DNA of 64,000 bases from Niameybacter massiliensis. Its GTDB lineage: Bacteria; Bacillota; Clostridia; Lachnospirales; Cellulosilyticaceae. Where the stretch lies: assembly GCF_001282685.1 (NCBI RefSeq), contig NZ_LN875035.1, positions 910,250 to 974,249 of the forward strand, given 5' to 3'. Positions 1 through 64,000 of this stretch are shown here, piece after piece. Each line of letters starts with the position of its first letter. Position 1 is the stretch's first letter. Under the pieces are notes generated by a model. It did no database searches, was not told the DNA's origin, and saw only the letters and a program-made list of their open reading frames with translations. The position numbers and the translations under genes were made by a program.

Positions 1-586
1 CTAGCACTACTGTATTATAATTGGCATTATAAAAACCGCCCATTAGCCAAAATTCAATACTAGGCAAGTGCTTTGTAGGATCTGCACTATATTTCATAAG
101 CATAAGACCTGAGGATGCAATAGAACTCATTACAATCCCCCATAATACAAGGCTCAAAGTCTTATGCGTTGACCTTCTTGCTAAAGTTAATGTTAAAGTA
201 ACAACTAAAATTCCACATATAAAAGCAGTAGTTCCTACTATATAGAAACTTCCACCTAAAAATACCATTGCAAAAGCTGCTCCAAAAGAGCATCCCGAAC
301 CTACGCCTAATATATCAGGTGACACAAGTGGATTTCTAAAAACAACTTGATATACATGACCACTAAGTGCAAGTCCACACCCTGAAAGTATAACAAGTAA
401 TATACGTGGAATACGCATTCCAAATACAACTGTATGAGCCATTTTCTCTGGCTCTAAACCTATCAAAGTTTTTAAAACCTCTATAGGAGATAAATTATAA
501 CGTCCTAGACCTAGGCATACGATACTTAAGCCTAGAAGCATCACTACTAATACAGCTGTTTTAACCTTTACTTTTTGTAGGCTCAT
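1..586 (-). CDS. FecCD-family ABC transporter permease (3' end outside window)
   Basis: Membrane permease of a metal, chelate or cobamide uptake ABC system of the BtuC/FecCD type. The visible 195 residues have an N-terminal membrane segment followed by the family-typical stretch RIPRILLVILSGCGLALSG and then NPLVSPDILGVGSG, which is diagnostic of FecCD permeases. The ATG at 584-586 overlaps the stop of the upstream substrate-binding lipoprotein by four bases (ATGA), so the two are translationally coupled. The C-terminal part, and presumably an ATPase gene, lie beyond position 1. The substrate cannot be told from this fragment; iron-siderophore, haem, cobalamin and molybdate/tungstate importers all share this fold. 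Confidence 0.9.
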   Translation of the reverse strand, partial: MSLQKVKVKTAVLVVMLLGLSIVCLGLGRYNLSPIEVLKTLIGLEPEKMAHTVVFGMRIPRILLVILSGCGLALSGHVYQVVFRNPLVSPDILGVGSGCSFGAAFAMVFLGGSFYIVGTTAFICGILVVTLTLTLARRSTHKTLSLVLWGIVMSSIASSGLMLMKYSADPTKHLPSIEFWLMGGFYNANYNTVVL

Positions 587-1662
587 AGGCCAAGTGCTTC
601 TTCAGTAACTTCAATGTTATAAAATTCCTTGTAGAAATTCTTTGCATCCGCTATGTAGGCATCTTGGCTATAAAGATCTGGATGAAGATCATTTAAAAGC
701 CAAAGCATACCTAGCGCTGCTGAAGGCGTTGGATAATCCCATGGCTCAATTGAGGATGGGAAGAATTTAACATTTCCAGCTTGTACAGCTTGAATCTCTT
801 TATAATTTGCCTCATCTGTAATCGCTGTCAAATCATAATCCGCATACCCCACTGCGTAGATGTATTCTGGATTCCATTTTAAAAGCTCTTCATTTGAAAT
901 GGTTTGCCAGTATCCATCTGTTAAATCCTTAGATACATTTTCACCACCTGCAAGTTCAATTAATGCATTTTGATACATTTTGCCTGTACATGTTACAAGT
1001 GGATTACCACTACCTGCAAAATAAACACTTGGACGTGCTTCTAAATCTTTTGTTGCATCTTCAACTTTTTTTGTTACCTCATCAAAATAATTTAAAAGTT
1101 TATTTGCTTCTTCTTTATGGCCAATTGCTGTCCCTATTAAATCAATACATTCTAAGAATTGATCCATACTTTCAGGTTCAATTGCAATAACAGGAATATC
1201 TAGTGCTTCAATCTGTGGAATAAATGATTCTAAGCGATAAGGTAAAATAATAAGATCTGGATCAAGTGCTAATGCTTCTTCTACGTTAAATGTTTTTCCT
1301 GAACCTACTGCTGGTAATTCTAAGAATTCTGGTGCAGCTTGTTTGTAGATTTCTCTTGTATCTGCTTTCATCTCAAGGCCAACTACTTTATCTTTTGCAT
1401 CTAAAGCAATAAGCATGGATGAAGATATGTAATAAGAAGAAACAATACGGTCAACTTCACCTTCTATTGTTACTTCTCTCCCTAACTGGTCTACAACCGT
1501 TACACTATTCTTTGTGTCAACACTCTGTGCTTCATCTTGAGTATCTTGCTCTTTAGTTTGTACTGGTGCTTCATCTTTTGGCTGCTGTGCAGTATTTTGT
1601 GGCTGACTACTACATCCTACAAGTAAACTCATTCCCAATACTAAAAACATAAATTTCTTCAT
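583..1662 (-). CDS. ABC transporter substrate-binding lipoprotein (TroA/BtuF-like fold)
   Basis: Extracytoplasmic receptor for the FecCD-type importer, 359 residues. A lipoprotein signal peptide ends in LLVGC with the acylated Cys at residue 17, followed by an acidic Gln/Thr linker to about residue 50. The mature part begins VTVVDQLGREVTIEG, the usual start of the periplasmic-binding-2 fold, and contains DPDLIILPYRLES and a long backbone helix typical of the family. A GAGGTGGGAG ribosome site precedes the ATG. It lies 21 bases after the NTPase gene and overlaps the permease start, so all three share an operon behind the purine riboswitch. The ligand is unknown; a metal, metal chelate or oxyanion is likely from the family. 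Confidence 0.88.
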   Translation of the reverse strand: MKKFMFLVLGMSLLVGCSSQPQNTAQQPKDEAPVQTKEQDTQDEAQSVDTKNSVTVVDQLGREVTIEGEVDRIVSSYYISSSMLIALDAKDKVVGLEMKADTREIYKQAAPEFLELPAVGSGKTFNVEEALALDPDLIILPYRLESFIPQIEALDIPVIAIEPESMDQFLECIDLIGTAIGHKEEANKLLNYFDEVTKKVEDATKDLEARPSVYFAGSGNPLVTCTGKMYQNALIELAGGENVSKDLTDGYWQTISNEELLKWNPEYIYAVGYADYDLTAITDEANYKEIQAVQAGNVKFFPSSIEPWDYPTPSAALGMLWLLNDLHPDLYSQDAYIADAKNFYKEFYNIEVTEEALGL

Positions 1663-1683
1663 ACTCCCACCTCATTTGTTATA

Positions 1684-2214
1684 TTAAGATAAACACTTCA
1701 TCAAATCTCTTTTTATCTCTTCTAGAATTTGATAAAAGTTTTCTCTTTTTAAAGTATATACAGCAGTATCTCCTCTTCCTTTAATATGATTTAAAAAAGG
1801 ATGTGATTTTTCCTTTAGTACTCCTATTACAAGCTTATCACTATCTAGCACTTTAAAAATTGTATCTTGGAAAATATAAGCTTCTCGTTCTAATACACCT
1901 ATCTCATCCATCACTATATACGGTTTCTCACATTGCATACTTGCCTCTAATAGATTTACGCCTAAAGTCTCAAAGGTACATGTAATCGGTTCACATGTCT
2001 CAGGTGTAAATTGCCATGATATAGGCTGATCATTGTTTGCAATATCTATTAGACTATGTAAATAAAACCCTCTTCTTGTAAGTTCATGATAGTACGGTAA
2101 AGTTCTAAATCCTACAACTTTATCTTGCCACTCTAAATCCCTTAATACATTTTGAAGTAAAGTGGATTTTCCTATTCCTCTAGGACCTGTAATAAAAAAG
2201 TTCTTTTTTTGCAT
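1684..2214 (-). CDS. THEP1-like nucleoside-triphosphatase (NTPase_1 family)
   Basis: Small cytoplasmic P-loop NTPase of 176 residues. The N terminus carries a Walker A loop GPRGIGKST at about residues 10-18, and YIVMDEIGVLE at about 100-110 is the Walker B segment with the DE pair. These two motifs and the overall length match the THEP1/NTPase_1 family (PF03266), which hydrolyses NTPs in vitro but has no settled cellular role. It is the first gene after the guanine riboswitch and is co-directional with a metal-type ABC importer. Family members often sit beside metal or metal-cofactor transport genes, which is context and not proof. The ATG follows GGGGGAAATAGAGTA. Confidence 0.82.
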   Translation of the reverse strand: MQKKNFFITGPRGIGKSTLLQNVLRDLEWQDKVVGFRTLPYYHELTRRGFYLHSLIDIANNDQPISWQFTPETCEPITCTFETLGVNLLEASMQCEKPYIVMDEIGVLEREAYIFQDTIFKVLDSDKLVIGVLKEKSHPFLNHIKGRGDTAVYTLKRENFYQILEEIKRDLMKCLS

Positions 2215-2239
2215 TACTCTATTTCCCCCAAAAAATTAT

Positions 2240-2271
2240 AAAAAAAGACTCCTCAAAAAAAGAGGAGTCTT
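2240..2271 (-). terminator. Riboswitch-controlled intrinsic terminator
   Basis: Ten-pair hairpin (arms 2245-2254 and 2262-2271, AAGACTCCTC with GAGGAGTCTT, seven-base loop) followed on the minus strand by a run of U. It lies between the purine aptamer and the first gene of the ABC operon. The CCTC of its left arm can pair with GAGG at the 3' edge of aptamer helix P1, which suggests a terminator/antiterminator switch. Confidence 0.88.
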
Positions 2272-2301
2272 AGGTTTTACATTAAGCAAAACTTTAAACA
2301 C

Positions 2302-2369
2302 CTCGTAGTCCGCCAATTTAAGGTTGGCAGGTAGAAACTTTCGGACCTTATTACCGATTATATACGAAT
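2302..2369 (-). promoter_or_regulatory. Purine riboswitch aptamer, guanine-type
   Basis: Read on the minus strand, this has the purine riboswitch core: TATAAT in J1/2, the invariant GTTTCTACC of J2/3, an L2 loop with GG, an L3 loop CCTTAAA with CC for the loop-loop contact, and GACTA in J3/1. P1 pairs TTCGTA with TACGAG; P3 pairs GCCAA with TTGGC. The specificity base (position 74 in xpt numbering) is C, as in guanine/hypoxanthine binders, and U51 is kept, which argues against 2'-deoxyguanosine types. P2 is short, about four Watson-Crick pairs. It precedes a terminator and the NTPase/ABC importer operon. Confidence 0.9.
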
Positions 2370-2402
2370 TACTGTTTGATACTTACTTAACTATTATCTA
2401 TT

Positions 2403-2431
2403 ATTATATCTAGTTTACCTAATATTTACAA
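2403..2431 (-). promoter_or_regulatory. Sigma-A-type promoter of the riboswitch/ABC operon
   Basis: TTGTAA (2426-2431) and a consensus TATAAT (2403-2408) are separated by exactly 17 bases on the minus strand, placing the start near 2396, about 27 bases before the aptamer. Confidence 0.75.
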
Positions 2432-2441
2432 GTAGGTAAAC
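2413..2441. repeat. Inverted repeat over the -35 region (operator candidate)
   Basis: Perfect 8-bp arms GTTTACCT (2413-2420) and AGGTAAAC (2434-2441) flank 13 bases and enclose the -35 box of the operon promoter. It starts four bases after the yitT stop codon but is not followed by a U run, so a repressor site fits better than a terminator. The regulator is unknown. Confidence 0.5.
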
Positions 2442-2444
2442 CAT

Positions 2445-3332
2445 CTAATTTGTTAGTGCTGTTGGATCTTTTACAAAACCTTCACCTAATACTTCTCTCA
2501 CATCAGCAATAGTCATAAAGGCTTTTGGGTCGATCTCTTGTACTAAGTCACGAAGTCTTGCAATTTCATTTTGAGAAACAACAACATAAAGCATTTCTTT
2601 ATCTTCTCTAGAATATTTACCTGTTGCTTTAAGTCCTGTTACACCACGTGGAATTTTCTCCATTATTTCCTTGGAAATACGTTCATTCTCATCTGAAATA
2701 ATGAATACAGCTTTTGCATAATCTATACCTTCTATAATATTAGAAATAATTTTATTTATCACAACTAGTGAAATAATACCATACATAGCTTTTTCCTGTC
2801 CAAAGATGAAAAATCCACTTAAAATAATACATCCATCTATCATAAGCATTAACTTTGTAATGGGGAAATTATTATGTTTAAATTTGATAATAGAAGCTAA
2901 CATATCGGTACCACCTGTTGTTCCACCTGCACGAATAACAAGACCTATTCCACATCCAAGAAAAATACCTCCAAATAATGCTGGCAACAAAAGGTCTTCT
3001 GTAGAAGTAAATGGATTTGGTAAAAACTTGGTAAACCATAAAGCAAATGACACCCAAAGCACACTATAAAGTGACTTCTGAGCAAACTGAAAGCCTCTTT
3101 GTCTAATACTAATTAGAAATAAGGGAATATTTAACCCTAAGTTTGTAATCCATAGTGGTACGCCTACTCCAAACATACCTTTTGTCACTTCTTCAACAAT
3201 GATAGAAGTCCCTGAAATGCCTCCTGTTACAAGTGCATTAGGAGATAAGAACCAATTAATAGCAAGTGCTAAAAGGGTTGAACCTGCTAATATCAAAAAT
3301 AGTTCTTTTTTTGTAACACCAAATACTTTCAT
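2445..3332 (-). CDS. YitT family membrane protein (DUF161 + DUF2179)
   Basis: Integral membrane protein of 295 residues with about six hydrophobic segments in the first 200 residues and a soluble C-terminal DUF2179 domain (from about residue 205) ending in the family-typical stretch with MTIADVREVLGEGF. The glycine-rich GGIFLGCGIGLVIRAGGTTG is typical of YitT/YpjC proteins. Their transport function is not established. I chose the ATG at 3332 because GAGGAG lies five bases before it; an upstream in-frame start would add 11 residues without a good ribosome site. It is a single gene between two terminator-like elements. Confidence 0.88.
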   Translation of the reverse strand: MKVFGVTKKELFLILAGSTLLALAINWFLSPNALVTGGISGTSIIVEEVTKGMFGVGVPLWITNLGLNIPLFLISIRQRGFQFAQKSLYSVLWVSFALWFTKFLPNPFTSTEDLLLPALFGGIFLGCGIGLVIRAGGTTGGTDMLASIIKFKHNNFPITKLMLMIDGCIILSGFFIFGQEKAMYGIISLVVINKIISNIIEGIDYAKAVFIISDENERISKEIMEKIPRGVTGLKATGKYSREDKEMLYVVVSQNEIARLRDLVQEIDPKAFMTIADVREVLGEGFVKDPTALTN

Positions 3333-3373
3333 ATGTACTCCTCTTCTTTTCTTTACTGTAATCATTTTCTAGC

Positions 3374-3413
3374 CAAAAAGAAAGAGCTGTTACTGCTTAG
3401 CAGTAACAGACTC
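3374..3413 (-). terminator. Terminator after the oligopeptide ABC operon
   Basis: Ten-pair stem (CTGTTACTGC, 3387-3396, with GCAGTAACAG, 3400-3409) and a three-base loop, followed on the minus strand by CTCTTTCTTTTT. Confidence 0.9.
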
Positions 3414-3462
3414 TTGTTAGTCTTTTGTATTATAACCTAAAATTTATCTTTTGAATAGAGTA

Positions 3463-3732
3463 TTAACCAAGCCACACTAAATCTAAGAAAAGAAAAATCA
3501 AAAAGTATCCAACTGCAAAAGCCATAACTAATGGTAAAATAGCAGCCATAACACCTTTATAAATAGCTCGTTTTTCACCTTTTGAAAGAACAATTCTTTC
3601 TTGCTCTAAGCTATTTTTCTTTTCCCCTTGTGGGGCTCCGGTATGGCGGTCACTTGGACCAGCATACCAAGGCATACCCGGTATATTCATCTCAGCTACT
3701 GTTCTTCCATCATCTTTATTGTTATTATTCAT
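3463..3732 (-). CDS. Small membrane protein at the end of the opp operon
   Basis: Uncharacterised 89-residue protein. The first 50 residues are polar, with an Asn-rich start and a PGMPWYAGPSDRHTG segment; the last 35 form one long or two short hydrophobic segments, suggesting a membrane anchor with a cytoplasmic N terminus. The ATG lies one base after the ATPase stop codon, and AAGG precedes it by about eight bases, so it is co-translated with the oligopeptide transporter. I do not recognise a named family. An accessory role in the transporter is inferred only from position. Confidence 0.6.
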   Translation of the reverse strand: MNNNNKDDGRTVAEMNIPGMPWYAGPSDRHTGAPQGEKKNSLEQERIVLSKGEKRAIYKGVMAAILPLVMAFAVGYFLIFLFLDLVWLG

Positions 3733-3733
3733 C

Positions 3734-4711
3734 TTATTTACCTTGGTCGTAAAGATGGCATGCTACATAGTGATCATTGCCATAATCTTTATAAACTGGT
3801 GCTTGTGTTTTACAGATTTCCATACATTCTTTACATCTTGTATGGAATTTACAACCTGCTGGTGGATTAGCTGGAGATGGAATATCACCTTCAAGAACGA
3901 TACGGTTCATTTTCACTGTTGGATCAGGAACTGGAATCGCACTGAAAAGTGCTTTTGTATATGGATGTTTTGGATTAGCAAATAATTCTTCTTTTGGAGC
4001 CTTTTCTACTAAGTTACCTAAGTACATAACCCCTACTTCATCAGAAATATGTTCTACAACACTTAAGTCATGAGAAATGAATAAGTAGCTGTAGCCAAAC
4101 TCTTCTTGAAGGTCTTTTAGTAAGTTGATGATTTGTGCTTGAATAGATACATCAAGTGCAGATACTGGTTCATCACATACGATTACTTTTGGTTTAAGTG
4201 CGATAGCACGTGCAATACAGATACGTTGTCTTTGTCCACCTGAGAACTCATGTGGATAACGGTCAATATGATGAGGTTGGAGACCACATTTCTCCATAAC
4301 ACTCATAACATATTGTCTATATTCTTCTTTTGGAACAATATTATGTTCACGTACACCTTCACCAATAATTTCTCCAACAGGCATTCTTGGGCTTAATGAA
4401 CTGTATGGATCTTGGAAAATAAGTTGCATTTCTGGACGAATTTTACGAAGTTCTTTGTTTGAAAGACCAAATACATCTTTTCCATCAAATACAACGTTTC
4501 CGCCTGAGTTTTCTTGTAAACGAAGAAGTGTACGTCCTACTGTTGTTTTACCACAACCAGACTCACCTACTAAACCAAATGTAGAACCTTTTTTAATGTT
4601 AAAGCTTATACCGTCTACTGCTTTAACATGCCCTACTACACGTTGGATAACCCCAGCCTTAATAGGGAAATATTTTTTTAGTTCTTTAACTTCTAAAATG
4701 TTTTCTGACAT
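3734..4711 (-). CDS. oppF: Oligopeptide/dipeptide ABC transporter ATP-binding protein (OppF-type)
   Basis: Second ATPase of the importer, 325 residues. Walker A is GESGCGKTT near residues 49-57, the signature is SGGQRQR, and Walker B is VIVCDEPVSALD. The C terminus carries the oligopeptide-type extension (HTRCKECMEICKTQAP) with the Cys pattern seen in iron-sulfur-bearing OppF/DppF proteins. AAGGAGGGG lies eight bases before the ATG, which directly follows the OppD gene stop. Substrate type (oligopeptide, dipeptide or nickel) cannot be fixed from the ATPase, so the symbol denotes the family position. Confidence 0.9.
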   Translation of the reverse strand: MSENILEVKELKKYFPIKAGVIQRVVGHVKAVDGISFNIKKGSTFGLVGESGCGKTTVGRTLLRLQENSGGNVVFDGKDVFGLSNKELRKIRPEMQLIFQDPYSSLSPRMPVGEIIGEGVREHNIVPKEEYRQYVMSVMEKCGLQPHHIDRYPHEFSGGQRQRICIARAIALKPKVIVCDEPVSALDVSIQAQIINLLKDLQEEFGYSYLFISHDLSVVEHISDEVGVMYLGNLVEKAPKEELFANPKHPYTKALFSAIPVPDPTVKMNRIVLEGDIPSPANPPAGCKFHTRCKECMEICKTQAPVYKDYGNDHYVACHLYDQGK

Positions 4712-5878
4712 CTATTTCCCCTCCTTTACATCATAAAGATGACAGGCAACTTTATGGTTTTCATCAATTATTTTAAGTCCAGGAATATCACCTTTACATT
4801 TTTCAATGCATTTATCACAACGATCTTTAAAGAAACAATGTGTTGGCATTTGAACTGGATTTGGTACTGCACCAGGAATAGAGTAAAGACGATCTACTGT
4901 TTTTCCTACTGCTGGTTTACTCTTAATAAGGCCCATTGTGTATGGATGTTTTGGATTAAGGAATACTTCATGAGCTGTTCCTTGTTCTACAATTTTCCCT
5001 GCGTACATAACAACAACATAATCTGCCATCTCAGCTACTACTCCAAGGTCATGAGTAATAAGTAAGATACTTGCATCAATTTTATCTTTGATATCACGAA
5101 GTAAATCTAAAATCTGTGCTTGAATTGTAACGTCAAGGGCTGTTGTTGGCTCATCTGCAATGATAAATTGTGGGTCACAGCAAAGTGACATGGCAATCAT
5201 AACACGTTGACGCATACCACCTGAAAGCTCATGTGGATAGCTATCATAAATACCTTCTGCACGTGCAATACCAACTAATTTAAGCATTTCAATGGTTTGT
5301 TTTTTGATATCTTCTTTGCTCATATCAGGTCTATGTAGTGCAATGGTTTCATCAATTTGGCTACCAATTTTAAAAATTGGATTTAAACTTGTCATTGGCT
5401 CTTGGAAGATCATTGCAATTTCGTTTCCACGGATATGTTGCATTTCACTAATAGGTGTTTTAACAATATCAACTGGGCCACCTTTACGGTTATAACGAAT
5501 TTCTCCACCTACGATTTGCCCTGTAGGCCCTTGTACAAGTTTCATCATAGAAAGACTTGTTACTGATTTACCACAACCAGATTCTCCTACTAGTGCAACT
5601 GTTTTTCCTTTTGGAATTTCAAGTGTTACACCATTTACAGATTTTACTGTACCCATATCTGTAAAGAAGAAAGTTTGAAGGTTATCTATTTCAATAATAT
5701 TTTCTGGATTCTTCATTGTTGTTTGATACTCTGAAGGATCTACTTTTTTACGTTTCTTTTCTTTTTCAAATTTCTTAATGACTTTACTATTTTCTTTAGA
5801 AATTTGACGCATACGTTTTTGAGCTTCTTTTTGCTCAAGTTTCTTTTGTTTTTTCATTTCAGCTGTTATACCAGTCAT
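4712..5878 (-). CDS. oppD: Oligopeptide ABC transporter ATP-binding protein (OppD-type) with basic N-terminal extension
   Basis: First ATPase of the importer, 388 residues. Walker A GESGCGKS is at residues 98-105, followed by the signature SGGMRQR, Walker B FIIADEPTTALD and a C-terminal Cys-rich segment CFFKDRCDKCIEKC. The usual OppD start corresponds to about residue 58 here; before it is a Lys/Glu-rich helical extension of roughly 55 residues. The extension seems real because AGGTAGGTGA precedes the ATG at 5878, while the internal ATG at residue 55 has no ribosome site. The gene follows the OppC-type gene by eight bases. Confidence 0.9.
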   Translation of the reverse strand: MTGITAEMKKQKKLEQKEAQKRMRQISKENSKVIKKFEKEKKRKKVDPSEYQTTMKNPENIIEIDNLQTFFFTDMGTVKSVNGVTLEIPKGKTVALVGESGCGKSVTSLSMMKLVQGPTGQIVGGEIRYNRKGGPVDIVKTPISEMQHIRGNEIAMIFQEPMTSLNPIFKIGSQIDETIALHRPDMSKEDIKKQTIEMLKLVGIARAEGIYDSYPHELSGGMRQRVMIAMSLCCDPQFIIADEPTTALDVTIQAQILDLLRDIKDKIDASILLITHDLGVVAEMADYVVVMYAGKIVEQGTAHEVFLNPKHPYTMGLIKSKPAVGKTVDRLYSIPGAVPNPVQMPTHCFFKDRCDKCIEKCKGDIPGLKIIDENHKVACHLYDVKEGK

Positions 5879-5886
5879 GTTATCAC

Positions 5887-6882
5887 CTACCTTTTCATTT
5901 TAGGGTCAAAGGCATCACGTAAGCCATCACCTACGAAGTTGAAGCCTAAAACTGTTAATAAAATACAAAATCCTGGTGGGAACCAGATGTTCATGTACTC
6001 TCTCATAATAACAGGGTCATTAACAGTGTTAACCATATTTCCCCATGATGCAAGTGGGAATGGTACCCCAATACCTAAATAGCTATAAGCAGCTTCTGCT
6101 AATATAATACTACCCATACCCATTGTTGCAATAACAATAAGTTGTGGCATTACGTTTGGAATAAGATGTTTCATAATACGTTTTGCTGGGTGAAGCCCAA
6201 TTGCTTCTGTTGCTACCATGAATTCTTGTTCACGTAAGCTTAAAATTTGACCACGTACAATACGTGCAACACCAGTCCATCCTAAAAGACCCATTGCAAG
6301 CATAAGAACATAGATTTTAAGTTCTTGTGGAATTGCATAAGCTAACATAATCGAACTGATAATTAACATAATTGGTAAACCTGGTATACAGTAGAAGACA
6401 TCGACTATACGCATGATAAAGTTATCTATCTTCCCTCCATAATATCCAGCTATACCACCTAATAAAATACCAAATACAAGCTGAATACCTACTACTACAA
6501 ACCCGATGATAAGAGATACTCTACCACCATACATAAGACGAACAAGTACATCACGTCCATCTTTATCTGTTCCAAGCCAATGAGTTTTTGAAGGTTTCGC
6601 TTTATTATATACCTTTACACCTTCTGCAGTTGGATCCATACCTTTGTGGTCCTCTGAACTAAATTCTACACCATCTTTTACAAAGAAAATAGTATACTCA
6701 CCATAGCTTGTAAAAAGTGGCCCTAAAAATGAAAACAAGAACATTGCTACAAGAATAACTACCCCACCTATAGCAAGCTTATTACGTAAGAAACGCTTCA
6801 TAACAAGCTGACCAGGAGTAACGATTTTCTCAAGGTTGATATCTTTTTGTTTGTTTGTTTCTAACTTTGTATTTTCAGCCAT
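5887..6882 (-). CDS. oppC: Oligopeptide ABC transporter permease (OppC-type)
   Basis: Inner permease of 331 residues with an N-terminal OppC_N segment (LVMKRFLRNKLAIGGVVILV) and a C-terminal transport domain of about five further membrane segments. The EAA loop is MVATEAIGLHPAKRIMKHLI, which contacts the ATPases. The HWLGTDKDGRDVL motif is characteristic of DppC/OppC proteins. I placed the start at 6882 because AGGAG lies eight bases before it; a GTG and an ATG six to nine bases further upstream are too close to the ribosome site. It is a typical fourth-position gene in an operon read oppA-B-C-D-F. Confidence 0.92.
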   Translation of the reverse strand: MAENTKLETNKQKDINLEKIVTPGQLVMKRFLRNKLAIGGVVILVAMFLFSFLGPLFTSYGEYTIFFVKDGVEFSSEDHKGMDPTAEGVKVYNKAKPSKTHWLGTDKDGRDVLVRLMYGGRVSLIIGFVVVGIQLVFGILLGGIAGYYGGKIDNFIMRIVDVFYCIPGLPIMLIISSIMLAYAIPQELKIYVLMLAMGLLGWTGVARIVRGQILSLREQEFMVATEAIGLHPAKRIMKHLIPNVMPQLIVIATMGMGSIILAEAAYSYLGIGVPFPLASWGNMVNTVNDPVIMREYMNIWFPPGFCILLTVLGFNFVGDGLRDAFDPKMKR

Positions 6883-6894
6883 TTTCATCACTCC

Positions 6895-7863
6895 TTATTT
6901 AAGTCTTACGCGTGGGTCAACCACTGCATAGAGAATATCTGATAATAAAGTACCTAATAATGTTAAAACTGCAATGAACATTGTAAAGGCCATCATAAAT
7001 GGAATATCTCCAGAACGAAGTGCTTTAAGTCCTACATATCCAAGCCCCTCAATAGAGAAAATACCTTCAGTAATCATAGCACCTGAGAAAAGCCCAGGAA
7101 TCATACCACCAACCATAGTAACGATTGGGATAAGTGTATTACGGAATGCATGTTTATAAATAACTTTATGTTCGCTAAGCCCTTTAGCTCTTGCTGTACG
7201 TATGTAATCTGCATTTAATACTTCTAACATATTTGTACGACTATAACGCATAAGCCCACCAATACTAAGTACAGTTAAAACTGTAATTGGAAGAATAAAG
7301 TGCCATGCCATATCCATGATGAGCGCAAAGCCTTCATAGTCCATACGTGCTGTTACCATCCCTTGAAGTGGGAACCATTTAAGTCCCATAGCAAATATTC
7401 TTTGTAAAATCGCTGCAAAGAAGAAACTTGGTAGAGAGATCCCTACTAATGCAATGGTTGTAACAGTATAGTCTGTCATTGTATATTGTTTTGTTGCCGA
7501 AATAATTCCCAACGGTATCGCAATTAAAAGCTGTAATATAAAGGATGGAAGTGCCATCCAGAAAGAAATCCACATTTTATCTTTAATAACTGCTGTAGCT
7601 GGTTTACTGTATACTAAAGAATCACCAAAATCACCTTTGACTGCATCACTTACCCAGTCAATATATCCTTCTACTACCCCTTTATTAAGTCCATAGAGTT
7701 CAGCTAATTGGTCTTTCATCTCTTGTGTAACATCTGGTCTACCTTGTGTAATTGTACTTACATAATCTCCTGGTGCTAAACGTAGTAAACCATAAACAAT
7801 CATAGATACACCTAATAGTACGAAAATTGATATAAACAATCTTCGGATAATATATTGTCTCAT
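6895..7863 (-). CDS. oppB: Oligopeptide ABC transporter permease (OppB-type)
   Basis: First permease, 322 residues and about six membrane segments. It starts with MRQYIIRRLFISIFVLLGVS, typical of the OppB/DppB family, carries the motif RLAPGDYVS after the first helix, has an EAA loop in YIRTARAKGLSEHKVIYKHA, and ends in the family-typical YAVVDPRVRLK. AAGGAGTGAAATAG precedes the ATG. It is separated from the receptor gene by 154 bases containing a very stable hairpin, which fits lower expression of the membrane parts than of the receptor. Confidence 0.93.
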   Translation of the reverse strand: MRQYIIRRLFISIFVLLGVSMIVYGLLRLAPGDYVSTITQGRPDVTQEMKDQLAELYGLNKGVVEGYIDWVSDAVKGDFGDSLVYSKPATAVIKDKMWISFWMALPSFILQLLIAIPLGIISATKQYTMTDYTVTTIALVGISLPSFFFAAILQRIFAMGLKWFPLQGMVTARMDYEGFALIMDMAWHFILPITVLTVLSIGGLMRYSRTNMLEVLNADYIRTARAKGLSEHKVIYKHAFRNTLIPIVTMVGGMIPGLFSGAMITEGIFSIEGLGYVGLKALRSGDIPFMMAFTMFIAVLTLLGTLLSDILYAVVDPRVRLK

Positions 7864-7898
7864 CTATTTCACTCCTTTTCTAGAATCTATAGCATTTT

Positions 7899-8001
7899 GT
7901 GATTAATATCAACTTACAATAAATAGTTTTATTTCATCTATTTTACATAATTCTTATTATAGGCTGATATTAATCACCAACCCCTAAGGAGTTGGTGATT
8001 A
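7899..8001 (-). promoter_or_regulatory. oppA-oppB intercistronic RNA hairpin with alternative pairing partner
   Basis: On the minus-strand RNA, 8001-7971 folds into a 14-pair stem with a UUA triloop, including one G-U pair that would be a mismatch on the other strand. No U run follows, so it is likely an mRNA-stabilising or attenuating hairpin after the receptor gene. Its 3' half (7977-7965) is also perfectly complementary over 13 bases to 7911-7899, so a competing helix with a 53-base loop is possible. Confidence 0.7.
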
Positions 8002-8017
8002 GTTTCATGCCTTATTA

Positions 8018-9772
8018 TTATTTAAGTCTGAATGATTCAACTTCTGCAAAGTATGTGTAGTAAGGAGTCATATCTTTTGGAAGTGAATCCATATCTACGA
8101 TTTCTTGGTTGAATACATACATATTCTTTCTTTGGTATACTGGCATTTCAACCGCTTCATCCATAATGATGTCAAGCGCTTTACTATAGCATTCTTTTCT
8201 TTCTTCAATATCATTTGTTAAACGTGCATCTACAATAAGTTGATCTAAATCTGCATTTTTAACTTTGTAATGATTTGATGGACCTTCTGAGTGGTAAACT
8301 TGGTACATATCTGGGTCAACTGATGCACCCCAAGCTGCTACCCACATATCCCAGTCACTTTGGTTAAGTCTATCGAAGAATACTGTTCCATCTGTATCTG
8401 CGATTTCAAGTACAGCACCGATTTTTTCCATTTCAGTTTTCATTTGAGTAAGTACTGGAGCTGTTGGATGGTCCATAGTACCGCCACCTGGAATACCTAC
8501 TTCAATACGAAGTTGTTTACCATCTTTTTCAAGACTTGGTTTACCATTTTTATCTACTTGTGTGTAACCTGCAGCTGTGAAGTACTCTAAAGCTTTAGCT
8601 GGATCAAAACCATAGTATTCTGTTGCACCTTCTGGATATGCCCAAGATACTTGTGACATTGGTCTTTCGATAACTGTTGCAAGTTCACCATAGTATGATT
8701 CAACTGCTGGACGACGGTTCATAAGGTGCATTAAACCTTTACGAACGTTAACGTCTGTAATACGTTCTGCATTCATACCGATGTATCCGTAACCTAAGTT
8801 ATCTACTAATCTGTACTCAAGACCTGCATCTTCTACGTTTTTAACCATTTCTACTGATGCTGATGGGTCAGAGATATCAAACTCACCAAGTTTTAAACCT
8901 TCAAGTTTGTTAGACTCAGCTGTAACTTGGTATTTGATTGTTGGAGTAGCTGGTGTACCTTTGAAGTAACTTTCATTTGCATTAAGTGTTACTACGTTGT
9001 TTTCAAAGCTTCCAAATGTGTAAGCACCTGCACCCATTGGTTTAGCATTTCTTGATTTTGGAACACTCATATCCCCTTTAGCGTACTCTTTACCACTATC
9101 ATCTACACCGTAGTAGTGTTGTGGAGCAACTGCCACACCACCTAATTTCCAGATAGCCGCTGGGTCAATACCTTTAAGTGTAACTTTTACTGTTCTATCA
9201 TCTACTTTTTCAACACCGCTGATTTCTGTAGCATCACCTTTTGCATATTCTTCAAGACCTAAAACTGGTAATGTTACAAATGTAGATGGACCATCGTATG
9301 ATGGATCTGCTAATACTTTATATGTAAAGATAATATCATCTGCTGTTACAGGTTTACCATCACTGAATGTAACACCATCTTTAAGTGTGAAAGTATAAAC
9401 TGTTTCTGCTACTACACCATCATCACCTTTAACTTCTTCAATTGCAAATTCTGCAAGCTCAGATTGTGGTTGTGCATTACGATCTGCTTTAATAAGTGGT
9501 GCAACTACCATTTCTGCAACACCCATGTCATAACCTGTAGTTGCAAAGAATGGACTGAATATACCATTCATTTCAAGTGATGCAACAACAGTTGTTGTAT
9601 ATTTAGATTTAGAAGTTTCTTCTTTTTTGTCGTCTGTTTTATTTTCTGTTGATTGATTTTGCCCCTCTGGTGTTGTTTGACTGTCATTGCCATTGCTACA
9701 AGCTACAAGGCTAGTTGCTGCAAGACCAGTCGCTAATGATAATACTACGAACTTTTTAGCAAATTTCTTCAT
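8018..9772 (-). CDS. oppA: Oligopeptide-binding lipoprotein of ABC importer (OppA-type)
   Basis: Receptor of 584 residues in the SBP_bac_5 family. The signal peptide ends in ATSLVAC, giving a lipidated Cys at about residue 25, followed by a charged Thr/Glu/Lys linker. The body has the family features FTLKDGVTFSDGKPVTADDI and, near the C terminus, AWGASVDPDMYQVYHSEG. I use the start at 9772 because GGAGGG lies eight bases before it and a proper signal peptide then begins the protein; an upstream in-frame start would add 32 residues before the signal peptide. First gene of a five-gene import operon. Confidence 0.93.
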   Translation of the reverse strand: MKKFAKKFVVLSLATGLAATSLVACSNGNDSQTTPEGQNQSTENKTDDKKEETSKSKYTTTVVASLEMNGIFSPFFATTGYDMGVAEMVVAPLIKADRNAQPQSELAEFAIEEVKGDDGVVAETVYTFTLKDGVTFSDGKPVTADDIIFTYKVLADPSYDGPSTFVTLPVLGLEEYAKGDATEISGVEKVDDRTVKVTLKGIDPAAIWKLGGVAVAPQHYYGVDDSGKEYAKGDMSVPKSRNAKPMGAGAYTFGSFENNVVTLNANESYFKGTPATPTIKYQVTAESNKLEGLKLGEFDISDPSASVEMVKNVEDAGLEYRLVDNLGYGYIGMNAERITDVNVRKGLMHLMNRRPAVESYYGELATVIERPMSQVSWAYPEGATEYYGFDPAKALEYFTAAGYTQVDKNGKPSLEKDGKQLRIEVGIPGGGTMDHPTAPVLTQMKTEMEKIGAVLEIADTDGTVFFDRLNQSDWDMWVAAWGASVDPDMYQVYHSEGPSNHYKVKNADLDQLIVDARLTNDIEERKECYSKALDIIMDEAVEMPVYQRKNMYVFNQEIVDMDSLPKDMTPYYTYFAEVESFRLK

Positions 9773-9841
9773 TATTAATCCCTCCATTATCTTTCTTATT
9801 GTTATTATAATTTCATTCAAAGCCTGAACGTTTTTGCAACT

Positions 9842-9863
9842 TAATGATTGTATACAATCATTA
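9842..9863. promoter_or_regulatory. 22-bp perfect palindrome, operator candidate for oppA
   Basis: Perfect dyad with half-site TAATGATTGTA and a TTGTATACAA centre, a shape common among GntR-type operators. It lies in the oppA 5' leader, about 24-45 bases after the predicted transcription start. No cognate regulator is adjacent. Confidence 0.6.
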
Positions 9864-9892
9864 TGCAAGACTTTATTAACAATTTCTACTTC

Positions 9893-9921
9893 ATATTACC
9901 ATAAATCTGCAAGTTATTCAA
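9893..9921 (-). promoter_or_regulatory. oppA: Candidate oppA promoter
   Basis: TTGAAT (9916-9921) and TAATAT (9893-9898) with a 17-base spacer on the minus strand; start near 9886. Boxes are near-consensus only. Confidence 0.5.
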
Positions 9922-10513
9922 TGCATTTATTTAATTATGTAGTAATTTTTATGTATATTTATAAAAAATGGCTTATAGCCATGATTTTTTACCGTTTTAA
10001 TCTATCATATTTTTGAATTTAAACCTCTCATTGCTTTTCTAACAGGTACATTTGTCTATATGCCATTTCTAAATTTTAAAATTTGTCAGCCTTTTTTATC
10101 ATATTTTCTATCTATTATATACAACTGCATTTAGAATTTATGACAACAACAAAAAGAAAAGGGGACTAACTAACTCTATTTCTTACTTTTCTATGAGAGA
10201 AGGATCTTTATTCTTTTCTTTCATATATGCAAGTACTCTTTTCTAATACCTGTAATTTTATAAAAGCAATCTATATCTATTCATTTCTTTTTTATATTTT
10301 TATTTCATTCAATTTTCCATATTTATTCACCTATTATTCATCAAATATTTATATCTTACTGCTATATAGCTTTGTTAAACTCCTCTAAGACCTTATTTTA
10401 GTCATATCTTTACTATTTTTCCCATAATCATTTTTTATTCATATTGACACCTAAGTATTCAAAATGTTAACATTAATTATAGTAAATTAAGATAATATTC
10501 AAGGGGGTATTTT

Positions 10514-11884
10514 ATGGCAGATCCAAAAACTATTTCTAATTCTTGCGGCTTATTAGATGAACTTACTACTTTAGCCCTGGAGAACAATTATATTGACCCT
10601 AGCCTTTTTGGCAAATATGCAGTTAAACGTGGCTTACGTGACTTAGATGGTCGCGGTGTACTTGTAGGCTTAACAGAAATCGGTGAAGTTAACTCTTACA
10701 TAGAGCAAGATGGAAAGCTTGTTCCAGCTCCTGGTCACCTAATCTATCGTGGGATTGACATTGAAGATATTACACAAGGTTATCTCTCAGATGGGCGCTT
10801 TGGTTTTGAAGAAACCACTTACTTATTACTATTTGGTAAATTACCAACACAAGAACAGCTTACTAACTTCCAAAAATTATTAGGCGAAAAGCGAAAACTT
10901 CCTGATGACTTTGTAAGAGATATGGTCTTAAAAGCACCTAGTAAAGATATTATGAACAGCATGGCAAGAAGTGTTCTTGCTCTTTATAGCTATGATGAAG
11001 GGAATCCTGATGATACTTCCCTTACTAATACACTTAGACAATGTATTAAATTAATTGCTACCTTCCCTTCTTTAGCAGTCTATGGCTATCAAGCTTATGC
11101 TCATTATCACAGCAACCAAAGTCTTTACATTCATACACCTCAGCCTGAGCTTTCTACTGCTGAAAATATCCTTTATATGTTAAGACCTGATAGTAAATAT
11201 ACCCAATTAGAAGCAACCCTTCTTGATTTAGCTCTTATTCTTCATGCGGAACATGGTGGTGGTAATAACTCTACTTTCACAACTCACCTTGTCACTTCAT
11301 CTGGCACAGATACCTACTCCTCTATCGCTGCTGCTCTTGGTTCTTTAAAAGGACCAAAACATGGTGGCGCCAACTTAAAAGTTGTTAAAATGTTCGAAGA
11401 TATGCGTGAGAACATCAAAGACTGGAAAGATGAAGAAGCTATTTGTGACTATTTAACCAGACTTCTTAATAAAGAAGCTTTTGATAAAGCTGGTCTTATT
11501 TATGGTATTGGTCACGCTGTCTATTCCGTGTCTGACCCTCGTGCTACCATTTTAAAAGAATATGCTGCTAAACTTGCAAAAGCTAAAGGTATGGAAGACG
11601 AATTCGATTTCTATACACGTATCGAAAAGCTTGCGCCTCAAGTGATTAGCCATTCACGTAAAATGTACAAAGGCGTTAGTGCCAATGTAGACTTCTATTC
11701 TGGTTTTGTTTATAGCATGTTAAACTTGCCCCTTGAACTCTACACACCTATCTTTGCTATTGCCAGAATTTCAGGTTGGAGTGCTCACCGCATCGAGGAA
11801 ATCGTTAATGCTGGCAAAATCATTCGTCCAGCCTATAAGAGCGTTGCCGAAAGACGTGAGTATACCGCACTTACTGCTCGCTAA
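10514..11884 (+). CDS. gltA: Citrate synthase
   Basis: Condenses acetyl-CoA with oxaloacetate to citrate, in such anaerobes mainly for 2-oxoglutarate and glutamate synthesis. The 456 residues include the catalytic regions AEHGGGNNST (near residue 247), LKGPKHGGAN (near 280) and GIGHAVYSVSDPRA (near 333), which hold the active-site His residues and substrate-binding loop. There is an N-terminal extension of about 70 residues before the usual core, as in the longer clostridial citrate synthases. AAGGGGG lies before the ATG. It is a single gene, divergent from opp and ended by a shared terminator. A 2-methylcitrate synthase cannot be excluded by eye. Confidence 0.92.
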   Translation: MADPKTISNSCGLLDELTTLALENNYIDPSLFGKYAVKRGLRDLDGRGVLVGLTEIGEVNSYIEQDGKLVPAPGHLIYRGIDIEDITQGYLSDGRFGFEETTYLLLFGKLPTQEQLTNFQKLLGEKRKLPDDFVRDMVLKAPSKDIMNSMARSVLALYSYDEGNPDDTSLTNTLRQCIKLIATFPSLAVYGYQAYAHYHSNQSLYIHTPQPELSTAENILYMLRPDSKYTQLEATLLDLALILHAEHGGGNNSTFTTHLVTSSGTDTYSSIAAALGSLKGPKHGGANLKVVKMFEDMRENIKDWKDEEAICDYLTRLLNKEAFDKAGLIYGIGHAVYSVSDPRATILKEYAAKLAKAKGMEDEFDFYTRIEKLAPQVISHSRKMYKGVSANVDFYSGFVYSMLNLPLELYTPIFAIARISGWSAHRIEEIVNAGKIIRPAYKSVAERREYTALTAR

Positions 11885-11896
11885 TATAGTACAAAT

Positions 11897-11936
11897 AAAA
11901 AAGAGATATCCAAATTACATTGGATATCTCTTTTTT
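11897..11936. terminator. Bidirectional terminator between citrate synthase and valS
   Basis: Near-perfect stem of about 17 pairs (arms 11897-11913 and 11920-11936) with an AT-rich end, giving a U run in both directions; it serves the two convergent genes. Confidence 0.93.
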
Positions 11937-11946
11937 GTTGTTCTAA

Positions 11947-14589
11947 CTATTTATTAAATTTTTCAAGACGTGCTACTATTTCAGCAAGCATTGCTTCATA
12001 TTTAGCTTGTTTTGCTTTTTCTTCTTCAATAAGTTTAGCTGGTGCTTTTGCTACGAAACCTTCATTTGAAAGTTTTTTCACTACACGATCAACTTCACCT
12101 TGAAGTTTAGCTTTTTCTTTATTTAAACGTTCGATTTCTTTTTCAAAGTCTACAAGTTCTGCAAGTGGAATGAATAGGGATGCATTTGGAATAATTGTTG
12201 ATACTGCATCTTCTTCAATACCTTCTTTATCTCCTTGGATAATTACTTCTGAAGCAGAAGCAAGTGTTGCAAAGAATACTTTACCACGTTCAAAGAGATC
12301 ACGTACACCAGCATCTTCTGATACTACGAATACTTGAGCTTTTCTTGAAGGTGGTACATTCATTTCACTTCTTACATTACGAATTGAACGAACTGCTTCT
12401 TTAATAAGAGAGATTTCTTGTTCTTCTGTTGCAAAATGCCATTCTTCTTTATATACTGGCCAACTGGAAATCATAATACTTTCTTCTTGATCTTGAAGTC
12501 CCATAAAGATTTCTTCTGTGATGAATGGAATATATGGATGAAGCATTTTAAGAACATTAATCATAACTGTTTTAAGTGTCCAAAGTGCAGCATGACGTGT
12601 TTTATCTTCCTTATTATAGAGACGTGGTTTCACCATTTCAATGTACCAGTCACAGAATTCTTCCCAAGCAAAATCGTAAAGTTTTTGAACAGCAATACCA
12701 AGATCGTATTTGTCCATGTTATCTGTTACTTCTACTGCAAGGTCATTTACTTTTGAAAGAATCCATTTATCTGCAGCTGTTAAGTCATCAATACTTACTT
12801 GAAGATTACTATCTTCACCTTCATAGTTCATAAGAATGAAACGTGTTGCATTCCAAAGTTTATTTCCAAAGTTACGGTTAGCTTCTACACGTTCGTAGTA
12901 GAAACGCATATCATTACCTGGTGCATTACCTGTGATTAATGTAAGTCTTAATGCATCTGCACCGTATTGATTGATTACTTCAAGTGGATCAATACCATTT
13001 CCTAATGATTTGCTCATTTTACGTCCTTCTGAGTCACGAACAAGTCCGTGAATAAGAACATCTTTGAATGGAACTTCTCCCATTTGCTCAAGACCTGAGA
13101 ATACCATACGTACTACCCAGAAGAAGATGATATCATATCCTGTTACAAGTACACTTGTTGGATAAAAATGTTGAAGCTCTTCTGTGTTATCTGGCCAACC
13201 AAGTGTTGAGAATGGCCATAATGCAGAACTGAACCATGTATCTAATGTATCTTCATCTTGAACTAAATGTGTATGACCACATTTTGTGCATGCTTCTGGC
13301 ATACTACGTGCAATCACAACTTCACCACATTCCTCACAGTAGTAAGCTGGAATTCTGTGTCCCCACCAAAGCTGACGAGAAATACACCAGTCACGGATAT
13401 TTTCTAACCAGTTAAGGTATGTTTTACCGAAACGTTCTGGTACGAAACGTAAATCCCCTTTTTTAAGTGCTTCAATAGCTGGTTTAGCCATTTCTTCCAT
13501 ACGTACAAACCATTGTGCTTTAACCATTGGCTCAATAACTGTTTTACAACGGTCATGTGTACCTACATTGTGCATATGTGGTTTAATTGCAATAAGAAGA
13601 CCTTGTTCTTCTAGGTCTTTAAGCATTGCTTTACGTGCATCATAGCGATCCATACCTGCGTATTTACCAGCTAAGTTGTTCATTGTACCATCATCATTCA
13701 TGACACAGATTTCTTCTAAATCATGACGACGACCTACTTCAAAGTCATTAGGGTCATGTGCTGGAGTAATTTTAACAACACCTGTACCAAATTCCATATC
13801 AACATAGTGGTCAGCAATTACTGGAATTTCTCTATCTGTAAGTGGTAATTTAAGCATTTTACCAACTAAGTGGCTATAACGTTCATCTTTTGGATTAACA
13901 GCAACAGCTGTATCTCCAAGTAATGTTTCTGGACGTGTTGTAGCAATTTCTACGAATTCATCGCTCCCTACTACTGGGTAACGTAAGTGGTAGAAATTAC
14001 CTTGGCTTTCCATATGCTCAACTTCTGCTTCTGAAATAGTTGTTTGACATACTGGACACCAGTTAACAATTCTAGAACCTTTATAAATATAGCCTTTTTC
14101 ATGAAGACGAATAAATACTTCTTGAACAGCTTTTGATAAACCTTCATCCATTGTGAAACGTTCTCTTTCCCAGTCACAAGAAGAACCAAGCTTTTTAAGC
14201 TGACCGATGATTGTACCACCGTATTGTTCTTTCCATTCCCAAGCTTTTTCTAAGAATCCTTCACGACCTAGGTCATCTTTTGTAATCCCTTCTTCAGCCA
14301 TTTTAGCAACGATTTTTACTTCTGTTGCAATACTTGCATGGTCTGTTCCTGGCATCCAAAGTGTGTTGTACCCTTGCATACGTTTGTAACGGATTAAAAT
14401 ATCTTGAAGTGTATTATCAAGTGCATGCCCCATGTGGAGTTGCCCTGTAATGTTTGGTGGTGGAATAACAATTGTAAATGGCTCTTTCTCCTTATCTACT
14501 TCTGCATGAAAATAACCATTATCCATCCACTTTTTATAAAGTCTTTCTTCAACGGTACTTGGATCATATACTTTTTCTAAGTTACTCAT
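11947..14589 (-). CDS. valS: Valyl-tRNA synthetase
   Basis: Charges tRNA-Val; class Ia synthetase of 880 residues, the usual size. The HIGH-type motif is PPNITGQLHMGHA near the N terminus, the KMSKS loop is GRKMSKSLGN, and the editing domain with GTGVVKITPAHDPNDFEVG lies between them. A C-terminal coiled coil (ERLNKEKAKLQGEVDRVVKKL) is the tRNA-binding arm typical of ValRS. I place the start at 14589, where AGGAGG has a nine-base spacing; an ATG six bases upstream is also possible. A valine-type T-box leader lies upstream, with one small membrane protein gene between. Confidence 0.97.
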   Translation of the reverse strand: MSNLEKVYDPSTVEERLYKKWMDNGYFHAEVDKEKEPFTIVIPPPNITGQLHMGHALDNTLQDILIRYKRMQGYNTLWMPGTDHASIATEVKIVAKMAEEGITKDDLGREGFLEKAWEWKEQYGGTIIGQLKKLGSSCDWERERFTMDEGLSKAVQEVFIRLHEKGYIYKGSRIVNWCPVCQTTISEAEVEHMESQGNFYHLRYPVVGSDEFVEIATTRPETLLGDTAVAVNPKDERYSHLVGKMLKLPLTDREIPVIADHYVDMEFGTGVVKITPAHDPNDFEVGRRHDLEEICVMNDDGTMNNLAGKYAGMDRYDARKAMLKDLEEQGLLIAIKPHMHNVGTHDRCKTVIEPMVKAQWFVRMEEMAKPAIEALKKGDLRFVPERFGKTYLNWLENIRDWCISRQLWWGHRIPAYYCEECGEVVIARSMPEACTKCGHTHLVQDEDTLDTWFSSALWPFSTLGWPDNTEELQHFYPTSVLVTGYDIIFFWVVRMVFSGLEQMGEVPFKDVLIHGLVRDSEGRKMSKSLGNGIDPLEVINQYGADALRLTLITGNAPGNDMRFYYERVEANRNFGNKLWNATRFILMNYEGEDSNLQVSIDDLTAADKWILSKVNDLAVEVTDNMDKYDLGIAVQKLYDFAWEEFCDWYIEMVKPRLYNKEDKTRHAALWTLKTVMINVLKMLHPYIPFITEEIFMGLQDQEESIMISSWPVYKEEWHFATEEQEISLIKEAVRSIRNVRSEMNVPPSRKAQVFVVSEDAGVRDLFERGKVFFATLASASEVIIQGDKEGIEEDAVSTIIPNASLFIPLAELVDFEKEIERLNKEKAKLQGEVDRVVKKLSNEGFVAKAPAKLIEEEKAKQAKYEAMLAEIVARLEKFNK

Positions 14590-14716
14590 TTTCATAAACC
14601 TCCTTTTATTTTTCACAACTTATAAGTTGAACTTAACACTGTTTCTATCATTTCATTTTTAAAGTCTTGCTCATATCATTGAATACCATTAAGTAATGAG
14701 TCATTTTACCTTTTAC

Positions 14717-14917
14717 TTAACGGAGTATTAAAAACAAAATACCAACTAAAGCAACAATAAAACCTGCCACTTTGACAGCAATGACGCCACCTTGGGCAAG
14801 CATTTCCATCTCTTCTTGATCCTGCTTTTCAAGTTTGACTTTGGCAAGCACAATACGCTTTGCCGCGAAGACCAGCATGATGCCTATTACAAATAATACA
14901 AATCCAACAGCTTGCAC
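14717..14917 (-). CDS. Small two-helix membrane protein between T-box and valS
   Basis: Uncharacterised 66-residue protein with two hydrophobic segments (about residues 3-20 and 45-65) joined by a charged KVKLEKQDQEEMEMLAQGG linker, so probably a helical hairpin in the membrane. It uses a GTG start with GAGGGG seven bases before it. It lies directly behind the T-box terminator and 127 bases before valS, so it should be induced together with valS when tRNA-Val is uncharged. I do not recognise the family and infer no function. Confidence 0.65.
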   Translation of the reverse strand: MQAVGFVLFVIGIMLVFAAKRIVLAKVKLEKQDQEEMEMLAQGGVIAVKVAGFIVALVGILFLILR

Positions 14918-14951
14918 AAAACCACCCCTCTTTCGAAATACAAAAAGGCAA

Positions 14952-15196
14952 TAAAAAAGAGCATTCTCCTCCTAAGGACGAAAATGCTCGCGGTACCACC
15001 TTAATTCCAGCTATCACTGGCTCTTTATGCTATAACGGGCCTACCCGCTACTTTCTACTAAATTTCAAAAGTAGTGCTCCAAAGCTACCTTCTAATAGTC
15101 TTATCGTAAGAAACCTTTCAGCTTATAAGTTTCTCTCTCTAAACGCAGGGGCTATTATACTCCTCTTCTTCATTGCATGTATTTCGATATGATATT
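14952..15196 (-). promoter_or_regulatory. T-box leader, valine-type
   Basis: Minus-strand leader with the hallmark T-box AAGGTGGTACCGCG (14989-15002) that pairs with the uncharged tRNA 3' end. A terminator hairpin follows (arms 14959-14965 and 14983-14989, then a U run). Upstream are a stem III-like CGGGTAGGCCCG element and a Stem I with AGGAGTA and AGAGA motifs. In the Stem I 3' strand, GAAGGTAGC offers GUA (15086-15088) as a valine specifier followed by a purine. The valine reading agrees with valS downstream; the exact specifier was placed by eye. Confidence 0.93.
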
Positions 15197-15202
15197 ACTA
15201 AC

Positions 15203-15231
15203 ATTTTATGCATCTTGCTTTTCTTTGTCAA
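15203..15231 (-). promoter_or_regulatory. Promoter of the T-box/valS operon embedded in upstream gene end
   Basis: Consensus TTGACA (15226-15231) and TAAAAT (15203-15208) with a 17-base spacer on the minus strand. The -10 box overlaps the TAA stop codon of the upstream gene and the -35 box lies in its last codons. Start near 15196. Confidence 0.8.
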
Positions 15232-16327
15232 GTAGGCTGATATATTCTTCGATATTTTTCGCATACTGTGGATCTTCTTTTAATACAAAAAGTTCTTTCC
15301 ACAGCTCTGCTTCATAAGCCTCTAACGCTTCTATCTGAAGTAATACTTTTTTCTTTTCTTCCTCTACTTGCTCATAAGCTTCAGCCTTTTTCGGTGCCAT
15401 TATCCACTCTTCTAAATGATCAAACTCATCTTCATAATTAAGTGCTTTACCTTCAAATATTTCCTTAATAGATAACTCTATTTGCATCAATGCACGATTA
15501 AATTTATTATATTCCACTTCGTTATTTTTATTTTTAAGATAGCGATTATAATACATTTCCAGTTTAGCTGCACTATCTACACCTAATTTATCAAATTGGT
15601 ATTGTAGATAGGAATAGTTATTGAAATAACGGATTTTTGCCTTATTTAAATACTTAACGGCTTTTTGCTGTAATTTAGCATTATTTCTAAGACCTGTTTC
15701 TAATTTCTCTTTTGCAAAGAGAATAGCAAAAAGAACAAATACAAGAATAATACTTACACCAGAAAGATAAACCCATATTTTATCTCTTAGCATTTGTAAC
15801 ATAGCAAAACCTGCAAATAACATAAAGATCATAAGTAACATAAAGAAAAAGCTTGCACCTTTTAAAAAGCTGTAACCTTGCAACAAAGCTTCTCTTTCTT
15901 CTTTAAGTTCTTCCTTCTCTTCTTCTAAATAAAAGATATCTCTTTCATTCTCTTTTACTTTACGTTCTGTCTCATTCACTTCTTTTACAAGGTAAGGCAG
16001 TTCTTCTTCATAGGCTTCAAGTCGTCTAAGTCCTTGATTATTTTTAATGAGTCTACCTTTTAAATGTTGTTTTTGTTCTTCTATACTGCGATATTGCCCC
16101 ACATAAAGAACCAATTGATTGCGGTCTTGTTCATCTAACTGTTCATATACCTTAAGTTCTTCCGCCTTTTCCAATAGACGATTCATATGTTGTTGCAGGC
16201 GTTCCTTTTTTGTAGCAGTCTGATCCAGTTCTTCCATTAGACCAGCTGCTCCTGACTTTTCATATTTTACATGAAAAGGTTCTTTTTTGATTTTTGATGA
16301 ATTAAAAAGTTTTTGGAACCATTTCAT
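15206..16327 (-). CDS. Coiled-coil membrane protein of unknown function
   Basis: Protein of 373 residues with two adjacent membrane segments at about residues 155-180 and 186-208, flanked on both sides by long charged coiled-coil stretches rich in Glu, Lys and Leu. This layout gives two cytoplasmic or two external helical arms on a membrane hairpin. No enzymatic motif is visible. It follows the HAD phosphatase gene by nine bases, so they form an operon, but nothing links their functions. Its last codons contain the valS leader promoter. Ribosome site TAGGG is weak. Confidence 0.75.
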   Translation of the reverse strand: MKWFQKLFNSSKIKKEPFHVKYEKSGAAGLMEELDQTATKKERLQQHMNRLLEKAEELKVYEQLDEQDRNQLVLYVGQYRSIEEQKQHLKGRLIKNNQGLRRLEAYEEELPYLVKEVNETERKVKENERDIFYLEEEKEELKEEREALLQGYSFLKGASFFFMLLMIFMLFAGFAMLQMLRDKIWVYLSGVSIILVFVLFAILFAKEKLETGLRNNAKLQQKAVKYLNKAKIRYFNNYSYLQYQFDKLGVDSAAKLEMYYNRYLKNKNNEVEYNKFNRALMQIELSIKEIFEGKALNYEDEFDHLEEWIMAPKKAEAYEQVEEEKKKVLLQIEALEAYEAELWKELFVLKEDPQYAKNIEEYISLLDKEKQDA

Positions 16328-16336
16328 TCTTCAACC

Positions 16337-16978
16337 CTACTTTTCTATTAATAATGGAATCAGTTCACTTATTGCTTCAATTTTATATGCAGCATGTTCT
16401 ACCTCATGTCTTCCAAAGCCATAGAGTGCTGCTACATAGGGTAAGCCATTGATCTTCGCGGCCTCCATATCGTGAATACGATCCCCTACAATAAGTGCAT
16501 TTAAACCTTTATACAACCCTAATATTTTTTTGATAAGTTCTGGTTTTTCAAGTCCATTGTCTTTCACACATTCCGTATAATCTACATATGGCTTAACCCC
16601 TGTCACCTCTAGCGCACCTTCTAAATAAAGTCTTGAGCAATTACTATAAAGCACTAATGTAAAACCTTCTTCATAAAGTGTCTTAAAAGTCTCTATCACT
16701 CCAGGAAAAGCATGACCATATTCTGCCATAGCTTCTCTAATATGTGCTCTATTTTCTGCACGTATGATTTCCCAATTACTATAACAACTTTCATCTAGAA
16801 CAGCTCTATAGAAGTCTTCGGCCGTACCACCTAAGTTATTTCTTATAATCTCTTCTGTTACACGGTAATCATACCCCATTTTTTCTAAAGTACGATTCAT
16901 ATTAAATGTGTTAAAACATACTGAATCAAGTAGTGTACCATCTATATCAAATATAACTAATTTTATATTATCAAGCAT
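16337..16978 (-). CDS. HAD-superfamily hydrolase (phosphoglycolate phosphatase-like)
   Basis: Cytoplasmic phosphatase of 213 residues. Motif I is FDIDGTLLDS with the nucleophile Asp near residue 10, motif II is LVLYSNCS, and motif III/IV is ALIVGDRIHDMEAAK with a Lys upstream in GLEKPELI. A helical cap of about 70 residues after motif I makes it a C1-cap enzyme like Gph or PpaX. Substrate cannot be told. AAGGAGA lies about nine bases before the ATG. The next gene begins nine bases downstream. Confidence 0.88.
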   Translation of the reverse strand: MLDNIKLVIFDIDGTLLDSVCFNTFNMNRTLEKMGYDYRVTEEIIRNNLGGTAEDFYRAVLDESCYSNWEIIRAENRAHIREAMAEYGHAFPGVIETFKTLYEEGFTLVLYSNCSRLYLEGALEVTGVKPYVDYTECVKDNGLEKPELIKKILGLYKGLNALIVGDRIHDMEAAKINGLPYVAALYGFGRHEVEHAAYKIEAISELIPLLIEK

Positions 16979-17072
16979 TTTGTCATCTCCTTTTATGCAT
17001 CCATTCCTATAAAAACTACAACTAGTTTACCATGACTCCATAAAAAAAGTAACTCTCTTTACTATAAGACTC

Positions 17073-17100
17073 AAAAAGGGGCTGTTTATCAACAACCCCC
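17073..17100 (-). terminator. Terminator after the S1-domain protein gene
   Basis: Nine-pair stem (17078-17086 with 17091-17099, GGGG base, one G-U pair), four-base loop and U run on the minus strand. Confidence 0.9.
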
Positions 17101-17114
17101 ACTTTTACTCTTTA

Positions 17115-18281
17115 TTATTTAAATAAATCTTTGAAGGCATTTCCAAGAACATCACCCATTGTTGAAATAGACTCTTCATCTTCTTGCATGTATGCCATCA
17201 TAGATGGATCAACTTCTTCTTCAACTTCTGTCATGCTTAAGCCAATTTTTTTGTTTGTTTTATCAAGTTGAATAATTTTAACTTTTACTTCTTGTCCAAT
17301 TTCTAATGCTTCTTCTGGTTTAGAAATACGTTTTTCTGTAATCTGAGAAATGTGTACAAGACCTTCTACATTATCACTTAATGAAACAAAAGCACCAAAG
17401 CTCATCATCTTTACAACTTTACCTTTTACAATTTGTCCTTTTTCAAGGTTAGCTGTTTCAAGGTACCATGGATCCATTGCAACATCTTTTGCGCGAAGTG
17501 CAATTTTTCCTTTTTCATGATCAATACTAATCACTGTTACTTGAAGTTTGTCTCCTTCTTTCACTACATCTGAAGGATGTTTGATACGTGTCCAAGAAAG
17601 GTCTGTATTATGTACAAGCCCTTCTACACCACCAATATTTACAAATGCACCATAAGGCATAAGTTTTGTAACTGTACCTGTGTATTTTTCACCTTCAACA
17701 ATACTATTAAAACGTTCTTTTTTAAGCTCGGCAGTTTTTGCTTTTGCAATTTCTTTTCCTGAAAGAACGATTTTTTTATTCTTAGCATTAAATTCGATAA
17801 TTTCAACTTCAACTTGTTGACCTACAAATTGTGCCAAGTCTTCTACATAAGTATCAGTAAGTTGAGAACCTGGTATGAATGCACGCATACCTTGAAGTAT
17901 AGCAATTACCCCACCTTTAACAACTTCTTTTACCTTTACAGTAAAATGTGCATGAGTTTTGTAAAGCTCTTCAATGTTTTCAAGAGCTACTTCAGACTCT
18001 GCACGTCTTTTAGAAACAATAATATTGCCGTCACCATCATCTGTATTTAAAACAAGTACATCGAATTTGTCACCAACTTGTACATCTTCTTTATTTACTT
18101 CTTCATAACTATATTCATTCCAAGATACGATTGCATCTGCATGTGTACCTATGTTCGTTATAATTCCAGCATCTTCAACAGATACAACTGTTGCTTCTTT
18201 AATATCGCCTTTACGAATGCGTACCATTGATTTATCAATTTCATCCATAAAGTCTGCCATTGTTAAGTTGTTTTCATCCAT
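17115..18281 (-). CDS. S1 RNA-binding domain protein (ribosomal protein S1-like)
   Basis: RNA-binding protein of 388 residues made of four consecutive S1 (OB-fold) repeats. The third and fourth are the best conserved, with GTVTKLMPYGAFVNIGGVEG and GKVVKMMSFGAFVSLSDNVEG. In Firmicutes such proteins are annotated as RpsA homologues and probably assist translation or RNA turnover without being a stable S1 equivalent of Gram-negative type. The start at 18281 has AAGGAGG eight bases before it; an upstream in-frame start would add 14 residues. It is a single gene with its own terminator. Confidence 0.9.
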   Translation of the reverse strand: MDENNLTMADFMDEIDKSMVRIRKGDIKEATVVSVEDAGIITNIGTHADAIVSWNEYSYEEVNKEDVQVGDKFDVLVLNTDDGDGNIIVSKRRAESEVALENIEELYKTHAHFTVKVKEVVKGGVIAILQGMRAFIPGSQLTDTYVEDLAQFVGQQVEVEIIEFNAKNKKIVLSGKEIAKAKTAELKKERFNSIVEGEKYTGTVTKLMPYGAFVNIGGVEGLVHNTDLSWTRIKHPSDVVKEGDKLQVTVISIDHEKGKIALRAKDVAMDPWYLETANLEKGQIVKGKVVKMMSFGAFVSLSDNVEGLVHISQITEKRISKPEEALEIGQEVKVKIIQLDKTNKKIGLSMTEVEEEVDPSMMAYMQEDEESISTMGDVLGNAFKDLFK

Positions 18282-18488
18282 CTTTAAATCCTCCTTTTTA
18301 CCATCTTTTCTTATTATACACATTTTACAAACAAAAATATAGTCCGAAATTTATTCAAAATAAACTTGCTATTCTAAAAATAGCATTTTAAATTGTGCTC
18401 CAATACATCTTTCTGTATAATCATACCTAATTCACATAATAACTTTACAAAAGTAAACAAACTGAACAAAAGAAAGAAGGTGGAGATT

Positions 18489-19841
18489 GTGAATGAAAGA
18501 GATTCTTTCTCAAGTAAATTAGGGATTATAGCAGCAGCCGCGGGGTCGGCAATCGGGTTAGGAAACATATGGAAATTCCCATATATGGCCGGTGAAAATG
18601 GTGGAGGTGCCTTTATTGTTGTCTATCTTTTAGCAACCATCCTGATGGGATATCCTCTTATCTATACAGAATTTGCAATAGGTCGTAATGCAAGAAGTAA
18701 TGCGATAGATGCATTTTCTAAAGTAACAAACAACAAAAAATTTAATATTGTAGGCTACTTAGCTGTGGGGACAGTATTCTTAGTAGCAACTTTCTATGCA
18801 ATGATTGCAGGATGGGTAATTTATTACTTCTTCCTTTCACTCACAGGTGGACTTTACGATGTTCAAGTAGGGATGAACGTAGCTGACCACTTTGATATGG
18901 TCTTCGCCACAATGAATCAAAACATTATCTGGCCAATCTTAGGTGCAGTTGTAGCTATTCTTGCTACAGGATTCATTAACTTCTCAGGAATCAAAGATGG
19001 TGTAGAAAAATACTCAAAAATTCTTATGCCTGTCCTTTTTGTCATCTTTATTGGACTTATCCTTTATTCAATGACTTTAGATGGTTTCAAAGAAGCTGTA
19101 ACATTCTTATTCAAACCTAACTTTAGTGAACTTACACCAAAAACAGTTATTTCTGCTATTGGTCAAGCATTCTTCTCACTTAGTTTAGGTATGGGACTCT
19201 TAGCAACTTACGGAAGCTATATTCCTAAGTCAGAAAATATCCGTGCCGTATCTCGTCAAGTTGTTATTGCAGATACAATTATTGCACTTTTCTCTGGGTT
19301 ATTAATCTTCCCAGCAGTATTTACATATGGTGGTTCTCCAGCAGCTGGTCCATCTCTTATTTTCAAAGCTTTACCACAAGTATTCTATCAAATGCCAGGT
19401 GGTAGATGGTTCGGGGCACTTTTCTTCCTACTTGTTATTGTAGCATCTATTACTTCTATGATTTCAATCTTCGAAATTATTATTACATGCCTTATGGAAA
19501 AAGCACATCTTAATCGTCATAAAGCAACTTTAGTGGTTGTAGCAGCTGTACTTCTTGGATGTATTATTAACATTTTAGGTGAAGGTCCATGGTCAAGTTT
19601 CACTGTAGGTGGTATGTCAATCTTCGGACTTCTTGATTACATTACTAATAATATTACTATTCCTCTTACAGGCGCACTTACTGCAATTGTTGCAACATGG
19701 TTCTGGAAATATATCAAAATGGAAAATGAACTTACAAGTGATGGTATTTACAAATCTAGTGCAGAAGGTCCATTCTTCTTCGGTCTTCTTAAATGGGTTA
19801 TCCCACCTATGATCGTCGTACTTATTATCACTTCTTTATAA
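18489..19841 (+). CDS. Sodium-dependent transporter of the NSS/SNF family
   Basis: Na+-coupled symporter for an amino acid or related amine, 450 residues and about 11-12 membrane segments. The family fingerprint GSAIGLGNIWKFPYMAGENGGGAF in helix 1 is present with the broken-helix glycines that bind Na+ and substrate (positions about 17-40). I chose the GTG at 18489 with AAGGTGGAG just upstream, since the protein then starts a few residues before helix 1; an upstream ATG would add 32 unlikely polar residues. Single gene, followed by a strong terminator. Confidence 0.92.
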   Translation: MNERDSFSSKLGIIAAAAGSAIGLGNIWKFPYMAGENGGGAFIVVYLLATILMGYPLIYTEFAIGRNARSNAIDAFSKVTNNKKFNIVGYLAVGTVFLVATFYAMIAGWVIYYFFLSLTGGLYDVQVGMNVADHFDMVFATMNQNIIWPILGAVVAILATGFINFSGIKDGVEKYSKILMPVLFVIFIGLILYSMTLDGFKEAVTFLFKPNFSELTPKTVISAIGQAFFSLSLGMGLLATYGSYIPKSENIRAVSRQVVIADTIIALFSGLLIFPAVFTYGGSPAAGPSLIFKALPQVFYQMPGGRWFGALFFLLVIVASITSMISIFEIIITCLMEKAHLNRHKATLVVVAAVLLGCIINILGEGPWSSFTVGGMSIFGLLDYITNNITIPLTGALTAIVATWFWKYIKMENELTSDGIYKSSAEGPFFFGLLKWVIPPMIVVLIITSL

Positions 19842-19871
19842 AAGCCTCTACCAGATAAGGTAGACTATAGC

Positions 19872-19930
19872 AAAAAAAGACTACTTACATAAGTTATGAG
19901 TGTTTCTCATAACTAGTAAGTAGTCTTTTT
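19872..19930. terminator. Bidirectional terminator between symporter and ABC-F genes
   Basis: Long stem: AAAAGACTACTTA with TAAGTAGTCTTTT outside and AGTTATGAG with CTCATAACT inside, with U runs on either strand; it lies between convergent genes. Confidence 0.9.
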
Positions 19931-19974
19931 ATTGTTAACACCTGTAAATGTATATAAATAGTCTTTAGTAACGC

Positions 19975-21879
19975 TTATTGATTTCTAATTTTCTCATCCA
20001 GCTCATTTAGGTATTCCCAGCGTGCCATCTTTTCTTCTAATGCAAGTTCTACATTTTCCTTTTCGGCCATAAGCTCACCTAATCTACTATAGTTACTTGC
20101 TTCTTTCACCATTTCCGCTTCTAATGCTTCAAGCTTTAACTCTAGATTTTCAATATCACTATCTATAGATTCAAATTCTTTTTTTTCATTGTAACTCATT
20201 TTAAGTTTTGTTTGAGTATTTTTCTTCCATGTATCTGCTTTTGCTTTAGATTCTTGTATAGACGAATTGGCTTCTTTTACTTCTTCTTTACGATAAGCAA
20301 TATAATCTGAGTAGCCACCAACACTATCACGAATCACTCCATTTCCTTCAAATACAAAAAGTTTATCAGAAATACGATCCAAGAAGTATCTATCATGAGA
20401 TACTGCAATCACAGGCCCATTAAAGTGCTCAATATAATCTTCTAAGATCTGAAGAGTTTGAATATCTAAGTCATTAGTCGGCTCATCCAGCAAGAGAACA
20501 TTCACATCGTTCATAAGTACACCCAGTAGATAAAGACGTCTTCTCTCTCCCCCTGAAAGTTTACCAATCGGTGTATATTGCATATGAGAAGGGAATAAGA
20601 ATCTTTCAAGCATTTTACTTGCAGATACTAAGCTTCCATCTTCAGAACGTACGTACTCTCCACGTTCTTTGACATAATCTATAACGCGCATGCTATCATC
20701 CATGTCTTTACTCTCTTGACTATAGTAACCAATGCGTACCGTTTCGCCAATTTCAATTACGCCACTATCAGGAGTCAGCTCACCTGTAATCAGATTGAGT
20801 AACGTAGACTTACCAAGACCGTTATTCCCAATAATTCCAATACGCTCACCTTTAATGAAGTTATAAGTAAAATCACGAATCAGTATACGATCTCCAAAGG
20901 CTTTAGATACATTTTCCATCTCAATGACTTTTTTCCCAAGTCTAGAAGTTGCAAGACCAATATCCATTTTATCTGTTTGTTTAAATTGCATATTGTCTTT
21001 CAGTTCGTGGAAGCGATCTTGTCTCGCTTTTTGCTTTGTACGACGTGCCTCTACCCCTTTACGCATCCATTCTAATTCTTGCTTGTAAAGTGTTTTTTGT
21101 TTTTCTTCTAAACGTTGCTGCATGATGGCACGTTCTGCACTGATTTCTAAGTACTTTCCATAGTTCCCATCATAAGTATAAAGTTTACCATCTTCTAGTT
21201 CTGCAATTTTATTGGTTACACGATCTAAGAAGTAACGGTCATGGGTTACCATCAGAACGGCACATTTTTTATTTTTTAAGATTTCTTCTAAATAATCGAT
21301 GGTATCATTATCTAAATGGTTAGTCGGCTCGTCCATAATAAGTAAGTTACAAGGACGAATAAGGGCACCCGCTAAAGCTATACGCTTCTTTTGCCCCCCT
21401 GATAAGTTGCCAACCTTTTGATTGAAATCTGTAATACCAAGTTTAGTTAAGATTGCTTTAGCTTCACTTTCTGCCTGCCATGCATCTACTGCATCCATCT
21501 CAGTTGTTAAACTAAGAAGCTTTTCTTGAAGCTTTGTGTTATCTGGATCTTTTTCTAAAGCTACAGATGTTTCTTCATAATTTTTAAGAACTTGCATAAA
21601 TCTAGATGTCCCTTTAAAGATTTGTTCAATCACTGTGGCATCTTCTTCAAAGTATGGATTTTGAGGAAGATACTCTATCATCAACTCATTAGAAGTTACA
21701 AGATCTCCTCCATCTGCTGTTTCAAATCCTGCTAATATTTTAAGGAGACTGGATTTACCTGTCCCATTAATCCCAATTAAACCAATTTTATCTTCACTAT
21801 GGATACTTAAGGATAATTGATTGAAAATAACTTTTTCTCCATAGACTTTACGTATATCCGTTGCTGCTAATAAAATCAT
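19975..21879 (-). CDS. ABC-F family ATPase (Uup/YdiF-like)
   Basis: Soluble ribosome-associated ATPase of 634 residues with two ABC domains and no membrane part. First Walker A GINGTGKSS, signature LSGGQKKR, Walker B LLIMDEPTNHLD; second Walker A GNNGLGKST, signature LSGGERRR, Walker B VLLLDEPTNDLD. The region between them is the basic P-site-tRNA interaction motif (RRTKQKARQDRFHEL). A C-terminal coiled coil (about 545-634) resembles the Uup/YdiF type. The start at 21879 has GAGG six bases upstream. ABC-F proteins act in translation or ribosome protection; a resistance role cannot be judged from sequence alone. Confidence 0.93.
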   Translation of the reverse strand: MILLAATDIRKVYGEKVIFNQLSLSIHSEDKIGLIGINGTGKSSLLKILAGFETADGGDLVTSNELMIEYLPQNPYFEEDATVIEQIFKGTSRFMQVLKNYEETSVALEKDPDNTKLQEKLLSLTTEMDAVDAWQAESEAKAILTKLGITDFNQKVGNLSGGQKKRIALAGALIRPCNLLIMDEPTNHLDNDTIDYLEEILKNKKCAVLMVTHDRYFLDRVTNKIAELEDGKLYTYDGNYGKYLEISAERAIMQQRLEEKQKTLYKQELEWMRKGVEARRTKQKARQDRFHELKDNMQFKQTDKMDIGLATSRLGKKVIEMENVSKAFGDRILIRDFTYNFIKGERIGIIGNNGLGKSTLLNLITGELTPDSGVIEIGETVRIGYYSQESKDMDDSMRVIDYVKERGEYVRSEDGSLVSASKMLERFLFPSHMQYTPIGKLSGGERRRLYLLGVLMNDVNVLLLDEPTNDLDIQTLQILEDYIEHFNGPVIAVSHDRYFLDRISDKLFVFEGNGVIRDSVGGYSDYIAYRKEEVKEANSSIQESKAKADTWKKNTQTKLKMSYNEKKEFESIDSDIENLELKLEALEAEMVKEASNYSRLGELMAEKENVELALEEKMARWEYLNELDEKIRNQ

Positions 21880-21938
21880 ATTTTTCCTCGCTCTCACTTC
21901 TTAAAATGATATCCCTATTATAGCATATTCCACTTGTT

Positions 21939-21968
21939 TTGCATTGTTTTTGTAATATGTGATATACT
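21939..21968 (+). promoter_or_regulatory. pepT: Candidate pepT promoter
   Basis: TTGCAT (21939-21944) and TATACT (21963-21968) with an 18-base spacer, about 50 bases before the pepT start. Confidence 0.6.
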
Positions 21969-22017
21969 TTTCTTAATTGGATTTAATTATATTACTAAAG
22001 AAAGCTGGGATTAAAAT

Positions 22018-23250
22018 ATGGTAAACGAACCTGTCATTAAACGTTTTTTAGACTACGTAAAAGTGGATACAACTTCTGATTCTCGGAGTACAACCTTTCC
22101 AAGCACAACTACACAAATCGAATTTGCTAAACAGCTTAAAGCAGAATGTGAAAAAATTGGTTTAACAGAAGTCACTTTAGATGAGTACGGCTATGTTATG
22201 GCTACATTACCTGCTAATACAAACAAGGTCCTTCCTACTATTGGCTTTATTGCGCATATGGATACAGCACCAGACTTTACAGGAAAAGGTGTAAAACCTC
22301 AAGTAGTAGAGAATTATCAAGGTGGCGATATCCTTCTTAATGAAAAAGAAAATATTAAACTTTCTCCTACTCAGTTTCCAGTCTTAAATGAAAAAATAGG
22401 TGAAACACTTATTACAACAGATGGTACAACTCTTTTAGGTGGAGATGATAAAGCAGGAATTGCCGCTATTTTAACAGCTTGCGAGCACCTTATAAATCAT
22501 CCTGAGCTTCCTCATGGCAAAATCCGTATCGGCTTTACACCTGATGAAGAAGTTGGTCATGGTGCTGATCACTTTGACGTAGCTAAATTTGGTTGTGACT
22601 TTGCGTATACTGTAGATGGTAGTGGTGCGCCTGAGCTACAATCTCAAACTTTCAATGCTGCTTCTGCACATATTGTTGTACAAGGTGTAAGTGTTCATCC
22701 TGGAGCTGCTAAAGATAAGATGAAAAACAGTTTACTTATGGCCTATGAACTTCATAGCTTACTTCCTGCCGATGAAGTACCTGAAAAGACAGAGCTCTTT
22801 GAAGGCTTCTACCTCCTTCATGATTTAGCAGGTTCTGTAGATCTTACAACCATGGATTATATTATCCGTGACCACAGTAAAGAAATCTTTGAACAACGCA
22901 AACAAAAAATGAGTGAAGTTGTTGCTACAATGAACGCACGTTATGGTGAAGGTAGCTTTACCCTTACACTCACAGATAGCTATTACAATATGAGTGAAAT
23001 TATTGACCAACATCCACACGTTATGGAACTTGCTACAAAAGCTTTCCAAAACCTAGGTATTACACCAAATACAGATCCAATCCGTGGTGGTACAGATGGT
23101 GCAAGACTTTCCTTCATGGGACTTCCTACACCTAACTTCTTTACAGGTACTTATAATGGACACGGCCGCTATGAATTCGTAGTCGCAAGTGAGCTCATTG
23201 CCGCTTATAAAGTAATCTTAGAAATCGTAAAAGTTAGTACCCAAAATTAA
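22018..23250 (+). CDS. pepT: Peptidase T (tripeptide aminopeptidase)
   Basis: Cytoplasmic M20-family zinc peptidase of 410 residues that releases the N-terminal residue of tripeptides. Zinc-binding motifs are visible in order: FIAHMDTAPD (His near 79), TLLGGDDKAG, and TPDEEVGHGADHF with the catalytic Glu pair; a distal His is in FFTGTYNGHGRYEF. Length and sequence match PepT well. The ribosome site (GGGATTAAAAT) is weak. It is a single gene; together with the opp importer it can serve peptide nutrition. Confidence 0.95.
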   Translation: MVNEPVIKRFLDYVKVDTTSDSRSTTFPSTTTQIEFAKQLKAECEKIGLTEVTLDEYGYVMATLPANTNKVLPTIGFIAHMDTAPDFTGKGVKPQVVENYQGGDILLNEKENIKLSPTQFPVLNEKIGETLITTDGTTLLGGDDKAGIAAILTACEHLINHPELPHGKIRIGFTPDEEVGHGADHFDVAKFGCDFAYTVDGSGAPELQSQTFNAASAHIVVQGVSVHPGAAKDKMKNSLLMAYELHSLLPADEVPEKTELFEGFYLLHDLAGSVDLTTMDYIIRDHSKEIFEQRKQKMSEVVATMNARYGEGSFTLTLTDSYYNMSEIIDQHPHVMELATKAFQNLGITPNTDPIRGGTDGARLSFMGLPTPNFFTGTYNGHGRYEFVVASELIAAYKVILEIVKVSTQN

Positions 23251-23254
23251 TTTT

Positions 23255-23293
23255 AAAAAGAGTGCGCATAAAGTTTATGGCGCACTCTTTTTT
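23255..23293. terminator. Bidirectional terminator after pepT
   Basis: Stem of about 13 pairs (AAAAAGAGTGCGC with GCGCACTCTTTTT), 12-base loop and a U run in both directions. Confidence 0.92.
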
Positions 23294-23948
23294 ATTCTTC
23301 TTTAGAATCTATTATTAGCACACTACATCTTTCACCAACTTCTTGACTTGTATTAAGTGCTTGAAAGGCTTTAAGCTGGCGCATAATCAAGTTATCCTTT
23401 TCATATTTAATAGACCAAGCTACTATAGGTACAAAAATCCCCCCTATAACAACACATATAATCATATCTTCCATGGTATCTACTAAACTTCCCAGCTGAG
23501 CATTTGTCCCAAAGAAGGTATCTCCAACAAATTCGCAGATTTCCCAAAAGACTGCACTTGCAGATACAGTCATAAATAGGAACCAGCCAATGACCTTATA
23601 CTGTCTTTTCTCAAACAATATAAATTCTGGATCTATAAGTCTTAAAAGGACTACGCCTGCAATAACTACCAATACTGCTGAGAGGCCATGTAAGAAAATA
23701 TCCCACCAACTTATATAATCATACGCTCTTAAATAGGTCCCTCCCCACTGCGCTAACATGGAGAAGATCACAAGAAAGTTCCTCATAAATTTCGTCAGTT
23801 GTATATGAAATACTTTATTTAATACTTCTGGTATAAAGGTAATAGCAATGACTGAAGTAATAATAACCATATTCAACCACTGTCCTATAAGTCCTAGAAC
23901 AACTAAATTTAAGATAAGCAAAATACGTATACTATAAATAAACCACAT
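23292..23948 (-). CDS. Integral membrane protein, uncharacterised (YjdF/DUF2238-like)
   Basis: Protein of 218 residues with six predicted membrane helices. Conserved-looking polar positions within helices include ISWWDIFLHGLSA, FWEICEFVGDTFFG and LVDTMEDMIICVVIGG; this Asp-His / Glu-Glu / Asp-Asp pattern recalls the YjdF/DUF2238 group of membrane-spanning proteins, whose role is unknown. No ribosome site is strong and no neighbour suggests a role. The gene stands alone between two terminator-like and riboswitch regions. Confidence 0.75.
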   Translation of the reverse strand: MWFIYSIRILLILNLVVLGLIGQWLNMVIITSVIAITFIPEVLNKVFHIQLTKFMRNFLVIFSMLAQWGGTYLRAYDYISWWDIFLHGLSAVLVVIAGVVLLRLIDPEFILFEKRQYKVIGWFLFMTVSASAVFWEICEFVGDTFFGTNAQLGSLVDTMEDMIICVVIGGIFVPIVAWSIKYEKDNLIMRQLKAFQALNTSQEVGERCSVLIIDSKEE

Positions 23949-24047
23949 ATTGTTCTACCTATGCTTTCTATTCTATTTATTCTTATCTTATGAATTAAAT
24001 CCTTCTATTTATTCATCACTATTTTAAATAAAACTTTAAAATTATCA

Positions 24048-24076
24048 TTGACAAAAACTTTATTTGTAACTATAAT
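24048..24076 (+). promoter_or_regulatory. Consensus promoter of the Mn2+ riboswitch/P-type ATPase gene
   Basis: Perfect TTGACA (24048-24053) and TATAAT (24071-24076) with a 17-base spacer; start near 24083, about 55 bases before the aptamer. Confidence 0.92.
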
Positions 24077-24136
24077 CATCTTAACTAAATATTATATATT
24101 ATTTATAAAATTCATTTTTGGATTTTATAAAATGTT

Positions 24137-24222
24137 AAAAGGGAGTAGTTAAAATATATCATCAACAATCGCGATTGCTTGCAATCTGGTGATATATACC
24201 ATCTCATGGTTACAAGACTTTT
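24137..24222 (+). promoter_or_regulatory. yybP-ykoY (Mn2+) riboswitch aptamer
   Basis: The 5' element AAAAGGGAGTAG and the 3' element ACAAGACTTTT match the two conserved halves of the yybP-ykoY aptamer that form P1 and the Mn2+-binding L1/L3 core. Between them are a long hairpin leg (ATATATCA with TGGTGATATAT around AACAATCGCGATTG) and a short ACCAT/ATGGT hairpin, as in the four-way-junction class. The 3' strand of P1 doubles as the 5' arm of the following terminator, so metal binding should prevent termination and switch the gene on. Confidence 0.88.
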
Positions 24223-24274
24223 AATATGATTTTCAGGTGATACTAACTGGAGATTATATTAAAGGTCTTTTTTT
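24214..24274 (+). terminator. Expression-platform terminator of the Mn2+ riboswitch
   Basis: Fourteen-base arms AAGACTTTTAATAT (24214-24227) and ATATTAAAGGTCTT (24256-24269), followed by a run of T. The left arm overlaps aptamer P1, making the two folds mutually exclusive. Confidence 0.9.
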
Positions 24275-24321
24275 ATTACTGTACCTTTTTTCATAGATTA
24301 AACACTCATAGGAGGGAAATT

Positions 24322-26934
24322 ATGAATAAGTATTTTAACCAACCAACTTCTAAAGTACTCGATGAATTTAATGTTTCTTTAGAAGGACTTTCAACAAACC
24401 AGGCACAAAAGCAACTTGAAACCTACGGCCCCAATGCTCTTTCAGAGGGCAAAAAGAAAAGTGGTATTATCGTATTTCTTGAACAATTCAAAGATTTACT
24501 TGTTATCATTTTAATTGCTGCCGCTATTATCTCAATGCTCTCTGGTAATGTGGAAAGTACAATTGTTATTTTTGCAGTTATTATCTTAAATGCGATCTTA
24601 GGTACAGTCCAACACTTTAAAGCTGAAAAATCTCTGAGTAGCTTAAAAGCCCTTTCAGCACCTACTGCAAAGGTCATCCGTAATGGCTCTAAAATGGAAC
24701 TTGCTTCAAGTGAAATTGTTCCAGGTGATATTCTATTTTTAGAAGCAGGAGATTTGATTGTTGCTGATGGTCGTGTACTTGAAAGTTATTCTCTACAGGT
24801 AAATGAAAGCTCACTAACAGGTGAATCTGAAAGTGTTTCTAAAATCACTGATGCTGTAGAAAAAGATGAACTTGCACTTGGTGACCAAGTGAATATGGTT
24901 TTCTCTGGCTCTCTTGTTACTTATGGACGTGGAATCATCCTTGTTACTGCTACGGGTATGCAAACTGAAATTGGTAAAATTGCTACTTTAATGAACCAAA
25001 CACAACAAAAGAAAACACCTCTTCAAGCAAACCTTGATGACTTTAGCAAAAAACTTGCTTTTATTATTCTTATTATCTGTGCAGGTGTATTTGCACTCAG
25101 TATTTATAGAAAAGTGCCAGTACTTGATTCTTTAATGTTTGCTGTTGCACTTGCTGTTGCTGCTATTCCTGAAGCTTTAAGTTCTATTGTAACCATTGTA
25201 CTTGCTTTAGGCACTCAAAAGATGGCTAAACAAAATGCCATCATGAAAGAACTTAAAGCAGTTGAAAGCTTAGGAAGTATTTCTATTATTTGTTCTGATA
25301 AAACAGGTACATTAACGCAAAACAAAATGACTACTAAAAAAGTATATCTTGACCACGCACTTATAGATGGTGAATCTCTAGATTATACAAAAGGCCTTGG
25401 ACGTATTCTTCTCCAAAATGCTATTTTGGCTAATGACTCTACCAATCAAGGTGGGCAAGAAATTGGTGATCCAACAGAAGTTGCCCTTGTTAATTTAGGT
25501 GGTCGTCTAGGACTTAGTGAAATTTCACTTAGAAATGAATATCCTCGTCTTAGTGAATTACCTTTTGACTCCGATAGAAAATTAATGACAACACTCCATC
25601 ATATTGATGAACAATATCTTATGTTTACAAAAGGTGCAGTAGATGTTCTCCTTGGACGTACAACACATATCGCTACTGCTTCTGGCATTCGTCCGATTAC
25701 AGAAGAAGATATGGATAAGATTACTGCTGCAAATCAATCCCTTTCTGAAAACGGTCTACGTGTCCTAGCATTTTCTTACAAAGTCTTAGATGCTCAGAAA
25801 GAACTTACATTAGAAGATGAAAGCAATTATATTTTCCTCGGTCTCATTTCTATGATTGACCCACCTCGTGAAGAATCTAAAGCTGCTGTAGCAGATGCGC
25901 GCCTTGCTGGTATCAAACCTATTATGATTACAGGCGACCATCGTGTAACAGCTTCTGCTATTGCTAAAGAAATCGGTATCCTTGGACCAGATGATAAAGC
26001 AATCGAAGGTCAAACGCTTGATAAAATGACAGACACTGAACTTGATGAGCAACTTGAGCATATTGCAGTCTATGCACGTGTTTCACCAGAAAATAAAATT
26101 CGTATCGTTGATGCATGGCAAAGAAAAGGTAAGATTGTTGCTATGACCGGTGATGGTGTAAATGATGCACCAGCTCTTAAAAAGGCTGATATCGGTATTG
26201 CCATGGGTATTACAGGTACTGAAGTTTCAAAAGATGCTGCTGCTATGATTTTAACTGATGATAACTTTGCAACCATTGTTAAAGCCATTACAAATGGACG
26301 TAATGTGTATACAAATATCAAGAATGCTATTAAGTTCTTACTTTCTGGTAACACCTCTGGTATATTAGCTGTTTTATATACCTCTTTAATGGCACTTCCA
26401 ATGCCATTTGCACCTGTTCACTTACTCTTCATCAACTTAGTAACAGATAGCTTACCTGCTATTGCAATTGGTATGGAACCTGCTAATGATGATTTATTAA
26501 GACAAAAACCTCGTGATCCTAAAGCTTCTATTTTATCTAAAGACTTCTTAATGCGTATCCTTGTAGAAGGTAGTATCATTGGTATATTTACAATGATTGC
26601 TTATTATATAGGATTAGAAGTAACACCAGCTCATGCAAGTACAATGGCTTTTGCAACCTTATGTCTTGGTCGTTTATTCCACGGTTTTAACTGTCGTGGT
26701 AAAAAGTCAATTGTTCATCTTGGACTATTCTCTAATAGATATAGCGTAGGTGCTTTTGTTCTTGGTTTCTTACTTTTAAATGCTGTACTCTTTATACCAG
26801 GTGTTAAAGATTTATTTGTTATTGCACCACTTACAATGAATCAAGTCTTCACCATTTATGGTTTAGCATTTATGCCAACCTTAATCATTCAAGTTTATAA
26901 ATTTATCCGTGAAATGGTTATGAAAAATAAATAG
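24322..26934 (+). CDS. P-type cation-transporting ATPase (type II, Mn2+/Ca2+ efflux candidate)
   Basis: Membrane pump of 870 residues of the SERCA/PMCA type. In order: an N-terminal cation-ATPase domain, the TGES actuator motif (SLTGESE near 167), the helix-4 motif AAIPEALSSIVTIVLALG, the phosphorylation site CSDKTGTLTQNK (Asp near residue 326), the hinge TGDGVNDAPALKKADIG, and helix 6 with FINLVTDSLPAIAIGMEP. The helix-4 and helix-6 residues form a type II cation site. The gene is under a Mn2+-sensing riboswitch, so Mn2+ (or Ca2+ with Mn2+ control, as in some streptococcal and lactococcal homologues) is the likely cargo. GGAGGG precedes the ATG. Confidence 0.93.
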   Translation: MNKYFNQPTSKVLDEFNVSLEGLSTNQAQKQLETYGPNALSEGKKKSGIIVFLEQFKDLLVIILIAAAIISMLSGNVESTIVIFAVIILNAILGTVQHFKAEKSLSSLKALSAPTAKVIRNGSKMELASSEIVPGDILFLEAGDLIVADGRVLESYSLQVNESSLTGESESVSKITDAVEKDELALGDQVNMVFSGSLVTYGRGIILVTATGMQTEIGKIATLMNQTQQKKTPLQANLDDFSKKLAFIILIICAGVFALSIYRKVPVLDSLMFAVALAVAAIPEALSSIVTIVLALGTQKMAKQNAIMKELKAVESLGSISIICSDKTGTLTQNKMTTKKVYLDHALIDGESLDYTKGLGRILLQNAILANDSTNQGGQEIGDPTEVALVNLGGRLGLSEISLRNEYPRLSELPFDSDRKLMTTLHHIDEQYLMFTKGAVDVLLGRTTHIATASGIRPITEEDMDKITAANQSLSENGLRVLAFSYKVLDAQKELTLEDESNYIFLGLISMIDPPREESKAAVADARLAGIKPIMITGDHRVTASAIAKEIGILGPDDKAIEGQTLDKMTDTELDEQLEHIAVYARVSPENKIRIVDAWQRKGKIVAMTGDGVNDAPALKKADIGIAMGITGTEVSKDAAAMILTDDNFATIVKAITNGRNVYTNIKNAIKFLLSGNTSGILAVLYTSLMALPMPFAPVHLLFINLVTDSLPAIAIGMEPANDDLLRQKPRDPKASILSKDFLMRILVEGSIIGIFTMIAYYIGLEVTPAHASTMAFATLCLGRLFHGFNCRGKKSIVHLGLFSNRYSVGAFVLGFLLLNAVLFIPGVKDLFVIAPLTMNQVFTIYGLAFMPTLIIQVYKFIREMVMKNK

Positions 26935-26959
26935 CAAAAAAATAACCTTCATTATATAG

Positions 26960-27005
26960 GAGCCTCTAAACTTTGGCACTGCCTAAGTCTAGAGGCTCTT
27001 TTATT
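26960..27005 (+). terminator. Terminator after the P-type ATPase gene
   Basis: Stem GAGCCTCTA (26960-26968) with TAGAGGCTC (26990-26998), followed by TTTTATTT. Confidence 0.88.
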
Positions 27006-27076
27006 TATTATTACATAATTAGTTTATATATTTTTGATATAATAACTTTAGACCTCAAATTGAAAGGAGATCTTAG

Positions 27077-28726
27077 ATGAAAAGAAAATTATGGGGATAC
27101 CTACTTGTTTTAGTAGGTGCACTTGCGTACATTTACGTTGAATTACCTGTCTTTAATCCTCGTTTTACATCACTTTATGTGTTTGTAGCAGGTATCGCAT
27201 TATTGCTCGGCTTCTTCTCTTTAAAAGGACCAAGTTTAATTACAGTTGAAGGTGATCACTCTCTCTTCAATGTACCTAAGCTTGCCAAACTCTTCTTTGG
27301 TATTGGTATACTTGCCATCATTGTAACCGTTGCGGCGCCTTTCGTCCTTTCAGCACCTTTTCTTCACTCTAGTAAATATCGTGAACTTTTAGGTACTGTA
27401 CAAGAAAGTCAGTTTACTTCTGACATTAGCCCTGTCAGCGTAGCAGATATTCGCCTTGTAGACCGTGAGACAGCTATTCGTCTTGGGGATAAAAAAATCG
27501 GTGAAGTACCTGCTCTTGGTAGTATTTCAAAACTTGGCGAGTTCCATATTCAAAGTGTTAACGGCTCACTTTACTGGGTTGCACCTCTTGTGCACCGTGA
27601 TACCATTAAATGGCTTACTAACTTAGGTGGTACAACAGGTTATATTATGGTTTCTGCAACTAACCCACAAGATGTTCGTTTTGTTCAAGAATTAGATGGA
27701 CAGCCTGTTAAAATTGTTTATCAACCAGATGCTTATTTACATCAAGATTTAGCAAGACATGTTTACTTAAACGGCCATACCAATATAGGCCTTACTGATT
27801 TCACTTTCGAAATTGATGATAATGGTATACCTTATTGGGTTGTCACACTTTATGACCACAAAATTGGCTTCGGTGGAAGTGATGCGGTAGGTGTTGCTAC
27901 AGTTAATGCCACAACAGGAGAAATTGCATCTTATAGCATTGAAGATGCACCAACTTGGATTGATCGTATCCAACCTGAAAGTTTCATTGGTTCACAAATC
28001 CGCGACTGGGGTGTCTATGTAGAAGGTTTCTTAAATGCTGTGATTACAGAAGCTAATGTACTCGTTCCAACAACAGGCATGTCACTTGTATATGGTGAAG
28101 ATGGTAAAAGTTACTGGTACACAGGAATTACTTCTTCTGGAGCAGATGAATCTACTATTGGCTTTATGCTTGTAGATACACGTACAAAAGAATCTAAACT
28201 CTACAAACAACCAGGTGCAACAGAGGTTGCAGCCATGCGTTCAGCTGAAGGTAAAGTACAAGAAAAAGGTTATACCGCTACCTTCCCTGTTATGTATAAC
28301 ATTTTAGGACAGCCAACTTATGTTATGTCTTTAAAAGATAAAGCAGGACTTATTAAAATGGTTTCCTTTGTCTCTGTTGAGGATTATAGCTTAGTAGGCC
28401 TTGGAGAAAACAAAGAAGAAGCCCTTCGTAGTTATCAAGAAGCTCTCAAATCAAAGGGCAACCAAATTAACATTGGTAATCAAGCAACACACCTTGAAGC
28501 AAAAGGGATTATTACACGCTTTAATGCAGATGTTCAAAGCGGTAATACCTACTACTACTTCACTATTGATACCATGCCAAATAATGTGTTCATTACTAAT
28601 TCTGCTCTTTCAAAAGAACTTCCTCTTACTCAAGTAGGAGATTCTATTACACTACTTTACGATGACTATGGTCAAGGCAATGTAGATCTTGTAGAATTTG
28701 ATAACTTAGCACTGTCTATTAAATAA
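27077..28726 (+). CDS. Conserved membrane protein with large extracytoplasmic domain
   Basis: Protein of 549 residues with three hydrophobic segments in the first 100 residues and a large, mostly beta-type domain after that. Recognisable blocks are the segment around IRLVDRETAIRLGDKKIGEV, NGHTNIGLTDFTFEIDD, PYWVVTLYDHKIGF and SIEDAPTWIDRIQP. These match a widespread Firmicutes family that is sometimes labelled as a CvpA-like or cell-shape protein without evidence. The central part has PepSY-like alternations (TGEIASYSIED). No catalytic motif is visible. AAAGGAGATCTTAG precedes the ATG. It is alone in its transcription unit. Confidence 0.8.
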   Translation: MKRKLWGYLLVLVGALAYIYVELPVFNPRFTSLYVFVAGIALLLGFFSLKGPSLITVEGDHSLFNVPKLAKLFFGIGILAIIVTVAAPFVLSAPFLHSSKYRELLGTVQESQFTSDISPVSVADIRLVDRETAIRLGDKKIGEVPALGSISKLGEFHIQSVNGSLYWVAPLVHRDTIKWLTNLGGTTGYIMVSATNPQDVRFVQELDGQPVKIVYQPDAYLHQDLARHVYLNGHTNIGLTDFTFEIDDNGIPYWVVTLYDHKIGFGGSDAVGVATVNATTGEIASYSIEDAPTWIDRIQPESFIGSQIRDWGVYVEGFLNAVITEANVLVPTTGMSLVYGEDGKSYWYTGITSSGADESTIGFMLVDTRTKESKLYKQPGATEVAAMRSAEGKVQEKGYTATFPVMYNILGQPTYVMSLKDKAGLIKMVSFVSVEDYSLVGLGENKEEALRSYQEALKSKGNQINIGNQATHLEAKGIITRFNADVQSGNTYYYFTIDTMPNNVFITNSALSKELPLTQVGDSITLLYDDYGQGNVDLVEFDNLALSIK

Positions 28727-28730
28727 TTCA

Positions 28731-28763
28731 AAAGGGACTCACCTATTACTGGTGAGTCCCTTT
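28731..28763. terminator. Convergent terminator
   Basis: Thirteen-pair stem AAAGGGACTCACC (28731-28743) with GGTGAGTCCCTTT (28751-28763); a short U run limits confidence on the plus strand. Confidence 0.75.
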
Positions 28764-28798
28764 AATCTATATAAGTTAAGTTATTTTCTTAGGAAGTG

Positions 28799-29242
28799 TT
28801 ACTTAGATAGTGTTAAAAGTTCTATATGAACTTGTTCTTCAAGGTGTAAGCGTACCATTGTGAGTGGTAATCCAAATCGTCTCTTGCCACATCCACCTGG
28901 ATTGATCCAAGTAGTTTTACTTGAGTAATGTAAATCAAATTGATGGGAATGCCCACTGATTACAAAATCATATCCTTTAGGCAATATTTTTTCACTCTTT
29001 AAGTCATGTACCATATAAAATTGGTAGCCTGCTATTTCAATCTCTAATCGTTCTTTTAACCCTAAACTATCGCTATCATTATTCCCTTGAATTGCATAAG
29101 TAGTCGCTATACTTTCTAGTTGCCTAAGAATCTCTTGATCTCCTACATCTCCTGCATGAAAAATATAATCACAGGTTGATAATGTATGAATAACTTCTTC
29201 TTTTAATATGCCATGAGTATCTGATATAATACCAATTTTCAT
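28799..29242 (-). CDS. Metallophosphoesterase (YfcE/MJ0936-like phosphodiesterase)
   Basis: Cytoplasmic phosphodiesterase of 147 residues of the calcineurin-like fold. All five metal-binding blocks are present: ISDTHG (near residue 6), HAGDVGD, QGNNDSD, MVHD and SGHSHQFD. This is the compact YfcE-type without added domains. Physiological substrate is unknown for most members. Its start is about 40 bases after the stop of the next upstream gene, with which it may form a small operon. Confidence 0.9.
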   Translation of the reverse strand: MKIGIISDTHGILKEEVIHTLSTCDYIFHAGDVGDQEILRQLESIATTYAIQGNNDSDSLGLKERLEIEIAGYQFYMVHDLKSEKILPKGYDFVISGHSHQFDLHYSSKTTWINPGGCGKRRFGLPLTMVRLHLEEQVHIELLTLSK

Positions 29243-29284
29243 CTTATGAGTCTTTGCTCCTTTATGTCATTTGAAACCATTATC

Positions 29285-29611
29285 TCATACTTCTACAGCT
29301 TCTTCATCCCATTTTGTCACACATGCTTTCACATTATGTGAAAAAGCTTCTAATAATGTTTCTTTATTTTGATAATAATACTTTTGCATGCGTTTAGATA
29401 CACTTGGTGGATATTCGTAACGTATTTGCTTAATCCCTGCCTCAAGCCCTGCTACTGCCAAGTCACGCATACTATTTTCATCCATTTGTGCTAAAAAACT
29501 TTCAGCATTTCCACCTATCTTTTCCTCTACCATTTGACGTACATGGTCATTGTCTGTAAGTTGTTCTTTTGCTTGATATAAAATTGTGTAAGCATCCATA
29601 TGTGTTGTCAT
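29285..29611 (-). CDS. Small hypothetical protein
   Basis: Predicted soluble, mainly helical protein of 108 residues without a motif I recognise. Features are an acidic middle part, a Tyr-rich stretch (RMQKYYYQNKETLLEAF) and a single Cys near the C terminus. The start at 29611 has AAAGGAG nine bases before it; an upstream start would add 12 residues. It lies just upstream of the metallophosphoesterase gene on the same strand. Confidence 0.6.
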   Translation of the reverse strand: MTTHMDAYTILYQAKEQLTDNDHVRQMVEEKIGGNAESFLAQMDENSMRDLAVAGLEAGIKQIRYEYPPSVSKRMQKYYYQNKETLLEAFSHNVKACVTKWDEEAVEV

Positions 29612-30057
29612 ACTTACCACTCCTTTCCCCTTTAAAACTCTTCTCATAATTTACCCTTTTGTCATTTATTATTGTATTATTATTTCCAAATTTTGTAAAG
29701 CTATTTTTTAGCAAATTGCATTATTTTCTGAAATAAACATTGAGCATATATACAGTTATATAGTCCCATCATAAAAGTCACTTTTAGTAATTATGAATAC
29801 ATTCTATATTTCTTTTTATACATTTTGCCTTTACAACTTATTCTCTATACATTTTATCTAGTTATTGATGCTTTTTTGTTATCATTTTATAAAGTTATTT
29901 TCCTTTTAGCCAACTTTACAAGAAGTCTCTACTTCCTTTTATAATCAATTTATATTGCTATATAATCTCTATAATCCTATTTATTAATCTATAGATTTAA
30001 TGATTCTGGACAAACTATATCGTATGGACAAAATTGTTATCTAGGAGGTTTTGACTT
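29612..30057. other. AT-rich intergenic region before the deacetylase gene
   Basis: About 445 bases without a gene. I see no convincing consensus promoter, riboswitch or terminator. Any promoter for the deacetylase, including a sporulation-type one, was not recognisable by eye. Confidence 0.5.
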
Positions 30058-30822
30058 ATGAAAAAAAGAGGTATCTTTTGGCTTGCGTTTCTCCTTATAA
30101 TCTCAACACTGATCCCGGTTTTTGCAAGCCAAGCAGATAATACTAAAATTGACTGGTGGCTTGTACGTAGCAAAGATCATTCTACACCTCGTGTTAATGA
30201 TAAACTCAATTTTCAACTTGCAGATTATGATGCCTATTATGTAGGAGATACTTCATCAAAAGTACTTTATCTTACTTTTGATGAAGGTTATGAAAAAGGT
30301 TATACGCCTCAAATTTTAGATACTCTAAAAGCAAAGAATGTTAAAGCAATCTTTTTTGTAACTTCACCTTATGTAACAACAAATCCTGAGCTTATCAAAC
30401 GTATGGTAGACGAAGGACACATTGTAGCAAACCATTCCAATCACCATCCTTCTATGCCATCATGTGCAGGCAACCCTGATAAGTTTGCTGCTGAACTAAG
30501 TGATGTGGCAAGTAAATATGAAGCAATCACCGGTCAACCTATGGTTAAACTTTTCCGTCCACCAATGGGACATTACTCACAAAAAAGTTTAGCCATGACT
30601 AAAGAGTTAGGTTATAAAACTATTTTCTGGAGTTTTGCTTATAGTGATTATGATGTGAATAAGCAACCAGCACCTGACACTGCAAAGAAACTCATTCTTA
30701 ATAATCTTCATAATGGTTCTATTATGCTATTACATGCTATTTCTAAAACCAACACTCAAATTTTAGGTGATGTGATTGATGAAGCTCACAACATGGGCTA
30801 TACTTTTGAATTATTCCAATAA
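30058..30822 (+). CDS. pdaA: Polysaccharide deacetylase, PdaA-like
   Basis: Exported NodB-type de-N-acetylase of 254 residues. A signal peptide covers residues 1-24. The first motif YLTFDEGYEKGYTPQIL (Asp at 75) has the Glu after Asp that is characteristic of PdaA. The metal-binding motif HSNHH follows at 126-130, and the later motifs FRPPMG and ILLHAISK-type (IMLLHAISKT) complete the active site. In Bacillus, PdaA removes the acetyl group from MurNAc during delta-lactam formation in spore cortex, which fits a spore former; cell-wall deacetylation in growing cells is the alternative. AGGAGG precedes the ATG. Confidence 0.87.
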   Translation: MKKRGIFWLAFLLIISTLIPVFASQADNTKIDWWLVRSKDHSTPRVNDKLNFQLADYDAYYVGDTSSKVLYLTFDEGYEKGYTPQILDTLKAKNVKAIFFVTSPYVTTNPELIKRMVDEGHIVANHSNHHPSMPSCAGNPDKFAAELSDVASKYEAITGQPMVKLFRPPMGHYSQKSLAMTKELGYKTIFWSFAYSDYDVNKQPAPDTAKKLILNNLHNGSIMLLHAISKTNTQILGDVIDEAHNMGYTFELFQ

Positions 30823-30840
30823 CCTATTTTAAAACAAAAT

Positions 30841-30886
30841 ATGTCTTAGACCACTACTAAAGTGATCTAAGACATGTTTTATTTTT
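30841..30886. terminator. Bidirectional terminator
   Basis: Stem of about 14 pairs with one mismatch (ATGTCTTAGACCACT with AGTGATCTAAGACAT), with U-rich flanks on both strands, between convergent genes. Confidence 0.85.
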
Positions 30887-30896
30887 TCATATTCTA

Positions 30897-32840
30897 TTAA
30901 ACAAATAATGCATTAAAATCTAATTCAAATGGAAGTTCCTGTGGAACCTCTTCTAAAGCTTGAATCCTATCCCATACTACAGCCGCAAAAAGTTCCCCTT
31001 CTCTGATGTCATCAACCTCTATATAACTGTTTTTATAAATAAGTCTTCTTGCCTTATTGACGTTTTTACACTGCGCATAAGCATAAGCTCTATATAGACT
31101 AATACGTGTATTGTGCTTAACTTCTTCTGGTAAGTATTCACTCACTTCTATAAGTTCTGTATAGGCTTCATTTTGCACTAACAGTGACATGCAACTTTTT
31201 ACTAAGCCTATATCATCTTGACGTCTTAATATAGCTTTCAAACTATATGTTACCGTTTGTGCTTGGTCTCCTTTTAGGTTCCAAGCTACAGCTAATGCAT
31301 GGCTATTAAAAGCATTTGCTTCTAACCTTAAAGATTCTTTAAAACAATCGATTGCTTCATCTATTTTTTGTCTCACTAAATGATTAAGTCCTAAATGATA
31401 CCAAGCATATCCATTTAATAAATCTTTATTTTGTACTACATCTTGCAATAACTCATAGTAGGTATCATCAATCATGTAGCTACCTGGTACTTCAGGCCAA
31501 GCACCTATAGTCCCCTCTTTTAAGAGTTTAATCCATTGATTGTCCACAGGTATATGACCAAAGTCTAGATGACTACTTAATGGTGTTAGTCCCTTAGATT
31601 CTCTTCGTCTATTTTCCACTGCACCAAAGATTCCACCTTCTTTGATGACTTGTGCTGGCTTTAGCGCTATACTTTCTCTTGTTTCTGATAGACACTTTTC
31701 TAGCATTTCAGCAGGCAATCTGCTTTCTAACTCCCTTGTTACCAGTTCTCTTAATTGATACCAGTCACCTTGTACAGTCTCTTTATCCACTTGCATAGGG
31801 CCATACGCTTCTATCCATTCCCATTCACTTTCTTCTGGCATAGGTAAGCAACCATATTGAGTCTTTGCTAAGCCTGCTTGAATTTCTATATACGGACCTG
31901 CTTGCTCATTGAGATACTGTTGCCATCTCTGGCTTCCTCTTGTTTGCCCCCACACAAATAGCTTACGTCCTTCTAATCTACTTGTCGACGTTTGGATTAA
32001 TCCATATCCTTCTTCATTTAAGTATGTAATATATTTTCGTTTATTTTCATCAATATCAAAGAAATAATCTACAGAAATAGGAATTTCCTTTGGATTAGTA
32101 ATATCTATACCATTTACCTTAGGCACTTCTACTTTGTAAACTACATTATCTGCATTAGTATAGGCTGATTCTGCCTCTACAACAAGTCTTCCTTTTTCTT
32201 GTTCATTTACAGCAATATTACTCCACCAATACATTGGTACAACTTCTTTATTAGGATTTACAATACGCATACGGCACATGAGATATCTAGAATCTTCAGG
32301 TAGGAAGAAGTCCATTTGATAAGTTACCTTACGAATACGTTCATATTCATACATACGAAGTACCGGCATACCATCCACTTCTAATTGACCCACAAAAAGT
32401 TGTTCACACGTAAAAGGTGAGTGACCAATAACACCTATATTCCACTCAACCCCTCCACTTACCCATGCATTACGTACAGCTAAATTACTTGGTCTAATGA
32501 CATCATTCACATACAACAATTCTTTTTTAGCTACTTTATCATAAAGAGACCACAATCTGCCTCCTAGACTCGGTATAAAAAGTGCACATATAAAATCATT
32601 TTCTAACTTTACAACCTCTACTTCTGTTTCTTGCAATTGCCTTGTATACACATTTTGTTCTGTATAAGGGTAAATGGTCGCCACCTTTCCATAACCTATA
32701 TTCGCTTTGTCATCTGGTACTAATTGACTTTCTAATGAATTTTGCAAAATACTGATTCCAGAAATAAAAGGTACTGTTGCCCCTTCATTCCACTTACTTA
32801 CTCTCATCCATTGTTTCTCAAAAGTTATTGTTGTTTGCAT
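30897..32840 (-). CDS. DUF5107 domain protein with TPR-like C terminus
   Basis: Cytoplasmic protein of 647 residues with no signal peptide. The N-terminal half (about 1-330) matches the DUF5107 pattern: LFIPSLGGRLWSLYDK, WVSGGVEWNIGVIGHSP and MYWWSNIAVNE, a fold related to galactose mutarotase-like carbohydrate-active proteins. The C-terminal third (about 460-620) consists of TPR-type helical repeats such as NGYAWYHLGLNHLVRQ followed by EAIDCFKESLRLEANA. DUF5107 proteins are tied to carbohydrate metabolism, but I cannot name a substrate. No sugar gene adjoins it. Confidence 0.82.
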   Translation of the reverse strand: MQTTITFEKQWMRVSKWNEGATVPFISGISILQNSLESQLVPDDKANIGYGKVATIYPYTEQNVYTRQLQETEVEVVKLENDFICALFIPSLGGRLWSLYDKVAKKELLYVNDVIRPSNLAVRNAWVSGGVEWNIGVIGHSPFTCEQLFVGQLEVDGMPVLRMYEYERIRKVTYQMDFFLPEDSRYLMCRMRIVNPNKEVVPMYWWSNIAVNEQEKGRLVVEAESAYTNADNVVYKVEVPKVNGIDITNPKEIPISVDYFFDIDENKRKYITYLNEEGYGLIQTSTSRLEGRKLFVWGQTRGSQRWQQYLNEQAGPYIEIQAGLAKTQYGCLPMPEESEWEWIEAYGPMQVDKETVQGDWYQLRELVTRELESRLPAEMLEKCLSETRESIALKPAQVIKEGGIFGAVENRRRESKGLTPLSSHLDFGHIPVDNQWIKLLKEGTIGAWPEVPGSYMIDDTYYELLQDVVQNKDLLNGYAWYHLGLNHLVRQKIDEAIDCFKESLRLEANAFNSHALAVAWNLKGDQAQTVTYSLKAILRRQDDIGLVKSCMSLLVQNEAYTELIEVSEYLPEEVKHNTRISLYRAYAYAQCKNVNKARRLIYKNSYIEVDDIREGELFAAVVWDRIQALEEVPQELPFELDFNALFV

Positions 32841-32954
32841 AGTTTTCTCCTTGTAAATGATTAAAGGCTACTCTATTTTATTATAAAGTAGCGCCTTCAT
32901 TATACCTATGCATTATTTTTACTTTGTTATGTATTTTTTATATTCTTTTATATT

Positions 32955-33371
32955 TTAGTTTTTTGTTAGTTTATGGGTATATGTTCTTAATTTAGTATCT
33001 TCAAGAAGCATATGTTGCATAATCCAAAGCTCTATATAGCTTTTTAGCTCATTGATAATAGGCAATGGCTCTTTTTCTAATTGAATATAGTTAATTTTAT
33101 TAATTTCTTCTTTAAAAGCTATATGCTGTTTTCTATGGTTATCTAGCTCTAAAAACTCTGTAACTTCCATAATTTTTTCCTCTTCATAAAAGTGATATGT
33201 TGAATAATCACGTACTTCACATATCAATTTAACAAAATCATTATACTCATACTGAGAACACTTCGTCAAAACCATTTGTTCTAAGTCCCTAAGCATTCTA
33301 AAAAGTTCTTTATGTTGTGCATCTATCGTTTCAATCCCTATTTCAAAGGCATTATTCCAAGTTGAAACCAT
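32955..33371 (-). CDS. Bacteriohemerythrin
   Basis: Di-iron O2-binding protein of 138 residues, the usual length for a single-domain form. All seven ligands are in place: His20, His60, Glu64, His79, His83, His120 and Asp125, in the blocks IDAQHKELF, YHFYEEE, NHRKQH and QHMLLED. The Trp at residue 5 is also typical. In anaerobes these proteins scavenge or sense oxygen and may store iron. It is a single gene; no chemotaxis gene is adjacent. Confidence 0.95.
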   Translation of the reverse strand: MVSTWNNAFEIGIETIDAQHKELFRMLRDLEQMVLTKCSQYEYNDFVKLICEVRDYSTYHFYEEEKIMEVTEFLELDNHRKQHIAFKEEINKINYIQLEKEPLPIINELKSYIELWIMQHMLLEDTKLRTYTHKLTKN

Positions 33372-33434
33372 TTTAGTCCTCCCTCATTATGTCGTCCTTC
33401 TATTATATAACAAATTTTCCCATTATCAAGAACA

Positions 33435-33472
33435 TAAAAAAGAAAGTTAAAGTTATTTTCTCTTTAACCTTC
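33435..33472 (-). terminator. Terminator after the DUF2804 gene
   Basis: Eleven-pair stem (GAAGGTTAAAG with CTTTAACTTTC, one G-U pair) and a U run on the minus strand. Confidence 0.85.
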
Positions 33473-33488
33473 TCTTGATTACTCCCAT

Positions 33489-34511
33489 TTACCACTTATT
33501 GCGTACACTTTCAGCAAATCCTAATAAGTCTCTTACCTTTATTTCTGTCCCATCATCTAAAATCACTTTCCCTGTATATTTCCCAAATACTTGCTGTTGA
33601 TCACTTAGGATAATACCATAAGAATGATAATCTTTACGATTGACAATTGGTTTAAATTCCATTTCGAATCTGCCATCACTTGAATGAAACTTCCATAGTA
33701 TTCCGACTTCATCTTGTTTTGGGACGATTGCTTTAACAGCTTCTAACTTATACTGCAAACCTTTATAGAAAAAGCAGTTTTCACTGGTTCCATTTGTATC
33801 TCCAAAACCACATCCTATATTAAAGCCTATTTCTTCATTGTCTACTGTTCCCATTGCAGCACCCCAGTACCAATGACTTTTGTAAGGCCATACACCTCTT
33901 CCCCAATCCAAGAGCGCTCTCGCATTATTTTGCCTAAAGGTTAAAAACTGCTTTCCTGCTTTTACATAACCTCTTGCACACATACCTATTATTTTTTGAT
34001 TATAATAAAAAGCTTTTTTATCCTCTTTAAAAGGTGTAACCGTTACAATACTCTCTTTAGGCTCATCACTTAATATAAATTCACATTCGAAAGGCTTATC
34101 TTTCTCAAACTCTTTCATGTAACATCTCAGACGTCTTTCTTTTTTATGAGTATAAAAATGCACTTCCACCTGATGATCTACATAACGTATATCTCCTGTC
34201 TTAGATGTATGAGGTAACTTTAATTTTCCAAAAGTAAAAGGAATCATATGTGTCTTCGTCTTATAAGTCTTGTTTTTAAAATCTAATAGAGAAATACTCA
34301 CAAGACCCATGTAGCTATTATCTGCAATGGTTAATGCTACGCCATAATGAGATGTTGTAATTAAGTAATAATCCCATTCCTTAATCCTCCACTTTGAGGC
34401 CTGAATATCTTCTCTATCATACTCTAATATAAGTGAAGTGCTGTACCCTCTATCACATAATTCTCCCTCAGTATTTAAAAGTTTTCCTTTTGTTGTAAGC
34501 TGTTGTTGCAT
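33489..34511 (-). CDS. DUF2804 family protein
   Basis: Protein of 340 residues without signal peptide or membrane segment. It begins in the DUF2804 manner (KGKLLNTEGELCDRGYSTSL) and carries the family blocks KEWDYYLITTSHYGVALTIAD, ARALLDWGRGVWPYKSHWYWGAA and FNIGCGFGDT; the Trp/Tyr-rich middle suggests a beta-sandwich lipocalin-like fold. Function is unknown. It has its own terminator and is divergent from the NAGPA-like gene. Confidence 0.85.
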   Translation of the reverse strand: MQQQLTTKGKLLNTEGELCDRGYSTSLILEYDREDIQASKWRIKEWDYYLITTSHYGVALTIADNSYMGLVSISLLDFKNKTYKTKTHMIPFTFGKLKLPHTSKTGDIRYVDHQVEVHFYTHKKERRLRCYMKEFEKDKPFECEFILSDEPKESIVTVTPFKEDKKAFYYNQKIIGMCARGYVKAGKQFLTFRQNNARALLDWGRGVWPYKSHWYWGAAMGTVDNEEIGFNIGCGFGDTNGTSENCFFYKGLQYKLEAVKAIVPKQDEVGILWKFHSSDGRFEMEFKPIVNRKDYHSYGIILSDQQQVFGKYTGKVILDDGTEIKVRDLLGFAESVRNKW

Positions 34512-34655
34512 AACCTCACCCTCTTTGCCCTATATCTCCTCACTAATAGTTTATGCATATGAAAATTGTAATACGCCTGTTACCAAGTATTCATTTTTTT
34601 GTGATATGATAATAAACATATAATATCAAAACACTAGTAAAAAGGAGATTCAAAT

Positions 34656-35687
34656 ATGCCTAAGCGCCTTTTTAAAATATTTATTAAGTCTGCATGTATT
34701 ACTTTAGGAGGACTATTTTTAACTGGAATTGCAAGCTTTTACATTTTAATTATGTCTGGTTGGGTACGCCCTACACAAGATTTATGGGTAACAACGGCCA
34801 TGACAACTTTAAATCATAAATGGCTTGCAACAGCTTTTATTAAACAAGATAAAATAGATGAAATTATGAAACGTAATGAAGTGGATGACTCTGGTTATCA
34901 AACCTCTACTGATCTTGTAGAAATTCCAAAGCAAGAAGATTCCTCAAATGAAGATATCCCTCTAGAAGATACATATCTTGCTCAAGGTTATAAAGAACTT
35001 GAAGAAGGGATTTATCTTAAAGATGTATCAGGTAGTACTTGGAAAGGTAAATTAATGCTCATCAGTGACCCTTCTCGTGTCACACTTGCCCAAACACGCT
35101 ATCAATATGAACGTGGCGATCTGGTCAAAACAATGGTTGCTACCCATGAAGCACGAGCAGGTATTAACGCTGGTGGTTTTGTTGATGGTCCCAACTATGA
35201 TTCAAACGGCGGAACACCCGCTGGGCTCCTCATCGTAGATAATCAACTTATTCAATCTAACGGAAATATGAAACATAGTGTGATTGGCTTTAATCAAGAT
35301 AATGTCTTAGTCCTTGGCAAAATGACGAAACAAGAAGCCTTAGATGCTAACTTACGTGATGCCGTAGATTTCAAACCCTTCCTTATTGTAAACGGTGAAA
35401 CCACAATCAAAGAAGGTACAGGAGGTTGGGGTATTGCTCCACGTACAGCCATTGGCCAACGCCCTACAGGTGAAGTACTCTTCCTTTGTATCGACGGTAG
35501 ACAGCCAGGCTATAGTATCGGTGTAGACTTAGATGTTCTCCAAAATACCTTACTTGCAGAAGGTTGCATTAATGCAGCTATGTTAGATGGCGGTAGCTCA
35601 ACTGTTATGTACTATGACAACGACTATGTAAACAAACCAAGTTTAGGACACGAACGTTATATCAACAACGCATGGATTATTAAATAA
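34656..35687 (+). CDS. Phosphodiester glycosidase (NAGPA-domain) family protein, membrane-anchored
   Basis: Extracytoplasmic protein of 343 residues with an N-terminal membrane anchor (about residues 10-35). The C-terminal 220 residues are a NAGPA/DUF2233 domain: ARAGINAGGF, APRTAIGQRPTGE and NAAMLDGGSSTVMYY are the hallmark blocks around the active site. The family includes the human uncovering enzyme and bacterial exopolysaccharide-linked proteins, so action on surface glycans or phosphodiester-linked sugars is likely. AAAGGAG precedes the ATG. Single gene with a strong terminator. Confidence 0.9.
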   Translation: MPKRLFKIFIKSACITLGGLFLTGIASFYILIMSGWVRPTQDLWVTTAMTTLNHKWLATAFIKQDKIDEIMKRNEVDDSGYQTSTDLVEIPKQEDSSNEDIPLEDTYLAQGYKELEEGIYLKDVSGSTWKGKLMLISDPSRVTLAQTRYQYERGDLVKTMVATHEARAGINAGGFVDGPNYDSNGGTPAGLLIVDNQLIQSNGNMKHSVIGFNQDNVLVLGKMTKQEALDANLRDAVDFKPFLIVNGETTIKEGTGGWGIAPRTAIGQRPTGEVLFLCIDGRQPGYSIGVDLDVLQNTLLAEGCINAAMLDGGSSTVMYYDNDYVNKPSLGHERYINNAWIIK

Positions 35688-35688
35688 C

Positions 35689-35729
35689 AAAAAAGATGTG
35701 TACGGCAGTAAATGCCTACACATCTTTTT
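35689..35729. terminator. Bidirectional terminator
   Basis: Stem AAAAAAGATGTGTA with TACACATCTTTTT plus an inner GGC/GCC; U runs on both strands. It ends the NAGPA-like gene and could end any minus-strand RNA from 35730-36527. Confidence 0.92.
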
Positions 35730-36527
35730 CTATTTAGTCTAGTAAAAAGTCTCTGATATCCTAATTTTTGGGGAAGTAATACTCTCTAGTAGCTTATAAA
35801 ATAAATATTTGGTTAAGTGTGAGGGCATGTAGGCAAGTTTATTGTATTCCAACTTCTAGTCCTCGACTTTTAAGAGAGGCTAAGTTCATTCCATCAAACT
35901 AACGGTCAAAACTCAGAAAAGAAGTTCACTTTTCTTCAGACATTTCCCTAAAACCAGTTTGATTCCATTCTCTAAGCCTCTCTAAAAAGTCTGTGGAGAA
36001 AGTTTCCATACACTAACTCACCTTACTGCCCATCACATCATAACCCTTCCGGTAGAAAGATAGCAAAACTACATGACCCATTTTCTAAACATCCTTCATA
36101 TGAAAGTGCCTAATCATTTCCGAGTTTAGATCAAAAGTACTATCAATTCTACAAAGCGTGTCTTACTTAACCCAGTAGCAAAAGGCATTGATACCTGCAA
36201 GGTTTTGCCTTCTGAAGAAGAAACATTTACTCCGATCTCTTCACCACGGTGAACTACTGGAAGTGAAAACTTACCTAACTGAGTAGAAAAGGGCGGTGAT
36301 GCGTGGGTGACCTCCATGTAGCTTTTTTCGAGGATGGGCTTAGAATGTGTTAACGAATATGAAGGAAGGCTTTTGTGCGAGTGTCTGAGCGTTAGCGAGT
36401 TTTCGCACATTCTGACTGAATAGGAGTTTACACATTCTTAGTCCATTTGAGCAAAAGCGAAAGGGAGAGCACATACGTAGTGCCGACCGGTCTACCTCAA
36501 CTACTAAGTTTTCACTCCATAAAATAT
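35730..36527 (-). ncRNA. Gene-free block with nested long-range stems, candidate structured RNA
   Basis: Nearly 800 bases without a convincing protein gene. Between 35873 and 35983 three nested stems occur: AGAGAGGCT with AGCCTCTCT (9 pairs), ATCAAACT with AGTTTGAT (8), and AGAAAAG with CTTTTCT (7). At 36042-36060 is ACCGGAAGGGTTA (minus strand), also found in the candidate ncRNA near 45150. The part at 36340-36440 has inverted copies of AGAATGTG. The minus strand is preferred because a terminator lies at its end and the related element is minus-strand. No promoter was found. A decayed element is the alternative. Confidence 0.35.
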
Positions 36528-37469
36528 TTATTTTATAAGGCTATAATACTCTGTGTCGCCTTCTACACCCGTAATCAACCAAAAGCCTTTACCGTTTTGG
36601 TCTACATGTTCCACAAATACTTTTTGCTGAATATGTCCACTTACTTTTCCTTGAAGCATTTCATCGTATTGAAGTGTATAGACTTTATGCCCTTCATCTA
36701 CTACTTCTGCTTGTTGGCTGACAAGTTTTCCAAGAGATGGACTAGAGCCACCTGTTACCCAACCTGAAAATTGCTCCATCACCTTTTTTTGTAGTGGTTC
36801 ACTTAATGCACTATACTGCAAAGCACCACTTCTAGTTTGTTGTCCTCTACTCCATAAGGCAATAGCTTGTTCAGCTGTCGTTGGCTTGATCAGGCCTTCT
36901 AACGTTTTTACCTCTTCCTCAAGCTCACCCTTATCTAAATACTGAACTTGAAGTTTATCCTTTGATTGAATCTTGATAGAATCTGCTAGAAAAATAGTGT
37001 TTAGCCATTCTTCTCCTAAATACAAGGTATTGTCTGCTATTTTATAGTCATAAACTGCATAACTCGCACTATAATCTCCATCTTTAAGTTCTAAAGTAAT
37101 AGACCTTTGTTCTAATTGTTGTCCATTTATTCCCTTTAGTGGATAAGGTGGCAACTCCATATTTCTAAGACGTGGAGGTAAGGGTTCTACATACTCCCTA
37201 TTAGTTTCTTCTAAACCATTTAGGTAAGACAGATACAAATGTGAGAGCTTATAATCTACCTCCATAGAAAGGATATGTTCCTTTTTATTCCATGTTATAG
37301 ACTTTGCTCCTAAGGTCTCTGCTACCTTTCGAATAGGTATGAGATTTTCTCCCTTTTCACAAATAATAGGTACACTCACTTCTACTTCTTTAGCTTGAAT
37401 AGTATTAATCGAAGATAACATCAATAACACTGTTCCTACTAAAGCCGTTTTCTTCAAAGCTTGCTTCAT
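36528..37469 (-). CDS. Secreted protein with copper amine oxidase-like N-terminal (stalk) domain
   Basis: Exported protein of 313 residues. A signal peptide covers residues 1-26 (cleavage after IQA). Residues about 30-75 form a copper-amine-oxidase N-domain-like stalk repeat (LIPIRKVAETLGAKSITWNKK), common in clostridial surface proteins and unrelated to amine oxidation. The C-terminal half (from TTAEQAIALWSRGQQTRSG) resembles small NTF2-like or DUF4878-like extracytoplasmic domains. Function unknown; a wall-associated role is likely because the neighbouring VanY protein carries the same kind of domain. Confidence 0.78.
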   Translation of the reverse strand: MKQALKKTALVGTVLLMLSSINTIQAKEVEVSVPIICEKGENLIPIRKVAETLGAKSITWNKKEHILSMEVDYKLSHLYLSYLNGLEETNREYVEPLPPRLRNMELPPYPLKGINGQQLEQRSITLELKDGDYSASYAVYDYKIADNTLYLGEEWLNTIFLADSIKIQSKDKLQVQYLDKGELEEEVKTLEGLIKPTTAEQAIALWSRGQQTRSGALQYSALSEPLQKKVMEQFSGWVTGGSSPSLGKLVSQQAEVVDEGHKVYTLQYDEMLQGKVSGHIQQKVFVEHVDQNGKGFWLITGVEGDTEYYSLIK

Positions 37470-37570
37470 ACTACCACTTCCTTATATGGATTTATTTACT
37501 TTGTGCCTCTATGAAATACCTCTGAAATCTATTTTTATTATAACACTCTATCTAACTATGAATAATGTTT

Positions 37571-37909
37571 TTATTCACTTAAACCTAATACTTTTAAACC
37601 TTTTATAAAATATTGATCTAATGGATTTTTAATAATCATATTACGTACTTCTATTTCTTGTGGACGCCAACCTTTTAAAAGATTAAACGCTTGCATTGTC
37701 TTGCTATATACTTCTTCTGGCGTCCCTTCTTGAGGATTACATCCTAAGTGAATTACAACTTGTACCCATTTCACAAATTCCATATCCTGCTCATTAAGAT
37801 ACTTACTAAGTGCCTCTTTTGATGCTTTATCTTTCCCTTCTTCACACTGACAATAAGCTCTTAATAATTCTAATAATGTCTCACTTTGGTTTTTATATTC
37901 TTTAAACAT
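37571..37909 (-). CDS. Small helical hypothetical protein
   Basis: Predicted soluble, helical protein of 112 residues, acidic, with Cys residues at CQCEEGKD and HLGCNPQEG. No motif is recognised. It lies 13 bases after the VanY-type gene on the same strand and probably shares its transcript. Beyond co-expression with a wall peptidase I infer nothing. Confidence 0.6.
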   Translation of the reverse strand: MFKEYKNQSETLLELLRAYCQCEEGKDKASKEALSKYLNEQDMEFVKWVQVVIHLGCNPQEGTPEEVYSKTMQAFNLLKGWRPQEIEVRNMIIKNPLDQYFIKGLKVLGLSE

Positions 37910-37922
37910 ATTCTTTCCCTCC

Positions 37923-38918
37923 CTAGTATTCTATATTTTGAACAAATAGTTTCTGCCCATTATAATCAACGTCTACTAATCTAAGTCCTAGTATTTCACA
38001 GCTCTTTCTAAGAGGTACATAAAGTTTTTCGTTAATCATTAGCGTCTTTATTCCTCCCCCATTAAGCCAATTATCACCTGCTACTAAATAATGTCTGCCA
38101 TAGGTTAAACTACTCATTTGTGTTCTTGATGTATATTCAACAGTACCACCTATACGATTGCCTAATTCTCTTAATCCTATATATAACACACCATCTTCAT
38201 TTATAATAGGTACTTTTTGTATACTTGTTGCCCCGTCTAACTCCATATTCATCTCAGTAATTTCATAACAACAGCGTATAAGTTCTTCCATTGTTAATCC
38301 ACTAGTATGTAATTTTGTTGCAAGTTCTTTTCCTACATAGCGTACGTGCCATGGTTCATATATAATACCTGTAATATCTGTCTTATTCTTTGGATAACGA
38401 ATAATATAACCATATTTGTAGCAATTAGCCGCTAGCCATTTACCTTCTTTTGTGTTACCAAAGCTTTCCTGTATTGTTCCTCCACTAAGGCCAGTGATAT
38501 CCATAGCCAATCCTGTACGGTGCTCAGATTCATTAGGCGGAGCTGACCCTTTTTGATTAGGACCATAATTTTTAATAGCACGTGTATAAAGTATGTTTTG
38601 ATAATCATAGCTTCTATAGCCACTTACTGCAATTAAGGTGACTCCACTTGCTTTAGCATCTTGAAACATCATTTCAAGTGCATAAGCTGCTTCTCGTTCC
38701 ATATAATTTTTTTCTATGTTGCCCGGTGTATTAAACCTAACTTTAGGCATGACTAAGTCTTTGGGAACATAATCATGACTGACTGGATTTTGCTTATTAA
38801 CTAATATGTGATACGGGTTATGCCTAGTCGCAAAACTTGGCTCTACAGCTTGTACATTCATACATAGCTGAGTCGCTAAAAGTCCTATGACCGCTATCCT
38901 CCAATATTTCCTTTTCAT
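37923..38918 (-). CDS. D-Ala-D-Ala carboxypeptidase, VanY family, with stalk domain
   Basis: Exported zinc peptidase of 331 residues that trims the terminal D-Ala of wall peptides. A signal peptide covers about residues 1-24. The VanY active site is complete: SGYRSYDYQ near 99-107, SEHRTGLAMDI with His133 and Asp140, and EPWHVRYVG with Glu188 and His191. Residues about 235-330 are a copper-amine-oxidase-like stalk domain (VPLRKSCEILGLRLVDVDYN). In the absence of vanRS/HAX genes this is a wall-remodelling enzyme and not a resistance determinant. Confidence 0.93.
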   Translation of the reverse strand: MKRKYWRIAVIGLLATQLCMNVQAVEPSFATRHNPYHILVNKQNPVSHDYVPKDLVMPKVRFNTPGNIEKNYMEREAAYALEMMFQDAKASGVTLIAVSGYRSYDYQNILYTRAIKNYGPNQKGSAPPNESEHRTGLAMDITGLSGGTIQESFGNTKEGKWLAANCYKYGYIIRYPKNKTDITGIIYEPWHVRYVGKELATKLHTSGLTMEELIRCCYEITEMNMELDGATSIQKVPIINEDGVLYIGLRELGNRIGGTVEYTSRTQMSSLTYGRHYLVAGDNWLNGGGIKTLMINEKLYVPLRKSCEILGLRLVDVDYNGQKLFVQNIEY

Positions 38919-39037
38919 TGCTATCCTCTTATTCTATATGTATAGTTTAATGTCTTTATACTTATAGCTTATTACAAAAAATCTTAAATTTCAACATGAC
39001 TTCCACTTATATTACACAAAATTAAAAGGCTCAGCAT

Positions 39038-39074
39038 AAAAAAAGAACTGCTACACTTTTAAATGTAACAGCTC
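39038..39074 (-). terminator. Terminator after the PRTase-like gene
   Basis: Eleven-pair stem (GAGCTGTTACA with TGTAGCAGTTC, two G-U pairs) and a run of seven U on the minus strand. Confidence 0.9.
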
Positions 39075-39091
39075 ATCTTATAAGCTAAATT

Positions 39092-39808
39092 TTAGTCTTC
39101 AAAAGAATTAAATCCATATGAATTTACTACAGCATCTAAAGGTTTCTTTGCTTTACAATCTTCACATGCATTTGGATCTGATAATTTAAAGTTTGGTAAA
39201 TCATCACGTGTAAATACTGCATGTACTGGGTAACCATCTACCTCATCCACATTTGCAAAAATAACAGATAAACCTGTTACTTTTCCACCATATGCTAAGA
39301 TTGTTCCAATAGCTTTAGAAATAGTTCTACCGCTCATTGCTGTTGCTAATACGATTAATACATTTTTCCCATGAATCATTGGTTTGATATTTTTGTTAAC
39401 AACCATTTGTCCACTCTTATCAAATTCTGGTGTAATAACATAGAAAGAATGATGTTTATTATTAGATGGGAAACCACCTATACTAAGTTCTTCTGCTAAA
39501 TAAGCACCAATTACTTCGCAACCATCCATACAAATAATTGTATCAATAGGCGTTTTAGTCGCTCCAAGGTTAACCATTGATTCCCAAGCTGGTTGCATAC
39601 CCATAATATCTTTATCTAATTTTACTTTTTTCACATATTGTTCTGCCATTACTTCAGCAACTAATTTAGACTCTCTTTGACGCATTTTTAAAGTTGTCAT
39701 GTCAATGTAATAATTTACATGGAAACGATCACTTGAGAAATGTCCCGGAATGGCTTTTAAAACTAAATCAGCATTACTTTTTGATGAAATTTTGACTTGT
39801 TCTTGCAT
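39092..39808 (-). CDS. Phosphoribosyltransferase-like protein with altered PRPP loop
   Basis: Cytoplasmic protein of 238 residues with the fold pattern of type I phosphoribosyltransferases, near orotate PRTases. The PRPP-loop region reads NVLIVLATAMSGRTISKAIG: the glycine and Thr of the loop are kept, but the acidic pair that normally follows the hydrophobic strand is Leu-Ala. A C-terminal CEDCKAKKP could bind a metal. Activity on PRPP is therefore doubtful; a regulatory or salvage-related role is possible. Single gene with a terminator; the next upstream gene, for the sulfotransferase, ends about 120 bases before it. Confidence 0.75.
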   Translation of the reverse strand: MQEQVKISSKSNADLVLKAIPGHFSSDRFHVNYYIDMTTLKMRQRESKLVAEVMAEQYVKKVKLDKDIMGMQPAWESMVNLGATKTPIDTIICMDGCEVIGAYLAEELSIGGFPSNNKHHSFYVITPEFDKSGQMVVNKNIKPMIHGKNVLIVLATAMSGRTISKAIGTILAYGGKVTGLSVIFANVDEVDGYPVHAVFTRDDLPNFKLSDPNACEDCKAKKPLDAVVNSYGFNSFED

Positions 39809-39844
39809 AGCTTAACACCTCTTCTTATTTAATTTTTCTTAAAG

Positions 39845-39886
39845 CAAAGCAGATTTAGAGTCTTCTTCGCTTCTAAATCTGCTTTG
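39845..39886 (-). terminator. Terminator-like hairpin after the sulfotransferase gene
   Basis: Perfect 15-pair stem (CAAAGCAGATTTAGA with TCTAAATCTGCTTTG) without a continuous U run behind it; it may act as a weak terminator or 3'-end stabiliser. Confidence 0.65.
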
Positions 39887-39928
39887 TACCAGTTTCTAAC
39901 TTGGAAGAATGATATTATTATAATACCT

Positions 39929-41785
39929 CTAGCAAGTAATTTGAATTCCTGTTTCGTATTTTTTATCCTCAATAATTACACGGATATCATAAGTACCTTT
40001 TAAACCTGTTTTAGTTACACATGTTCTAGTATTACGATCATCTGTGTCTAAGAAAGAACCACAGCACATTGCTTTTGATGGGACAGCTGTTGTAGAAATG
40101 TAGTATCTATGTACTTCATCTCCTTGCTCAAGTAACATCATTGCAAGATCACCTTTTGTGAAGCGGCAGAAGAATGTAAACATATCAAATTGCTCTTCTA
40201 CTCTTGCATTGCAAGTCTCTGGTAACATTTCTCCACAAGCTTCAGCTGGGATACCTGTACCAAACTCTTTTGTTTCACTTAAGTAACCTAAGATTGTACC
40301 TTCACCCATTTCTAAATTAATACCATCACAGTATAATTTAAGTTTTTCAGCACGGTAGAAGTTACCATGTGCTTTCATTTCATACATCTTTGTATCATTT
40401 ACTAATTCTACTGTAATAGAATTTAAAGAACCACCTGTCATTTTAGCAAATGCACCTAATGCTTCTGATGGCACACCATCTTTATCATAAGCAATACCAC
40501 CTGAATGCACTAAATAATGTCCTTCATTGTAGTATTCTACATTACAGATATATGGAGAGAAGAATTCTGCGCCTCTTTCTTTTCCATATTGCCATACTTG
40601 CTCAATTGTCATATCTTCTGTATTAATTCTATATCTTACACCTCTAGAGTAGTTGTTATATGCAGGTACTTTTTTTGCTTCTACTTTTGTAGAGTTATGA
40701 TGGTTATCAAAACACATAACATCTCCGTTTGGTGTAATCACACAAGCATGTTGCTCATATTGCCATTCAAAATTGTTACCGATTGGTTTGAAGAAATACT
40801 TTTGCATATGGTCTGGCCAAGTTTCTGGATCCCCAATAATCCAGTTTAACTCACCACTATCATAATCAATATTTACCATTACGTCAACATGACGTCCTGA
40901 GAATGTTAATGAATTTGTATTTTCATCATACCAAACTGCGTTATTGTGGAACCAGTCTTCGTCTGTGAATGATAAACCTTTTCCTTCTCCTGGTGTTAAG
41001 AATTTTTTATAATCCCAAGTTTTAAGGATTTCACCTGTATTTCTATCTAATAATACACAGACATCTTCTACTGTTTCACTTGTTAAGTCTTCTGTTAAGC
41101 ATAATAAGTTACCATCTGGCATTTCAAATTGATCATGGTGATATGCACCTGGTACACGATACTCTTTATAAATTTTTCCTACTGGAGACATTTCATATAA
41201 ACCAGACATATAGTATGGCATTTTAATCAAACGATCTGTACCAAATAAGAAGTTACCATTTCTTAAACGTTTTAAGTCAAATACACAAAGTGTTGTTAAA
41301 TACCAACGAATATCCCCAGCATAGTCAATCCCCATAGTTGTTTCTGTTCCTGCTGGACAAAGAATCATAATATTGTCTTGGAAGTATTCTGGTGTAGTTT
41401 GTACATATTCAATAACCTTTTGATCTGCAACATGACCTACTTCAATTTGAATCGTTGTTGTTTTTCCTCTATAAGGTGTAATCTCTACTGTATTATTGTA
41501 ATCACTGTATAATCCTAATACTGGTAAAATATGAGTTGTTGCTTTTGGGAAAGTATGTACCATATCCGCTGCTTTTGTTTTACCTTTAACACGTACTGTA
41601 ACAGCTACTTCTTTTTCTGTACGGAATAATACAACTGCTGATAATGGGTTAATAAGATATGCATTGTATTTTACAAGAGGATTTTCTATCGTATAGTTTC
41701 CTGCCTCAAATTCTGCTAACATTTCTTTTTCCGCTTTTGCTTGAAGTGGAATCCAGTGTTCTATTTCTTTGTATTCTACTGCCAT
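39929..41785 (-). CDS. Aryl-sulfate sulfotransferase (ASST family), no signal peptide
   Basis: Transfers sulfate between phenolic compounds without PAPS; 618 residues, with a small N-terminal domain (about 1-130) followed by a propeller domain. Candidate active-site His residues are in AYHHDQFEMPDGNLLCLTED, EDWFHNNAVWYDENT and QHACVITPNGDVMCFDNHHN, matching the family arrangement in which a His is sulfurylated. Unlike the periplasmic enzymes of enterobacteria there is no signal peptide, so it should act in the cytosol, as reported for gut Eubacterium enzymes. The start at 41785 has GGAGAG about nine bases upstream. It is paired with an SLC13 transporter and an AraC regulator. Confidence 0.88.
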   Translation of the reverse strand: MAVEYKEIEHWIPLQAKAEKEMLAEFEAGNYTIENPLVKYNAYLINPLSAVVLFRTEKEVAVTVRVKGKTKAADMVHTFPKATTHILPVLGLYSDYNNTVEITPYRGKTTTIQIEVGHVADQKVIEYVQTTPEYFQDNIMILCPAGTETTMGIDYAGDIRWYLTTLCVFDLKRLRNGNFLFGTDRLIKMPYYMSGLYEMSPVGKIYKEYRVPGAYHHDQFEMPDGNLLCLTEDLTSETVEDVCVLLDRNTGEILKTWDYKKFLTPGEGKGLSFTDEDWFHNNAVWYDENTNSLTFSGRHVDVMVNIDYDSGELNWIIGDPETWPDHMQKYFFKPIGNNFEWQYEQHACVITPNGDVMCFDNHHNSTKVEAKKVPAYNNYSRGVRYRINTEDMTIEQVWQYGKERGAEFFSPYICNVEYYNEGHYLVHSGGIAYDKDGVPSEALGAFAKMTGGSLNSITVELVNDTKMYEMKAHGNFYRAEKLKLYCDGINLEMGEGTILGYLSETKEFGTGIPAEACGEMLPETCNARVEEQFDMFTFFCRFTKGDLAMMLLEQGDEVHRYYISTTAVPSKAMCCGSFLDTDDRNTRTCVTKTGLKGTYDIRVIIEDKKYETGIQITC

Positions 41786-41837
41786 GATCAATCTCTCCTT
41801 CACTTTTATTAAGTATTGTTAAATCTAATTTTCCGCT

Positions 41838-43307
41838 CTACATGAATAGATTTACGAATGGTATACCAAGTACTAAAATAACAAGTAACTCTATTACTAC
41901 TGTAACAACTGTATACTTATATACTTCTGTTGTTGTTAAGTATTCTTTATTTCCAAATAACATGGCTGCAAATGGAGATGCTGCTGGTGTACAAGCTGCT
42001 GTTAATAATACTGTAAAGATCAATAAAGTAATAATTGGCGCTGGACTAACACCTGCTGCTACACAATAAGTTAATACTACTGGTTGCATAATCATACCAA
42101 TTACTAAAGAGTTACAGATATTTGTTAAAAGCACAACTAATACTAACAATACAACAGTAAATACTGTACCTGACATACCATTAAAGATTGGTGAAAGTAT
42201 AGTATTTAAGAATGGTGTTACACCTGTTGCTTCATTTGTTAATACACCACCAATTAAAATGGCTGAAGTGCAAAGGAAAAATGTAGGCCAAGCAAAGTCT
42301 TGCCCCATTACTGGACCAAAACGTAATACTGGTCCATCTTCAAATTGAATTAAAGATAAGATACAAACTAAAACGATTGGTACAAGTAAGGAATTTTTAT
42401 TGATAAAACTTAATACTGGTACATTTGGTAATAAACTTGGGATGAGCATGCAGAAAATAAAGATACATAAGAAGATACCATATGTTTTTTGTGCTTTAGA
42501 CATTGCTGGTAATGGATTTCTTTCTAACATCTCAATACTCATTTTCTTCATAGGTGTTACATCTGGTCTAAAAATGAATTTCATAATACCTACAAAAGTA
42601 ACAACTAACACTAAACCTAAAATAAAGCAAGCAATAAAGTAAGTTGCATCAGAGATTGCAGTGCCTTCTGTTAAGCTTGGGAAGTTACCTAATAAACCTC
42701 TGTAGTTTCCAAGTAATGCTAAACCATTTGACATATATGGTGGCACTGGGAAACCAGCTAATGCAGAAATAACAACACCAATTACCATTAATTTTGGATA
42801 CTCATCTGTTTTCTCATAACCTACCTCTTCAAATACCCCATATAAAATTGGCCAGAATAAGAAGATTGGTGCAAATGCCCCAATAAACACAGACATTAAA
42901 TATGTACCTAGCATCATTACTAATGTAAATACCCAAGGCTTTCCTTCTATGAACTTTCTTGTCATTATCCAACGTGCAATATAAACTGTAAGCTTTCTAT
43001 TTGTTAATCCCCCCATGAAGACCATTAAGAAGAACATTTGTACAACTGTTGGATTTCCAAAGCAAGTACTTAATACACCTCCTGCAGGTGCAAAATCAGT
43101 CATTGCTAACATACATATACTAGCAATACTTGCAACTGTAGGATTTACTGTTGACCAAAGGTAGATCGTACCAATAAATACGCCCATTACCTGTAATCCA
43201 ATTTCAGTTACATTTGGCAATACTCCCAATGGAATAAAGCGGAACAAAATCATAATTGCAAAACCAATTAGAAAATTAACATATGATGCTTTGACTTGTT
43301 TTTTCAT
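41838..43307 (-). CDS. SLC13/DASS-type anion:sodium symporter
   Basis: Inner-membrane transporter of 489 residues with about 12-14 membrane segments. The two hairpin-type regions with SNT-like context are YMSNGLALLGNY and TNICNSLVIGMIM, and the segment FAWPTFFLCTSAILIGG matches the ArsB/SLC13 fold. Family substrates are dicarboxylates, sulfate and other anions. Position directly upstream of the sulfotransferase suggests uptake of a sulfated or carboxylated aromatic compound; this is inference. Confidence 0.82.
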   Translation of the reverse strand: MKKQVKASYVNFLIGFAIMILFRFIPLGVLPNVTEIGLQVMGVFIGTIYLWSTVNPTVASIASICMLAMTDFAPAGGVLSTCFGNPTVVQMFFLMVFMGGLTNRKLTVYIARWIMTRKFIEGKPWVFTLVMMLGTYLMSVFIGAFAPIFLFWPILYGVFEEVGYEKTDEYPKLMVIGVVISALAGFPVPPYMSNGLALLGNYRGLLGNFPSLTEGTAISDATYFIACFILGLVLVVTFVGIMKFIFRPDVTPMKKMSIEMLERNPLPAMSKAQKTYGIFLCIFIFCMLIPSLLPNVPVLSFINKNSLLVPIVLVCILSLIQFEDGPVLRFGPVMGQDFAWPTFFLCTSAILIGGVLTNEATGVTPFLNTILSPIFNGMSGTVFTVVLLVLVVLLTNICNSLVIGMIMQPVVLTYCVAAGVSPAPIITLLIFTVLLTAACTPAASPFAAMLFGNKEYLTTTEVYKYTVVTVVIELLVILVLGIPFVNLFM

Positions 43308-43451
43308 ATTATTATTCCCTCCAGATTATTAATTGTTAAAAAATTATCATATAATTATTATACAATCCTTTCTAATCTTTTATAATGGGAATTTTTTAGA
43401 TTCTATTATAAAACTCTTATAAGATTTTGGTATATATTCATATCATTTTGT

Positions 43452-44771
43452 TTATAGTGCTATATTAATCGCTACATTTATAGCTAAATTGCCTATTTCC
43501 TGATCTATTATTTGCCTTAATTCTTTCGCTTCAAATAATTGTTCTGGCGTTTGTACCATAAATGAAACCTTTAATTTTTTCATTTTACCACCCATTAACT
43601 TTAGAGCGGATAACTTCATTGTATTAATAAATAATTCTTTTTGCTCTGGTTCTCTTAAATAGCGATATGGATAAACTAAATGCAAAGAAATTTTAGATTT
43701 ATAAATCTCATCTATGAGTTCATTAAAATAATTATACACTTGATAATAAGGATCAAATTGATCGCCCATATCACAATAAGGATTAAGTATAATTTCTGTT
43801 CCCTCTAAATCAAGGGGTTCCATCTGTTTCATCTGTAATAAGTGCTTATATAATTTACTACTACTCGTTTCTTTACGCTCTTTAATATGATACTTGTCCA
43901 TAAATTTCTCTAAAACCTGTTCATCACATACTCGGGTATACTCATCTTCTAATTGCCAACTTTCTGCACGCCACGTTTTAGGCGCCTTTTTAAAGTACCT
44001 TTTAAAAAGACTATAAAAAGATTTCATATCATAAATCCCTACTAAATTAGCAATCTCTGTCATACACAAGCTATAATCTAGCATGTAACCTTGGATCATA
44101 ATTAGCTTACGATACTGTACAAAATCTTTAAAATTAACACCACCCACTTTTTTCATGAACTGAGAAAAATAAGTAGCATTCATGTACAATTCCTTTAAAA
44201 TATCCTCTACCATTATCTTTTCATTTGTATGCTTCATTACATATTCTACAATCCAATAATACCTATCTTGTAATTTCCCTGTTGGGTATTCCTCTTCCTC
44301 TTTCATATGAGATATCAATTGATAAGAACTAAATAACATATGCACAAGATGCTGCTCATTTAGCTTTCTTTCCTCCACTCGATCTGCCTTATCTAAATCC
44401 TTTTCATAGAAATATTGACGGATTAATAAATCCATCACAACCTTATTTAATCTATTTTTTAATGGTCTATTAATATCTAATAGCTCATCATTATTCATAA
44501 ACTCTACATACTCCATCTTATCAAAGATATCCCTAAACTCAGATAAACGTATTTTAGCAGATAAGATATAAGCCCCTTCACTTTGAATACTATGTACAAT
44601 ATAACGATTAACTAATGTAAATTCACCTTCATTGACTGTTACGACACGTTCTACTTTTTGAATAGTAATACTTCCTTTAAGAACAAGAATAATCTCTAGA
44701 TCGTCTTCAGAGAAGTGAGGTTTTATAGTCTGTACATATAACATTGTTGATTTTACTCGATTTTCTGTCAT
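43452..44771 (-). CDS. AraC family transcriptional regulator
   Basis: Regulator of 439 residues. The N-terminal part (about 10-90) is cupin-like (HFSEDDLEIILVLKGSITIQ). The AraC DNA-binding domain spans about 180-280, with TYFSQFMKKVGGVNFKDFVQYRK for the first helix-turn-helix and IANLVGIYDMKSFYSLFKRYF for the second. A further 150-residue C-terminal region (from about 300) is not part of standard AraC proteins and may bind an effector. It stands immediately upstream of the SLC13/sulfotransferase pair and is the probable regulator of that pair. Confidence 0.9.
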   Translation of the reverse strand: MTENRVKSTMLYVQTIKPHFSEDDLEIILVLKGSITIQKVERVVTVNEGEFTLVNRYIVHSIQSEGAYILSAKIRLSEFRDIFDKMEYVEFMNNDELLDINRPLKNRLNKVVMDLLIRQYFYEKDLDKADRVEERKLNEQHLVHMLFSSYQLISHMKEEEEYPTGKLQDRYYWIVEYVMKHTNEKIMVEDILKELYMNATYFSQFMKKVGGVNFKDFVQYRKLIMIQGYMLDYSLCMTEIANLVGIYDMKSFYSLFKRYFKKAPKTWRAESWQLEDEYTRVCDEQVLEKFMDKYHIKERKETSSSKLYKHLLQMKQMEPLDLEGTEIILNPYCDMGDQFDPYYQVYNYFNELIDEIYKSKISLHLVYPYRYLREPEQKELFINTMKLSALKLMGGKMKKLKVSFMVQTPEQLFEAKELRQIIDQEIGNLAINVAINIAL

Positions 44772-44881
44772 CTTATCACCATCTATGCCTAATTTAAAAT
44801 TTTATACACTTTTTAATTATAGTTTATATTATCAATCATAACATAGATTAAGATTTTATTATATAAAATACTGTCATGAAC

Positions 44882-44915
44882 AAAAGGCATCATCCTATTA
44901 CAGATGATGCCTTTT
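44882..44915 (-). terminator. Intrinsic terminator of the candidate ncRNA
   Basis: Perfect 13-pair stem AAAAGGCATCATC with GATGATGCCTTTT and an eight-base loop; UUUUGUU follows on the minus strand. No protein gene ends upstream of it within 800 bases on that strand, so it needs another transcript to terminate. Confidence 0.85.
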
Positions 44916-45486
44916 ACACATTCTCTTTTTACCCTTTTACTGCCCCTACTACCATACTTCTCTAAAATACCATTGCAACAAAAGCCAACCTAAGTTGCCC
45001 CCTCTCCAAAATCATAGGCAAACTTAAGTCGGCTTTGTTGGTGACATGATTTACTAGAATTCATAGTAGAAATCTCATCAACTATTCTATATGTAATAGA
45101 TTGGTGTGCTCCTTCCTAGCCGATTCTCGTTCTTACTAAACGCCTGGTAACCCTGCCGGTGAAAGAGGTCGCAATGACTTTACACCATTAATCGTCTGGC
45201 CATTTGTAACTCATAAAACGTACTATCCGTTTCACTAAAACCTATTACCATCTAGTCATTATTGACTTGATTATGTGATTGAATCCTTTTAAATCCATAT
45301 TCATCAGTTACTTTACTGTCACCGTCAAAGCACTGAACCTAAGAAAAAAGTGATTGACTTCTGGGAGAGGAGGCAGAAATATTCCTCTTTCTTCTTAGTG
45401 GTATAGTTTCTACTACTTATCTAGAATAGCAGCTTCTCTATACTTTTATATTAGATAACCTGTAATTAAATGCTGTGTATCTTGAT
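44882..45486 (-). ncRNA. Candidate independent structured ncRNA gene, about 600 nt
   Basis: Gene-free block bounded by a promoter at its 5' end and an intrinsic terminator at its 3' end. Inside, 44981-45038 forms a 19-pair stem (AAAGCC...GGCTTT ends) whose G-U pairs on the minus-strand RNA would be A-C mismatches on the plus strand, which fixes the strand. A second stem lies near 45033-45080 (GATT and TACTA with TAGTA and AATC), and others involve CTATT/AATAG and GAGGA/TCCTC. The core CACCGGCAGGGTTACC near 45148-45163 is partly shared with 35730-36527. No good ORF exists. Size recalls OLE and ROOL RNAs, but I cannot assign a class. Confidence 0.55.
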
Positions 45487-45492
45487 ATATAG

Positions 45493-45521
45493 AGTATATA
45501 ACTTTTAATCTATAGGTACAA
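45493..45521 (-). promoter_or_regulatory. Promoter of the candidate ncRNA
   Basis: TTGTAC (45516-45521) and TATACT (45493-45498) with a 17-base spacer on the minus strand; start near 45486. It lies about 120 bases after the glmS terminator and does not precede any protein gene closely. Confidence 0.65.
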
Positions 45522-45642
45522 TTGATAAACATTACAAAATAAATTCTTAGATTATGTACAATAAAAAGGTTGTCTTTTTCAAAACGCTTCTTCGAAATCA
45601 AGAAAGTGAATTTCTAGATTTGACATAAAAATGCTAAATAGC

Positions 45643-45686
45643 AAAAAAGTGCACAATTATATAAAATAATCTTGTGCACTTTTTTA
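45643..45686 (-). terminator. Terminator after glmS
   Basis: Stem AAAAAGTGCACAA with TTGTGCACTTTTTT and a 15-base loop; U run on the minus strand. Confidence 0.93.
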
Positions 45687-45749
45687 TTTTATAACGTACT
45701 AGCTTAAAACCTCATCGAGATTATAATACACCATCATACATTTCTTACT

Positions 45750-47579
45750 CTATTCAACTGTTACCGATTTTGCTAAGTTTCTTGGTTTATCTACATCAAG
45801 ACCTTTAAGGGTTGAAGTATAGTATGCTAAAAGCTGAGTAGGAATAACAGATAAAATAGGCATAAGAATATCGCATACTGCTGGAACTTCTATTATTTTA
45901 TCTGCCACATGCCCAATATGTGGTGTGCCTTCTTTAGCAATTGCTATAACATAGGCTCCTCTTGCTTTTACTTCCTTCATATTAGAGATCATTTTTTCTG
46001 CTAGGCGCTCTTGTGTCACAATAGCAAGGACTGGTGTCCCTTCTTCAATAAGAGCTATTGTACCGTGTTTTAATTCACCTGCTGCAAAGGCCTCTGTATG
46101 AAGATATGAAATCTCTTTTAATTTAAGTGCTGCTTCCATAGCTGTTGTATAGTCTAACCCACGACCAAGGTAGAATGCACTTGTTGCCTCTACAAGTATT
46201 TTAGCTACTGCTTCAATAGTTTCTTTTCCGCTTAAAATTTCTTCCACTTTGTTCCCTAAGCCTTCAATAGCATCTACATAAGCTACATATTCTTGGTCTG
46301 TAATCGTTCCTTTTGTGTTTGCAAAATGTAATGCTAACATATAGAATGCTACAAGCTGAGCTGTATAAGCTTTTGTTGAAGCTACAGCAATCTCAGGACC
46401 TGCCCAAGTGTAGAATAAATCATCTGCTTCACGTGCTACAGATGAACCTACTACGTTGGTAATAGCAAGTACTCTTGCACCTTTACGTTTTGCTTCTTTT
46501 AGAGCTGCTAAAGTATCCGCTGTTTCTCCTGATTGTGAAACAACAATAAGAAGTGTCTTGTCATCTACAAACGGATCACTATATCTAAATTCTGAAGCAA
46601 TATCAACTTCTACTGGTATACGTGCTAATTTTTCAATTGCATATTTACCTACTAAACCAGCATGGTATGCAGTTCCACATGCAACAATGTAGATTTTATT
46701 TAGTTCATCTAAATCTTCTTTTTGAAGTTTAATGTCGTCTAATTGAATATGACGTTTTTCATCTAGACGTCTACATAGTGTTTCACGAATAGCTGTTGGT
46801 TGATCATAGATCTCTTTCATCATGAAATGGCTGTATCCATTTTTAGATGCTGCTTCTGTATCCCAGTCAATATGTGTAAGTGTTTTACTTACTACATTTC
46901 CTTCTAAATCTTGAATACGTAACTGTCCTTTTTGTGCAATAATAACTTCATTATTATCCATATAATAAACATCTCTTGTAAAACCAAGTAATGCTGGAAT
47001 ATCTGAAGCAATTACATATTCATTGCCCTTTACACCAACTACTAAAGGGCTCTCTTTTCTTGTGGCGATTAAAGTATCTGGATACTTACTACTAATAATA
47101 CCTAAAGCGTAAGCTCCTTTAAGTCTACCTAATGTCTTATACACTGCACTTTCAAAGTCACCTTCATCATATAAATCAATAAGGTGTGCTACAACTTCTG
47201 TATCTGTATCAGAAACAAAGATATAACCTTTTTCAATAAGTTCATGTTTAAGCTCTAAATAGTTCTCAATGATACCATTGTGTACAACTGCAATTGTTCC
47301 TTCTGAATTAAGATGAGGATGGGCATTTTCTTTTGATGGCACGCCATGAGTCGCCCATCTTGTATGTCCAATACCAATATGACCATCTAAACCACTTTCT
47401 TGTACAGTTTCTTCTAAAACCTTAAGTCTACCTTTTTCTTTGATACACTTTAAGTCCTCATGTTCATCAATAACAGCAATTCCTGATGAATCATATCCCC
47501 TGTACTCGAGTGCGCTAAGCCCCTCTAAAATAATGTCTCTTGCACTGTGTTTTCCATAAAATCCAACAATTCCACACAT
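45750..47579 (-). CDS. glmS: Glucosamine-6-phosphate synthase (glutamine-fructose-6-phosphate aminotransferase)
   Basis: Makes glucosamine 6-phosphate from fructose 6-phosphate and glutamine, the entry to amino-sugar and wall precursor synthesis. The 609 residues start MCGIVGFYG, giving the N-terminal catalytic Cys after Met removal, followed by the class II amidotransferase domain (GHTRWATHG). Two SIS sugar-binding domains follow, with VSQSGETADTLAAL and the C-terminal DKPRNLAKSVTVE that closes the active site. AGGAGG precedes the ATG. A glmS ribozyme lies directly upstream, giving product-feedback control. Confidence 0.98.
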   Translation of the reverse strand: MCGIVGFYGKHSARDIILEGLSALEYRGYDSSGIAVIDEHEDLKCIKEKGRLKVLEETVQESGLDGHIGIGHTRWATHGVPSKENAHPHLNSEGTIAVVHNGIIENYLELKHELIEKGYIFVSDTDTEVVAHLIDLYDEGDFESAVYKTLGRLKGAYALGIISSKYPDTLIATRKESPLVVGVKGNEYVIASDIPALLGFTRDVYYMDNNEVIIAQKGQLRIQDLEGNVVSKTLTHIDWDTEAASKNGYSHFMMKEIYDQPTAIRETLCRRLDEKRHIQLDDIKLQKEDLDELNKIYIVACGTAYHAGLVGKYAIEKLARIPVEVDIASEFRYSDPFVDDKTLLIVVSQSGETADTLAALKEAKRKGARVLAITNVVGSSVAREADDLFYTWAGPEIAVASTKAYTAQLVAFYMLALHFANTKGTITDQEYVAYVDAIEGLGNKVEEILSGKETIEAVAKILVEATSAFYLGRGLDYTTAMEAALKLKEISYLHTEAFAAGELKHGTIALIEEGTPVLAIVTQERLAEKMISNMKEVKARGAYVIAIAKEGTPHIGHVADKIIEVPAVCDILMPILSVIPTQLLAYYTSTLKGLDVDKPRNLAKSVTVE

Positions 47580-47599
47580 ATTCGTACCTCCTGATTATT

Positions 47600-47765
47600 T
47601 TGATCAGGGGGAACTCACTCAAGATGTTTTGTCCTCTAAGTCACCTTATAGATTTGTCATCTTGTTAGGTTGTGATCCCTCTAGAGCATCCGCCGAATTT
47701 TCGATAACTCTAGTCCTCGTCAACTTGATCGCTTCAAGTTCTGGCGCTTTATTCATTTTTTCCCC
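47600..47765 (-). promoter_or_regulatory. glmS ribozyme/riboswitch
   Basis: Minus-strand leader with AAGCGCCAGAACTTG at its start, GTTGACGAGGA and TCGGCGGATGCTCTAGAGGG in the core and a CACAACC element, all characteristic of the glmS ribozyme. Self-cleavage is expected between 47748 (A-1) and 47747 (G+1) when glucosamine 6-phosphate binds. A 3' helix (ACATCTTGAG region) and the glmS ribosome site follow. Confidence 0.95.
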
Positions 47766-47775
47766 CACTTGAACT

Positions 47776-47804
47776 AGGATACTCTAATAGTTTATGCAAG
47801 TCAA
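47776..47804 (-). promoter_or_regulatory. glmS: Promoter of glmS
   Basis: TTGACT (47799-47804) and TATCCT (47776-47781) with a 17-base spacer; start near 47769, about 20 bases before the ribozyme cleavage site. Confidence 0.75.
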
Positions 47805-47849
47805 TACTTATTGGCGCCTAAATATTTAAACCCGCATTTTTTCGACATC

Positions 47850-47889
47850 AAAAAAAGCTAGTTTAAGTCATCCTTCAACTTAAACTAGC
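47850..47889 (-). terminator. Terminator after the HsmA/MarR operon
   Basis: Perfect 12-pair stem GCTAGTTTAAGT with ACTTAAACTAGC, nine-base loop, then seven U on the minus strand. Confidence 0.95.
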
Positions 47890-47896
47890 CCCTCGC

Positions 47897-48277
47897 CTAC
47901 TGCATACCGATAAACATTCCTATAAAGTATGGTACAAGCCATACTGCCCATACAACAATACTAAATTTATGGAAAGAATGCTTCATATTTGTATCACCTT
48001 TATAAAGTACCCAAGTTGCCCATCCTGCGTGGAATAACATCAACACAATGGCAATAAAACCTGTAATTCCATGTATTGGTGATGCCACTTGTGTACTGCT
48101 TCTAGCAATGGCTCCCATAGTCAAAGTCCCAATGGTATCACAGACTAAACCTAGCCAGAAAATCAATACATGCCTTTTCTCTAGTGAGCCAGCCTTTCTT
48201 TCTCCAAATACACCTATTGTATAAAAAACAAGTGCCAATGTTATTGTTATAATTGCAAAAATTAATTTTGAGTCCAT
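47897..48277 (-). CDS. HsmA family membrane protein
   Basis: Small integral membrane protein of 126 residues with four helices. The conserved spots GVFGERKAG, FWLGLVCDTIGTLTMG and PIHGITGFIAIVLMLFHAGWA fit the HsmA family described from Gram-positive bacteria, whose members are small helical membrane proteins of unsettled role. It starts two bases after the MarR gene stop and ends the operon. Link to drug or stress response is suggested only by the MarR neighbour. Confidence 0.82.
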   Translation of the reverse strand: MDSKLIFAIITITLALVFYTIGVFGERKAGSLEKRHVLIFWLGLVCDTIGTLTMGAIARSSTQVASPIHGITGFIAIVLMLFHAGWATWVLYKGDTNMKHSFHKFSIVVWAVWLVPYFIGMFIGMQ

Positions 48278-48279
48278 AT

Positions 48280-48711
48280 TTATTCCTCTTCTTTCATTTT
48301 ATGCTTTAATAATCTTAATGCTCTTGTAATTTCTTCTATTTCTTCTTCTGTTAAGCGTTCAAAAACTTGATTGAAACTATGGTTCATACTTCCTCTAAAT
48401 TCTTGTGCAAAAGCCTTTCCTTTTTCAGAAAAAGTAATATAGGTATTGCGCTTATCAGACTCTTTTTTTTCTTTTTGTAAGTAACCAGCCTCTTCTAATC
48501 TACTTACAATACCCGATACCGTTCCTTTAGCTAAAGAAAGTTCTTCACACAAATTAGATATAGTCATTTCTTTATTATGTGCAATTAACTTAATGACTAA
48601 AATCTGTTGAGGCGTTAATCCACTTGTTCGCATATTACTACCAATTTGACAATTCATACTTGAATAAATCTCTTTAATAAGCATAATCATCTCAAACCCT
48701 TTTTCCCTCAT
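48280..48711 (-). CDS. MarR family transcriptional regulator
   Basis: DNA-binding repressor-type protein of 143 residues. The winged-helix core is LTPQQILVIKLIAHNKEMTI followed by NLCEELSLAKGTVSGIVSRLEEAGYLQ (recognition helix) and the wing ESDKRNTYITFSEKGK. AAGGGGG precedes the ATG by six bases. It lies in the middle of a three-gene operon whose promoter is followed by a 14-bp palindrome, so autoregulation is likely. Inducer unknown. Confidence 0.93.
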   Translation of the reverse strand: MREKGFEMIMLIKEIYSSMNCQIGSNMRTSGLTPQQILVIKLIAHNKEMTISNLCEELSLAKGTVSGIVSRLEEAGYLQKEKKESDKRNTYITFSEKGKAFAQEFRGSMNHSFNQVFERLTEEEIEEITRALRLLKHKMKEEE

Positions 48712-48725
48712 AGTTCCCCCTTAAA

Positions 48726-49166
48726 TTACTCACTTATTTTATTCCACTTTAACCAACCAATCATAAAGCATACACCGCCACCAAAAAGTGCCGTTCCAAG
48801 ACCTACATAAAAGGGTGCCCAATAAATTGGATTAATAAAACTTGTAGAGCGAATAACAATTCCTAATGTCATCATAAAGGCCATGATTATATAACCTTTT
48901 TTATCAAAAAATGCAAAAGCACACACCTTTTCCTTTACATAAGAAGCAATACGTTTTTGGTGTTTAATTGCCATCTTCCTAAAAATAAACTTAAAGAAAA
49001 TACCAAATACACCAAGTGCTACAACGCCTGAAATAAACCAACAATTTGGCTTACTCAAAATAACTTCATAGCCTAATTTCATAATCATTGTACCTGCCAT
49101 CATCCAAACCATTGCTGCAATAATGAATAAAGATCTTTTTGAACATCTTGGCATAAACTCTTTCAT
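48726..49166 (-). CDS. Uncharacterised membrane protein in MarR operon
   Basis: Protein of 146 residues with four hydrophobic segments (about residues 12-30, 40-60, 90-108 and 115-137) separated by basic loops (FRKMAIKHQKRIASYVKEK). No family is recognised. The start at 49166 has AGGTGAG upstream; a more distal start would run into the operator palindrome. First gene of the MarR/HsmA operon and so the most direct regulatory target. Confidence 0.75.
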   Translation of the reverse strand: MKEFMPRCSKRSLFIIAAMVWMMAGTMIMKLGYEVILSKPNCWFISGVVALGVFGIFFKFIFRKMAIKHQKRIASYVKEKVCAFAFFDKKGYIIMAFMMTLGIVIRSTSFINPIYWAPFYVGLGTALFGGGVCFMIGWLKWNKISE

Positions 49167-49182
49167 ATTCTCACCTCTATTA

Positions 49183-49196
49183 GTTCGCATGCGAAC
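49183..49196. promoter_or_regulatory. Palindromic operator candidate for the MarR regulator
   Basis: Perfect 14-bp palindrome GTTCGCATGCGAAC located between the predicted transcription start and the first gene of the operon encoding the MarR protein. Confidence 0.75.
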
Positions 49197-49211
49197 CATT
49201 TGTCTTTTACT

Positions 49212-49240
49212 ATTTTATGCTTCTATCATCTTTTTGTCAA
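49212..49240 (-). promoter_or_regulatory. Promoter of the MarR/HsmA operon
   Basis: Consensus TTGACA (49235-49240) and TAAAAT (49212-49217) with a 17-base spacer on the minus strand; start near 49205, about ten bases before the palindrome. Confidence 0.85.
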
Positions 49241-49342
49241 CTAGTAACTTTTATATTTACTTTCTCTAGGTAGGTTGGTTGTCATGTGATATAATTTTGG
49301 TAAGATTCACACCAAATGATAAACTTATTTTAGGAGGTACCT

Positions 49343-49696
49343 ATGAAAAAATTTATAATAATAAGTTGCATCGCCCTTGTCACTTTATTAAGCTTTATAG
49401 GGTGTAGTAGCTCCATCTCTACAAAAGATATTTCTAAGCTTTATAGTACAAGTCAAGGCAGTCGTTATATTGTTGTAATTGAAGTTAAACAATCTCATCT
49501 TTCTTTTGACCTTAGTAAACATGTAAAAGATGCTATGAATAAAGTTGAAATTGCTATTCCTGTTGATGAACAATTTTATGACGATGTTAGAAAAGGCGAC
49601 AAATTAAGCAGTGATTTTAGAATGGGCTCACTTCTTACTTCTGGCAGTGTAGGCTCATGGGATATTACAGTAAAAGATAAACTTATTTTAGAATAA
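49343..49696 (+). CDS. Small lipoprotein
   Basis: Exported lipoprotein of 117 residues with lipobox LSFIGC (Cys at 21). The mature part is a single beta-rich domain (RYIVVIEVKQSHLSFDLSKH, VDEQFYDDVRKGDKLSSDF) that recalls small OB-like or immunity-type folds, but no family is recognised. AGGAGGTACCT precedes the ATG. Single gene, divergent from the MarR operon and closed by a strong terminator. Confidence 0.78.
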   Translation: MKKFIIISCIALVTLLSFIGCSSSISTKDISKLYSTSQGSRYIVVIEVKQSHLSFDLSKHVKDAMNKVEIAIPVDEQFYDDVRKGDKLSSDFRMGSLLTSGSVGSWDITVKDKLILE

Positions 49697-49718
49697 ATGC
49701 ACTTGCATTCAATAAGCA

Positions 49719-49765
49719 AGCCCCTCTACTTGGGATTTCGCCTAAGTAGAGGGGCTTCTTTATTA
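49719..49765. terminator. Bidirectional terminator
   Basis: Perfect 14-pair stem AAGCCCCTCTACTT (49719-49732) with AAGTAGAGGGGCTT (49745-49758), U-rich tail on the plus strand; it overlaps the end of the convergent gene. Confidence 0.88.
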
Positions 49766-50092
49766 AACTTTACTTACTCCTGGTACACCTGCAATAAGTT
49801 TAGTAAATTCACTTTTGATAATCGTTAGGGACATAAAAAATACAATGATCTTTTCTTCTTGAAAAATATAAGCAACTCTGCACGCAAAAGTTTTATTTAA
49901 GGGAATTTTATATTCATAAATAGTCTTGCCTTCATACTTATAACCTTTTACCGTCTTAATCTTATAGGCTTTTTCTTCAATAACCCTATTGATATTTTCA
50001 TAAATCTCATTTTTTATCTTTTCTTCAAATGGTTTATTACGTCTAAAAAATTTATCTAATATACTGCTTTCTTCAATAATCACTTGATACAC
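49763..50092 (-). CDS. RelE/ParE-like small protein (putative toxin fold)
   Basis: Protein of 109 residues whose pattern resembles RelE/HigB proteins: an N-terminal strand YQVIIEESSILDKFF, two helices rich in Lys/Glu, then three strands with GKTIYEYKIPLNKTFACRVAYIFQEEKIIVFF. A basic surface is likely. Catalytic residues typical of RelE are not clearly conserved. It lies ten bases after a 175-residue gene of unknown type, which could be an antitoxin-like partner, although that protein has no visible DNA-binding motif. Toxin function is a hypothesis. Confidence 0.55.
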   Translation of the reverse strand: MYQVIIEESSILDKFFRRNKPFEEKIKNEIYENINRVIEEKAYKIKTVKGYKYEGKTIYEYKIPLNKTFACRVAYIFQEEKIIVFFMSLTIIKSEFTKLIAGVPGVSKV

Positions 50093-50102
50093 GCTCTACC
50101 TC

Positions 50103-50630
50103 CTAGTAATACCCATAAAGCACTACATTTTGCTCATCTTGTATATAATCTTTAAGTTGTTGATGGCTCGCTTCATCCATCAACAAATGTATACTTACCT
50201 CATCTAGATAATCTATTCGTACAATTTCTACGCCTAACTCTTCTACAAAAGTTTTTATAGGCGTTAGGATATTGTAGGGACACTTTAAAAGTACCTTTTC
50301 TAATTCTTCTTCCTCTTCTTCAGTCTCTTGCCTATAATTGGCACGTACAACACTACTCTCCTTAGACTCAAGTACATAAAGCCTTAGCTTATTACTTCTA
50401 GGAAACTCTCTTTTTTCTATAATCTTTAGAAGTTTCTTAAGTTCTTCTTTAGAAAGGTCATAAAAAATCTCTTCATGAAATCCTTCTTCATACAAATTGT
50501 ATCCGCTTACTATTTTCTCTATAACAATCTTTCTATTCTTCTTATAAGAACGTATATCGAGACAATTTAAAAGCTCTAACTGTTCTAGTCGTTTAAGTGT
50601 ATCCATGACAAAGTTATCAATGGTTAACAT
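50103..50630 (-). CDS. Hypothetical protein, partner of RelE-like gene
   Basis: Soluble acidic protein of 175 residues, no signal peptide. It has an N-terminal helical part with CLDIRSYKKNRKIVIEKIVSGYN, a Glu-rich loop (QETEEEEEELEKVLLKC near 105-120) and a C-terminal alpha/beta part (VEIVRIDYLDEVSIHLLMDE). I recognise no family. The start at 50630 has AAGGAG six bases upstream. Tight spacing with the next gene suggests co-function. Confidence 0.6.
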   Translation of the reverse strand: MLTIDNFVMDTLKRLEQLELLNCLDIRSYKKNRKIVIEKIVSGYNLYEEGFHEEIFYDLSKEELKKLLKIIEKREFPRSNKLRLYVLESKESSVVRANYRQETEEEEEELEKVLLKCPYNILTPIKTFVEELGVEIVRIDYLDEVSIHLLMDEASHQQLKDYIQDEQNVVLYGYY

Positions 50631-50702
50631 CACTCTCTCCTTTTGTCTTTATAATGTCCTCATTATTATAACCATACCTTGGTTTCTTGTGCTAGCTTTA
50701 AT

Positions 50703-50900
50703 TTAAACTTCACCACTGTACATATAAAGGTATTCTTGATACCAATCTTCACAAAGTTCTTCGCATAAATAGTCTTCAGTTGTATAGAAAATCTCTTCTA
50801 GATCACCTCGCTCGGCAATCACTTTTGTTTTGCCAAATACCTGATTATCTTCTTCTATATAAAAGTACCAGCCACGCCATTCTAGTTCTGTCAAATACAT
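50703..50900 (-). CDS. Small acidic aromatic protein
   Basis: Protein of 65 residues very rich in Glu, Tyr and Trp (LEWRGWYFYIEEDNQVFG, CEDWYQEYLYMYSGEV). The layout is a short beta part followed by an acidic helix. AAAGGA lies about nine bases before the ATG at 50900. It is 72 bases upstream of the preceding two-gene unit and may belong to it. No family recognised. Confidence 0.5.
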   Translation of the reverse strand: MYLTELEWRGWYFYIEEDNQVFGKTKVIAERGDLEEIFYTTEDYLCEELCEDWYQEYLYMYSGEV

Positions 50901-51014
50901 CTTTTTAATCCTTTCTCGTTGTAACACTTACTTAGCATTTCTTTATTATAGATAGATTATAAACTTTTCCTCTTAATCATCTCTTTCAGAGTATTATATC
51001 ATTCTCTTCACTAT

Positions 51015-51049
51015 AAAAAAAGGAAGCCACCCATCCGGTAACTTCCTTT
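51015..51049 (-). terminator. Terminator after the O-acetylation operon
   Basis: Stem AAAGGAAGTTAC with GTGGCTTCCTTT (two wobble positions) and a run of U on the minus strand. Confidence 0.85.
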
Positions 51050-51080
51050 CAAGTTGAGAACTCTATTTCTACATCTTTAT

Positions 51081-52202
51081 TTATTTCCCTAATAAACTAA
51101 GTTGGTTAACCGTAGCAAAGTTCTGTACATTATAAAGCATTAATGCATCTTCTATGCCATTTTCACGCATATAAGTTGCAATAGGCATATTTAAAAATCT
51201 TAAATCAAGTACATGTATTTCTTCAAAGTGTTCTGTTAAAAAAGGAATCATTGCATTGGCATAAGAGTCTTTAATAACAGCTAACTTTTTCCCATTATTC
51301 ACACTTGATTTAATCGTAATAATGGGATGATTACCACCTAAGAAAACAGTATATTTATCTTTTTTATCCAGTTGTCCCATCTCATAAACTGTATCCGTTG
51401 TTCTATTATCAGCCATATAGAACACTTCTAGCTTTGCAGGTTGTTTAGGTATAAAAAGTTCAATGGTATCTGGCTTTGCAAAAGTAAAATTCCCTTTAGA
51501 AAAGAGTGAGCCATAAAAAGCTTCACTGCCAATAGCAAGGTCAAAATCTTCCATTTCTAAAGCCTCTATCCCATAAGCTTCACAAAAAGCTAAATAGCTA
51601 TAATACGCTCCAAGAGTCGTCCAGTGATGGTCTGTTTTATAATACAGATCTTCTTCTTTATGTGCATCTAGTGCTGCAAATACATCTATTGTATGGATAG
51701 AATCTTTAAGTCCATTGTCTACAGTATCAATAAATAATTTTTCATCATAAGGTGTTGCATACGCTGGTAATTTATCTTCATATAGTTTAGTTGCTGTTGG
51801 TGCTAACATAAAATACACATTAAAGTTTTCTGCAAATTGATTAATATAGTTGATGTTCTTATTCATCAAATCTAAATCGGGTGTCTCAAACTTCTGTAAG
51901 AAATAATCATCTTTCCCAATATACACCCCATTGTTTTCTTTTTTCTGCAATAAAAGCTCTGTTCTAGACTTCATTGCAATGAAGGTCTCACGCCCTGGGA
52001 ATTGATCTGCTATATATGTTTCTACCTCTTTACCATAAGTCCCCTTAAAGAATTTATCAGTGGTAAACTTTGGCTTAGTGGCTAATGTTCTATTTTCAAG
52101 TTCTGAAAAAGTTTTATCTTTAGCTATGAGCTGAAGTGCAAAAAAGCCTCCTATATAAGCAATAAAACTAGCTGTTAAAATGATTTGAAAGCTACGTCTC
52201 AA
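51081..52202 (-). CDS. DHHW family / AlgX-AlgJ-like SGNH protein
   Basis: Membrane-anchored, extracytoplasmic protein of 373 residues working with the MBOAT protein encoded upstream. One N-terminal membrane helix (about 5-25) is followed by FSELENRTLATKPKF, the SGNH-like Asp-His block YKTDHHWTTLGAYYSYLAF and a later DSYANAMIPFL Ser block, which are the hallmarks of AlgX/AlgJ/DHHW proteins that transfer acetyl groups to surface glycans. The start is a TTG with AGGAGG seven bases before it. Confidence 0.88.
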   Translation of the reverse strand: MRRSFQIILTASFIAYIGGFFALQLIAKDKTFSELENRTLATKPKFTTDKFFKGTYGKEVETYIADQFPGRETFIAMKSRTELLLQKKENNGVYIGKDDYFLQKFETPDLDLMNKNINYINQFAENFNVYFMLAPTATKLYEDKLPAYATPYDEKLFIDTVDNGLKDSIHTIDVFAALDAHKEEDLYYKTDHHWTTLGAYYSYLAFCEAYGIEALEMEDFDLAIGSEAFYGSLFSKGNFTFAKPDTIELFIPKQPAKLEVFYMADNRTTDTVYEMGQLDKKDKYTVFLGGNHPIITIKSSVNNGKKLAVIKDSYANAMIPFLTEHFEEIHVLDLRFLNMPIATYMRENGIEDALMLYNVQNFATVNQLSLLGK

Positions 52203-52213
52203 AGTATCACCTC

Positions 52214-53599
52214 CTAAAATCTAAAATATAAAAATGGATTGAATGTTGAATCGACTAAGTAAGCTGTGCTTAAAAGCATTACAACTACATAGAAGATATA
52301 AAGCATCCATGGTTTGAACTTCATTTGAAGCTTCTTCATGATTGGTGTAGCAAAAATCATTCCAAGGAGGATGACTACTGCATAATTTGAAAGCTGATAA
52401 AGTGTTTGGTTACTCAGTATACCTGCTTCCCCTAAGCCAAACATAGCTTTTAAGTACACTATAATATGACTACTTTCTTCAAGAGCAAATAATACCCAAC
52501 TAATCAGTACAACACCTAATAAATAGATATGACTTACAAAACGCGGCATTTTATCAAGTGCTTTTAAAAGACCTGCACGCTCTATAATAATAAGCACACC
52601 GAAGAATAGCCCCCATAAAATAAAGTTCCACCCTGCTCCATGCCAAAATCCAGTTAAAAACCATACAATCATTAGGTTGCGATAGAACTTTGGCTTACTT
52701 ACACGGTTTCCACCTAGAGGAATATAGAGGTACTCTCTAAACCAGCTGCCAAGTGTCATATGCCATCTACGCCAAAACTCTGTTACACTTTTAGACATAT
52801 AAGGATAGTTAAAGTTTTCTGGGAATTTAAAGCCCATCATCTTTCCTAAACCAATAGCCATATCAGAGTATCCACTAAAGTCAAAGTATAATTGTAGCGC
52901 AAAGGCTATAATTCCAAACCATGCACCTACAAAAGTCAACTCACTCGCTGGCATAGCCTTTACCGCTTCCCATGCCATCCCAATATTATTGGCAAGAAGT
53001 ACTTTCTTTCCAAGACCTTCTATAAAACGCATAATCCCTTCACTAAATTGATCAAGTGTCTCAACGCGATGATTCAGCTCATGTTCTACTGTTTCATAAG
53101 TTACAATAGGGCCTGCAATCAGTTGAGGGAACATAGCTACATAAGCACCAAATGAAATAATATTCTTTTGTACTCCAATTTTTCCACGATATAAGTCAAT
53201 GGTATAAGACATGGTCTGGAACGTATAGAAAGAAATCCCTATTGGTAATGCGATTTGTAAGAAATGAATATCAAGATTTAAGAAGTTATTGACATTATCA
53301 ATGAAGAAGTTAGCATATTTAAAGAATCCTAACATCCCTAAATTACCTACCATTGATACAATAAGTGCAATTTTAGGAATAACTGAATGACTTCTATAAT
53401 GGTCAATAACACGTCCAACAGTATAATCTAACACGGTTGAAAAAATCATAATGAGCACATAAACAGGCTCACCCCAAGCATAAAAGATTAAGCTTGCAAT
53501 AAATAAAATGAAATTACGCAACCCTCTTGGCGCTACGTAATAAATCATTAAAAATATCGGTAAAAATATAAACAGAAAGAGTAAACTGCTAAATACCAT
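52214..53599 (-). CDS. MBOAT family O-acyltransferase (AlgI/DltB/PatA-type)
   Basis: Polytopic membrane protein of 461 residues that passes an acyl (usually acetyl) group across the membrane to extracytoplasmic acceptors. About 10-12 membrane segments; the signature DFSGYSDMAIGLGKMMGF and the block FWRRWHMTLGSWFREYLYIPLGG are both intact, and the catalytic His is in LTGFWHGAGWNFILWG. It lies between the lipoprotein and DHHW genes with gaps of about ten bases. The acceptor (peptidoglycan or a secreted polysaccharide) cannot be read from sequence. Confidence 0.93.
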   Translation of the reverse strand: MVFSSLLFLFIFLPIFLMIYYVAPRGLRNFILFIASLIFYAWGEPVYVLIMIFSTVLDYTVGRVIDHYRSHSVIPKIALIVSMVGNLGMLGFFKYANFFIDNVNNFLNLDIHFLQIALPIGISFYTFQTMSYTIDLYRGKIGVQKNIISFGAYVAMFPQLIAGPIVTYETVEHELNHRVETLDQFSEGIMRFIEGLGKKVLLANNIGMAWEAVKAMPASELTFVGAWFGIIAFALQLYFDFSGYSDMAIGLGKMMGFKFPENFNYPYMSKSVTEFWRRWHMTLGSWFREYLYIPLGGNRVSKPKFYRNLMIVWFLTGFWHGAGWNFILWGLFFGVLIIIERAGLLKALDKMPRFVSHIYLLGVVLISWVLFALEESSHIIVYLKAMFGLGEAGILSNQTLYQLSNYAVVILLGMIFATPIMKKLQMKFKPWMLYIFYVVVMLLSTAYLVDSTFNPFLYFRF

Positions 53600-53608
53600 A
53601 TAACACCC

Positions 53609-54454
53609 CTACTTTACTTGTGCATTAAAATTACTAATAACAGTGTCTGCTGATTCACTAATTACAAAAATAACATAATTTCCTTTTGTTGCTGTTTTAT
53701 AGTTTTGAACAAGTTCAAATTGTGCTGGTAAATAAGATTGCCATTGATTTTTAAGTGATTCTACACGTCTTTCAATACCTGCAATAACTTTAGATGCATC
53801 ACTTGCATTATTAAGTTCAAATACAGCAACTTCACTTGCATGAACCATCATCATTGGCATACGTACTTCATAACTTTTAAGAATAGACGTATCAATACCA
53901 TATGTATCTGCAAAGAATGCACTTTCCATGTTCATCATACCTGGCATCTCAACATCTCCTGTAAGTACTTTCGCCATTAATTCAGATGCAGTCATTGTTG
54001 TTACTTCTGGTTTTGTTTCTGGTGTCGTTTCTGGTTTTGGTGTTTCTGGTTTGGATGTTTCCGGTTTGGATGTTTCTGGTTTGGATGTTTCTGGCTTTGA
54101 TGTCTCCGGTTTGGATGTTTCTGGCTTTGATGTTTCTGGTTTAGATACTTCTGGTTTTGTCACAGGCTTATTTGTTTCTGGTTTCACTTCTTCTTTTTTA
54201 GGTTCTTCTTTTTTCTCTTCTTCTACTTTTTCCTCAACTTTTTCTTCTGTGCTTTCTTCAGTTATATCTGTCTCTTCTATATCTTCTTCTGGTACCTGTG
54301 TTTCTTCTTCACTTGTTCCCTCATTTTCTTTATCAACAGATGGCGTTTCAATTGTTGTATCTTCTGCTGGCGCTTTTTCGCTACTACATCCAACAAGTGC
54401 GCCTCCTACAGTGAGTGCAAGCATAAGTCCTATAAATTTTTTATTTAATTTCAT
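53609..54454 (-). CDS. DUF4358 lipoprotein with KPETS repeat linker
   Basis: Exported lipoprotein of 281 residues, first gene of the O-acetylation operon. The signal peptide ends in GGALVGC (lipid Cys at 23). Residues about 30-100 are a low-complexity acidic region, followed by six to seven tandem copies of Lys-Pro-Glu-Thr-Ser (about residues 100-140), a rod-like wall-spanning linker. The C-terminal domain (about 155-281, ASELMAKVLTGDVEMPGMMN onward) fits DUF4358, which is typically encoded beside MBOAT and DHHW genes. Its exact role in acetylation is unknown. Confidence 0.85.
   Translation of the reverse strand: MKLNKKFIGLMLALTVGGALVGCSSEKAPAEDTTIETPSVDKENEGTSEEETQVPEEDIEETDITEESTEEKVEEKVEEEKKEEPKKEEVKPETNKPVTKPEVSKPETSKPETSKPETSKPETSKPETSKPETSKPETPKPETTPETKPEVTTMTASELMAKVLTGDVEMPGMMNMESAFFADTYGIDTSILKSYEVRMPMMMVHASEVAVFELNNASDASKVIAGIERRVESLKNQWQSYLPAQFELVQNYKTATKGNYVIFVISESADTVISNFNAQVK
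54031..54150 (-). repeat. 15-bp coding tandem repeat (KPETS)
   Basis: Tandem 15-base units with a TTTCTGGTTTGGATG consensus on the plus strand, encoding KPETS on the minus strand. Copies differ at synonymous sites, so the array is subject to both slippage and selection for the peptide. Confidence 0.9.
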
Positions 54455-54627
54455 ATTCTAGTCTCTCCTTTTTGTCATCAAATCATTATCATTTTAACAT
54501 TAAGACGTAGTGTTATCTAATAAAGTTCCAGTTTTTATACCTGGTATATATTGGTACATTTCATTTGGACATAATAAAAAGAGAAATACCCTATAGCATT
54601 TCCCTTTTTACTCACTTATCTATTCAT

Positions 54628-55800
54628 TTATAGATGATGTACTTCTACTTCTTTCCCTAGCACTTTAAGCAGTTTCACTACATCTTTAACCACACTATTT
54701 TTCAAGTTAAAATTAGCTGGAAAATCTGGATTTTGATGAGCTGGATTAATGGCCTGCCCTACCCAAAAAGTAATATGGGTACTTTCTTCTAGTAACATAC
54801 GTGCAAGTCTTGAAGCACCATCTAATCCATCTATTCGAATGACACCTAATCCTTTTTGTTTTTCCTCTAAATAATTAGAAAGTATTTCCTTTGTAGCATT
54901 TAAAGTAAGTAAGCCTTCTGTTACCAAATCAATACCTGCCATATATCCCATAGGAGGTACTTTCTGATTATAATTTTGTAAATCAATACAAATCTCTTCC
55001 TCTAGCTCTCTTGCTACAATATTTGCTGTTGTACCACCACAAAGTACAACTTTTCCTCTTGCTGCTTTTATTTGTTCTACTAAAAGCCCATCACTAGCTT
55101 GATCTTTTGGTGGACCTGTAAATAAATCTAGATAAGTTCTTTCTTGTAACTTAACTGCTACAACCGTTGTATCATCTCCTGGCCTGGAGTCATAGAGATT
55201 TTCACATACGCCTAATAAATCTCTTGCAATCATAGGTGCCTCTTGTTCTACTCTTACAAGGTCAGTCAAATATTGGTCGATATGTTCCCATTGCCAACCT
55301 AAATTGAGTGTCATCCCTACTCCAGCATGTACAACCCCATCACTAATGATAACAAGTGTATCACCTAGTCGCATCTGAAAATTACTTTCATAAATCACTT
55401 TATTATTAATGGTGCGCGTCCTCTTATGAAGTGGGAAAGCTTCTCCTTTACGATAGTAGAAAACAGGTGGGTTATCATATTCCACCATATAGGCTTCCCC
55501 TGTTTCTTTAATCTCTAATATTGTAAATGTGGAATACGCTAACTTTCTTACTTGACACTCTGGCAATGTATTTGCAATGGTAGAGATGGTTTCTTCAATA
55601 CTTGCGCCTTCTTTTAGCATGGTAATAGCTATTTTTGAAGTCAGTGTGGCTAAGATATTAGCTTTAACCCCACTGCCTAGCCCATCTGATAAAACAATAA
55701 TCATACCATCCTCTGTTTTGACCATCTCAACGTGATCACCACACAACTCTTCGTGGTATTTGTTCATACTGTATTTACCTATATCTATGGAATACCTCAC
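54628..55800 (-). CDS. SpoIIE-type PP2C serine phosphatase
   Basis: Cytoplasmic protein phosphatase of 390 residues. The N-terminal 215 residues are a PP2C/SpoIIE catalytic domain with LSDGLGSG (metal Asp near 39), IISDGVVHAG and GDDTTVVAVKL. The last about 170 residues are a separate domain with VVLCGGTTANIVAREL and a conserved-looking YMAGIDLVTEG, not seen in sporulation SpoIIE itself. There are no membrane helices, so it is not SpoIIE proper. The start is a GTG overlapping the TAG stop of the hydrogenase-like gene, with AAGGTGA upstream. Probably the output of the redox sensor. Confidence 0.85.
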   Translation of the reverse strand: MRYSIDIGKYSMNKYHEELCGDHVEMVKTEDGMIIVLSDGLGSGVKANILATLTSKIAITMLKEGASIEETISTIANTLPECQVRKLAYSTFTILEIKETGEAYMVEYDNPPVFYYRKGEAFPLHKRTRTINNKVIYESNFQMRLGDTLVIISDGVVHAGVGMTLNLGWQWEHIDQYLTDLVRVEQEAPMIARDLLGVCENLYDSRPGDDTTVVAVKLQERTYLDLFTGPPKDQASDGLLVEQIKAARGKVVLCGGTTANIVARELEEEICIDLQNYNQKVPPMGYMAGIDLVTEGLLTLNATKEILSNYLEEKQKGLGVIRIDGLDGASRLARMLLEESTHITFWVGQAINPAHQNPDFPANFNLKNSVVKDVVKLLKVLGKEVEVHHL

Positions 55801-57509
55801 TAGCGGTCACCTTCTTCATTCAGCACTTTCCTAAGTTTCATAATAGCCACTTTTGTCTCAGCAGTTGTCTCTCCCAACAAACTGGCTATTTCTTGTGCAA
55901 CACGCATTTGTTTGTCAATAATAGACTGAGTCACATCCAGTGTACTTTCTTTTAAACTTAAAACTTCTTTTTTACGCTTTTCTTCATCTGTAATATCTGC
56001 AAAGATGACCAAAAGTGCTTTTTGTTTTTCTAGGTAAATAATATGTCTATAGGCAATAAAGTCATAGGTTGTAAATTCTACTTTCTCCTTATTTGAAGAA
56101 GTTTTTGTTCTTAGCACTTCTTCAAAAGGCTTAGGATCCATCATAATACTGATGCTTTTACCTTTCATTAAATCCCCTTTATATCCAAAGCGCTGTTCAC
56201 TACTTGGATTCATATCTATTAATTTACAATGTCTATCTAATATTAAAATACTATTCGGTGAGTTGTAGAAAATTTCGTTGCTTAATCTTTCTGCAATACT
56301 TCTTGTATAAGGTAAGCACATATCTATTTGAGACATACCATGTAATACAGCAATAGCTTTGTCACGACAAGTTTCATAGCCACAAGCTCCACAGTTTAGT
56401 TCATCACTTTTTTCAACTTTCCCCATACTTTCTAGGACTTGATGAATCTGCTCCTTGGTTGCTGTATAAATTTCTACCTGCTTATTTTTAAAATTACGTA
56501 AGAAAGATACTTTTGGATTATAGTATTTCACATCACTTTTTTGATCTACTGGCTTACGCATAAACTTTTGAATAGCACTTAATCTTGTAAATACGCTACC
56601 TTCTTGGTTATGCCCTCCCGGTCCTGCAATACAACTTTCACCACATATATTCATCTCAATACATACATTTTTCAATTTACCTGCTCGTAAGTCATTGAGT
56701 ATTTCTTTACAATTCTCCATACCATGTACACGTAATACTTCTAGATGATTATCCTCTATTACTTTACGTATACCATTTAAAACCCCGCCTACTACAGGGT
56801 ACTTACTACCTCTTAAAGTCCCTACAAGATTAGGCTCATCTGGTTCTAACTTTTTATAATCAATGCCTTGTTCACTAAAATAGTGCATGATTTCATCAAA
56901 AGTAAGTACTGCATCTATATCCCCATCTAGCTCTTCACTAAGGGCTTCACAGATTTTTGAGATACAAGGTCCAATAAAGACAGTATACGCTTCTGGTGAA
57001 ACCTCTTTGATCATACGCCCATGTGCAATCATAGGTGATACAATAGGCATCATATTGGGAATCAAATCAGAATAATAGCGCTCAATAAGTCTCACCGTAG
57101 ATGGGCAGCATGTTGTAATCAATTCCTTTATCTCGGTTTCTTGTATGTAGTCTTCATAAGCTTTAGAAACAACTTCTGCTCCTACAGCTGTTTCTTCTAT
57201 TTGATTAAAGCCAAGTGCACGTAGCCCTGCTATAAATTTATTACTTTCTTCAAAGTAGGCACGGTAAGAGGGTGCTAAAGAAACAACGACTTGCTTCTTT
57301 TCTACAAGTGCTGCCTTAACTTGGTCTAAACTAGATTTGACATCCCTTGCATTTTGAGGACATACGACTAAACAATGGCCACATGCCACACATCTTTCTG
57401 TTATAATATGTGCCTTATCATCTTTCACTTCGATAGCCTTCACTGCACATGTTCTGACACATTTATAACAATTTTTACAGTTGGTACTTGAAAAATTCAT
57501 TACTTGCAT
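55800..57509 (-). CDS. Sensory [FeFe]-hydrogenase-like protein with PAS domain (HydS-type)
   Basis: Protein of 569 residues. Two 4Fe-4S ferredoxin motifs lie at Cys11-21 and Cys40-50. The H-cluster domain keeps all four ligands: TTCCP (134-135), GPC (182), and CGESC (289 and 293), but the L2 and L3 motifs differ from catalytic enzymes. Another Cys cluster CGACGYETC...C (373-398) follows, then a PAS domain (about 415-510) and a C-terminal helix. This is the layout of group C sensory hydrogenases linked to phosphatases in Clostridia. It overlaps the upstream 2Fe-2S gene by ten bases and shares one base with the phosphatase gene. Confidence 0.88.
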   Translation of the reverse strand: MQVMNFSSTNCKNCYKCVRTCAVKAIEVKDDKAHIITERCVACGHCLVVCPQNARDVKSSLDQVKAALVEKKQVVVSLAPSYRAYFEESNKFIAGLRALGFNQIEETAVGAEVVSKAYEDYIQETEIKELITTCCPSTVRLIERYYSDLIPNMMPIVSPMIAHGRMIKEVSPEAYTVFIGPCISKICEALSEELDGDIDAVLTFDEIMHYFSEQGIDYKKLEPDEPNLVGTLRGSKYPVVGGVLNGIRKVIEDNHLEVLRVHGMENCKEILNDLRAGKLKNVCIEMNICGESCIAGPGGHNQEGSVFTRLSAIQKFMRKPVDQKSDVKYYNPKVSFLRNFKNKQVEIYTATKEQIHQVLESMGKVEKSDELNCGACGYETCRDKAIAVLHGMSQIDMCLPYTRSIAERLSNEIFYNSPNSILILDRHCKLIDMNPSSEQRFGYKGDLMKGKSISIMMDPKPFEEVLRTKTSSNKEKVEFTTYDFIAYRHIIYLEKQKALLVIFADITDEEKRKKEVLSLKESTLDVTQSIIDKQMRVAQEIASLLGETTAETKVAIMKLRKVLNEEGDR

Positions 57510-57751
57510 GTTCTCACTCTCCTATAGACTTGCTCTTTAAAAAAGTCATCTACACCTTCTCTTGGAACACTATAAATCAAGCCCTCCATTTCTACTGAAA
57601 CTGCCTCTGTACAATGCCCCAGACAGAATGCTGCTTTCAAAATGACACGTTCTTCTAAATGATAGTCTCGGATTAGTTGCTGAAGCCTTTCTATCACGTC
57701 ATGAGACCCTTTCACATAACATGCACTTCCTACACATACTTTAATTTCCAT
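57500..57751 (-). CDS. Thioredoxin-like 2Fe-2S ferredoxin (NuoE/HndA C-terminal-like)
   Basis: Electron-transfer protein of 83 residues. Four Cys in the pattern CVGSACYVKGS and FCLGHCTEAV match the 2Fe-2S cluster of the NuoE / hydrogenase subunit thioredoxin-like domain. It lacks the helical N-terminal domain of full NuoE. The start at 57751 has AGGGGTGAG upstream; an earlier start would add 11 residues. First gene of the sensory hydrogenase/phosphatase operon, so it may relay electrons or redox state to it. Confidence 0.88.
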   Translation of the reverse strand: MEIKVCVGSACYVKGSHDVIERLQQLIRDYHLEERVILKAAFCLGHCTEAVSVEMEGLIYSVPREGVDDFFKEQVYRRVRTCK

Positions 57752-57877
57752 AGACTCACCCCTGAATAGTCTAAATTTTAACAAATACTATGATTTTATT
57801 ATAAACTTTCTATTTCATAGTATCAACCTTCTTTGGAAAATTCTTTACATAGGTTATGATATGAATGCGAACTATAG

Positions 57878-57923
57878 AAAAAAGAGTTATAAAACAAGAT
57901 TGCTCATTGTTTTATAACTCTTT
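57878..57923 (-). terminator. Terminator after the MATE exporter gene
   Basis: Perfect 17-pair AT-rich stem (57881-57897 with 57907-57923) followed by U-rich sequence on the minus strand. Confidence 0.88.
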
Positions 57924-57987
57924 CTTCTCCATTTATACAATGTATTTATGCTCATCAAACATTTATACTTTTTAAGTATTTTTTTAT

Positions 57988-59355
57988 TTAATGCTCTACC
58001 ATATTATGAATCCATTTATACGATTTAAAACGTGTCATACATAAAATAGCTTTCACCACTTCTTCTAGCATAAGCATCATCACTACATACTCTAATCTTA
58101 AATTAAATACATAGACACCAATAAAGGATAAGGGCACACCTATTCCCCACATAGTACATGCTTCTAAAATAAGGGAGCATTTTGTATCTCCACCACCTCT
58201 AAAAATACCAATAATCATAACAATATTATAAACTCTCGGTATAATAATTACTGCATTAATGAGTAATACATTAATTGTCATTTGAGCTACTTCTGGTGTG
58301 ACATTAAAACAACTCACAACCAATGGCGCCGTTAATGCAATCCCTATTGAAATCAAAATACCTAGTCCTGTAGATAAGATAATAATACGCTTAGCATATA
58401 ATTTTGCTTTGTCTATATCTCCTTCACCAATGGCATTTCCTATTATAGTAAGGACTGCTGCCGCAATAGCAAAGATGACCACTAAGAAAAAGTTTGTAAT
58501 GGTATTAACAATTTGAATGCTTGTAACTGCCGTCGAACCAATATGTCCATAAGCTTTAGTGTAGATCAGTGAACCAAGTCCCCAGCATATTTCATTGGCT
58601 GTAATAGCAAGCATAGGTTTGGTTGCTTTTTCTATCAATTCTTTTGGGACTACAAAAAGTTCTTTTGCTTTTGCTGCAAGCTCATACTTTTTAATATAAA
58701 TCCCACCAACGATACATACTGTTTCTACAATACGTGCAAGGAGTGTTGCAAGAGCTGCTCCGGCTACCCCCATTGGTTCTACTATACCTAATCCAAAAAT
58801 AAAAATGGCATTAAAAATAATATTTATAAGTACTGCAATAGCACTCGCAACCATAGGTAGTTTTGTACGCCCAATACATCTAAGCCCATAACTATAAGCA
58901 AATGTAATCGCTGTTAAAATATAACTAAACGAAACGATTTTTATGTAACTTGTGCCAAGTTCTAAAATTTTAGGTTCCTTATTAAAAAAGCCTATCATTT
59001 GCGTTGGAAATACCTGTACAACAACAGTGATGACTAAGGCATAAACACTTCCCACCATAAGCGCTAGCCCCAACATACGCTTAATATTAGTCAGATCTTT
59101 TTTTCCCCAATATTGAGAAATGAATACACCTGCTCCTGCACAAATTCCTGTTAATCCAACCATAATCAGAAGGAAAATTTGATTGGCTAAACCTACAGCT
59201 GCAATCTCTCCCTCTCCTAATCGCCCAATCATTAGGGTATCAATCATATTTAATGATGAACTAATAAGGTTTTGAATCATAATAGGAATAGCTATTGTAA
59301 AAAGTAATTTAAAGAAAACCTTATCTTTCGTCATATCTTTTATAGTTTGTTTCAT
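57988..59355 (-). CDS. MATE family efflux transporter
   Basis: Na+- or H+-coupled exporter of 455 residues with 12 membrane segments in two homologous halves. The first helix region LFTIAIPIMIQNLISSSLNMIDTLMIGRLGEGEIAAVGLA is diagnostic (shown here only as IPIMIQNLISSSLN and MIGRLGEGEIAAVG). GICAGAGVFISQYWGKKD and the second-half counterpart IIGNAIGEGDIDKAK are also typical. Substrate unknown; drugs or metabolites are possible. Single gene with its own terminator. Confidence 0.93.
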   Translation of the reverse strand: MKQTIKDMTKDKVFFKLLFTIAIPIMIQNLISSSLNMIDTLMIGRLGEGEIAAVGLANQIFLLIMVGLTGICAGAGVFISQYWGKKDLTNIKRMLGLALMVGSVYALVITVVVQVFPTQMIGFFNKEPKILELGTSYIKIVSFSYILTAITFAYSYGLRCIGRTKLPMVASAIAVLINIIFNAIFIFGLGIVEPMGVAGAALATLLARIVETVCIVGGIYIKKYELAAKAKELFVVPKELIEKATKPMLAITANEICWGLGSLIYTKAYGHIGSTAVTSIQIVNTITNFFLVVIFAIAAAVLTIIGNAIGEGDIDKAKLYAKRIIILSTGLGILISIGIALTAPLVVSCFNVTPEVAQMTINVLLINAVIIIPRVYNIVMIIGIFRGGGDTKCSLILEACTMWGIGVPLSFIGVYVFNLRLEYVVMMLMLEEVVKAILCMTRFKSYKWIHNMVEH

Positions 59356-59624
59356 TTTTTCACCTACCCCTTTTCCAAGTTTATTCTATGCTCAAACTCA
59401 TTCTATCTTACCTTAATTATGTATTATAGTCTACTCTTTTAATTGTATGGATTAATAAAATCTGCACTTTTGGTACTGGCATTTTAGCAGACATCTTTTT
59501 CAGTTAGTTGACTTATTTATACTTTTTATTTACCATAAAAATATATGTTATATCTATAAACATTATAGACAGTATCTTTGAATAATGTCTTTTATATAAT
59601 CTTATTTTAAAAGGAGACTTTTAC

Positions 59625-60632
59625 ATGGCAACAATTAGAGAATTAGCAAAACTCTGTAATGTATCTGCCGCTACCGTCTCACGTGTGCTTAATCATGATG
59701 AAACAATTAGCGTATCTAAAGAAACACGTAAGAAAATCTTTGAAACTGCAGAGCTTGTATCCTATCAAAAACCTATACGTACAAAAAAGCCTAAACCTAC
59801 AACACTTACAATTGGCCTTGTCCATTGGTTTAATGAACTTCAAGAACTCAATGACCCTTACTTCATCTCTATTCGTCTAGGAATAGAAGAAGCTTGCTCC
59901 ACCCATTCCATTGAGCTTGTGAAAATCTTTAACTCTGATGCATTAGAGATGAATTTTCCTAATGTTACTTTTGATGGCCTTATCATACTAGGTAAATTTT
60001 CGCAAGAACATATTGACCGTTTTACTACTTACTCACAAAACATCGTCTTTATCCATTCCAATGAACAATACTTTGCTCATGACTCGGTTGTGGTTGATTT
60101 TGCCGATGTTACAGAACACGTTCTTCATCATATAATCGAAAAAGGTCATAAAAAAATAGGATTCATCGGAGGTCACGAGGTCATTCCTTATACGAATACC
60201 GCATTAGATGATACACGGGAGACAACTTTCAAAGATTACCTCACAAAAATTAATCTCTATAACCCAAACTATGTTCGCATAGGTCAATTCAACTTCCATA
60301 GTGGCTATATACTTATGAAAGACCTTATCATAACAAATAAAGAAGAATTGCCTACTTGTATTTTTGCTGCAAGTGACACTCTTGCAATAGGAGCTTTAAG
60401 AGCAATTGCAGAAGCCGGACTTTCTATCCCTCAAGATCTTCAACTTATTGGCTGCAACGATATTCCGACTTCACAATATACTTCTCCTGCACTTTCTACC
60501 ATAAAAATTTATACTGAACTCATGGGACAAACAGGTGTTAAACTTTTACTTGAACGTATCAATGGTGAACGTACAGAATCTATTAAAGTTGTTGTTCCTC
60601 ACAAAGTCATTTTCCGTGAAAGTTTCCAATAA
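59625..60632 (+). CDS. LacI family transcriptional regulator
   Basis: Sugar-responsive repressor-type regulator of 335 residues. The N-terminal LacI helix-turn-helix is TIRELAKLCNVSAATVSRVL with hinge to about residue 60. The rest is a periplasmic-binding-like effector domain with GHKKIGFIGGHEVIPYTNT and PTCIFAASDTLAIGALRA. An EbgR/GalR-like subgroup is suggested by general pattern. No sugar gene adjoins it in the window, so the regulon is not local. GGAGAC precedes the ATG. Confidence 0.93.
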   Translation: MATIRELAKLCNVSAATVSRVLNHDETISVSKETRKKIFETAELVSYQKPIRTKKPKPTTLTIGLVHWFNELQELNDPYFISIRLGIEEACSTHSIELVKIFNSDALEMNFPNVTFDGLIILGKFSQEHIDRFTTYSQNIVFIHSNEQYFAHDSVVVDFADVTEHVLHHIIEKGHKKIGFIGGHEVIPYTNTALDDTRETTFKDYLTKINLYNPNYVRIGQFNFHSGYILMKDLIITNKEELPTCIFAASDTLAIGALRAIAEAGLSIPQDLQLIGCNDIPTSQYTSPALSTIKIYTELMGQTGVKLLLERINGERTESIKVVVPHKVIFRESFQ

Positions 60633-60662
60633 AAGAGGAGGGTACTACCCCTCCTCTTTTAT
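60631..60662. terminator. Bidirectional terminator
   Basis: Perfect stem AAAAGAGGAGGGT with ACCCCTCCTCTTTT and a three to five-base loop, with U runs in both directions; shared by the LacI gene and the convergent secreted-protein gene. Confidence 0.93.
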
Positions 60663-60665
60663 TAT

Positions 60666-61208
60666 CTATTTAGTTGTAAGCCAAGACATCACTTTTGCTT
60701 TAATAGCTATTCTAAGCATCTTGCCTTCTTCTTTTGTAATTTGTTTATTCTTTACACCTTCATTAATTGCTGCATAATATTGTTTTAATAAAGCTTTTTT
60801 AAAGCGTTCTACTTTTATATTACGCATTTCAAGTACTTCTGGTAGTTTTTTGCCTTCTTTAATCATTACTTCAAGTTCTTCATTTGAAATACCTAATTTA
60901 CAAAGTGCATTTTGAATCACTTTAAAATTGTCAATGACAAAAGGTGTTGGTTCATTACTACGTTCTTCTTGTTTTTCTTCTGTTTTTTCTTTTGTTGCAG
61001 TTTTTACTGTTGCTGCATTTACTTTCTTATCTTCTTTTTGAGTTGGAACAGCCGCGCTAACTTCAAAATTTATATAAGTATTAGGTTTTGGAGCTGGTTC
61101 AGGCTTGCTAACATCAGCCTTTGGTGCTGCTGTACATGCCATGACTGCATTCATACACATAATCCATACAAAGGCCATACTTACAAATTTCAATGCAAAT
61201 TTCTTCAT
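60666..61208 (-). CDS. Secreted small protein with C-terminal helical domain
   Basis: Exported protein of 180 residues. A signal peptide or lipoprotein signal covers about residues 1-26 (AVMACTAAP, Cys near 25). A Pro/Lys/Thr/Glu-rich linker follows to about 95. The C-terminal 75 residues are helical, with LGISNEELEVMIKEGKKLPEVLE and NKQITKEEGKMLRIAIKAKVM, a pattern seen in YckD/DUF2680-like proteins. I chose the ATG at 61208; GGAG is 11 bases upstream, and a GTG twelve bases earlier lies too close to it. Function unknown. Confidence 0.72.
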   Translation of the reverse strand: MKKFALKFVSMAFVWIMCMNAVMACTAAPKADVSKPEPAPKPNTYINFEVSAAVPTQKEDKKVNAATVKTATKEKTEEKQEERSNEPTPFVIDNFKVIQNALCKLGISNEELEVMIKEGKKLPEVLEMRNIKVERFKKALLKQYYAAINEGVKNKQITKEEGKMLRIAIKAKVMSWLTTK

Positions 61209-61355
61209 CTTTTGCTTCACTCCTTTAGACTTGATATAGCAATAGCATGTGGAAATTTATACTTTTTATCCTCCCAAAATCTTGAAATGAATAATTTACT
61301 AAAAATTGGGCATTCTATTTCTAAATCCATCTGCTCCTAAAGGAGGTGTTCTTAT

Positions 61356-61550
61356 ATGCCAAATTATATACGTTGTAGAAATTGTGGATATGACATGTAC
61401 GGTCCCGAGTACCTAGCTAATGCTATTGACCCCTTTGCTTACAGCAGTGATAGCTACTATCCTCCTACCGCACTACTTAATCTTTCTACTAGAGCTGATG
61501 ACCAAATAGAATGTCCTTACTGCCACAGTAAAGGCAACTGGAGCCATTAA
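61356..61550 (+). CDS. Small zinc-ribbon protein
   Basis: Protein of 64 residues with two CxxC knuckles, CRNCGYD near the N terminus and CPYCHSKG near the C terminus, which should bind one zinc. Between them is a Tyr/Ser-rich stretch of about 35 residues. Strong ribosome site AAAGGAGGTGTTCTTAT before the ATG and an immediate terminator after the stop support a real small gene. Target unknown. Confidence 0.8.
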   Translation: MPNYIRCRNCGYDMYGPEYLANAIDPFAYSSDSYYPPTALLNLSTRADDQIECPYCHSKGNWSH

Positions 61551-61578
61551 AAAAAGAGGTGCTAGCACCTCTTTTTTT
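61549..61578. terminator. Bidirectional terminator
   Basis: Perfect palindrome-like stem AAAAAAGAGGTGCT with AGCACCTCTTTTTT, U runs on both strands, between convergent genes. Confidence 0.93.
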
Positions 61579-62836
61579 AATACTTATAATTTAATACTAA
61601 GCAGTCATATTTATAATAACTAGAATAATAAATCTCATCTTGTGCCAGCTGAACAATTTCTTGTAATATTTTATCTAGTGACCATTTATTCATACTCAGG
61701 TTAGAGAATATAATATTTCTTTCTCTCATTTTATCCTTACTAAACTGTTTTTTTAAGTTGTCCCAATCCTGCTTAGTCTCTACTCGGTAAACACCTTCTA
61801 AAATGGTAGGTGTATTAATTGAAAGTAAGGCATTATTATTTGCCTTTGGATATTTTGTTTTATCCCATATATGGCTAAGTTCCATATAGCTATCTTTTTC
61901 ATTAATATAATTATAATATTGTCCTATATGATTACTATCTTGGTCCCCCCATGTAAGATCTACATGATAATAGTTACCTCCAAGTTTTACCAAGTTCCAA
62001 GCGTGTGGTATACCGTCCGCCATTCCTTCAACAATTTGAGTAGGAATTCCTACACTATTTAAAAAATACATTAAACTTTTTGCATATCCATCACATACTG
62101 CTACTGTATCAATAAGCGCGCCACTCATCATATGTTCTGTTTTTGCTTTATTGGTTCCATATGTAATTTTTCTTGCTAAGTAATCAACTAACTTCCATTC
62201 ACGTTCTACTTCTGTCATTTTAGATGTAATCTGACTTGAAATAGTATTATTAATCATCTTATCTACTTGAACAGAATCCTTAGTAAGCCTGCTTTTATCT
62301 TGTACACCATATTCTAGTTTTAAAACGACTTTCGGATTGCGCTCACCATAAACAGTGAGCTTATACTGGCTATAATACAATTTAGGATACTTCATTACCA
62401 ATGTATCTAATTGATTAGAAAATAGGTTTTTCATAGTATCTATAGTATATTTTCCATTTTCAAATCTAAAAGTCATTTCTTCTTGATACGTGTCTAGGCC
62501 ATATTTTAAAATTTCTTCTAATTGACTATTCTTTTCAATATACCATACTTGATTGACTTTTGGTGCAGGTATAGTAAAACAAGTAATTTGTATTTCTCCG
62601 CTTTTATCTTTCTGTGTTACATAGTAAGTTCCTGGCAAAGTAACATTTGTTGATGTTGTAATAGGAGCTGCCAAACTTCCATCTCTAGAAAGAAAAGTTT
62701 CTTTATCTCCTACCTGTATTGTATATGTATTTACATTCCCCACATTTTTCAACACATTGGCTTTAACTTGTACTGCTAAACTACAAACTAGAATCATAAG
62801 TATACCTATTAATCTTAGTCCATAATGCTTTTTCAA
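61577..62836 (-). CDS. Exported transglutaminase-like protein
   Basis: Secreted protein of 419 residues with signal peptide 1-26. Residues about 95-225 precede a transglutaminase-like (papain-fold) domain whose triad is intact: Cys248 in AVCDGYAKSL, His278 in PHAWNLVKL and Asp293 in HVDLTWGD. In bacteria such extracellular domains act as proteases or cross-linkers of surface proteins. It uses a TTG start with AGGAGG seven bases upstream. It follows the GerMN-domain gene by 35 bases on the same strand, so they may be co-expressed. Confidence 0.87.
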   Translation of the reverse strand: MKKHYGLRLIGILMILVCSLAVQVKANVLKNVGNVNTYTIQVGDKETFLSRDGSLAAPITTSTNVTLPGTYYVTQKDKSGEIQITCFTIPAPKVNQVWYIEKNSQLEEILKYGLDTYQEEMTFRFENGKYTIDTMKNLFSNQLDTLVMKYPKLYYSQYKLTVYGERNPKVVLKLEYGVQDKSRLTKDSVQVDKMINNTISSQITSKMTEVEREWKLVDYLARKITYGTNKAKTEHMMSGALIDTVAVCDGYAKSLMYFLNSVGIPTQIVEGMADGIPHAWNLVKLGGNYYHVDLTWGDQDSNHIGQYYNYINEKDSYMELSHIWDKTKYPKANNNALLSINTPTILEGVYRVETKQDWDNLKKQFSKDKMRERNIIFSNLSMNKWSLDKILQEIVQLAQDEIYYSSYYKYDCLVLNYKY

Positions 62837-62871
62837 TACTTCGCCTCCTAATCACCTTAAATCCGAAGGCT

Positions 62872-63918
62872 CTATTTGACTACTCGGATACGCCCTCTTG
62901 AGTCCGCTTGTCCTCCTTTAACAGGATATGCTTCACCTTCTATATTTATTACAACATAATCTGCATCATAATAATACCCAAGCGTTTGCACTAAACTTGC
63001 TAGTACACCCTTTTGTTCTCTTGCATTATAATTTAAATCTACAAATTCTCCACTTAATTCTACATATAGGCAATTCTCATCATCCTTAAAGGTTTTCTCA
63101 ATCGTCACACCATTTGATAGCGTTGTTACATACTCTGAGTCTACTACTCTTTTTAGTAAATCCGTTAAAAAATGTTTAGGTTCCTCATTGGTCATTATAG
63201 CTACTTTTTCCTTAATAAGTTCTAGCACACCCGTTTCTTTTTTAGCTATATAAAGAGATACCGTTTCTTCTTGAGCTTTATTATTTTCTATTTGATTAAG
63301 TTCAAATTCCTGAACGCCATTATCATTTTCATACTTAGCATATATAAGTCCTACTTTTTCCCCATAAACCTCTGTTATTTTGTAATCATCATGTAGTGTT
63401 GTAACCTCAATACCCTTTTGCTCTCCTAATGGTGTGTCATACTTCTTATCTACTTTAGTAATCGTACGTATTGCACCATCCGAAAGCACCCAACTATTTC
63501 CAGCTATAAGTGGCAGTTTGAGCACTGTGTTTTTATATTGTCTCAGTGTAGTATAATTTTCTTTAATAGCTACATCTTCTACAGATGCCACTTCATAGAT
63601 TGCATCTTCTTCCTCAACATAAACTTTTGTTACACTTTTATCTCCATATAAAAATTTAATTTGCATAACATCATTATTTATAAACTCTACCCAACTTGAA
63701 AGTGATTTATGTTTTTCATTACTTTCATAAGTCCATATTGTATCTTTAATAACAGGTAAATAAGTATCTAGTGATACACTTGGTTTTTGAGGTAAGTCTG
63801 CAATTTCTTCTTCTACTAAGATGTCACTAGGTTCTTGCTTTTTAACATAGTTAAATCCTAGACCTATTACAAGTACTGCACAAAGTACAGGAATAACTAC
63901 TCGTTTCTTTAGTTGCAT
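62872..63918 (-). CDS. GerMN domain lipoprotein-like or anchored protein
   Basis: Exported protein of 348 residues with an N-terminal membrane anchor (about 7-25). The middle part (about 50-205) is beta-rich with WVEFINNDVMQIKFLYGDKS. The C-terminal 130 residues match a GerMN domain: LYIAKKETGVLELIKEKVAIM, LSNGVTIEKTFKDDENCLYVEL and ALVQTLGYYYDADYVVINI-like (seen as LASLVQTLGYYYDADYVV). GerM is a spore-formation and germination protein, and GerMN domains are also found in other envelope proteins. AAGGAG lies eight bases before the ATG. Confidence 0.85.
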   Translation of the reverse strand: MQLKKRVVIPVLCAVLVIGLGFNYVKKQEPSDILVEEEIADLPQKPSVSLDTYLPVIKDTIWTYESNEKHKSLSSWVEFINNDVMQIKFLYGDKSVTKVYVEEEDAIYEVASVEDVAIKENYTTLRQYKNTVLKLPLIAGNSWVLSDGAIRTITKVDKKYDTPLGEQKGIEVTTLHDDYKITEVYGEKVGLIYAKYENDNGVQEFELNQIENNKAQEETVSLYIAKKETGVLELIKEKVAIMTNEEPKHFLTDLLKRVVDSEYVTTLSNGVTIEKTFKDDENCLYVELSGEFVDLNYNAREQKGVLASLVQTLGYYYDADYVVINIEGEAYPVKGGQADSRGRIRVVK

Positions 63919-64000
63919 ATTTACACTCCTTTCATCAAGAATGATACCCTTTCTCTTTCATATTACCTAAAAATACGTCTAAAAGCTAGCTTTTTATCGT

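Follow-up and report, generated by a model that had tools for sequence, protein, structure and literature searches.

The window, a stretch of 64,000 nt from Niameybacter massiliensis, carries glmS (45750-47579) and an AraC-type gene (43452-44771) on its minus strand, and the interval between the two holds a single open reading frame of at least 30 aa (45446-45601, 51 aa), which lies mostly upstream of the RNA considered here. An earlier note on this DNA had described the block as gene-free and as a candidate for an independent structured RNA gene, and indeed no protein gene is found in the interval beside this one short frame. The call of an RNA gene holds, and the RNA in the window is one of many copies of a family, a larger picture than the one first given. 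The predicted RNA body, taken as the block that is conserved across the paralogues, extends over about 510 nt of the minus strand (44976-45487) and not over the 600 bases or so proposed before, and a profile built with the window copy among its sequences matches 44975-45473 on the same strand with an E value of 6.9e-66. At about 45640-45690, downstream of glmS, a terminator-like palindrome belonging to that gene is recognised by eye; it is absent from the list of the terminator scan. Elsewhere on the minus strand of the window, a purine riboswitch (2286-2387), a T-box leader (14971-15182) and the glmS ribozyme (47610-47759) score above their Rfam gathering thresholds.

On the 5′ side of the RNA, the minus strand has a -35-like hexamer TTGTAC (45516-45521) and a -10-like hexamer TATACT (45493-45498) at a spacing of 17. 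These hexamers, put forward earlier as the promoter, are present as described, but with a score of 8 out of 12 they stay under the cut-off of the promoter scan and are not listed by it, and the scan gives 11 sites against 11.4 in shuffles, no excess. Their weight comes from the recurrence of the pattern in other copies and not from the scan: TTGNNN-17-TATA[CA]T stands at the same place in three other full-length copies of subfamily A, as TTGAAA-17-TATACT in c2442, TTGTAA-17-TATACT in c3300 and TTGCAA-17-TATAAT in c2075. Near-consensus hexamers of the sigma-A type precede c10_668 (TTGACT-17-TATAAT) and c1155 (TTGACA-17-TATATT). Several other copies have in common the motif GACGRATT-N8-20-GTATRTATA, which occurs at 7 distinct places genome-wide (9 rows), each time with a copy following within about 100 bases, and the reversed-pattern control returns 0 sites. 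As these copies themselves supplied the pattern, the informative part of the search is the absence of other sites. The motif, part of which falls inside a possible 5′ hairpin in subfamily C, is an unproven candidate promoter, and the sigma factor of the phage-like cassette described below may be what reads it. A further upstream block, GAAATTCACTTT..GATTTC (45587-45625, minus), precedes the start of the RNA by roughly 100-140 bases; in alignments it is shared with c2075 and several subfamily B copies, and it could be a regulator site or a remnant.

On the 3′ side, a conserved hairpin (44976-45042, minus) is the likely 3′ end of the RNA, with termination there being predicted. Its stem at 44981-45038, which had been singled out for pairing preserved through G-U on the minus-strand RNA, is real and covarying, with 304 Watson-Crick, 30 G-U and 2 A-C cells over 21 copies on the proposed strand. 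The end of transcription had been placed further downstream, at 44882-44915, where a perfect 13-bp inverted repeat of terminator-like form does exist on the minus strand, but it lies outside the shared unit and is missed by the terminator scan because its T-run lies inside the stem. In BLASTN against the host genome the other copies stop aligning beyond about 44963 (query positions 645-658); the shared block ends just past the hairpin, and the repeat is therefore not part of it. From the sequence, the conserved hairpin is more likely than the downstream repeat to form the RNA 3′ end. A VVGAVKG-stop stretch outside the RNA (44929-44952, minus) gives a 25-base match at 96% to a permease-type gene end in a relative (G023; gene identity by eye), which is likewise trailed by a terminator-like hairpin, and these eight codons are tentatively read as a remnant of the C-terminus of a sugar ABC-permease.

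A paralogous family in the host genome

BLASTN of the block against the host genome (G000; 4,574,943 bases in 11 contigs) returns 5 further places, and diverged copies used as queries return still more. R2, a covariance model built from the 3′ domains of 21 copies, gives 60 matches in this genome, reduced by hand to 34 distinct places in view of the palindromic hairpin. The set extracted for analysis comprises 27 copies, 26 with both 5′ and 3′ parts and one (c1347) without the 5′ half; outside it stand the places at C11:1348699, 2601290, 2810069, 1361825, 1368357, 2506753 and 1306672, which look partial or hairpin-only. The full-length pieces span 461-571 bases, and their identity is about 51-96% within subfamilies and mostly 40-50% between them, with the architecture kept throughout. 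Three copies or parts of copies lie within 3-4 kb at C11:2599813-2602826 (L105 2814-5827), another three within the same distance at C11:1344899-1348787 (L106 2900-6788), and two adjoin each other at C11:2612772-2613929 (L173 3772-4929), an arrangement that suggests local duplication. The full c3300 copy has, at a distance of about 230 bases, a fragment from a copy of a different subfamily (L003, about 2236-2330).

The majority of copies stand alone among unrelated genes, the L005 copy being near the RNase P RNA and the L110 copy between genes that by eye are of flagellar type. Within flanks of up to 2.5 kb, shorter at some loci, proteins of a phage-like cassette flank 4 of the 27 copies. At C11:374536 and C10:280155 the cassette consists of a divergent sigma factor, a replication-initiation/DnaD-like protein, the RNA and an Amidase_2 endolysin; the cassette at C8:5610 is without the amidase, and at C11:2997819 the amidase is the sole cassette protein. 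Beside copy c9_57, 117 bases remain of the end of the replication gene (80% identity). An amidase near c2599 is a weak match (29% over 55 aa, E 0.004) and is not counted. Near the cassette copies, inspection by eye and a scan of nine proteins recognise no capsid or integrase genes, inspection by eye recognises no packaging-motor genes, and a partly visual inspection recognises no nuclease or reverse transcriptase. At one full cassette, an Abi_2 (abortive infection-type) gene (L112 1096-1827, minus) lies about 4 kb away from the RNA.

Covarying homologues, by which the earlier note had proposed to judge its candidate, exist, but only as paralogues in the same genome. Searches of limited sensitivity, with no congeneric genome among those searched, found no convincing homologue outside it; the family need not be confined to this genome, as very near records may be missing from the collections. 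In 40 relatives, BLASTN with the window copy gives one short hit, the end of a permease-type gene, and R2 under stricter filters gives weak hits at 7 places in 6 genomes, which on reading are ordinary hairpins, most with T-runs. In the 23 other genomes of the bacterial family, a model R1, which carries a sub-alignment fold unlike the whole-RNA fold and misses even copy c10_412, gives 0 hits, and a search with a further copy gives 3 short hits that were rejected after reading. Two copies used as BLASTN queries on 245 other genomes of the order, a weak search in which 2 candidates were scored per genome, yield 6 short hits, and the one that was read is a histidine-kinase-like coding region. With three queries for each collection, blastn finds no match in 50,697 phage records or in 72,556 plasmid records. 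A pattern of the 5′ half has 0 occurrences in the genome_contigs and viral_contigs collections, and patterns run in the viral collection (IMG/VR) give 0, apart from one with 8 loci that are all unrelated on reading.

Fold, strand and loop complementarity

The terminal stem is paired in 99.4% of 336 cells over 21 copies, with changes on both sides in 9 of its 16 pairs, and controls slid along the alignment are 21-60% paired. None of 500 shuffles reaches the observed values on four of five measures, and 42 of 500 do so on the number of pair types. For subfamily C, a full-length structure from 7 copies contains 144 pairs, 36 of them with both-side changes, and is paired in 92.5% of 999 cells, compared with 35-43% in slid controls, these pairs being counted on the same alignment from which the structure was derived. 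The shuffles give 0 of 500 on four of five measures and 6 of 500 on pair types, figures that here and for the terminal stem overstate significance as the paralogues are related to one another. When subfamilies A and B are each aligned and folded on their own, the main elements seen in C reappear: P1, P2 and its pyrimidine loop, a third stem that includes GGUGRCA, the central hairpin GUG..CUUUCAC and the 3′ hairpin. In the window copy, P1 pairs GUAUAG (45438-45443) with CUAUAC (45401-45406, minus) and encloses the conserved UUCUAGAU/UCCUAGGC motif in the consensus folds of A, B and C; in the subfamily folds it is built around UCCUAGG/UUCUAGA, and it is not recovered in the consensus fold of the two-copy group B2. 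P2 follows in the consensus folds as the hairpin CUAAGAA...UUCUUAG with the pyrimidine loop (45338-45400, minus), and the central hairpin, GGUGUAAAGUC..GAC..CUUUCACC (45158-45186, minus), is a highly conserved core.

The argument for the minus strand holds, since G-U pairs are kept and A-C combinations are nearly absent in the terminal stem (30 against 2). Folding energy alone does not settle the strand. Folding of the window block beats 20 shuffles on both strands with z about -4.2 each, and over the copies the mean z is -4.6 for the RNA strand and -3.8 for its complement; in absolute terms the RNA strand has the lower folding energy in 9 of 27 copies and the opposite one in 18, and RNAalifold gives the lower energy to the RNA strand for subfamily A and to its complement for subfamilies B and C. 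The promoter-like sequence sits on the 5′ side of the RNA, a comparable search having been run on that side alone. A decayed protein gene across the block would have contradicted the RNA reading, and none spans it. Gap lengths and stops oppose coding: internal gaps have lengths indivisible by three in 42 of 45 cases in the subfamily A alignment and 69 of 75 in that of C, each of the three RNA-strand frames has 6-20 stops in the six copies checked, and the longest stop-free stretch on either strand of the 27 copies is 124 codons (c9_57), with 41 in the window copy.

The P2 loop and the loop of the 3′ hairpin are complementary to each other. In the window copy the pyrimidine loop CCUCCUCUCCC (45363-45373, minus) is the 5′ partner and the purine loop GGAGAGGGGG (44998-45007, minus) the 3′ partner, and across the family 7-13 contiguous pairs, with G-U allowed, are found in 26 of 26 copies, c1347 being left out of this and the other long-range tests as its 5′ half is absent. 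The letters vary by subfamily, with CCUCUCC facing GGAGAGG in the window, CCCUCUG facing CAGAGGG in c10_412 and CCUCCCUCUU facing AAGAGGGAGG in c10_668. Own partners average -19.3 kcal/mol compared with -15.7 for partners from other groups, and 0 of 100,000 permutations of loop partners over 14 groups are as good as the observed pairing. The own 3′ loop is the single best of 26 for only 5 copies and ranks from 1 to 16, in a ranking that includes one misassigned loop (c2998). The loops are thus specific on average and not copy by copy. There may be a second long-range helix, between GGUGACA (45317-45323, minus) and UGUCACC (45040-45046, minus); this form is found in subfamily A and GUGGC.. with ..GCCAC in the others, and 26 of 26 copies reach 6 or more contiguous pairs when G-U is counted. 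In permutations over 9 groups 135 of 20,000 are as good, and two registers tie in several copies. Copy c1347 has UAUUACU at the 3′ strand of this helix, as would be expected if the strand is no longer constrained because its 5′ partner is missing.

Known classes, function and origin

The candidate had been left without a class, and a cmscan search, the check suggested at the time, agrees, with no Rfam family matching the window copy or 20 others (21 of 27 copies) and, over the block, chance-level hits only at permissive thresholds (E up to 5). The few hits at the loci of other copies fall far below gathering scores and were rejected; some overlap a copy, for instance RefA9, which lies opposite in strand to the L020 hairpin, and mir-3927 on the L006 hairpin. 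Within the same 21 copies the ROOL, GOLLD and OLE models give no match, nor do those of HEARO and of group I and II introns, which the Rfam library used presumably includes; the nine proteins scanned beside the cassette copies contain no IscB/IsrB-type ORF. For raiA there is no cmscan match in a library from which the full raiA model may be absent. With a length of over 400 nt, several domains, covarying helices and no coding, the RNA is a large ornate bacterial RNA, a descriptive kind and not a formal family; it is uncatalogued, and it is unusual in its copy number, co-evolving loop pairs, upstream motif and cassette.

ROOL forms an octameric RNA nanocage and is encoded by phages or prophages, often near tRNA islands; OLE is about 600 nt long and usually present as a single copy near fixed neighbours; the phi29 packaging RNA has 174 nt and multimerises by loop-loop pairing; and C-rich anti-Shine-Dalgarno loops are typical of Gram-positive sRNAs such as RsaE. 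In the present family 4 of 27 copies are beside phage-like genes, among which no capsid genes are recognised by eye. The family shares the CCUCC/UCCC loop with sRNAs of the RsaE type, but the RNA is several times longer and its loop is complementary to its own purine loop. Like the phi29 RNA it combines loop-loop pairing, here predicted, with a link to phage; it is longer than the 174 nt of that RNA, and no packaging-motor genes are recognised by eye near the cassette copies. It resembles GOLLD as a large ornate RNA with phage links and OLE in its elaborate fold and similar size, and differs from both in that the 21 copies scanned do not match their Rfam models. Measured against ROOL as portrayed in PMC12286853, it is alike in size range (a 659-nt example), multi-domain fold, predicted loop-loop contacts and the phage-like surroundings of some copies, and unlike in consisting of many divergent, mostly solo paralogues in one genome and in lacking an Rfam match (21 copies). 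That paper describes ROOL and GOLLD as homo-oligomeric cages with kissing loops and OLE as a dimer, regards the functions of all three as poorly understood, and takes the ROOL, GOLLD and OLE profiles from Rfam and that of raiA from a custom model (PMC12286853). The listings and abstract openings of the open-licence PubMed Central literature contain no description that we could find of such a family.

Building on the observed copies, covariation, loop complementarity, cassette and upstream motifs, we consider it probable that the block is a minus-strand gene for a non-coding RNA of about 510 nt with its own promoter and a 3′ hairpin end, one of a paralogous family of loop-closed scaffold or particle RNAs that may derive from a phage cassette. 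A large independent structured RNA gene, as first proposed, is the best reading of the covariation, the recurring promoter-like sequence, the missing coding signal and the lack of an Rfam class. Each RNA would start at its own promoter, end at the strong 3′ hairpin and fold into several domains closed by long-range contacts, the main closure being the predicted pairing of 7-13 bp between the P2 loop and the loop of the 3′ hairpin. Because the loop pairs co-evolve, this closure would be either intramolecular or intermolecular among like RNAs, the latter being homotypic as in ROOL and GOLLD; the two modes fit the sequences alike. Action as a scaffold or particle is speculative and draws on analogy with ROOL, GOLLD and OLE. 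A more far-reaching version holds that some two dozen large RNAs form subfamilies that are at least partly orthogonal, in which each loop pair directs its own homotypic RNA-only particle, with seeding by a phage cassette, a private promoter (GACGRATT-N-GTATRTATA) that the cassette sigma factor would read for these RNAs alone, and an endolysin that could release the particles from the cell; this version is unlikely, the more so as the own loop is the best partner for only 5 of the 26 copies.

The main functional rival to the scaffold reading is a family of anti-Shine-Dalgarno regulators, in which the C-rich P2 loop (CCUCC/UCCC) would bind Shine-Dalgarno sequences of mRNAs, the purine loop would mask it until release, and each paralogue would have targets of its own. 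In favour of it are one loop rich in pyrimidines and the other in purines in all 26 copies despite the changes in letters, the CCUCC/GGAGG character that the loops retain while co-varying, the good pairing of non-cognate loops (-15.7 kcal/mol) and the failure of the own partner to be the single best in most copies. A multi-domain fold of 460-570 nt, however, far exceeds what a C-rich-loop sRNA needs, and target binding requires no cognate bias, and we hold this explanation to be possible yet doubtful. It is quite improbable that the copies are a DNA-level dispersed repeat or a non-autonomous mobile element whose palindromes mimic RNA structure. The 34 dispersed places, the clusters of neighbouring copies, the fragments and the cassette copies would fit a repeat, but the excess of 30 G-U over 2 A-C, the compensatory changes, the promoter-like sequences on the 5′ side and an old divergence with the structure intact do not.

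A very diverged member of ROOL, GOLLD or OLE that the Rfam models miss would account for the similar size, for the phage-like neighbours of a few copies and for loop-loop contacts of the kind that PMC12286853 describes for ROOL, but against this stands the permissive cmscan of 21 of 27 copies, which found no match to any of the three, and we give the idea very little credence. An intron without an open reading frame, a HEARO/omega guide RNA or another mobile RNA of ribozyme type would likewise be multicopy, large, structured and dispersed; the absence of intron and HEARO matches in Rfam and of any nuclease or reverse transcriptase recognised, partly by eye, by the cassette copies makes this highly improbable. 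The position of the block between glmS and the AraC gene, on the same strand as both, could point to an untranslated leader or trailer of one of these genes or to a decayed protein gene, but the paralogues adjoin unrelated genes, gap lengths and stops oppose coding and glmS appears by eye to have a terminator-like palindrome of its own downstream, and this is the least credible of the readings. More than 20 divergent paralogues in one genome, each with a matched loop pair, are unusual material: they permit structure inference from a single genome and allow self and non-self RNA assembly to be compared directly, and the cassette proteins together with the private upstream motif offer a genetic handle on the role of such RNAs.

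The family may have arrived with a phage-derived cassette and then spread, most copies now being solo. The presence of cassette proteins by only 4 of 27 copies, plus one remnant of the replication gene, and the occurrence of the replication-initiation-like protein in relatives that are without the RNA (G008, G009, G022 and G019; L211-L214, L217-L221) count against the main reading. In the host genome itself, the replication-initiation-like gene is also found at C11:505483 and C11:2162614, among repressor-like genes and with the RNA not nearby. Searches with RNA profiles over 22 replication-protein loci and 14 stretches, two of the latter from the host genome, find no RNA. At two of the loci in relatives (L217 and L220), a sigma-factor-like ORF, recognised by eye, is located a few kb from the replication-initiation-like gene, so that the pair of sigma factor and replication protein may be older than the RNA. 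The replication-initiation-like protein is present in 7 of 40 relatives, at 20 viral loci and in two genome_contigs records, a Janthinobacterium MAG and Iodobacter.
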